Shown: piece after piece, positions 1-37,631 of the stretch
How positions within the stretch are numbered: the stretch's first letter is position 1
Layout of the letters: the number at the start of each line of letters is the position of its first letter
Source: Bifidobacterium breve
GTDB taxonomy: Bacteria; Actinomycetota; Acidimicrobiia; Acidimicrobiales; Ilumatobacteraceae
Direction: 5' to 3'
Assembly (NCBI GenBank): GCA_945889715.1
Contig: CAMDCI010000005.1
Location: 1-37,631, forward strand
DNA: 37,631 nt
The notes under the pieces: model-generated
Told to the model about the DNA's origin: nothing
Database searches by the model: none
What the model saw: the letters and a program-made list of their open reading frames with translations, nothing else
Made by a program: the position numbers and the translations under genes

Positions 1-555
1 TTGGCCGACAGTTACTGCACCAATCCGCATAAGTGGATGGGTGTCAACTTCGACTGTGATCTCTTCTGGACATCCGATCGCGCATCATTACTTGGCGCAC
101 TCAGCATCTTGCCCGAATACCTTCGTTCAGCCGCCGCAGAATCTGGCGCTGCCATTGATTACCGCGACTGGCAGATTCCGTTAGGTCGCCGCTTTCGATC
201 ACTCAAGTTGTGGTTCGCAATTCGTACCGACGGCACTGCCGTATTTCAAGAACTCATTCGGCGCCATGTCGCGATCACCCAAGAACTTGCTGCGCTCGTT
301 GCCGCAGATTCGCGATTTGAAATTGTCGCCCCATTTACTCTCAATCTCTTATGCCTACGACTTATTGGTGATTCTGCCGAAAACGGCGACCAATTGACTG
401 ATGCGTTAATTGAGGCTGCCAACTCCACTCGGGAAGTCTTCTTCACACGAACTGTTTTGAATGGCCGCAGTGTTCTGCGATTCTCCATCGGTGGTCGCAC
501 GACCGAACACCATCACGTGATGGCAACGTGGGAATTGCTCAAGAATCTCTCGTAA
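1..555 (+). CDS. PLP-dependent (group II) decarboxylase, C-terminal part, truncated by window edge
   Basis: Contains NPHKWMGVNFDCDLFW, the PLP-lysine HKW motif of aromatic-L-amino-acid/diaminobutyrate decarboxylases; no N-terminal part in the window. Confidence 0.85.
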   Translation: MADSYCTNPHKWMGVNFDCDLFWTSDRASLLGALSILPEYLRSAAAESGAAIDYRDWQIPLGRRFRSLKLWFAIRTDGTAVFQELIRRHVAITQELAALVAADSRFEIVAPFTLNLLCLRLIGDSAENGDQLTDALIEAANSTREVFFTRTVLNGRSVLRFSIGGRTTEHHHVMATWELLKNLS

Positions 556-592
556 GATCAAACGAACCCAACAAGTTGAAACTGACTCGAGC

Positions 593-1585
593 ATGAACGA
601 CACGAACTACATGATGCAAGCAATTGAAGTTGCTGCTTCTGTTCGTATGCGTACATCCCCTAACCCGTGGGTCGGTTGCGTCATCGTCACAACAGATGGA
701 CAAACTTTCACTGGGGCAACTGAAGCACCTGGTGGTCGACATGCCGAAATTGTTGCGCTTGATGCTGCACGTTTGGTCAACGCACAACTACAAGGCGCAA
801 CTGTCTACACAACGCTCGAACCCTGTAGCCATCAAGGTCGAACCGGTCCGTGCACAGAAGCGCTCATCGATGCTCGAGTTGCACGAGTCGTGAGTGCAAT
901 CACCGATCCCGATGCACAAGTTGGTGGTCAAGGTTTCCAGGCGTTACGCAATGCCAGAATCAACGTTGAAATCGGTTTGTGCGCCGATCTCGTCAATGAA
1001 CAACTCCGTCCATATCTGCATCACCGCACCACTGGTCGACCATACGTCATTTTGAAAATGGCAACAACTCTTGATGGTCAAACTGCCGCTGCCGACGGAA
1101 CGAGTCAATGGATTACTGGCGAACAAGCACGTGTTGCTGCTCATCAGTTGCGGGCCGAGAGCGACGCAATTGTTGTTGGTGCGCGAACAGTGCGGACCGA
1201 TAACCCTTCGCTCACCACGCGACTCGTTGATGGTCCATCACCACAGCGCATCGTGCTTGGGTCAGTGGCACCAGATGCGAAAGTACATCCGTGTCGTGAG
1301 TGGGATCAATCACTTCTAGAGTTACTCGACACTCTCGGAGCAGAAGGTGTTCTACAAGTCATGGTTGAAGGCGGAGCAACTGTCGCTGCTTCGTTCCATC
1401 GTGAGAATCTGGTCAATCAATACGTCATGTACATTGCCCCAGCGTTCATGGGAGGCAACGATGGCTCTCCCCTATTCCGCGGCCCCGGCGCCGCGTCAAT
1501 CAATGAATTGTGGCGAGGTTCGGTGAGGTCAATGCGCATGCTTGGCGCTGACATCGAGATCGTGATCGACAACAACTCTCGTTAG
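593..1585 (+). CDS. ribD: Bifunctional diaminohydroxyphosphoribosylaminopyrimidine deaminase / 5-amino-6-(5-phosphoribosylamino)uracil reductase
   Basis: Deaminase motifs HAEIVAL and TLEPCSHQGRTGPC; reductase region RPYVILKMATTLDGQTA and VEGGATVAASF. Confidence 0.95.
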   Translation: MNDTNYMMQAIEVAASVRMRTSPNPWVGCVIVTTDGQTFTGATEAPGGRHAEIVALDAARLVNAQLQGATVYTTLEPCSHQGRTGPCTEALIDARVARVVSAITDPDAQVGGQGFQALRNARINVEIGLCADLVNEQLRPYLHHRTTGRPYVILKMATTLDGQTAAADGTSQWITGEQARVAAHQLRAESDAIVVGARTVRTDNPSLTTRLVDGPSPQRIVLGSVAPDAKVHPCREWDQSLLELLDTLGAEGVLQVMVEGGATVAASFHRENLVNQYVMYIAPAFMGGNDGSPLFRGPGAASINELWRGSVRSMRMLGADIEIVIDNNSR

Positions 1586-1675
1586 TCAAAGATGCGTCGG
1601 GAGGCCCGCGGGGGTCATCTGTTACGCTGAGATATCAGTCAAAATTCGTCATCGTCAGCAAATTCAGTTATTCGC

Positions 1676-2269
1676 GTGTCACAAGCACAGGTCCCTACCG
1701 AGTGGGGAATGTTTGCGTGTACAGCCTTTCGTGATGCATCGACTCAAACCGAGCACGTCGCATTTTCAGTCGGCGATATCGCGTCATCTGAACCAGTTCT
1801 GACTCGTGTACATAGTGAATGCCTCACTGGTGACGTCTTTGCCAGCCGACGCTGCGACTGTGGTCCACAATTGCAAACATCGATGGCACTCATTGCCCAA
1901 GAAGGACGCGGTGTTGTTGTCTATCTTCGCGATCACGAAGGACGCGGCATCGGTATCGCCCACAAGATCAGTGCGTATTCGTTGCAAGACCAAGGCCGTG
2001 ACACCGTTGATGCAAATACCGAACTCGGTTTCTCCATTGACGATCGTGACTATTCGATTGGTGCGCGCATCTTGCGCGATTTTGGTATCAAACAGGTGCG
2101 CTTGATCACCAATAACCCCGCCAAGTTTGAAGGCCTTGAAGCCGAAGGTGTTGAAGTCGTTGAGCGAGTACGCCTCGACCTTGCACCGACAGAAGAAAAC
2201 CTGCGCTATCTCCAGACGAAGCGCGATCGCATGGGTCACTTACTTGACCTACCCGAATCTGCAATCTAA
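1676..2269 (+). CDS. ribA: GTP cyclohydrolase II, standalone (GTG start)
   Basis: RVHSECLTGDVFASRRCDCGPQL, YLRDHEGRGIGIAHKISAYSLQDQGRDTVDAN and LITNNPAKFEGLE are GCH II signatures; no fused DHBP synthase domain. Confidence 0.93.
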   Translation: MSQAQVPTEWGMFACTAFRDASTQTEHVAFSVGDIASSEPVLTRVHSECLTGDVFASRRCDCGPQLQTSMALIAQEGRGVVVYLRDHEGRGIGIAHKISAYSLQDQGRDTVDANTELGFSIDDRDYSIGARILRDFGIKQVRLITNNPAKFEGLEAEGVEVVERVRLDLAPTEENLRYLQTKRDRMGHLLDLPESAI

Positions 2270-2349
2270 ACCTTTCGCCGTTTCACTGAACTCCTCCCCA
2301 CATTGATCGTGATGTTGCATCAGCAACTCATATATCAAAGGAGGGCGAC

Positions 2350-2859
2350 TTGGGTTTCGTGCTCAGTCTCCTCGTGGCGGTCTCGAGTTTTTTGACCGCT
2401 CCATTGTTGAGTCCCGATCCTGTTCGTGATTCGAAGCGTTTAGAGACCCTGGTCTTCTCCACAACATTGCGTGACTTCGTCGCGCTATCGCAGCGACACC
2501 CGGTAGCAGACAATTGGTTTGACTGGTCAACCGATTCATGTTCGGCACCACTCGTCGGAAGTTCTGGTCGAACTTTTGATTTCACCGAAGCATGTTTGAG
2601 ACATGATTTCGCATATCGAAATTTCAAGCTGATGGATCAACGCTATTCATGCCCTCGACGATTGCCCCAACAGGTATGCGAACCTGGCACCAGCAATCAT
2701 GGCAAATGGTGGAATAGCAAGATTCGGTTACGAATTGATTCGCGCTTTCGTACCGACATGTTGAATCACTGCGCATCACGCTCGCTGCTTGATTACTTGC
2801 CCTGCAAAGCGTGGGCAACGGTTTTCTATAAAGGAGTGCGAACCGCGGGCGGTCTCTAA
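2350..2859 (+). CDS. Secreted prokaryotic-type phospholipase A2
   Basis: DSCSAPL...FDFTEACLRHDFAYRNFK matches the prokaryotic/fungal PLA2 Cys..CxRHDxxYRN active-site motif; CKAWATVFYKGVRTAGG C-terminal motif; hydrophobic N-terminus; AAAGGAGG SD before the TTG start. Confidence 0.82.
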   Translation: MGFVLSLLVAVSSFLTAPLLSPDPVRDSKRLETLVFSTTLRDFVALSQRHPVADNWFDWSTDSCSAPLVGSSGRTFDFTEACLRHDFAYRNFKLMDQRYSCPRRLPQQVCEPGTSNHGKWWNSKIRLRIDSRFRTDMLNHCASRSLLDYLPCKAWATVFYKGVRTAGGL

Positions 2860-2871
2860 CGTTTGGGTTGG

Positions 2872-3360
2872 TCAGAGAGTTTTTCGATATTTGATCGACA
2901 TCACTTCATTCATGAACTCTCTGGCCAAGCCCCACCCACGTTCAACTTCGACAAAGCCGGCGCGCTCAATGGTTCGTCGTGAAGCCGTGTTTTCTTCAGC
3001 GATATAGGCGACAACTGAGTGAATGTCTTCATCAGGCGTGATTGAGGCAATCAACAATTTCACGGCAGCCGAAGCAGCTTTCATTCCGCGACCCCAAGGC
3101 GCCACCCAATACCCCATGGGAGCTTCGCGAGTGACTTCATCAATCTCGTGAATACTCACCAAACCAAGTGGCATTGAGGATTCCGAATCTTTAATCACCA
3201 TCGTCACGTACTCTGGTTCGTTCTCAACGAACCATTCAGCATCTTCCAGCGAATATGGCCGCGGAATCATGGTCCAACGTTGAATCGCCTCATCTTGACA
3301 GGCATCAAAGATCCACTCAACATCGTCGTACTCGAGTCGGCGTAAATGAAACATGTTCAT
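2872..3360 (-). CDS. GNAT family (RimJ/RimL-like) N-acetyltransferase
   Basis: FHLRRLEYDDVEWIFDA...GYWVAPWGRGMKAASAAVKLL...ENTASRRTIERAGFVEV; start moved to ATG at 3360 (MNMFHL) because the upstream ORF extension overlaps the NUDIX gene. Confidence 0.85.
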   Translation of the reverse strand: MNMFHLRRLEYDDVEWIFDACQDEAIQRWTMIPRPYSLEDAEWFVENEPEYVTMVIKDSESSMPLGLVSIHEIDEVTREAPMGYWVAPWGRGMKAASAAVKLLIASITPDEDIHSVVAYIAEENTASRRTIERAGFVEVERGWGLAREFMNEVMSIKYRKTL

Positions 3361-3368
3361 ATTCTGAC

Positions 3369-4100
3369 TTACCAGTTCGGCAATTCGAAATGATTGACGC
3401 CGTGAATGATACACAACAATTCGTGCAGAATGCGTGCTGTCGCTCCCCAAATTGTTTCGTCATCAAGATGAAAGAAGAACATTGGACGATCTTCTGAGAA
3501 TTCAACTCGATCAAAGTTCCACCACTCCCACGAAAAAGTGTCGGCCCGCACGAGTTCGGCAAGCGGCACCCATAACGCTCGATCAACTTCGTCAGAACTA
3601 ATTAATAGCTCTGGCTTTTCATGAACCGTTGCAAGAACTGGCACGATATAGCTGCGACTCACGAACGTTGAAAGTGGACTGAGTTCAGCATGCACCGTCA
3701 CGAGTTGCGCGGTTACTCCCACTTCTTCATGGGTTTCTCGCAATGCTGCTTCGACAATTGATTCATCGCTGTCAACGCGCCCGCCCGGAAAACTTATTTC
3801 ACCTTGATGGTTTGAAAGTTTGGTCGAACGCCGAGTGAGCAAAATCTCTGCTCCATGTTCGCCAGGTGCAAGCAAAGCTAAGACTGCCGAAATCTTCTCG
3901 TTCTCTCGAGGCGCCGCGCGACTGCGCTCATCTATGGATATTTGTTGAATGATGGATAGTTGTTGAATCTTGTCGACGATTGCTTCAAGAGTGAAGTCAG
4001 CTGTTTGATCGCTCCACATCGCCGCACCACCACTGCGTCGCACTGTAGGCGTTGGTATTTTTTGGGCTCCGCCAGCACGGCGCGGTGAACCCGACGTCAT
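3369..4100 (-). CDS. NUDIX hydrolase, CoA-pyrophosphatase-like
   Basis: NUDIX box GGRVDSDESIVEAALRETHEEVGV; preceded by LTRRSTKLSNHQGEISFPGG as in NudL-type enzymes; start uncertain (alternative Met at 4019). Confidence 0.88.
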   Translation of the reverse strand: MTSGSPRRAGGAQKIPTPTVRRSGGAAMWSDQTADFTLEAIVDKIQQLSIIQQISIDERSRAAPRENEKISAVLALLAPGEHGAEILLTRRSTKLSNHQGEISFPGGRVDSDESIVEAALRETHEEVGVTAQLVTVHAELSPLSTFVSRSYIVPVLATVHEKPELLISSDEVDRALWVPLAELVRADTFSWEWWNFDRVEFSEDRPMFFFHLDDETIWGATARILHELLCIIHGVNHFELPNW

Positions 4101-4106
4101 GACAAA

Positions 4107-4292
4107 TCAGGCGACGACTGTTGGCTTCCAGCCCGATGACTGAAGTTCCTTCAGAATTTCGGCGAGACCAGCCTTCTTCATATTCGTCATGGTCTTACCC
4201 GGAGCTTCTTCGCCCCGTTCCCATTCATCCCACGCGGCGATGATCTTGTTCAGGTCGGCATCTGGACGTTCGAATGATGAAGTCATAGGCAA
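4107..4292 (-). CDS. Small hypothetical protein (61 aa)
   Basis: Short ORF packed 6 nt upstream of the NUDIX gene on the same strand; acidic/aromatic DLNKIIAAWDEWERGEEAPGKTMTNMKKAGL. Confidence 0.6.
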   Translation of the reverse strand: MPMTSSFERPDADLNKIIAAWDEWERGEEAPGKTMTNMKKAGLAEILKELQSSGWKPTVVA

Positions 4293-4341
4293 AGTTTACG
4301 CCTCAACAGCGCAAAGACTCGCGTTGCGCCACTTCGTGAGA

Positions 4342-4743
4342 TCACGAGTCAAGCAGGTCCATTGCTCGCGCTCGTCCACCCGTATATCGCACATCAAAGT
4401 TCTGCTTCTCAAACCGCTCACGGCCAACAAGACGAAGTATTTGTTGAACAACGACACGAGCGTGTTTTTCGGTGTATTTCTCACAGAACAAGACATGAAA
4501 TGCCGTCTCTTCCGACATCGTGCTGTGAGCAACAAGCAGCGGAAAAATGGCATCGAACGCATTGGCAAAGTCGTACACCATCGTCGAACCATCAAAATCA
4601 ACGATCTCGAGGCGACCACCTTTGATCACCATTGCTGCAAATGAACCAGTACCAATCGGGTCAGTCCACACCACCAGCCCCGTGCCATCAGGAAGTTTGA
4701 AACGCTTGGGTTTAGGCACAGATTTTTTCGGGGGCTTATTCAT
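4342..4743 (-). CDS. Hypothetical protein (133 aa)
   Basis: Codirectional ORF overlapping the upstream gene by 4 nt (ATGA-type junction); no family recognised. Confidence 0.65.
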   Translation of the reverse strand: MNKPPKKSVPKPKRFKLPDGTGLVVWTDPIGTGSFAAMVIKGGRLEIVDFDGSTMVYDFANAFDAIFPLLVAHSTMSEETAFHVLFCEKYTEKHARVVVQQILRLVGRERFEKQNFDVRYTGGRARAMDLLDS

Positions 4744-5216
4744 GATTGCTTGAACTCTCGACTCTTATCGCGGATTTTGCTGGCCCACGTTCCCGCAGTA
4801 TGCCCAGCGAAACGTCCGATTTCATCGGCTTTACCTTCGGGGGTCGGAGAAACCGGTTGTTTGACTTTGGGTTTTGCTGCCGAATAGTCGGTTCGCCAGA
4901 CCACCACGGCCAACACAATCACAATCAATAACTGCACCAAGCGTGTCGCCACGTCCGTCCCTGGCGCCGCACAGGCCACTATCGCCACGCCTAAGACGAT
5001 GTAATCAAGCATTCGATGTAAGCGACGACCCACTAATCGAAATGCCCCAAAAGGTGCGTCAACGATTGCGGTGTTGATCAAGATCAAAGATCCGACAAGT
5101 GCCGGGACGAGGGGCTTTGGACTTTGTAATCCGGCGGCCAGCATCGCCCCACCCACGATGTATTCAGCCAATTGGTGCAGCCAAAACGAACGTTTTCCGG
5201 GAGCGGCCATAGCCAC
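4740..5216 (-). CDS. Hypothetical multi-pass membrane protein
   Basis: Several hydrophobic stretches (YIVGGAMLAAGL, LVPALVGSLILINTAIV, YIVLGVAIVACAA, LLIVIVLAVVVW) and a hydrophilic C-terminal tail. Confidence 0.65.
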   Translation of the reverse strand: MAMAAPGKRSFWLHQLAEYIVGGAMLAAGLQSPKPLVPALVGSLILINTAIVDAPFGAFRLVGRRLHRMLDYIVLGVAIVACAAPGTDVATRLVQLLIVIVLAVVVWRTDYSAAKPKVKQPVSPTPEGKADEIGRFAGHTAGTWASKIRDKSREFKQS

Positions 5217-5290
5217 AGGTTAGTTGCCAGTTCGCTTGGGCGATTTGACCACCGAATTCGGGGATATTTAGCGCCCAAGAGGAAATAGCA

Positions 5291-5322
5291 AAGGGGCCGG
5301 TGGATTGCTCCACCAGCCCCTT
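5291..5322 (-). terminator. Putative rho-independent-like terminator downstream of groEL
   Basis: AAGGGGCCGGTGGA-TTGC-TCCACCAGCCCCTT: 14-bp stem with one mismatch and 4-nt loop, about 50 nt past the groEL stop; weak T-rich tail. Confidence 0.75.
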
Positions 5323-5373
5323 CAATAATTCGGTTGTATGTGGTTGAAAGTGTGTTGACGGCGAACCGTCAGA

Positions 5374-7023
<1,650 letters not shown>

Positions 7024-7028
7024 TTACC

Positions 7029-7322
7029 TCACTTGCCGACGATGGCAAGAACGTCACGGCTGGTGAGGATCAACAGATCTTCGCCTTCGATGGTGACTTC
7101 GGTGCCGCCGTACTTCGAGTACAAAACGGTGTCGCCTTCTTTGATCGCGAGGGCGTGATGCTTACCTGCATCGTCGCTCCAGCGGCCAGGTCCGACGGCA
7201 AGGACGGTTCCCTGCTGGGGCTTTTCTTTGGCGGTATCGGGGATGACGAGACCGGAAGCTGTGCGCTCCTCGGCTGCGTTGGGCCGTACCACGATGCGGT
7301 CATCGAGGGGCTTCAGGTTCAT
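7029..7322 (-). CDS. groES: Co-chaperonin GroES
   Basis: [46 protein letters not shown]. Confidence 0.97.
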
Positions 7323-7376
7323 AATTCAAATCTCCGTGGCTAGATAGTTGTCGGATAAAAGTGGCCAATGTGAGCG

Positions 7377-7403
7377 TTAGCACTCGCACCTGCCGAGTGC
7401 CAA
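7377..7403. promoter_or_regulatory. CIRCE operator (HrcA binding site), groES-proximal copy
   Basis: TTAGCACTC-gcacctgcc-GAGTGCCAA: one mismatch to consensus TTAGCACTC-N9-GAGTGCTAA. Confidence 0.9.
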
Positions 7404-7425
7404 GGATAGGGGTGAAAGTGGCCAG

Positions 7426-7452
7426 TTAGCAACCGCCAACCGCGAGTGCTAA
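7426..7452. promoter_or_regulatory. Second CIRCE-like operator, groES-distal copy
   Basis: On - strand TTAGCACTC-gcggttggc-GGTTGCTAA: one perfect half-site, other half with two mismatches, N9 spacing kept. Confidence 0.75.
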
Positions 7453-7471
7453 CCCAAACGCTCCCCCCAAA

Positions 7472-7514
7472 GAACCCGTTCCGAACAGGTTCAGAACAGG
7501 TTCAGAACGGGTTC
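7472..7514. repeat. Array of four GAACNNGTTC palindromes with 11-bp period
   Basis: GAACCCGTTC c GAACAGGTTC a GAACAGGTTC a GAACGGGTTC, starts at 7472, 7483, 7494 and 7505. Confidence 0.9.
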
Positions 7515-8115
7515 AGCGCAGGGGTGCGCCAAGGGCAGCGCAGATCTCGGTCAGGCGCTCGATCGGAAGCCCAATAATGGCGTTTAACGACCCCTCAACC
7601 TGCTCAACGAACCCGGCCGCCCCACCTTGAATGGCATATGCACCAGCCTTGTCACGGGGTTCACCCGAGTCGACGTAGGTGATGATCTCCGGAATCGGGA
7701 CCGATCGAAAGGTCACCGTGCTCGACACCACTTCAACGTGCCCGTCCCAATCGACCCCACGACAACCTGGCCCAGCCACCGCGACTGCAAAGCCCGTATG
7801 CACCTGATGGCTACGGCCCGACAACGCGAGCAACATTTTTACAGCCTCGGCGTCGTCGACTGGCTTACCGAAAATCACGCCATCAACATCGACGGTGGTA
7901 TCGGCGGCAATCACGATGGCCCCAACATTTACACCACCGACAGTTTTCATGACTGCATCTAATTTTGCCGATGCCAAACGTCGCACATAATCGATGGGCA
8001 GTTCACCGACAAGAACTGACTCGTCGATATCGGGTGACACCACGCGCGGCTCGACACCGAGACTGCGCAACAAATCAAGCCGTCGGGGTGAACCCGAACC
8101 CAAAATCACCGTCAT
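7513..8115 (-). CDS. maf: Maf family nucleoside triphosphate pyrophosphatase
   Basis: VILGSGSPRRLDLLRSLG, ADTTVDVDGVIFGKP, DKAGAYAIQGGAAGFVEQVEGSLNAIIGLP. Confidence 0.93.
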   Translation of the reverse strand: MTVILGSGSPRRLDLLRSLGVEPRVVSPDIDESVLVGELPIDYVRRLASAKLDAVMKTVGGVNVGAIVIAADTTVDVDGVIFGKPVDDAEAVKMLLALSGRSHQVHTGFAVAVAGPGCRGVDWDGHVEVVSSTVTFRSVPIPEIITYVDSGEPRDKAGAYAIQGGAAGFVEQVEGSLNAIIGLPIERLTEICAALGAPLR

Positions 8116-8136
8116 AAAAAATCAACCATCGATATG

Positions 8137-9294
8137 TCAACCACCCGAAATTGCCATCTCTGAATCGTCATCGGGGACAGTCATGTCATCTAGGCAACCG
8201 CGGAATCCTTCTGGCAAAGAAACCTTGATCGGTCCACTGGTCTTGCCGCGCCGCAAACTCTCGCCACCTTCGACAACTGTCATGTCAGCCCCGTTGCGTT
8301 CGAGCATCTCGTCGAGAATCGCATCAAAAGCATCAATTGAATCGGCGGTCGCTAAACGATGACGCACTTCGCCGCCAACTGGGTAACCAGTGAGATACCA
8401 CGAAACATGTTTGCGAAAATCGCGTACACCGCGCAACGTGCCCGAACTGTCATCACCAAAATGCTCAACCAAAGTTCGCAAGTGACGCTTCATCACATCA
8501 ACAACAAAACCCAACGTGCGCGGTGCCTTCACTTCTCGACCGTTAAATGCATCGGCCAAATCTTCAAACAGCCATGGACGACCAAGACACCCACGACCAA
8601 TCACAACACCATCGCAACCAGTTTCGTTGACCATGTGAATCGCGTCGGCTGCGGTCCAGATATCTCCATTACCTAAAACGGGAATTGACGTGACTGCTTG
8701 TTTGAGTGCGGCGATGGTGTCCCAGCGGGCGGTACCGCTGTAATGCTGTTCGGCAGTTCGAGCATGAAGTGCAATAGAAGCAATACCTTCTTCTTCGGCA
8801 ATACGGCCAGTGTTGAGATAGGTAATGAGATCTTCATCAACACCGATACGAAACTTTGCCGTGACAGGAATGCCGTAAGGCTCAGCAGCTTTCACTGCTG
8901 CTTTCATAATCGCCCGCAACAAGTTTGGTTTTGCGGGTACTGCAGCACCGCCACCTTTGCGCGTCACCTTGGCAACAGGGCAACCAAAGTTCATATCGAT
9001 GTGATCAACGATGTCGTTCTCGCACAGTTTGGTGACTGCTCGCGCCAACATAACGGGGTCGCTTCCGTACAACTGCAAACTGCGCGGTGATTCATCGGGA
9101 GCAAAAGTCACCATACGTTCGGTCTTTGCACTTCCATGAACCAATGCGGTCGCCATCACCATTTCGTTGACGTACATCAAGCCCGAAGCGAACTCGCGAC
9201 ACAATGTACGAAACGGCGCATTCGTGACGCCGGCCATTGGCGCCAACACAATCGGTGATGCCAATTCGATATTGCCAATTTTGAGCGGCTTCAT
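8137..9294 (-). CDS. dusB: tRNA-dihydrouridine synthase (DusB-like)
   Basis: LAPMAGVTNAPFRTLCREF, DHIDMNFGCPVAKVTRKGGGAA, ALHARTAEQHYSGTARWD, GNGDIWTAADA. Confidence 0.93.
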   Translation of the reverse strand: MKPLKIGNIELASPIVLAPMAGVTNAPFRTLCREFASGLMYVNEMVMATALVHGSAKTERMVTFAPDESPRSLQLYGSDPVMLARAVTKLCENDIVDHIDMNFGCPVAKVTRKGGGAAVPAKPNLLRAIMKAAVKAAEPYGIPVTAKFRIGVDEDLITYLNTGRIAEEEGIASIALHARTAEQHYSGTARWDTIAALKQAVTSIPVLGNGDIWTAADAIHMVNETGCDGVVIGRGCLGRPWLFEDLADAFNGREVKAPRTLGFVVDVMKRHLRTLVEHFGDDSSGTLRGVRDFRKHVSWYLTGYPVGGEVRHRLATADSIDAFDAILDEMLERNGADMTVVEGGESLRRGKTSGPIKVSLPEGFRGCLDDMTVPDDDSEMAISGG

Positions 9295-10346
9295 CGTGAC
9301 CAGCTCGAATCAATGAGAGGTAAACGGAGATTAGGGAATCCACCAGAATCAAGTCCCGTTGGACCATCACTTCGTAATCGATACCACGCAGCACTACCGA
9401 TCATTGCGGCGTTGTCGGTGCACATCGCGCGGCTCGGCAACAATCCTCGTCGTCCGTCGGCTGCACACATCTCGGTAAATTTCTCGCGCAACAACGAGTT
9501 CGCTGCTACACCGCCGCCCAATACAAGCCCTTTTGCGCCAACGGCCTCAGCGGCTTTGCGTGTCTTGTTGAGCAACACATCAACAACAGCCCACTGAAAT
9601 GAGGCGGCTACATCGGCAGTGTTCACATTGGGGTTCTTGCGCACGTAGTTCACAACCGATGTTTTGAGCCCACTGAAACTGAAATCAAGTCCGTCGTGCA
9701 ACATGCCACGCGGGAAATCGACGGCCTGCGCATTGCCGGTGCGGGCAATCGCGTCAATAGCTGGACCACCTGGATAACCAAGACCCAAAAAACGTGCCAC
9801 CTTGTCGAACGCTTCACCCGCAGCATCGTCAATCGTGCGACCCAATAATTTGTATTCACCGTGTCCGCGCATTTCGATCAGCATCGTGTGACCACCAGAA
9901 ACCAGAAGCACAACCAGTGGTAGTTCTAACGTTGGATCTTCAAGCAAACCCGCATAAAGATGTGCTTCAAGATGATTGACGCCGATGTACGGAACATCCC
10001 AGGTGTAGGCCAAGGCTTTAGCCGCCGACACGCCAATCAATAGGGCGCCAATGAGTCCTGGGCCATGGGTTGCGGCAACCGCATCAATGCGTGACTCACT
10101 AATACCCGCTTCAGAAATGGCTTGCGCAATCACTGGGTTCAGCAAATCAAGATGGGCGCGCCCAGCAATTTCTGGCACGACTCCACCGTATTGAGCATGC
10201 AAATCAATTTGTGTGCTCACCACACTGCTCAAGATGTCGTGACCCCCCATCACAATCGAGGCAGCAGTTTCATCGCAGCTTGTTTCAATCGCCAAGATGA
10301 CGGTTGATTCATTGACAACGATGTTGTCCCGGTTCAAAGTGCTCAT
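9291..10346 (-). CDS. tsaD: tRNA N6-adenosine threonylcarbamoyltransferase TsaD
   Basis: ILAIETSCDETAASIV, VPEIAGRAHLD, GVNHLEAHLYAGLLE, VSGGHTMLIE. Confidence 0.97.
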   Translation of the reverse strand: MSTLNRDNIVVNESTVILAIETSCDETAASIVMGGHDILSSVVSTQIDLHAQYGGVVPEIAGRAHLDLLNPVIAQAISEAGISESRIDAVAATHGPGLIGALLIGVSAAKALAYTWDVPYIGVNHLEAHLYAGLLEDPTLELPLVVLLVSGGHTMLIEMRGHGEYKLLGRTIDDAAGEAFDKVARFLGLGYPGGPAIDAIARTGNAQAVDFPRGMLHDGLDFSFSGLKTSVVNYVRKNPNVNTADVAASFQWAVVDVLLNKTRKAAEAVGAKGLVLGGGVAANSLLREKFTEMCAADGRRGLLPSRAMCTDNAAMIGSAAWYRLRSDGPTGLDSGGFPNLRLPLIDSSWSR

Positions 10347-10894
10347 GAGTCTGCACTCCCCCGCATCACATTTTCAAGTCGAGTTTGGTAGGCGCCGTCT
10401 TGAATATCGTGTGCCCACATCACTAACGCATCTTCGGTGTTTTCGTAATAACGCTGGCGAACTCCGGCCGGAGCAAAACCGAAATGCCGATATAACTCTT
10501 GGGCCGCAGTGTTACTCACTCGCACTTCAAGAGTGAGAGCCTCAGACTTGTGCACAATTGCCTGTTGCGCAATGTGTGCCATCAACAAACGGGCGATTCC
10601 TTGGCGATGCCGATTTGGTTCAACAGCGATATTGGTGACGTGTGCTTCATCAAGAGCAAACATCAGACCGGCATAACCCACAACCTGTTCACCGTCTTTG
10701 GCAACAACGTAATAACGCTCACCACGACGCGATAAATCAATTTCGCTCGAGAAAACGCCAGACGTCCACGGTTTTGGATACACGCGTTCTTCAATCGCCA
10801 AAATTTCACGCACATGACGACGACGCATGGGTTCGATGGAAATGCCATTGGCGTCGCCACTCGTTGATTTCAAGAAGCGCGACACAATGCTCAT
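10343..10894 (-). CDS. rimI: Ribosomal-protein-alanine N-acetyltransferase RimI-like (GNAT)
   Basis: MRRRHVREILAIEERVYPKPWTSGVF...TNIAVEPNRHRQGIARLLM; located between tsaD and tsaB. Confidence 0.9.
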   Translation of the reverse strand: MSIVSRFLKSTSGDANGISIEPMRRRHVREILAIEERVYPKPWTSGVFSSEIDLSRRGERYYVVAKDGEQVVGYAGLMFALDEAHVTNIAVEPNRHRQGIARLLMAHIAQQAIVHKSEALTLEVRVSNTAAQELYRHFGFAPAGVRQRYYENTEDALVMWAHDIQDGAYQTRLENVMRGSADS

Positions 10895-11613
10895 CGTCCG
10901 GCTCCAGAGTTACGCGTGGTCCAATTGATTTCTGCATCGGGTTGACGCAAGTACAGGGCCTGAACTTCGTGGGGCTCAACCCATTCCTCTTTCAGTGCAA
11001 GAGGATGAGCCATTTCAACCAAGGACGATGCGCCGGGGAATGAATACGACAAGCCAGCGAAATCGGTTGCGAACCCAGCAACAATTTCTTCGTGATAACG
11101 CACTGCGCCGTCGCCCACGCACAAGGTTTCTTGGCCTCGTCCTAAAAGGTCAGAGATCAGATCATCAACAGATCCAACGGTGGGTTCAAGTACACGTTGA
11201 ATACCATTGTCGTTTTGGCGAAAGAACGCGTAGAACACTTCACCCTTACGCGCATCGATCACTGACGCAATGAGTTGATCGGTTCGTCGCAATGGATAGG
11301 CCAAAAGATCAAGGCTTGACATCGCGATCATCGGAACATGCAGTGCAAGTGCAACGGCTTTGGCCGCAGCGATTCCGACCCGCATACCAGTAAACAATCC
11401 TGGGCCAACGTCTACCGCAACAACTGCAACTTCATCAATCTTGACATCAGCTTGCCGGCACAGAAATTCGATCGCTGGAGTAAGCGTTTCGGCATGGCGA
11501 CGACCCCGAGTGATATCAATTGAGCCAAGCACACCATCGTGATCGCCAAGCGCAACACTGACGCGTTCGGTAACTGTTTCAATTCCGAGTGTGAGCATGG
11601 CTCTAGTCCTCAA
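10891..11613 (-). CDS. tsaB: TsaB, t6A biosynthesis subunit
   Basis: LTLGIETVTERVSVALGD, DVGPGLFTGMRVGIAAAKAVALALHVPMIAMSSLD. Confidence 0.92.
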   Translation of the reverse strand: MRTRAMLTLGIETVTERVSVALGDHDGVLGSIDITRGRRHAETLTPAIEFLCRQADVKIDEVAVVAVDVGPGLFTGMRVGIAAAKAVALALHVPMIAMSSLDLLAYPLRRTDQLIASVIDARKGEVFYAFFRQNDNGIQRVLEPTVGSVDDLISDLLGRGQETLCVGDGAVRYHEEIVAGFATDFAGLSYSFPGASSLVEMAHPLALKEEWVEPHEVQALYLRQPDAEINWTTRNSGAGR

Positions 11614-12091
11614 GCCATAACGTTAGAGCAGTCTTCAAACGTTCAAGACGCGATGCCCATTGCGTGCCGACACTGTGAACAACAACAGAGCGTTCGTTGT
11701 CGGCATGTTCGGGATTGTGGCGCAAAAAAACTTCGAGATGATCACCCAACAACTCAGAAGCAACATCGCCCCATTCGACAAGCATCACCCCATCTTCATC
11801 AACCATTTCATGCAGTGCTAGATCAGAAACTTCAGACATTTTGTCGAGACGATAGAGATCGGCATGGTGCAACGTCACGCGACCGGTGTCGTAGGTGTGC
11901 ACCAACGTGAAGGTCGGACTCGTGATGGGTTCGTCGACCCCGAGAGCCGCGCCGAAGCCTTGGGCGAAAGCAGTTTTTCCGGCACCCATTTCGCCCGCCA
12001 GAACAATGATGTCTCCCGTGCGACTCAATTGCGCAATGGCTTCTGCAACACCATGGGTGTCTTCAAGCGACTGAACCAAGAGCGAAATCAC
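11603..12091 (-). CDS. tsaE: TsaE, t6A biosynthesis ATPase
   Basis: Walker A LAGEMGAGKTAFAQG, ITSPTFTLVHTYDTGRVTLHHADLYRL, MLVEWGD. Confidence 0.93.
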   Translation of the reverse strand: MISLLVQSLEDTHGVAEAIAQLSRTGDIIVLAGEMGAGKTAFAQGFGAALGVDEPITSPTFTLVHTYDTGRVTLHHADLYRLDKMSEVSDLALHEMVDEDGVMLVEWGDVASELLGDHLEVFLRHNPEHADNERSVVVHSVGTQWASRLERLKTALTLWLED

Positions 12092-12100
12092 TCTAAAAGC

Positions 12101-13222
12101 CTAACGGTAGTGACGCTGGAGGCGGTTCGAGAGGCCACAGACGATTTCGTAGCCAACCGTCTCAAGTCGACTACCCCATTCATTGGCAGAAACCGATTCG
12201 GCCCCTTGTGTCCCAATAAGTACAACCTCGTCACCAACAGCAACGACATGATCACCGACGTCAACCATCAACTGGTCCATCGTGACAACTCCGACGATGG
12301 GACAACGACGTCCACCAATCAATACTTCTCCACCAACTGCCGACAATCGCCGCGATACTCCATCGGCATAACCCAGTGGAACAGTCGCTACCGTCGTAGC
12401 TAATTCAAAATGGTGTCGCTGCCCATAAGAAACGCCCTCACCAGCAGCAACTTTTTTCACAAAGGTAATGCGAGCCTTCAACGATAACGCTGGACGCAAT
12501 TGGGTGCACAGATGCTCAATCGCAATATCTGGAGCAATGCCGTACAGCGCAATACCTACACGCACCATGTCACGATGCGACTGATTGCGCGTAATCGTTC
12601 CTGCCGAATTAGCAATATGAATCCAGCCCGTTTCAACACCAGCATTGTGTAATGCAGCAATGGTTGTATCAAACTTCATAATTTGTCGATCAGTGAAATC
12701 ACTTTCGAGATCATCTGCACTCGCCAGATGTGTAAAGACTCCACCCAAAACAAGTTCGGGCGACCGAGCCATAATGCGCCCACTCAATTCGACGGCATCA
12801 CTCGGCTTACATCCGACTCGATTCATACCAGTGTCAATCTTCAGGTGTACTTCTTGACCAACAACGTTGCGTAGTCGCGCTTCATGTTCTAGCGCATCAA
12901 TAAACGAAACCGAATATGCCGTTGCGATCAGACCATGTGCAACGATGTCGCCCACTTGATCGAGGGGTTGTTCTGACAAAACAAGAATCGGACTTTCAAT
13001 ACCAGCGCGGCGTAACTCAATTCCTTCTTGAACTAACGCAACACATAGCCCGTGGGCTCCAGCTTCAAGAGCAGCTTCGGCAACTTGAACAGCACCATGG
13101 CCGTAGCCATTGGCTTTCACGACGGCCATGACCTTGGCATCGCCGACCAAAGAGCACAGATAGCCAACGTTGTGGCGAACCGCATCGAGATCAATATCAA
13201 TCCAAGCCGCTCGAGCGCCCAT
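12101..13222 (-). CDS. alr: Alanine racemase
   Basis: AWIDIDLDAVRHNVGYL, VMAVVKANGYGHGAVQVA, LKIDTGMNRVG, GYADGVSRRLS. Confidence 0.96.
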   Translation of the reverse strand: MGARAAWIDIDLDAVRHNVGYLCSLVGDAKVMAVVKANGYGHGAVQVAEAALEAGAHGLCVALVQEGIELRRAGIESPILVLSEQPLDQVGDIVAHGLIATAYSVSFIDALEHEARLRNVVGQEVHLKIDTGMNRVGCKPSDAVELSGRIMARSPELVLGGVFTHLASADDLESDFTDRQIMKFDTTIAALHNAGVETGWIHIANSAGTITRNQSHRDMVRVGIALYGIAPDIAIEHLCTQLRPALSLKARITFVKKVAAGEGVSYGQRHHFELATTVATVPLGYADGVSRRLSAVGGEVLIGGRRCPIVGVVTMDQLMVDVGDHVVAVGDEVVLIGTQGAESVSANEWGSRLETVGYEIVCGLSNRLQRHYR

Positions 13223-13224
13223 TT

Positions 13225-14622
13225 TCAGTCCTGTGAACCAACATGTCGCATGTGCGACAAAGCCAACGGAATGAGGTCTACCAAATCTGAGGCAATCAAA
13301 CCTTCATTGGCAGTAAACAACGACGCGGCGTATCCATGAATCCAGGCTCCACTTGCCGCAGCGTGAAAAGGTTCAACTCCTTGGGCTAACAATGCACCGA
13401 TAATTCCGGCCAAAACATCGCCAGTTCCGGCGGTCGCCAAACGTTGATCGCCGTTTGCCACCATCAAGACTTCGCCAGAAGGTTCGGCAACAATTGTTGT
13501 TGTCCCTTTTAATAGGCAAACACAGTTTGTATCACTCGCTAGACGACGAGCACTTGTAATGCGATCATGCGACGGCGCATAACCAAGAAGAGTGGTGTAT
13601 TCGCCATCGTGTGGAGTTAAGACAGTTCCTGCCGCACGCGACCGCACGATGTCGCGCGCTCCTTCTCCGCCCCAAGCAACAGCAAATAGTCCATCGCCAT
13701 CAATGACCATCGGAATATGTGCACCAGCAATAATGCGTCGTGCTTCACTCACAGTTCCTTCATCGCGACCAAGTCCTGGTCCGATGACTATCGCCTTAAA
13801 ACGGGATAGGTCGTCAAGTACTTCATGTGACCAGCCCAGTGCAGGTAATGCCCGTCGCACAATTTCGGTTGGTGTACTGCGGTCGCTCACGATGCCGGGC
13901 GAAGCAACATGCACGATTCCTGCACCCGATCGAATCGCGGCAGCACTGCACAAATTGGCGGCACCCATCATTCCTGAACTTCCAGCAACTGCGTACAACG
14001 CCGCTTTCCATTTGTGCGAATCAAATGGGCGCTGCGGAACCCATTGTGAAACGTCGCTACGTTCGACTTCGTTGATATCAACGTTGCCCATACCAAGGTT
14101 GATACCGATATCAACAAGCTCAACTTCACCACACAAGGCTCGCCCCGCGCCTAATAGCAATCCCGGCTTCAAGGCCACGAACGTCACGGTGCGAGTGGCC
14201 TGCCATGTATCCGGTGCAGCGAGACCAGTCAGTCCATCAATTCCGCTCGGAATATCAACTGCCAAAACCGGAACGCCTTGGGTCGATGGCGGACTCCAGT
14301 CGTCACGAAAACCAGTACCGAAGGCTGCATCAATGATGAGGTCACTGACTGGCAAACGTAACGGCATGTTTTCGGCATTGATGACGTGCACACGTACGCC
14401 TTGATCAGCAAGTAAGCGAGCGGTCACGCGTCCATCAGCACCATTATTTCCTTTACCAGTAATCACGACGACGGTGCGCCCGTACAAGCCACCCATCATG
14501 CGCTTGGCAGCGCGTGCCACAGCGGCACCGGCACGACCAATCAAAATCTCAATAGGAGTTCCGGCGGTGATCGCCTCAGTATCAAGTACGTGCATCTGTT
14601 TGGGAGTGAGCACGGGGCGCAT
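13225..14622 (-). CDS. nnr: Bifunctional NAD(P)H-hydrate epimerase / ADP-dependent NAD(P)H-hydrate dehydratase
   Basis: Epimerase VVVITGKGNNGADGRVTARLL; dehydratase VIGPGLGRDEG, TPHDGEYTTLLG, GTGDVLAGIIGALLAQG; start set to ATG at 14622 to avoid overlap with acpS. Confidence 0.92.
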   Translation of the reverse strand: MRPVLTPKQMHVLDTEAITAGTPIEILIGRAGAAVARAAKRMMGGLYGRTVVVITGKGNNGADGRVTARLLADQGVRVHVINAENMPLRLPVSDLIIDAAFGTGFRDDWSPPSTQGVPVLAVDIPSGIDGLTGLAAPDTWQATRTVTFVALKPGLLLGAGRALCGEVELVDIGINLGMGNVDINEVERSDVSQWVPQRPFDSHKWKAALYAVAGSSGMMGAANLCSAAAIRSGAGIVHVASPGIVSDRSTPTEIVRRALPALGWSHEVLDDLSRFKAIVIGPGLGRDEGTVSEARRIIAGAHIPMVIDGDGLFAVAWGGEGARDIVRSRAAGTVLTPHDGEYTTLLGYAPSHDRITSARRLASDTNCVCLLKGTTTIVAEPSGEVLMVANGDQRLATAGTGDVLAGIIGALLAQGVEPFHAAASGAWIHGYAASLFTANEGLIASDLVDLIPLALSHMRHVGSQD

Positions 14623-14650
14623 AACTAGATCGTATGCCTTAGAGACTGGT

Positions 14651-15031
14651 CTACGGCAGTGATCGGACAGCAATCACATAGGCAATTGCCGTGCTTGCAG
14701 TATGTGTGATCGAGAGATGCCAGTCGGTGACGCCGAGTTCGTTTGCAATCTGCTGAGCCCGACCCGTGACCGCAAGTGTTGGGCGCCCAGAATCGGCTCG
14801 TTGTACCCACACATCATGAAATTCGAAAGCACCGAGCCCGACACCCATCGCCTTCATCACAGCTTCACGCGCTGCGAAACGGGCAGCCAACGAAGCAGTT
14901 GGGTCATCGTGAGGTTCGACGTAATCAAGTTCTTCACTTGTGAAGAGTCGCGACTTCATTGAAGGGGTTCGTTCAAGCGACCGACGAAAGCGATCTATCT
15001 CAACTGCATCGACTCCGATACCAACAATCAT
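14651..15031 (-). CDS. acpS: Holo-[acyl-carrier-protein] synthase
   Basis: MIVGIGVDAVEIDRF, LFTSEELDY, AARFAAREAVMKAMG, HLSITHTASTAIAYVI. Confidence 0.95.
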   Translation of the reverse strand: MIVGIGVDAVEIDRFRRSLERTPSMKSRLFTSEELDYVEPHDDPTASLAARFAAREAVMKAMGVGLGAFEFHDVWVQRADSGRPTLAVTGRAQQIANELGVTDWHLSITHTASTAIAYVIAVRSLP

Positions 15032-15041
15032 CGAGATCTAC

Positions 15042-18000
15042 TCACGATGAAGCGCGGCGCCAGCGGTCGGCCATTTCGCTGATCGGCAAGATCAACAAAT
15101 CTGCCACCGACAATTCGCTCAGCAAATCGTCGCGCATTTCGCCTTCGGTTTCTGAAACCCAGTCGACCAAGCGATCGTAACGACGGTCGTATCCCTGCAA
15201 CACACCTCGCATGACCGGTGCATTGAGCCGATCAAAGAAACGTACGTGCAACAAGGTGATCCCGATTGTCTGACCGGCTTTGACTTCAGGAATAAAGATC
15301 ACTGTGCGTCCGTCACTTCGACCACGAGCAACCAAGACTTCGCGTTCGCTCGCTACTCGACGCTTGGTACCGACCAAAGATGGATTGCGATCAACTCGGC
15401 TCGGAACATCACGAGATAGTCCACCGCGATCAACAATTGCGATCGTTGCACGTGTGCCCGATGGATCGCCATCAATGCTGTAACGCGTATAACCAACAAC
15501 TGCCTCAACAGCTGGATCAAGATCGGCCAAAACCTTGAGCGTGCGATATGCCAAAACATCGCGCCCCGCACCAGTGGCCAATACTTCTTGAACCAAGGCT
15601 CGGTCCATGACGCCTTCATCGCTTCGACTAATTCCGACAGTGACTGTTTTGGCCTGATGCTTGATCGCATCAATAGGTCGTGTGAGTTCTTCAATCGCGC
15701 GAGTCAAAGCCAAAGTGAGATCGTCAATCAATGCCGACGGCGTACCGACTTTGCCAGTTTCATTTTGGTAGGCCTCAACCGGTGATACATCAAGCACAAC
15801 ACGAAGCATTGAAGCTAAGCGCACGGCTGTGCTGGCTTCAAGATGCCCGTCGTAGGTTCCGGCACGCAGAGTTTCATTAAAGCGCTCAGCGGCAATCACT
15901 AAACCAGACCTAACAACTTTCAAAACTGAGTCACCATCGGGGTTATGCAACACTGCAAACTCAACAACTTCTCGAGCTTCACGTAGTGCTCGGGCGAGCT
16001 CATCAATAGCACGAGCAGCTTCGTAGCCAAAAAGATGTCCAACGACTGCGCTCAACACAAAGGCCAACGTCGGATCAACATCAGGAACATCGATCACCGC
16101 AACCGCACTTGAGAAACGTGACTCGGACGCACTGGCGATCACAATAGGAGTGGCCTTGTGGGCGCGATAGATCGCAATCTCTTTGGCAACGTCGTCAGCA
16201 GTACTACCGGCGAGACCAGCTGCACATACGAGGATCAAAGGCTCACACGACAAGTCAATGTGTTTTTTATCTTCAGTGATGTCACACGAAATACTCTTGT
16301 AGCAAAGTTCGCTCAACTTGATACGAACTTCATTAGCCGCAATCGCATTTGGCCCGTTACCTACGACCGCCCAGTAACGCTTAGATGGCGCATATTTGTG
16401 AGCAACTTCAGCAACCTTTGCTCGTGCATCAATGACCGTGCGCATTGCAGTGGGAAGCTCGCGTAACGTCCGCAACAAATCATGCCGGCGTGAATCGGTA
16501 CCAAGCCCGGCCGCAACACTGACTGCACAAGCCAATAAAACACCCGCCGCGACCTGCGCATAAAATGCCTTCGTTGACGCGACACTCATTTCAACATCGC
16601 GACCATCGCTTGTGAACAACACGCCATCAGCCTTGTCACACAAATCGCTACCGCGTCGATTGACAATTGCCAGCACTGACGCACCGCGTGAACGCGCCAG
16701 GTCGACAGTGCGATTGGTGTCAGTTGTCGTTCCACTTTGGCTCACAGCGATGATGAGCGTGTCACTCATATCTAGTTGTAAGTGAAAACCACTGAGTTCA
16801 GTTGCAGTAATCGGATCAACGTCAAGTCCACCAGCACACAGTTCATCAAGAACTGTCGCGCAACTACGACCAGCAATTGCCGCGGTACCTTGGCCGATCA
16901 CCCGAACTTTGCAAATCGCACCCGATGCCAGTTGTTCAATAATGGACGTTGGCAAAGTCTTGGCACCGAGTGATGCGTGTAAGACACCGTCTCGCTCAAT
17001 GATCTTGCCGCGAAGAGTCTTGCGGAACGATTCAGGCGCCTCGCCGATTTCTTTCAGTAAGAAGTGCGGAGCATCACCACGATCGATATCGCGAGTTGTG
17101 ACTTCGGCAGTCACGAGTTCGTTTGACGAAATCGGCAAAATAGTTCCGTCGTAGGCAAGTCGCGTGACGCCAGAAAGATCTCCAGCGAGTGCTCCATCAA
17201 GAATGATGATTTGGCCTTTACTGTCGGTAAGTGACGAAGTGCTGGTGCCCTCACCATCAAGACGGAAGTATGTCGAAGTTTCTTCAACGACTCCGTAGGG
17301 TTCGCTCGCAACAATAAACAGGTCTTCAGCCACGCCAACAAACAATCCTTGACCGCTGCCACGTAGAGCGAACATCAGGCGATCAGGTTGATCGGTAGCG
17401 GCAGCACCAATAGCAACTGAGCCTTCAAATGACGCGACGCTACGACGGAAAGCTTCAACTGTGTCGCCGCAGGTCCGAGCATGCATATTCACTAACGCCG
17501 GAATCACTTTGGCATCAGTGGTGATTTGCCCAGGGAACGAGAGTCCGTGCGCAATTCGTAAATCACCATGATTATCAACATCGCCATTCAGCGCGGCGAC
17601 AACATAGGGATGCGTAGTTTCAAGATCATCAAGCTCACGCTCGCTGTTGACTGGGTGGGCATTGGGTTCGCTAATGATTCCCACACTCGCCCACCGCGTG
17701 TGTCCAACTAATGACAACCGAGCATTGGGATTCGAAAGTGCTAAACGCAACAAGTCATCTTCTTGAACGGCAGCACGCAACGCTTTGGTGTTGTCGCCTA
17801 GCTCACCAATTTCGGCGGCTGCCTTATAAACGAACGACAATGTGTCGTCAATCAAGCGCACCGATCGATTTTGAAAGAGTGCGTCATGTGCTCGTGCATT
17901 CAGGGCAGTCGATACCGAGGGATCATTCGCTGACAAACCATGGCCCCACACAAAAACATGGACTCCTGCCGAATCACGACCACGAACTTCAAGTCGATCA

Positions 18001-18452
18001 AGAGCCGAGAAGGCTTGCTGAATGGTGAGATATCCCGCGGCCGCAGCGATGCCAGCATCGCGTCCAGCCAAATCGCGCACGAGGCGCGCTGTGCGTAGAC
18101 GATCTTTCCCAATTGACCACGTGACATCACGCAGCGCAATGAGTGCAGCGGCATTTCGTTCAAGTTCGTCGGCGTCGGCAACGCTATTTTCAAGACCTTC
18201 GTCAATGGCTGTGATCGTCGCACCTACTTGGTCGAGACGACTTGTCATCGCATTCACTAATTCGTGATTGTCAATCAGGGCAACTGCCCCAGGGACACCC
18301 TTGAGAAGTTCGTTGACCTTGACAAGATGGGACGTGGCATCAACCATATTGCGACCACTGGCAATAGCCGCGTCAAGGAGTTGCACGATTTCGGCAACGG
18401 TGGGGGCACTACGCCGAGCGGGTCGACCGACCAAAGCGATGATGCCACACAT
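15042..18452 (-). CDS. glmS: Oversized glutamine-fructose-6-phosphate aminotransferase (GlmS-like) with two insertions and a C-terminal extension
   Basis: N-terminal MCGIIALVG; glutaminase motifs LEVRGRDSAGVHV, VGHTRWASVG, AALNGDVDNH, TTDAKVIPAL; SIS motifs HFLLKEIGEAPES, VSQSGTTTDT, SVASTKAFYAQ, KLSELCYKSISCDITEDKKH; late HQAKTVTVG resembling the GlmS C-terminal AKSVTVE; next to glmM. Start set to ATG at 18452 so Cys is residue 2. Confidence 0.85.
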   Translation of the reverse strand: MCGIIALVGRPARRSAPTVAEIVQLLDAAIASGRNMVDATSHLVKVNELLKGVPGAVALIDNHELVNAMTSRLDQVGATITAIDEGLENSVADADELERNAAALIALRDVTWSIGKDRLRTARLVRDLAGRDAGIAAAAGYLTIQQAFSALDRLEVRGRDSAGVHVFVWGHGLSANDPSVSTALNARAHDALFQNRSVRLIDDTLSFVYKAAAEIGELGDNTKALRAAVQEDDLLRLALSNPNARLSLVGHTRWASVGIISEPNAHPVNSERELDDLETTHPYVVAALNGDVDNHGDLRIAHGLSFPGQITTDAKVIPALVNMHARTCGDTVEAFRRSVASFEGSVAIGAAATDQPDRLMFALRGSGQGLFVGVAEDLFIVASEPYGVVEETSTYFRLDGEGTSTSSLTDSKGQIIILDGALAGDLSGVTRLAYDGTILPISSNELVTAEVTTRDIDRGDAPHFLLKEIGEAPESFRKTLRGKIIERDGVLHASLGAKTLPTSIIEQLASGAICKVRVIGQGTAAIAGRSCATVLDELCAGGLDVDPITATELSGFHLQLDMSDTLIIAVSQSGTTTDTNRTVDLARSRGASVLAIVNRRGSDLCDKADGVLFTSDGRDVEMSVASTKAFYAQVAAGVLLACAVSVAAGLGTDSRRHDLLRTLRELPTAMRTVIDARAKVAEVAHKYAPSKRYWAVVGNGPNAIAANEVRIKLSELCYKSISCDITEDKKHIDLSCEPLILVCAAGLAGSTADDVAKEIAIYRAHKATPIVIASASESRFSSAVAVIDVPDVDPTLAFVLSAVVGHLFGYEAARAIDELARALREAREVVEFAVLHNPDGDSVLKVVRSGLVIAAERFNETLRAGTYDGHLEASTAVRLASMLRVVLDVSPVEAYQNETGKVGTPSALIDDLTLALTRAIEELTRPIDAIKHQAKTVTVGISRSDEGVMDRALVQEVLATGAGRDVLAYRTLKVLADLDPAVEAVVGYTRYSIDGDPSGTRATIAIVDRGGLSRDVPSRVDRNPSLVGTKRRVASEREVLVARGRSDGRTVIFIPEVKAGQTIGITLLHVRFFDRLNAPVMRGVLQGYDRRYDRLVDWVSETEGEMRDDLLSELSVADLLILPISEMADRWRRASS

Positions 18453-18489
18453 GACGATCAGGTTACCGAACAACTACGCCGTGACAGGC

Positions 18490-19845
18490 TCACACGCATT
18501 TGTTGACAGCAACGGCAACCAGTCGATCAGCAACTTCATCGGCCAGTTGGCTCGTTGGAGCCTCAACCATGACCCGGATCAGTGGTTCTGTGCCACTTGC
18601 TCGCACCAAAACTCGCCCGTTCTCGCCCAAAAGTAATTCTTCAGCGGCGATTTCAGCGGCCAACAATTGCGCAACATCAAGAGGTCGCACTGCAACTTTG
18701 ACATTCTTCAAAACCTGCGGGAAGGTGTGCATCACCGATGTCGCGAGTTGTGAGAATTTCACGCCATCTTTTTCTTGCCGGCGCCGCACCAATTGCGCCA
18801 GAACTATTGATGCCAAAAGTCCATCACCCGTGGTCGCCAGGTCACGATGAATAATGTGACCGCTTTGTTCGCCACCAAGCACAAACCGACCAGACTCCAT
18901 GGCATCAAGCACATAGCGGTCGCCGACGGTCGTTGTCACGACGTTCACGCCTTCTTGATGCATCGCCTGATGGAAACCCAAATTTGACATCACCGTCACA
19001 ACAACGGTGTTATTGGCCAAGGTGTTGTGGTCACGCCGGTCGATCACTGACAAAGCAATCAGACGATCGCCATCAACGACTCGTCCGTTTTCATCAACAG
19101 CAATCAGGCGATCTCCGTCACCATCGAAGGCAAAACCAATATCAACTGAAACGCCGGTACCAGTACCACTCACAAATTCACACAACGTTTGCGGTGATGT
19201 TGCACCGCATGCGTCGTTGATGTTGCGACCGTTTGGTGCATCATTCATTGAGATCACATCGGCACCGAGTCGTTGTAACACCAGTGGCGCAACTTGGCTC
19301 ATGGCTCCGTTGGCCGAATCAATCACGACACGTAAACCAGCAAGTGATCCTTCGCCAAAAAGTTCAACAAGATGATCGACATACAAAGTCACCGCATCGC
19401 TACGACGAACGATCGCGCCAACGTCTGGTGCAGTCGACGTAGCGCCACTCAAAACTTTGTGTACTTCAGATTCGATGCGCTCTTGATCGGCATCGGTCAA
19501 TTTGCGCCCACCTGCGGCAAACACTTTGACACCGTTATCCGAAAACTTATTGTGCGACGCAGTAATCACTACACCAGGAACATTTTCCAGTTGCGCAATC
19601 AATGCAACTGCCGGCGTCGGCAATACACCAAGTTGTTCAACACGCACACCAACCGAAGCCGCACCAGCAGAAAACGCTGCTTCAAGAATGGGTCCAGATA
19701 CTCGAGGGTCGCGAGCGATCACCAAGCGCGGCGAACCAAGAACTGTGCCAACGGCGCGTCCAAGCGCAAGCGCGTATTCGGGAGTGATTTCACTAATAGC
19801 GACGCCACGAACACCATCGGTGCCAAATGTCGGAACAATAGACAT
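18490..19845 (-). CDS. glmM: Phosphoglucosamine mutase
   Basis: PTFGTDGVRGVA, VVITASHNKFSDNGVKVF, FDGDGDRLIAVDENG, LGGEQSGHII, VRASGTEPLIRVMVEA. Confidence 0.96.
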   Translation of the reverse strand: MSIVPTFGTDGVRGVAISEITPEYALALGRAVGTVLGSPRLVIARDPRVSGPILEAAFSAGAASVGVRVEQLGVLPTPAVALIAQLENVPGVVITASHNKFSDNGVKVFAAGGRKLTDADQERIESEVHKVLSGATSTAPDVGAIVRRSDAVTLYVDHLVELFGEGSLAGLRVVIDSANGAMSQVAPLVLQRLGADVISMNDAPNGRNINDACGATSPQTLCEFVSGTGTGVSVDIGFAFDGDGDRLIAVDENGRVVDGDRLIALSVIDRRDHNTLANNTVVVTVMSNLGFHQAMHQEGVNVVTTTVGDRYVLDAMESGRFVLGGEQSGHIIHRDLATTGDGLLASIVLAQLVRRRQEKDGVKFSQLATSVMHTFPQVLKNVKVAVRPLDVAQLLAAEIAAEELLLGENGRVLVRASGTEPLIRVMVEAPTSQLADEVADRLVAVAVNKCV

Positions 19846-19889
19846 ATATGACTGGGGCGGATTGTTTGCGCCCGACATGAAAGTCGCGA

Positions 19890-20282
19890 TCAGCGCTTCG
19901 TGTACTGTCCGGCCTTACGGGCCTTGCGCAGACCGTACTTCTTGCTTTCCTTACGACGTGAGTCGCGGGTCAACAAGCCGGCCTTCTTGAGTGCACCACG
20001 TGAGTCAGGATCAAGTTCAACGAGTGAACGAGCCAAGCCCATGCGCATTGCGCCGGACTGTCCGGTCACGCCACCACCATGAATGGTTGCATCGACGTCG
20101 TACTGTTCGGTCGTGTTGGTGACGCGCAATGCTTCAACTGCGGCGTTCTGCTGAGTCGCGGTGCAGAAGTACACATCGATCGGCTTGCCATTCACGGTGT
20201 GCTTGCCAGTGCCGGGGCGAACGCGCACACGTGCGACTGCTTCCTTGCGGCGACCGGTTGTCTGAGTAAGAGGCTTCGTCAT
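19890..20282 (-). CDS. rpsI: 30S ribosomal protein S9
   Basis: TTGRRKEAVARVRVRPGTGKHTVNGK ... RKESKKYGLRKARKAGQYTKR. Confidence 0.97.
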   Translation of the reverse strand: MTKPLTQTTGRRKEAVARVRVRPGTGKHTVNGKPIDVYFCTATQQNAAVEALRVTNTTEQYDVDATIHGGGVTGQSGAMRMGLARSLVELDPDSRGALKKAGLLTRDSRRKESKKYGLRKARKAGQYTKR

Positions 20283-20305
20283 TTTATGATCCTTGAATTC
20301 TTTGC

Positions 20306-20752
20306 TCAGCGAGCTTTGGCGTGGTCGAACTTGATGGCAGTCGGGTTTTGCGCGCCGTGAGGATGCTCTGCTCCGGTGTACACCTTGAGCTTCTTAATCA
20401 TCTGACGTCCGAGCGGACCCTTGGGCAACATGCCGCGCACTGAACCACGAATGGCTTCATCGGGGCGACGATTCAACAAGCTGGCGAAAGTTTCGCTCTT
20501 CAAACCACCGGGGTAACCCGAGTAGTTGTGAATCAAACGACTCTCGGCTTTGCCAGAAGTCAACACGATCTTGTCAGCGTTGATGATGACGACGTGATCG
20601 CCTGAGTCCATGTGTGGCGCGAACGTTGGCTTGTGCTTACCGCGCAACACACGTGCGACTTCGGTGCAAAGACGACCAAGGATCATGCCCTCAGCGTCGA
20701 CGACATGCCACTCACGAACGATCTCGCTGGCCTTTGGCGTATAGGTGCTCAT
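20306..20752 (-). CDS. rplM: 50S ribosomal protein L13
   Basis: REWHVVDAEGMILGRLCTEVARVLRGKHKPTFAPHMDSGDHVVIINADKI; start at MSTYTPK. Confidence 0.96.
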   Translation of the reverse strand: MSTYTPKASEIVREWHVVDAEGMILGRLCTEVARVLRGKHKPTFAPHMDSGDHVVIINADKIVLTSGKAESRLIHNYSGYPGGLKSETFASLLNRRPDEAIRGSVRGMLPKGPLGRQMIKKLKVYTGAEHPHGAQNPTAIKFDHAKAR

Positions 20753-20843
20753 AGATACTTCTTTCAGAAAAGGTTCCCGGGACAACGCAGCCCACAGGGA
20801 CTGAGAAATGATACGGGCATTATGGGTAAAAACGACAGGGTGG

Positions 20844-21668
20844 TCACCCGAATATCTCGCGTGGGCGAATGAAAACGTCTTGGTCGTAGCCGACTTCCCA
20901 CAAACACAGTCCGTGGGCTGGGGCGACTTGGCCCGCCTCGGTACGGGCTCCCGAACGCAAAATGCCCGACATCGAGCCAGGGGTCAGCTTGCGCAGGCCC
21001 ACATCGACCAAGGTGCCGACGATCGAGCGCACCATTTGGTGGCAAAAAGCGTTGGCCCGAATCTCAAACCGCAGAATTCGCGACCCTCGTTCACTGGTGT
21101 GTTCAGACCAACGGGCCTGGGTCACTTCGCGAAACATACTCTGCTCTTTTTCGCCTTCAACCGGCTTGGGTTTGCGACAAAAGGCCGAAAAGTCATGTTC
21201 GCCAATCAACGGATCACCCGCCAGATACATCAGGGGCAAATCAAGTTCTTGGGGTACGTGCCAGGCGGTTGCGGCCAGGAAGGGATCGGCCACCGGATCG
21301 TTGAGCACGGTGTAGCGATAGTGGCGCCAATGCGCCGAAAACCTCGCATGAAAATCGGGTGCAGCCCATTCAACTGCGCGCACCACAATGCCCGGCGCAC
21401 ACATTTTGGTCAAACGGCGTGGCAGGGTTTCGAGATCAATATCAAGCGGCAAATCACACGTGATGACCTGTCCCCAACCATGAACTCCAGCGTCGGTACG
21501 ACCAGCACCAGTGATGTGAACTGGAAAACGCGAGATGAGCGACAAGGCATCACCAATAACACCGGCGACCGAACGCACATCGTCGTTGATGGCAAAGCCA
21601 CTGAAGTGCGAACCTTCGTAGGCAACTAACAAACGAGCCCGCCTGATGGCGGGCTCGGACGTATTCAT
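20844..21668 (-). CDS. truA: tRNA pseudouridine(38-40) synthase TruA
   Basis: LLVAYEGSHFSGFA, ITGAGRTDAGVHGWGQV, FDFSAFCRKPK-like HDFSAFCRKPK, CHQMVRSIVGTLVDVG; start uncertain because a hairpin overlaps the annotated 5' end (alternative TTG at 21632). Confidence 0.92.
   Translation of the reverse strand: MNTSEPAIRRARLLVAYEGSHFSGFAINDDVRSVAGVIGDALSLISRFPVHITGAGRTDAGVHGWGQVITCDLPLDIDLETLPRRLTKMCAPGIVVRAVEWAAPDFHARFSAHWRHYRYTVLNDPVADPFLAATAWHVPQELDLPLMYLAGDPLIGEHDFSAFCRKPKPVEGEKEQSMFREVTQARWSEHTSERGSRILRFEIRANAFCHQMVRSIVGTLVDVGLRKLTPGSMSGILRSGARTEAGQVAPAHGLCLWEVGYDQDVFIRPREIFG
21634..21657 (-). terminator. Terminator-like hairpin between rplQ and truA, overlapping the annotated truA start
   Basis: CGAGCCCGCC-TGAT-GGCGGGCTCG perfect 10-bp stem; on - strand followed by TTTGTTAGTT. 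Confidence 0.7.
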
Positions 21669-21710
21669 GAGTTGTAACTCGCGACCAGATACATGTCGGA
21701 CGCGAAAATG

Positions 21711-22082
21711 TCAGACGAGTTCGATACGCGCCATGGGGGCGTTGTCGCCCTGACGCGGACCAAGCTTCAAGATACGCAAGTAGCCACCGTTACGTTCGAG
21801 GTAACGAGGAGCAACTTCAGCGACCAACTTGTGCGTCATTTCCTTGTCACCGAGGTAACCCTGGATCTGACGAATGCGGTGCACGCTCATAGCGTTTCCG
21901 TCTTGAGCCTTCTTGGCCTTGGTGATGAGCTTTTCGGCGATGGGGCGAAGTGCCTTGGCCTTAGCTTCAGTTGTCTCAATGGCCTCAGCAGCAATCAAAG
22001 ATGCTGTGAGGTTGGCCATCATCAACTTCTGGTGCTGTGAGCTACCGCCAAAGTTTCTGGCACGGCGTGGTGTTGCGGGCAT
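21711..22082 (-). CDS. rplQ: 50S ribosomal protein L17
   Basis: MPATPRRARNFGGSSQHQKLMMANLTASLI. Confidence 0.95.
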   Translation of the reverse strand: MPATPRRARNFGGSSQHQKLMMANLTASLIAAEAIETTEAKAKALRPIAEKLITKAKKAQDGNAMSVHRIRQIQGYLGDKEMTHKLVAEVAPRYLERNGGYLRILKLGPRQGDNAPMARIELV

Positions 22083-22114
22083 GGTGTGTTTCCTTCGTTA
22101 AAACGTTCGTCGGC

Positions 22115-23053
22115 TCAGCCGCGAAGTGTCAGGCCGCGCTCATCAAGCTTCTGCTTGACTTCGTCGAGGCTCTTCTGGCCAAAGTTGGTGATATTCAACA
22201 AGTCGTCTTCGTTCTTGCTCAGAAGTTCGCCAATGGTGTTGACCTGGGCGCGCTTCAAACAGTTACGGGGACGCTCGGAGAGATCGAGGTCTTCGATTGC
22301 AATGTCGAGATCGGGGCTTGATGATCCAGCTTGAATCACTTCGCCAAGTTCAAGACCCTTGGGCTCTTCTGACAAGTTGGCAACGAGATCAACGAGCGCA
22401 CGCAAGGTTGCGCCAGCTGATGCAAGTGCATCACGCGGTGTGGTGGTGCCATCAGTTTCGATGTCGATGATGAGCTTGTCGTAGTTAGTTGACTGCTCAA
22501 CGCGAGTTGGCTGAACATCAAACATCACGCGACGCACTGGCGAGAAGATGGCATCAATCGGAATGACTCCGATAATGCGCGATCCCGAATCGCGATCGCT
22601 TGAGTTGTAACCACGACCCTGCTCGACCGTGAGGTCGAATGCAAGACGGCCCTTGCCATTGACGTGAGCAATGACGAGATCCTTGTTGAGGATTTCAACG
22701 TCGGCTGGGCACTGAATGTCGCCAGCGGTGACGACTGTTCCTGCTTCGCCACGAACGTCAACACGAATGATGACTGCTTCGTCTGATTGCGAGATCAGCA
22801 CGATGTCTTTGAGGTTGAGGATGATGTCGGTGACGTCCTCGGTGACACCAGCAATGGTGTCGAACTCGTGCAAGGCCTCATCAAAGCGAACCGTCGTAAT
22901 GGCGGAACCGGGGATGGAGGAAAGCAACACGCGACGAAGCGAGTTACCGATGGTATGACCGAAGCCGGGCTCAAGAGGTCCGACAGAGAAACTCTGACGG
23001 TTACCGTTCTGTTCGCCGATTGCTTCGACACTGGGGCGCTGGATGACGAGCAT
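22115..23053 (-). CDS. rpoA: DNA-directed RNA polymerase subunit alpha
   Basis: MLVIQRPSVEAIGE, FSVGPLEPGFGHTIGNSLRRVLLSSIPGSAIT, CTD LSERPRNCLKRAQVNTIGELLSKNEDDLLNITNFGQKSLDEVKQKL; start set by GGAAGAG SD. Confidence 0.97.
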   Translation of the reverse strand: MLVIQRPSVEAIGEQNGNRQSFSVGPLEPGFGHTIGNSLRRVLLSSIPGSAITTVRFDEALHEFDTIAGVTEDVTDIILNLKDIVLISQSDEAVIIRVDVRGEAGTVVTAGDIQCPADVEILNKDLVIAHVNGKGRLAFDLTVEQGRGYNSSDRDSGSRIIGVIPIDAIFSPVRRVMFDVQPTRVEQSTNYDKLIIDIETDGTTTPRDALASAGATLRALVDLVANLSEEPKGLELGEVIQAGSSSPDLDIAIEDLDLSERPRNCLKRAQVNTIGELLSKNEDDLLNITNFGQKSLDEVKQKLDERGLTLRG

Positions 23054-23117
23054 TTGTCTCTTCCGTTCGTCGAGGGTTTGTACGTAGGCAGTATTAGATG
23101 CAGATTGAATTGCTGGA

Positions 23118-23735
23118 TTACTTCGAGTAAAGCTCAACGATGAGCTGTTCACGTACGGGCACATCAATGTGCTCGCGAGCTGGTTCGTTGCGAACGGTGA
23201 CTTGCTTGCCGCCGTCTCCGCTTTCGAGCCAACCGACCAATGAACGGTCCAAGGTATCGATGTTGTGCTGAATCACGATCATGTCGCGAGCCTTGACAGC
23301 CAAGGTGATGACATCACCTTTTTTGACACGTGCGCTCGGGATGTTGAGGCGCTTGCCATTGACCAAGATGAGTCCGTGGCTGACGAACTGACGCGCCTGC
23401 GGGCGGGTGCTGCCGAAACCAGCGCGGTACACGATGTTGTCGAGACGAAGCTCGAGCAAACGCAACAGGTTTTCACCAGTCGGTCCCTGTAGACGGTTGG
23501 CTTCTTCGTAGGTCTTGCGGAACTGACGCTCGAGTACACCGTAGATGTACTTAGCCTTCTGCTTTTCCTGAAGCTGTGCGAGGTATTCGCTACCGGCTGA
23601 GCGACGACGCGTACGGCCGTGCTGACCCGGTGGGAACGGACGACGCTCAAGAGCCTTGCGGCCCTTTTCGTTTTCGAACAAGTTCGTGTTCAGACGGCGC
23701 GACAAACGCACCTTGGGTCCGGTGTAACGGGCCAT
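23118..23735 (-). CDS. rpsD: 30S ribosomal protein S4
   Basis: MARYTGPKVRLSRRLNTNLF ... GQHGRTRRRSAGSEYLAQLQEKQKAKYIYGVLERQFRKTY. Confidence 0.97.
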   Translation of the reverse strand: MARYTGPKVRLSRRLNTNLFENEKGRKALERRPFPPGQHGRTRRRSAGSEYLAQLQEKQKAKYIYGVLERQFRKTYEEANRLQGPTGENLLRLLELRLDNIVYRAGFGSTRPQARQFVSHGLILVNGKRLNIPSARVKKGDVITLAVKARDMIVIQHNIDTLDRSLVGWLESGDGGKQVTVRNEPAREHIDVPVREQLIVELYSK

Positions 23736-23738
23736 GAC

Positions 23739-24137
23739 TTAGTTCCTCTTCCGCTTGGGCAACTTGCAGCCGTTGTGGGGTACGGGCGTGACATCTTTGA
23801 TGCCAGTCACTTCGATACCAGTGTTCTGCAACGAACGAATTGCGGTGTCACGACCAGAGCCTGGGCCCTTGGCGTGAACTTCGACGCGACGCATACCTTG
23901 TTCGAAAGCGGCCTTCGCTGCTTTCTCGGCGGCCATTTGTGCAGCAAATGGTGTGCTCTTACGCGAACCTTTGAAACCAACTCCGCCACCTGAGGCCCAC
24001 GATAAAACGTTGCCTTCGGTGTCAGAGATGCTGACGATGGTGTTGTTGAACGAGCACTTGATGTGACACACACCAACACTGACGTTTTTGCGCTCGCGCT
24101 TACGGGGGCGTCGTCCGCCCGGCTTCGGCTTAGCCAT
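23739..24137 (-). CDS. rpsK: 30S ribosomal protein S11
   Basis: [27 protein letters not shown] ... [17 protein letters not shown]. Confidence 0.97.
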
Positions 24138-24143
24138 GATGTA

Positions 24144-24521
24144 CTACCTCACTGCCTTTTTCTTGTTTGCAACGGTCTTCTTCGGTCCCTTACGGGTACG
24201 AGCATTGGTGTGAGTGCGCTGACCACGAACGGGCAGGCCCTTACGGTGACGGACGCCCTGGAGGCAACCGATTTCGATCTTGCGCTTGATGTCGGTCTGA
24301 ACTTCGCGGCGAAGGTCACCTTCGACGGTCACGTTCTTGTCAACCCAACCACGAAGTTTGTTGACTTCTTCGTCAGTCAAGTCGCGAACACGCGTGTTCG
24401 GACTGATATCGAGGTCTGCGCACATGCGTTGAGCAGTCGGCTTACCGATGCCAAAGATGTAGGTGAGCGAAATCTCCAACCGCTTCTCGCGGGGAATATC
24501 AACTCCAGAAATACGGGCCAT
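24144..24521 (-). CDS. rpsM: 30S ribosomal protein S13
   Basis: [26 protein letters not shown] ... [23 protein letters not shown]. Confidence 0.97.
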
Positions 24522-24541
24522 GCTGTTTCCTTATTCTCTTC

Positions 24542-24655
24542 TCAGCCTTGACGCTGCTTGTGGCGCGGGTTCTCGCAAATGACCATGACACTGCCGTGCC
24601 GGCGGATCACTTTGCACTTCTCGCAGATTTTCTTAACACTTGGTTTGACCTTCAT
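24542..24655 (-). CDS. rpmJ: 50S ribosomal protein L36 (not in the supplied ORF track)
   Basis: Hand-translated 37-aa [40 protein letters not shown]. Confidence 0.97.
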
Positions 24656-24739
24656 GGTCATCTCACTTCTTGTTGTTAGATTTTGAACGATAAAGACTGG
24701 TTTTATTGACTATTTACAATGTTTATTAACGACTTGTCA

Positions 24740-24964
24740 TTACTTGTAGCGATACGTAATGCGACCTCTGGTGAGGTCATATGGCGTGAGCTCTACTTGC
24801 ACCTTGTCGCCAGGAAGAATACGGATGTAGTTCATTCGCATCTTTCCGGAGATATGCGCCAAAACTTTGTGGCCGTTCTCAAGCTCCACCCGAAACATGG
24901 CGTTCGGCAGGGACTCGAGGATCGTTCCTTCGAGCAAAATGGCGTCATCTTTGGGCTTGGACAG
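24740..24964 (-). CDS. infA: Translation initiation factor IF-1, apparent CTG start
   Basis: [73 protein letters not shown]; in-frame TAG upstream, AGGAG SD 6 nt before CTG at 24964..24962, no ATG/GTG before the conserved region. Confidence 0.9.
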
Positions 24965-25176
24965 AACTGACTCCTAACAGGGCGGATATTTCAAACTGCA
25001 GTGCGCCACGAGGACGCGTACAGGGTCGGCCATTGGACCGAGGGGCAATGCTACCGCCGAGACTCAAATGAACCAAGTGCCCCGAGCCAGAAACTTCACG
25101 GGAAACTTGGGAGTCTTTTCGGGGGCAAACCATAGTCCAGGTCTCAAGGCCGCTCCGGGCAATATCTGCAGAAAAG

Positions 25177-25185
25177 TTATCCACA
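25177..25185 (+). promoter_or_regulatory. Perfect DnaA-box-like nonamer TTATCCACA upstream of infA
   Basis: aaagTTATCCACAg at 25173..25186. Confidence 0.45.
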
Positions 25186-25192
25186 GGCAGGC

Positions 25193-25858
25193 TTAGCCGT
25201 TCTTCCGGGCATGGTCGATCGCTGCCGTCAATGTGCCAAAAACCTCGTTGGGCGAGACCGATCCATCGATTTCGACCAGGCGACCATCTCGACCATAGAA
25301 GTCAAGCAAGGGTGAGGTCTGCGATTCGTAGAGGTCGAGACGCTGACTGATGCTCTCAGGAGTGTCATCGTTGCGGTGAATCACATCGCCGCCACACGAG
25401 TCACAAATCCAGGGATCACGCTTTTGGGTGGTGGCAACGTAGTTCGTGCCACAGTCACGACAGACCCGGCGGGCTGAGATGCGCTGAATGACCAATTCGC
25501 GCGGCACATCCAAATCGAGCACCACATGAATGGGACGCTCGGCGGCGATTGCGTCAAGAGCAATTGCTTGGGCCACAGTCCGCGGAAAACCATCAAGGAT
25601 GTAGCCACGAGTACGGGCGTCATCTTGCTCTAAGCGTTCACGGATAATTTCGATCATGATGTCGTCGCCCACTAAGCGGCCGGCTTTGATGACCTGGCCG
25701 GCCATTTTGCCGAGTTCAGTTCCTTCACGCACAGCAGCGCGCAAGATATCCCCCGTTGAAATGTGGGGAACCACGTAGTGCCGTGAAATGCGTTGGCATT
25801 GTGTACCTTTACCAGCACCTTGACGACCCATGATGATCAAACGTACGCCCGCGGTCAT
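25193..25858 (-). CDS. adk: Adenylate kinase
   Basis: LIIMGRQGAGKGTQCQRIS, ISTGDILRAAVREGTELG, GYILDGFPRTVAQA, Cys4 zinc lid CRDCGTNY..CDSCGG. Confidence 0.96.
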   Translation of the reverse strand: MTAGVRLIIMGRQGAGKGTQCQRISRHYVVPHISTGDILRAAVREGTELGKMAGQVIKAGRLVGDDIMIEIIRERLEQDDARTRGYILDGFPRTVAQAIALDAIAAERPIHVVLDLDVPRELVIQRISARRVCRDCGTNYVATTQKRDPWICDSCGGDVIHRNDDTPESISQRLDLYESQTSPLLDFYGRDGRLVEIDGSVSPNEVFGTLTAAIDHARKNG

Positions 25859-25896
25859 GAGTTAGTCCTGACGCAGCCACCGATGCTGCGCGAGCA

Positions 25897-27219
25897 TCAC
25901 TTCAGGAATCCCTCGTAGTTGCGCAGCATGAGCTGGCTATCTACTTGGCGCATCAATTCAAGAGCAACACCAACGGCGATCAATACGGTCGTACCAGCGA
26001 ATGGGAATGACTGCACGTCACCGACCCACAACACGATGTACGGCAAGATGGCAATGAAAGCAACGAACAAAGCACCCGGCAACGTAATGCGGTTGACGGT
26101 CTTGGCGAGATAACGCTCAGTTTGTGGTCCGGGACGAATACCAGGAATGAATCCACCTTGACGACGAATCTGATCGGCCTGACGAATTGGATCGAAAGCA
26201 ATGGAGTTATAGAAATATGCAAACGCGATGATCAACAACGCGAACGACACGATGTATAGCGTTCCTTGAGATGACACCAAGTTGCGATCGACCCATTCGG
26301 TGACCGTACGACGCCAGCCTCCTGCACCACCGATGACGTTGGTGACAAGCACTGGTAACAACATCACTGAGCTCGCGAAAATGATCGGAACAACGCCAGC
26401 CTGGTTGACCTTAAGCGGAATGTACGTACTTTGACCACCATACATACGACGACCAACAACACGCTTGGCGAACTGCACGGGAATGCGGCGTTGACCAAGT
26501 TCGACGCGCACTACTGCAACCAAGATGCCGATTGAGACCGCCACGAGAATTGCAAACACGACCCACTTCTTGCTTTGCAGAATTGAGTAGTAACTAAAGG
26601 GCAGCGAACTCACAATCGATGCGAAAATCAAGATGCTCATACCGTTACCAATACCGCGTTGACTGATGAGTTCACCCATCCACATCAACAGTGCCGTACC
26701 AGCAACAAGTGAAACAATCACGAGCAAACCACGAGGCCACATTCCGTCTGGCAACAACACGATGTCGGGTGCATTGGCAGATGCGGTAAAGAAAGCTGAA
26801 CCTTTTCCTTGGCCGAAAATGAATGTCAAGCCAGCGCCCTGCAAAGTTGCAATCGCAATCGCTACGTAACGCGTCCACTGCGTGATCTTGCGCTGACCAG
26901 TTGCACCTTCTTGTTGCCACTCTTCGAGCTTCGGAATCACGACCGTCAACACCTGCATGATGATGCTTGACGTGATGTACGGCATGATGCCCAAAGCAAA
27001 AATGGCAAACGACGAGAACGCTCCACCTGAGAACAAGTTCAAGAAGCCAAGCGCGCCTTGCTCACGCGCGGATTCGCGCAATTGGCGAACCGCTTGGTCA
27101 TCGATACCCGGAACGCGAATGTGCGCTCCCAAGCGATACAACAACACCATCATGACCGTGAACAAAATCTTGTTCCGTAGGTCCGGGACCTTGAAGATGT
27201 TCTTCAAGTTCGACAGCAC
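25897..27219 (-). CDS. secY: Preprotein translocase subunit SecY
   Basis: VPDLRNKILFTVMMVLLYRLGAHIRVPGID, FALGIMPYITSSIIMQVL, LISQRGIGNGMSILIFA, GFIPGIRPGPQTERYL. Confidence 0.98.
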   Translation of the reverse strand: MLSNLKNIFKVPDLRNKILFTVMMVLLYRLGAHIRVPGIDDQAVRQLRESAREQGALGFLNLFSGGAFSSFAIFALGIMPYITSSIIMQVLTVVIPKLEEWQQEGATGQRKITQWTRYVAIAIATLQGAGLTFIFGQGKGSAFFTASANAPDIVLLPDGMWPRGLLVIVSLVAGTALLMWMGELISQRGIGNGMSILIFASIVSSLPFSYYSILQSKKWVVFAILVAVSIGILVAVVRVELGQRRIPVQFAKRVVGRRMYGGQSTYIPLKVNQAGVVPIIFASSVMLLPVLVTNVIGGAGGWRRTVTEWVDRNLVSSQGTLYIVSFALLIIAFAYFYNSIAFDPIRQADQIRRQGGFIPGIRPGPQTERYLAKTVNRITLPGALFVAFIAILPYIVLWVGDVQSFPFAGTTVLIAVGVALELMRQVDSQLMLRNYEGFLK

Positions 27220-27267
27220 GTGGTCTCCTCAGGTTCTAGCGGCTGATGAAAATCGGGAAGCCCGAAA

Positions 27268-27759
27268 TCAGCGGTTGGTGAACTGGTTGCCGTTAGCTGC
27301 AGGGCGAACCTTGTACGGCAACGGAATGATGGTGACGGAACCGCCGGCAGCTTCGATGGCAGCCTGAGCAGCCTTCGATGCACCGTGAACATGAACATCA
27401 ACCTTGCGGGTGATCTGTCCACGACCAAGAACTTTGACAAAAACGTTCTTGTGCAACACGCCAGCGGCCGTTAAGACCTCGGGGTTGACAAGTGCATCTT
27501 CGAGTTCGTTGATGGTGTCAAGGTTGACACCCTGGTATTCGATGCGGAATGGGTTATTGAAACCCTTCAACTTCGGAACACGCTGCTTGAGGGGCATCTG
27601 TCCACCTTCGAAGCCGCGAGCAACCTTGCCGCGACCACGTGAGTGCTGACCCTTGGTACCGCGACCAGCAGTCTTTCCGCCCTTGCCACCGATACCGCGA
27701 CCAAGTCGCTTTTTTGGATGGGTTGAACCAGGTGCTGGTGCTAATTCGTCAACGCGCAT
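27268..27759 (-). CDS. rplO: 50S ribosomal protein L15
   Basis: LAPAPGSTHPKKRLGRGIGGKGGKTAGRGTKGQHSRG. Confidence 0.96.
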   Translation of the reverse strand: MRVDELAPAPGSTHPKKRLGRGIGGKGGKTAGRGTKGQHSRGRGKVARGFEGGQMPLKQRVPKLKGFNNPFRIEYQGVNLDTINELEDALVNPEVLTAAGVLHKNVFVKVLGRGQITRKVDVHVHGASKAAQAAIEAAGGSVTIIPLPYKVRPAANGNQFTNR

Positions 27760-27762
27760 TGG

Positions 27763-27990
27763 TCAGCTCTCCTTCGAATCAGTCGAAGATGAAACTTCGA
27801 TGAGGTGGGGCACTCGGGCAATCATGCCGCGAATTTCGGGACGGTCGGGCAACGTATTGGACTTGCCAATACGACCAAGGCCGAGCGCGCGCAATGTTCC
27901 GCGGCTCTTGGGCTTGGCATGAGTACTCGACTTGATCTGGGTCACCGTGATAGTGGGACCAGTGTGAACAACTGTTTGGTAGGTAGCCAT
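27763..27990 (-). CDS. rpmD: 50S ribosomal protein L30
   Basis: TITVTQIKSSTHAKPKSRGTLRALGLGRIGKSNTLPDRPEIRGMIARVPHLIEV. Confidence 0.95.
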   Translation of the reverse strand: MATYQTVVHTGPTITVTQIKSSTHAKPKSRGTLRALGLGRIGKSNTLPDRPEIRGMIARVPHLIEVSSSTDSKES

Positions 27991-27992
27991 AA

Positions 27993-28640
27993 TCAGTGAC
28001 TTTCTCCTGCAGCAACGGCGCGCTTGGTTTCGTTGTAGGCCTTGAGCAAGCCCTTCGGTACGAAACTATCGGCAGGAATGCCACGACGAGCCGCGACTTC
28101 ATCGGGACGCTGCAATGACTGCAAACCGTTGATGGTGGCGCGGGCCACGTTGATGGCATTGGATGAACCAAGTGACTTGGCCAACACATCGTGAATGCCA
28201 GCCTCTTCAAGAATGATGCGCGCCGCGCCTCCGGCGATAACACCGGTACCAGGAGCTGCTGGCTTGAGCATCACGCGACCAGCACCCAAGATGCCGATCA
28301 CGGGGTGCATGATGGTGCTGCCGGCAAGGGCAACCGAGAACATGTTGCGCTTGGCGTCTTCGGTTCCCTTTTGGATAGCCAACGGAACTTCTTTGGCCTT
28401 TCCGTAACCGAGACCAACGCGACCGTTGCCGTCACCAACCACAACGAGTGCGGTGAATGAGAAGCGACGACCACCCTTAACGACCTTGGCCACACGATTG
28501 ATATGAATCACGCGTGACTCGCGGCCACCTTCGGGGGTGTTGCCCATACCCGGGGGCGGACGATCACCTTGGCGCGGGTTTCCGCCGCCAGGTCCACCTG
28601 AACGCGGATTTGGATTGGGGTTGTTTGGTGTATTCGTCAT
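27993..28640 (-). CDS. rpsE: 30S ribosomal protein S5 with Pro/Gly/Asn-rich N-terminal extension
   Basis: [49 protein letters not shown]. Confidence 0.96.
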
Positions 28641-29005
28641 TAGAACTCCAGACCTGCTTCACGAGCGGCTTCAGCAACCGCAGCGACACGACCGTGGTAC
28701 AAGTATCCACCGCGATCGAAAACAACTTTCTTGACACCAATTGCTTGAGCCCGCTGCGCAACAGTTGCACCTAAAGCCTTAGCGATTTCAACAGTGCTTC
28801 CACCAGCGGCACGCAATGCCGGCTCGTTCGATGACACCGATGTGATCGTCACACCAAGATCGTCGTTGATGACCTGAAGCATGAGGTGCTTGTTTGAACG
28901 GTACAGCGACAAGCGCGGACGCTCGGCGGTACCGTGGATCTTCTTACGAACTCGGTTGTGACGTACAAGGCGACTCTCACGACGCTCTTTACTGATCTTG
29001 CTCAT
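28640..29005 (-). CDS. rplR: 50S ribosomal protein L18
   Basis: [34 protein letters not shown] ... [26 protein letters not shown]. Confidence 0.96.
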
Positions 29006-29036
29006 TGGATCTCCCTACCGGAATCTTTTCTCGGCA

Positions 29037-29579
29037 TTACTTCTTGCCGGCTTTGCCGGCCTTGCGCAGAATCTTCTCGTCCAGGTAACGCACACCCTTG
29101 CCCTTGTAGGGCTCAGGCTTACGAATGGAACGAATGTTGGCAGCTACTTGGCCGACAGTTTCTTTGTCGATGCCTTTCACGATGATCTTGGTCTGCACGG
29201 GCACTTCAAAAGTGACACCTGCAGGAGCTTCCACATCAACGGGATGTGAAAAACCAAGGTTGAGACGAATGGCGCTTGAGCCCTTCAACTCGGCGCGGTA
29301 ACCAACGCCGACGATGTCGAGTTCTTTAACAAAACCAGTGGTGACTCCAACGACCATGTTGTTGATCAAGGCGCGGCTGAGGCCGTGCAAGCTACGTGAT
29401 TCACGCTCGTCGTTCGGACGCTCGACAACCAAGTTGCCTTCGTCTTGACGAACAGTGATTCCACCAACAAGATCGCGACTCAAAGATCCCTTCGGACCCT
29501 TGACCGTTACTGAGCTTCCGCTGATGGAAACATCAACACCCGCCGGGACGGGAATAAGTGCTTTACCGATACGTGACAT
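29037..29579 (-). CDS. rplF: 50S ribosomal protein L6
   Basis: [35 protein letters not shown] ... [19 protein letters not shown]. Confidence 0.97.
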
Positions 29580-29591
29580 GTTGTCTCCTAA

Positions 29592-29993
29592 TCACCACAC
29601 GTAACAGAGAACTTCGCCGCCGACTTTGCGCTTGCGCGCTTCACGGTCGGTCATGAGTCCCTGACTGGTGGATAGAACGGCAACACCAAGTCCACCGAGC
29701 ACGCGAGGCACAGTGTCGGACTTGCGATACACGCGAAGTCCTGGTGTTGAAATGCGCTTGATACCGGCAATGGTTCGACGGCGTTCAGCCGAGTACTTCA
29801 TTCCGATGTTCAAGATCTCGCCTGGTCCCTTGGTATTGGGAGCGACAGTGAAACCAGAGATATAACCCTCTTGTTCCAAAATCTTGGCCAGAGCAACTTT
29901 TTGCTTCGACGACGGCATCTTGACCTCATCATGCATCGCCGTGTTGGCGTTGCGGATGCGGGTCAGCATGTCGGCAATAGGATCAGTCAACAT
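29592..29993 (-). CDS. rpsH: 30S ribosomal protein S8
   Basis: [21 protein letters not shown] ... [28 protein letters not shown]. Confidence 0.97.
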
Positions 29994-29999
29994 AACGTC

Positions 30000-30185
30000 T
30001 CACCAACTCGACTTCGTTAGGCCGGGGATTTCTCCAGCGTGAGCCATCTGGCGAAGGCACACACGGCAGAGTCCGAACTTGCGGTAAACAGAACGAGCAC
30101 GTCCACACTTTCGGCAACGTGTATAACCACGCACCTTGAATTTCGGTGTTGCATTGGCTCGGTTAATTAAAGATTTCTTTGCCAT
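30000..30185 (-). CDS. rpsN: 30S ribosomal protein S14 type Z (zinc-binding)
   Basis: [61 protein letters not shown], CxxC...CxxC. Confidence 0.97.
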
Positions 30186-30202
30186 GAGTCAGTACCTCTC
30201 GC

Positions 30203-30829
30203 TCACTTCTTCTTCTTGGCTGCGTACTGCGGTCCACGAGTGTTTAGCTTCTTCGGCGCAATTGCTGCTTCAGCGCCACGCTTGAAGGGAAAGCCGAACG
30301 CATCGAGGAGTGCCCGACCTTGGGCATTGTCAACAGCGGTGGTCACGATGGTGATGTCCATGCCGCGAGGGGCATCGATCTTGTCGTATTCAATTTCGGG
30401 GAACACCGTCTGGTCGACGAGACCGAACGAGTAGTTTCCACGTCCGTCCCATGAATAGGCCGGCAAACCGCGGAAGTCGCGGATACGAGGAATGGCAACC
30501 GCGATCAAACGATCGAGGAATTCCCACATACGATCACCACGAAGTGTGACCATGCAACCAATGGCTTGCTTCTCACGAAGTTTGAAGTTGGCGATGGAGT
30601 CGCGCGACTTGGTCACCTTGGGCTTTTGGCCGGTGATGCGAGTCATGTCAGCAACAGCTCCTTCGAGCAACGACGGCTGCTGAGTTGCACGACCAACACC
30701 CATGTTGACCACAATCTTTTCGAGACGTGGAACCTGCATGATGTTGGGCAATTCGAGAGAAGCCTTGAGGCTGTCACGAATCTCGCTCTGATACTTCGCC
30801 TTTAAACGGGGCATCGTAGTAGTGCTCAT
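30203..30829 (-). CDS. rplE: 50S ribosomal protein L5
   Basis: [64 protein letters not shown]. Confidence 0.97.
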
Positions 30830-31131
30830 GAAATTTCCTCACCTGTCTTGCGAGCGATGCGCACTTTTTTGCCATCAGCCAAAACCTTGTAACCAACGCG
30901 CGTGGGCTTGCCCTTATGCAAGAGCATCACGTTCGATGCGTTGAGCGGCATGTCACGGTCGATGATTCCACCTTGCTGGTTGGTACCGCTTGGCTTCTGG
31001 TGCTTCTTCACAACATTGATTCCATCAACGATGATCTGGTTGGTCGTGGGCATCACACGCGAAACGGTGCCTTCTTTGCCCTTGTCCTTACCTGAGATCA
31101 CCACGACGGTGTCACCTTTTTTAATTTTCAT
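30826..31131 (-). CDS. rplX: 50S ribosomal protein L24
   Basis: [47 protein letters not shown]. Confidence 0.97.
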
Positions 31132-31132
31132 C

Positions 31133-31501
31133 TCACAACACCTCCGGTGCTAACGAAACAATGCGCATGAACTTCTTGTCACGCAATTCGCGGCCGACTG
31201 GTCCGAAAATACGTGTTCCTCGTGGAGTGAGGTCATCTTTAATAATGACGGCAGCGTTTTCGTCGAAACGGATGTAGCTGCCATCGGGACGGCGCTTTTC
31301 CTTCTTGACGCGAACGACGACGCACTTGACGACATCACCTTTTTTGACACCTGCACCCGGAATTGCATCCTTCACGGCAGCCACAAAAATGTCTCCGATC
31401 GAGGCGTAACGGCGGCGAGTACCACCGAGCACCTTGATGCACAGAACTTCTTTGGCGCCACTGTTGTCGGCAACCCGTAGACGACTTTCTTGCTGAATCA
31501 T
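31133..31501 (-). CDS. rplN: 50S ribosomal protein L14
   Basis: [52 protein letters not shown]-track start is too far upstream. Confidence 0.97.
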
Positions 31502-31526
31502 GTGTTCTTCTCCGTCGTTCCCAGGC

Positions 31527-31811
31527 TCACTTGGCCCGCTCGAGAATCTCGACGAGGCGCCAGCGCTTCGTCTTCGACAATGGACGGGTTTCCATGACGC
31601 GCACGCGATCGCCAATGTTGGCGTCGTTGGCCTCATCATGGGCATACAACTTCTTGGTACGCATCACGAACTTGTTGTACTTCGGGTGGCGCACTCGCTC
31701 GACGACTTCGACGACCAAGGTGCGATCCATCTTTGACGAGGACACGATGCCCTCGCGTACTTTGCGTGGTGCGCGTTCTGTTGTTTCAACTGTTTCAGAC
31801 ATCTGGTTCAC
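31527..31811 (-). CDS. rpsQ: 30S ribosomal protein S17
   Basis: [42 protein letters not shown]. Confidence 0.96.
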
Positions 31812-32035
31812 TCTCCGGCCTCAGCGGCAGCGATTTCACGCTGACGGATAAGGGTGTTGATTCGTGCGATGCGACGACGAACACGACGCAATTCGCTATG
31901 GGTATCGAGCTGACCAGTTGCGCTACGGAAGCGGAGGTTCAATGCCTCTTGCTTGGTAGCACGAAGTTGTTCAACCAATGACGTGAGGTCGAGTTCGGTT
32001 AGTTCAGCGCGGTCTTTGCTGGCTTGAGTTGCCAT
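31808..32035 (-). CDS. rpmC: 50S ribosomal protein L29
   Basis: [48 protein letters not shown]. Confidence 0.95.
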
Positions 32036-32037
32036 GA

Positions 32038-32454
32038 TCAGATCGCCTCCTCGCGGGTAATGATGCGAGCCTTAATTGGCAACTTTTGAATGGCCTTGTT
32101 CAGGGCCTCAAATGCCTGCTCGCGACTTGGGAATGACAATTCGAACAACACGCGACCAGGCTTGACCACGGCTACCCAAAATTCGGGGTTGCCCTTACCA
32201 GAACCCATGCGGGTTTCAGCTGGCTTCTTGGTGACGGGCTTATCGGGGAACACGTTGATCCAGACCTTGCCACCACGCTTGATGTGGCGGGTCATAGCAA
32301 TACGTGCAGCTTCGATCTGACGAGCGGTTAACCAGCACGGTTCAAGAGCTTGAATTCCGTACTGACCAAAAGCCAGTTCGCTTCCACCCTTGGCCATACC
32401 TCCGGTACGACCACGATGGTGCTTACGATGGGCAACTTTGCGAGGCATCAACAT
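32038..32454 (-). CDS. rplP: 50S ribosomal protein L16
   Basis: [66 protein letters not shown]. Confidence 0.97.
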
Positions 32455-32460
32455 AATGAA

Positions 32461-33345
32461 TCAGTCCTGTGCACGGAAGTGCGGGGTCTCGTGCCCATCG
32501 TGGGTGCGGCGGGCAATTTCTTCTTCCTCGTCGAGTAACTTCTCGAGTTCGGGATCGGCTTCTTTGATGAGCGGTGTTGCGGCCAATTCGGCAGCTTCTT
32601 CGGCCTTGCGGCGTCCGCTTGATGACACAACTTTGCGCGCACCAGGTGCACCTGACGTTTCGCCAACAGCCATCGCTGCTTCGCGAACGATCTTGTCATC
32701 GGTGACGGGCTTGTACGGCAAAATGTCGCCACGGTAAATCCAAACCTTCACACCAACGCGACCACTTGCGGTACGAGCTTCACGGAAGCCGTAGTCAATG
32801 TCGGCACGCAATGTGTGCAACGGAACGCGACCTTCGCGGTACCACTCGGTACGGCTCATTTCGGCGCCACCAAGACGGCCCGAACACTGCACACGAATAC
32901 CAAGTGCGCCAGCCTTTTGTGCGTTCTGCACAGCCCGCTTCATGGCACGACGGAAAGCAATACGACCAACGAGTTGATCGGCGACGCCTTGAGCGATCAA
33001 TGCTGCATCAAGTTCTGGTGACTTGATTTCAACAATGTTCAACTGCACCTTCAAGTTGCCGGTGAGCTTGGTGAGACCTGAACGAAGTTCGTCGGCCTTG
33101 GCACCTTTACGACCAATAACAATTCCGGGACGTGCAGTGTGGATGTCAACCTTCAAGGTCTCGCCACGCTTGCGCTCAACTTCGATACGTGAGATCGCGG
33201 CATCGGGAAGTGAATCCATGATGTACGCGCGAATCTTCCAGTCTTCAGTGAGGTATTCCTTGTAATTGCGCTCGCTGAACCAGCGGCTCTTCCAGTCGGT
33301 GGTAATTCCGAGACGGAAGCCGTAAGGATTAACTTTTTGGCCCAT
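32461..33345 (-). CDS. rpsC: 30S ribosomal protein S3
   Basis: [36 protein letters not shown] ... [16 protein letters not shown]. Confidence 0.97.
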
Positions 33346-33977
33346 CAGTTGGTCTCCTCAGCCTCAGGTGCTGCAGTTTCAATCGTCGTATCTTCAGTCG
33401 TATTTTCAAGCGACGTATCTTCGAGTGTTACTTCTTCAACAGTTGTTGACTCGTTCACACTGTCGCCACCATCGGTGCGTTGAGTGCGGCTGGCCTGCAC
33501 GCGAGCACGACGATCAGCAACACCGCCACCGCGAGTTGCACGGCGACCGCTGACTGCACGCTCGCGACGAGCCTGGACAACTGTCAACAAATCGGCATCA
33601 ATCACCGCGAGCACAATGGTGATGTGACAGGTGCGCTTGTTGATACGTGTTGCACGACCCTTAGCGCGGGGCTTGAAGCGACGCAAGGTCGGGCCTTCGT
33701 CGGCGTAACAAGCCTTGACGTACAAGGTGTCGGCTTCGAGGCCATCGTTGTTCACGGCGTTAGCAACAGCAGATGCCAACACTTTGCGAATCACGCGAGC
33801 AGCTTCACGCTCGGTGAACTGCAAGACCTGATCGGCCATCACAACATCGCGACCGCGAACGAGATTGAGGACAACGCGTGCTTTTGATGCTGACATGCGT
33901 GAACCGCGAACACTTGCTTTTGTTCCGGTGCGCTCTCCAGCAACAAATGAACGCTCATTGAGCTTGGGACCAGTCAT
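33345..33977 (-). CDS. rplV: 50S ribosomal protein L22 with basic then acidic/Thr-rich C-terminal extension
   Basis: [27 protein letters not shown] ... [25 protein letters not shown]; tail [34 protein letters not shown]. Confidence 0.95.
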
Positions 33978-34261
33978 TACTTGCGACCCTTCACGTTTTT
34001 CTCTTGACCTGCGTGATATTTGAAGGTACGAGTGGGTGAGAATTCACCGAGCTTGTGACCAACCATTGATTCGGTGACGTACACCGGCACATGCTTACGA
34101 CCGTCATGCACCGCGATGGTGTGACCCACCATGTCGGGGATGATCGTCGAACGGCGACTCCAGGTCTTGATGACCTTCTTTTCATTGGCAGCGTTCAACG
34201 CGTCCACCTTTTTGACGAGGTGGTCGTCCACGAACGGACCTTTTTTCAAGCTACGAGACAT
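33977..34261 (-). CDS. rpsS: 30S ribosomal protein S19
   Basis: [23 protein letters not shown] ... [48 protein letters not shown]. Confidence 0.98.
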
Positions 34262-34277
34262 CTAATGCACCTATCCT

Positions 34278-35114
34278 TTACCGGCGGCCCTTGCCGGAAC
34301 GACGACGACGAACTATCAACTTCTGTGATGCCTTATTGCCATCACGAGTACGGCTTTCTGGCTTGCCCCACGGAGATACGGGAGGACGACCACCAGAGGT
34401 CTTACCTTCACCACCACCGAGAGGGTGATCGACCGGGTTCATGGCGACACCGCGAGTTTGCGGACGAACGCCCTTCCAACGGTTACGACCAGCCTTACCG
34501 ATCTTGATGAGTTCGTGTTCGGAGTTACCGACTTCGCCAACCGTGGCACGGCAATCAATCAGCACGCGACGCATTTCGGTTGATGGCAAACGCAAAGTTG
34601 CGTAGTCGCCATCTTTCGCGACGAGTTGAACGCCGACACCAGCCGAGCGCGCCATCTTGCCGCCCTGACCTGGACGCAATTCAACGTTATGAACAACGGT
34701 ACCGACCGGCATATAGCGCAACGGCAACGCATTGCCGGGCTTGATTTCGGCCTTGGGACCATTTGATACGTGATCGCCAACATTCATGCCTTTAGGAGCA
34801 AGGATGTACGCCTTCTCGCCGTCTGCGTAGTGCAACAAAGCAATACGGCAGGTGCGGTTGGGGTCGTATTCAATAGTCGCAACTTTGGCGGTGATGCCAT
34901 CTTTGTTGCGCTTGAAGTCGATCATGCGGTACTGCTGTTTGTGTCCACCACCGCGGTGACGTGAGGTCTTGCGACCATACGCGTTTCGTCCACCCGTCTT
35001 CGGCTTGCTCGTGAGCAATGACTTCTCGGGGGTCGTTGATGTGATCTCGGAGAAGTCTGACGAAGTCTGGAAACGACGACCGGCAGATGTTGGTTTACGC
35101 TTACGAATTCCCAT
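34278..35114 (-). CDS. rplB: 50S ribosomal protein L2
   Basis: [28 protein letters not shown] ... [22 protein letters not shown]. Confidence 0.98.
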
Positions 35115-35125
35115 GACGTGATGCC

Positions 35126-35422
35126 TCAGTTATTCTCGAACAGTGGGATTTCATTCCCAGCAGCCAAAGTGACGATGGCGCGCTTGGTGCCAGGGCGACG
35201 ACCGGGGCGATTGGTGCCTCGGGTGCGCTGGACCTTGCCCGCACGGTTGAGTGTGTTGACCTTGACAACTTTGACTCCCCAGATGGCCTCGACTGCGTCG
35301 TGGATCTCGGGCTTTGAAGCGTCAACGTGAACGTTGAATGTGTACACACCGGTCTCGATGAGCGCGTAGCTCTTTTCGGACACGATGGGAGCGATGATGA
35401 TGTCGCGGGGATCTTTCATCAC
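35126..35422 (-). CDS. rplW: 50S ribosomal protein L23
   Basis: [52 protein letters not shown]. Confidence 0.96.
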
Positions 35423-36042
35423 TGACCGTCCTTACTTGCTCCAGGCAAAGATGCCTGCGAGAAAACGATGGTGTCGTTGCACAGCACGTCGTAGGCATTG
35501 AGTTCGCCAACTTCGATGAGCTGTACTTCGGGGAGATTACGGAACGAACGAATCGCATTGAGTTCGTCACGACGAACCACGATCAACGTACGACCTTCAA
35601 GATTGAGTGCGTTCAACGCTTCAATCGCTGCAGAAGTCTTGGGTGTTTCAAAGTTCCAAGAATCAATGACAACGATTTTTCCTTCGTTGGCACGATCGGA
35701 CAATGCTGACTGCAATGCAATCTTGATCATCTTTTTTGGAGTCTTTTGCGTGTACTTACGCGGCTTGGGTCCGTGGGCCACACCACCACCAGAGAAGTGC
35801 GGTGAGTTGGTTGAGCCCTGACGAGCGCTACCAGTTCCCTTTTGCTTGAGCGGCTTCTTGCCACCACCAGAAACTTCGGCACGAGTCTTGGTGTTCTGGG
35901 TGCCAGCTCGTCGGTGCGCAAGTTGCGCAGTCACGACTTGGTGCATCACTGGAACATTGGGCTGACGACCGAAATCGGCATCGTTCAACGCGACCGTTCC
36001 GACTTCTTTGCCACTTTGATTCTTCACTTTTAACGAAGGCAT
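35419..36042 (-). CDS. rplD: 50S ribosomal protein L4
   Basis: [63 protein letters not shown]. Confidence 0.97.
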
Positions 36043-36046
36043 CAGG

Positions 36047-36685
36047 TCACTTTCCCTTCACCGCGTTGCGCACGATGACAACGCCACCATTAGGGCCGGG
36101 TACTGAACCACGGACCAACAACAAACCACGTTCGGCATCAGCCTCAACAACTTCGAGGTTCAAGGTGGTGACTTGGGCATGGCCCATGTGTCCGGCCATC
36201 TTGAGACCCTTCAAAACGCGACCCGGGTATGAAGCCGAGCCAATGGAACCAGGAGCACGGTGGTGCTTGTGGTTACCGTGACTTGCGCCTTGACCGCTGA
36301 AGTTGTGACGCTTCATTCCGCCAGCGAAGCCCTTACCGCGGCTCACTGCAGTCACGTCGACTTTTTGGCCCTTGACGAATTGATCAACAGTGATCTCTCC
36401 ACCAACTTCAAATCCGTCAACGCTCTCGAGACGAAGCTCGACCAGACGACGACCTGATTCGACATCCGCTTTCGCGAAGTGACCAGCCTTGGGCTTGGAC
36501 AATTTCTTGGCGTCCTTGTGCCCATACGTGACTTGAAGCGCGGTGTAACCGTCGCGCTCGGAAGTCTTGACTTGAACAATGCGAGCTGGTTCAACACGAA
36601 GCACAGTGACGGGGACGATTGAATTATCGTCCGCCCACACTTGTGTCATGCCGAGCTTTTCGCCGACGATCGCTTTCTTTGCCAT
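36047..36685 (-). CDS. rplC: 50S ribosomal protein L3
   Basis: MAKKAIVGEKLGMTQVWADDNSIVPVTVLRVEP ... FAGGMKRHNFSGQGASHGNHKHHRAPGSIG. Confidence 0.97.
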   Translation of the reverse strand: MAKKAIVGEKLGMTQVWADDNSIVPVTVLRVEPARIVQVKTSERDGYTALQVTYGHKDAKKLSKPKAGHFAKADVESGRRLVELRLESVDGFEVGGEITVDQFVKGQKVDVTAVSRGKGFAGGMKRHNFSGQGASHGNHKHHRAPGSIGSASYPGRVLKGLKMAGHMGHAQVTTLNLEVVEADAERGLLLVRGSVPGPNGGVVIVRNAVKGK

Positions 36686-36770
36686 AAGGCAGCCTCTTCA
36701 TCCAGCCAGTTTTTCTGGCGCTTTCGAGTTGACTGTGCACGAACTTCGGTAAACCGCCGTTCATGCAAAC

Positions 36771-36806
36771 GCTCCGTGGATCGGATGATCAACGGAGCAT
36801 TTTTTT
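36771..36806 (+). terminator. Canonical intrinsic-terminator-like hairpin plus T7 on the + strand, antisense to the rplC leader
   Basis: GCTCCGT-g-GATC-ggat-GATC-a-ACGGAGC followed by aTTTTTTT. Confidence 0.6.
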
Positions 36807-37003
36807 CGGTTGTTGCCATGCAGTCCCCAGCGAGCCGGGCTTTCATAGACATCGATTGCAGCGAACGGACAAAAGCCCATTTCGCACGAGGTGAGAACCC
36901 TACCGTCGGATTTCCCCGAACCCACACCCACCGCCTGCTTATTCGCGCAAAGATCCTGCTTTTTAGCGAACCCTACGTTCGGCATAGCCATGAAATCTGA
37001 AAG

Positions 37004-37012
37004 TTATCCACA
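37004..37012 (+). promoter_or_regulatory. Perfect DnaA-box-like nonamer TTATCCACA upstream of rplC
   Basis: aaagTTATCCACAg at 37000..37013, identical 14-mer to 25173..25186. Confidence 0.45.
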
Positions 37013-37104
37013 GCCTGCCAAGTTTTTGCCGGATGACGTCCGCTGAGATGAGGAGAAAAGTCTATTTATCGCCCTTATACAGGTCTTTTGTGGTTAACCC
37101 GGCC

Positions 37105-37593
37105 TTAAGGCCAGATTTTGAGCGCCGCAAACAGCAAACCATGCAAAGCGACCATAAGCGACATCATCGCCATATTCGAATTTCGCAAGTTTTGATGCAT
37201 TTCGGAGCGTAATTCGGCAAATTTCGTATCCACACGGGCAAAACCCAGCGCCATCTCCGCCCGAAGACTGCCAAACTCGGCATCCACACGGGCAAAACCC
37301 AACGCCATCTCCGCCCGCACACTGCCAAACTCGGCATCCACACGGGCAAAACCCAACGCCATCTCCGCCCGCACACTGCCAAACTCAGCGTCCACACCAG
37401 CAAAACCCAACGCCATCTCCGCCCGCAGACTGCCAAACTCAGCGTCCACACCAGCAAAACCCAACGCCATCTCCGCCCGCACACTGCCAAACTCGGCATG
37501 CATCTCCGCCCGAGTAGCCAATTCAGACACATCGAAGGGCGGGACAAGGCTCATGAGATCGTCAGCAAAACCTTCATCAAAATGATCGGCCAA
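37105..37593 (-). CDS. Repetitive coiled-coil protein with C-terminal membrane segment; N-terminus may continue beyond the window
   Basis: About six tandem 18-aa repeats (DAEFGSVRAEMALGFARV type); C-terminal MAMMSLMVALHGLLFAALKIWP hydrophobic; frame stays open upstream of the TTG to the window edge. Confidence 0.75.
   Translation of the reverse strand: MADHFDEGFADDLMSLVPPFDVSELATRAEMHAEFGSVRAEMALGFAGVDAEFGSLRAEMALGFAGVDAEFGSVRAEMALGFARVDAEFGSVRAEMALGFARVDAEFGSLRAEMALGFARVDTKFAELRSEMHQNLRNSNMAMMSLMVALHGLLFAALKIWP
37213..37510. repeat. 54-bp tandem direct repeats within the coiled-coil CDS
   Basis: ACTGCC anchor at 37267, 37321, 37375, 37429 and 37483 (exact 54-bp spacing), with a degenerate copy near 37213. 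Confidence 0.93.
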
Positions 37594-37631
37594 GCGATTT
37601 CTGACTGTGAACCTAGTTTTTTCATTACTCG

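Follow-up and report, generated by a model that had tools for sequence, protein, structure and literature searches.

A deeply divergent, double-length GlmS replaces the canonical enzyme in many actinobacterial genomes and carries a likely PAS/GAF-like domain beyond its catalytic C-tail

The window (the whole stretch of 37,631 nucleotides that was analysed) holds on its minus strand an ORF for an oversized GlmS homologue, hereafter the giant GlmS, which lies between glmM and acpS as a first reading of the DNA made without database searches (the sequence-only reading) had placed it (Table 1). Its neighbours are rplM, rpsI and glmM upstream and acpS, nnr, alr and tsaE downstream, and no Rfam family was found in the window at the gathering threshold. 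The translation opens with MCGIIALVG, shows no frameshift and contains all the glutaminase and isomerase motifs listed in the sequence-only reading. An in-frame TTG upstream of the ATG would make a protein of 1143 aa; since the nucleophilic Cys of GlmS must be residue 1 once Met is removed, the ATG is the correct start. The first committed amino sugar of the cell wall is the product of GlmS, an enzyme of usually uniform size (~600 residues) that has been investigated as an antibacterial target. The host genome is a MAG, 81% complete and in 227 contigs.

Table 1. The giant GlmS, its adjacent genes and its parts, in positions of the window.
Feature	Residues	Positions	Strand	Remarks
giant GlmS		15042..18452	minus	1136 aa, whole ORF with stop; ATG at 18452
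glmM (phosphoglucosamine mutase family)		18490..19878	minus	upstream neighbour of giant GlmS
acpS (holo-ACP synthase family)		14651..15031	minus	downstream neighbour of giant GlmS
Cys1 strand	1-8	18429..18452	minus	first Ntn glutaminase strand; nucleophile C2 (Cys1 without Met); from alignment to E. coli GlmS
helical insert in glutaminase domain	9-154	17991..18428	minus	AlphaFold2 helices and alignment
second glutaminase addition	167-243	17724..17954	minus	strongly conserved motif at ~209-221 (KAAAEIGELGDN)
glutaminase core	244-400	17253..17723	minus	HTRWAS, NAHP, LNGDVDNH, TTDAKVIP; Pfam GATase_6 247-384, above cut-off; catalytic residue mapping
tandem SIS isomerase domains	461-816	16005..17072	minus	SQSGTTTDT, SVASTKAF, K712/E715/H731; Pfam SIS 517-641; Foldseek
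helical block before C-tail	818-928	15669..16001	minus	between isomerase domain and C-tail
catalytic C-tail	929-942	15627..15668	minus	AIKHQAKTVTVGIS; K935 = E. coli K603; internal, not C-terminal
C-terminal domain, PAS/GAF-like topology	943-1136	15045..15626	minus	found only in giant GlmS

The three extra segments of the sequence-only reading are indeed without canonical counterpart, and could be delimited as 9-129 (121 aa), 816-917 (102 aa) and 941-1136 (196 aa); a fourth addition that it had not listed lies in the glutaminase domain at ~167-200 and 228-242, along with small additions in the linker. The insert after the Cys1 strand is predicted by AlphaFold2 as helices at 19-31, 36-49, 52-59, 63-88, 94-129 and 135-154, mostly with pLDDT >90, its last ~14 residues overlapping the canonical LEYRG helix, and it gave only noise when searched against PDB sequences. 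A Pfam match to UPRTase over residues 22-89 (E 0.069) was below the cut-off and was dropped. Among the giants, mean pairwise identity is 37% in the N-terminal insert and 48% in the 818-928 block, with 5 invariant positions in each; it is 97% in the C-tail, the loop that is modelled with the lowest confidence, and 55% in the C-terminal domain, where 19 positions are invariant and the invariant or nearly invariant charged residues include R990, R1019, K1030, D1047, R1049, E1056, H1069 and E1101.

In order to map the catalytic residues, we aligned 52 diverse giants with E. coli GlmS as taken from the MG1655 record. The glutaminase residues C1 (C2 of the giant ORF), R26, G27, R73, W74, H86, N98, G99 and D123 (E. 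coli numbers) are invariant in all 52, as are S347, Q348, S349, T352, V399, K485, E488 and H504 of the isomerase and A602 and K603 of the C-tail, the last two corresponding to A934-K935. E715 and H731 stand 16 apart, the spacing that the sequence-only reading had given for the Glu488/His504 pair. E. coli C300, S303, E351 and G505 are replaced in the 52 giants by invariant Q521, A524, T575 and I732. S303 is a phosphate contact in E. coli, and Ala is also found at its position in 2 of 24 canonical GlmS sequences; given this replacement, the giants may possibly have a shifted sugar specificity.

Structure prediction, which had been suggested together with the sequence-only reading, gave the GlmS fold for the enzyme as a whole and a PAS-like order of elements for its C-terminal domain, the latter with weak structural matches. 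The model of the whole protein (AlphaFold2, 52-row alignment) has a pLDDT of 87.3 and a pTM of 0.76, and Foldseek matches it over the whole enzyme to E. coli GlmS 2j6h (E 8.9e-30, TMt 0.82) and to human GFAT-1, and its isomerase region 461-816 to GlmS isomerase domains (TMt 0.84-0.88). The part 818-1136 was also modelled alone (pLDDT 91.4, pTM 0.60). In the predicted model the C-terminal elements run alpha-b-b-alpha-alpha-b-b-b and then helices, which is the PAS order and would suit a five-stranded antiparallel sheet with helices between its second and third strands, and almost all of the top 50 Foldseek matches of the C-terminal part in the PDB are PAS, GAF, Cache or LOV sensors, each of them weak and none below E 1e-3; the top one is 7jsr (L-GDH180), with E 2.4e-3 and rmsd 22. 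Pfam gave only scattered weak matches in the C-terminal parts of the 52 members, none of them to PAS or GAF, a C-terminal profile gave only noise against PDB sequences, and the viral fold library yielded no significant match. Sequence searches often fail to detect PAS domains (PMC8175468). The C-terminal domain is likely PAS/GAF-like, the assignment to the sensors being drawn from the predicted topology and the consistency of the many weak Foldseek matches.

Over the 602 columns of the core comparison, the canonical GlmS of the class shows 44% identity to E. coli GlmS; the core of the giants shows 26% to E. coli GlmS, 30% to the class canonical form and 66% among themselves. In the core tree the giants form one clade (SH-aLRT 100) and E. 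coli GlmS groups with the canonical sequences; the branch between the two sides, of ~10 changes per column, is saturated, so that the grouping can be trusted and the length cannot. The NCBIfam GlmS models are the best matches to the giant, though well under their cut-offs (226.6/418 and 245.4/381 bits). Because it scores 226.6 bits against the TIGR01135 equivalog with its cut-off of 418, the giant lies outside the canonical model and belongs to a separate subfamily, which these sequence comparisons indicate to be a deep one. A local canonical GlmS with recent insertions was also considered as an origin, and is contradicted by the very divergent catalytic core. On a tree of GlmM, S9 and L13 the giant/canonical label must change at least 5 times, compared with a mean of 18.9 when shuffled; many forks of this tree are weak, and its well-supported branches force only one change of label.

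A scan for relatives, with one genome per species, gave at least 580 relatives, the best 80 of which are full or nearly full length with 56-98% identity in the best segment, and an ORF of about 1110-1150 aa is present in more than 100 loci, single-contig genomes included. Named hosts include Ilumatobacter and Aquihabitans (Acidimicrobiales, Acidimicrobiia), and from these carriers we infer that the sampled class is the Acidimicrobiia. The titles 'Bifidobacterium breve' and 'Ferrithrix thermotolerans DSM 19514' on contigs L004, L019, L026 and L049 probably belong to misnamed records. In a census of 296 genomes of the class, where a match over the TIGR01135 cut-off was counted as canonical and one with E <1e-50 as giant, 133 hold only the giant, 153 only the canonical form, none both, and 10 neither or fragments; within each sampled family only one of the two forms appears to occur, and the giant-only genomes include some in a single contig, such as G002, G003, G027, G102 and G137. 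Both forms share the slot rplM-rpsI-glmM-GlmS-acpS-nnr-alr, the giant being found away from it in G388, G322, G441 and G040. A few families outside the class (f63, f70, f90 and f93) hold giants as well as canonical-only members, the instances being L134 (G388), L137 (G441), G406, L135 (G322), L136 (G329) and G450, and the position off the glmM-acpS slot in L134, L135 and L137 looks like horizontal transfer. The part 818-1136 is present in 26 of 249 genomes of the phylum, once each and always at giant GlmS loci, and was never found as a separate gene among the 249. In G131, G264, G198 and G219 the giant gene is broken up into two or more matches; the pieces in G131 overlap by a few bases on one contig, as in a frameshift or a true split into two proteins.

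The giant is very probably the functional GlmS of its cell, and we predict it to be, most likely, the only L-glutamine:D-fructose-6-phosphate amidotransferase of the organism. It is the sole SIS protein found in its own genome, where a second, canonical glmS, which the sequence-only reading had proposed to look for, was not found; the genome also carries MurA and the uridylyltransferase half of GlmU. NagB is the other known source of GlcN6P, and the NagB/6PGL family (PF01182) was found neither in this genome nor in the giant genomes G071, G008, G019, G031, G039, G003, G009 and G024, several of which are complete, closed single-contig G003 among them, which argues for the giant as the cell's GlmS. 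Of the two readings proposed earlier, that of the cell's GlmS with added domains therefore gains from the sole SIS protein, the mutual exclusion, the shared slot and the missing NagB, and that of a neofunctionalised paralogue is unsupported because no genome pairs the giant with a canonical copy. One could still suppose that a neofunctionalised amidotransferase acts on another sugar phosphate and that another enzyme supplies GlcN6P, given a core with no more than 26% identity to E. coli GlmS and the departures from canonical residues (Q521, A524, T575 and I732) at or near the sugar site; however, the strict exclusion with canonical GlmS from the same glmM-acpS slot, the lack of NagB in several complete genomes, one of them closed, and the retention of nearly all catalytic residues make this quite improbable. 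It has even less probability that the giant acetylates its own product and in this way makes up for the acetyltransferase that GlmU lacks. The GlmU of the same order does stop before the acetyltransferase active site, but genomes outside the order can have a full-length GlmU together with the giant (G003, G020, G048 and G072), members of the order with canonical GlmS have a truncated GlmU too (G047 and G290), and no acetyltransferase family was matched by Pfam in the giant or the 52 C-terminal members; compensation was rejected, as the form of GlmS and the truncation of GlmU vary independently. The chance that separate genes were joined into this ORF by misassembly or in annotation, a doubt raised at the outset and in keeping with a source MAG of this completeness and contig number, is next to nil, for at least 80 further loci, with 56-98% identity, show the same arrangement over its full length, ORFs of similar length reach into single-contig genomes, and the C-terminal part never stands as a gene of its own; the conservation of the full-length ORF refutes the fusion.

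As for what the added parts do, a regulatory role is plausible from the models, and the giant would most likely represent a GlmS subfamily with built-in allosteric control. On whether its terminal domain is a small-molecule sensor our judgement is evenly balanced. The more specific proposal, of a PAS/GAF-like sensor tethered by the C-tail in which a metabolite (e.g. UDP-GlcNAc or another pathway product) would control tail closure, is held tentatively; the suggestion of an anionic ligand (e.g. a sugar nucleotide) is a guess. Somewhat doubtful, too, is that the giant is the cell's GlmS but its extra segments are only structural, serving as oligomer scaffold, for stability or for partner binding, with no sensing. 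Helices of low conservation, such as packing surfaces would be expected to have, make up both the N-terminal insert and the 818-928 block, and the C-terminal part has no single significant Foldseek match; against a purely structural role, the C-terminal domain is better conserved (55%, with its 19 invariant positions), has many conserved charged residues, and has structural neighbours that are nearly all ligand-binding sensors.

Canonical GlmS (E. coli; TIGR01135 / PRK00331) has in common with the giant the Cys1 glutaminase, the double-SIS isomerase, the predicted fold and the glmM neighbour, but the E. coli enzyme has 609 aa compared with the 1136 aa and four large additions of the giant, and it ends at its C-tail, as GFAT also does, whereas the C-tail of the giant is internal. 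NagB-II and the SIS deaminases (NF046059, 8eol) share the SIS fold but are without the glutaminase domain, and the giant matches their model at 64 bits, much more weakly than the GlmS models. Human GFAT-1 (Foldseek E ~1e-29) is, like the giant, a GlmS fold with extra segments linked to regulation, but the giant differs from it in the helical insert past the Cys1 strand and the domain past the C-tail; the extra loops of GFAT are in the glutaminase domain and the interdomain linker, and UDP-GlcNAc is bound by the isomerase domain (PMC7000685). Mycobacterial L-GDH180 (7jsr) is likewise a metabolic enzyme of actinobacteria whose greater size comes from helical motifs and sensor-like domains of PAS/ACT type, although its catalytic core is unrelated to that of the giant and the structural match is weak; its PAS and ACT-like domains were described as possible metabolic sensors (PMC8175468). 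We found no relevant report of an enlarged GlmS in this actinobacterial group in the open-access literature.

By the standard GlmS mechanism, the giant would turn fructose-6-phosphate and glutamine into GlcN6P, with the Cys1 Ntn glutaminase passing ammonia to the double-SIS isomerase and the C-tail Lys completing the sugar site, and the extra modules would be lineage-specific additions. In GlmS, Trp74 and the C-tail form a sealed ammonia channel upon binding of both substrates (PMC7948480). As the sugar pocket of human GFAT-1 is covered by its last nine residues, and tags at the C-terminus disturb its activity (PMC7000685), a tail buried inside a longer chain is a marked change. The C-tail of the giant is bracketed by the helical block and the C-terminal domain, and the latter may bind a small metabolite and act on the adjoining mobile C-tail lid, thereby tuning activity, the simplest reading being that the domain would position or release the C-tail on ligand.

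Many environmental actinobacterial lineages carry the giant, and in roughly half of the sampled class genomes this deeply divergent, double-length GlmS replaces the normal gene in the same chromosomal place. The family models, with the giant below the TIGR01135 cut-off, miss the sole GlmS in 133 of the 296 class genomes, which could make such bacteria look like amino-sugar auxotrophs. Since GlmS normally ends with the C-tail, which covers the active site, the domain added after this tail offers a clear, testable case of a tail becoming a regulatory handle. Feedback in the giant would be new, because feedback by UDP-GlcNAc has been described as the main distinction between eukaryotic and prokaryotic GFAT (PMC7000685); if true, a bacterial GlmS would have built-in allosteric feedback, thought distinctive of the eukaryotic enzyme, through a different architecture.

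Apart from GlmS, the search of the 296 genomes also bears on GlmU. The GlmU of the own genome (G000:C8:3720-4811; L152:1486-2622) has 378 aa, compared with 456 aa in E. coli, and ends just ahead of the acetyltransferase active site. Among the listed members of the order to which this genome belongs, GlmU is short (matched over ~2-344 of 452 positions) or gives a weaker match, whichever GlmS they carry, and most genomes of the other orders of the class have a full-length one; the comparison also covers L225-L232 versus L233 and L234. Sixteen genomes of this order, each with a completeness of 93% or more, match GlmU no better than at ~1e-12 to 1e-19 (G039, G075, G145, G155, G167, G202, G204, G227, G253, G255, G264, G277, G287, G288, G292 and G295), and in these the uridylyltransferase step may be done by another enzyme.
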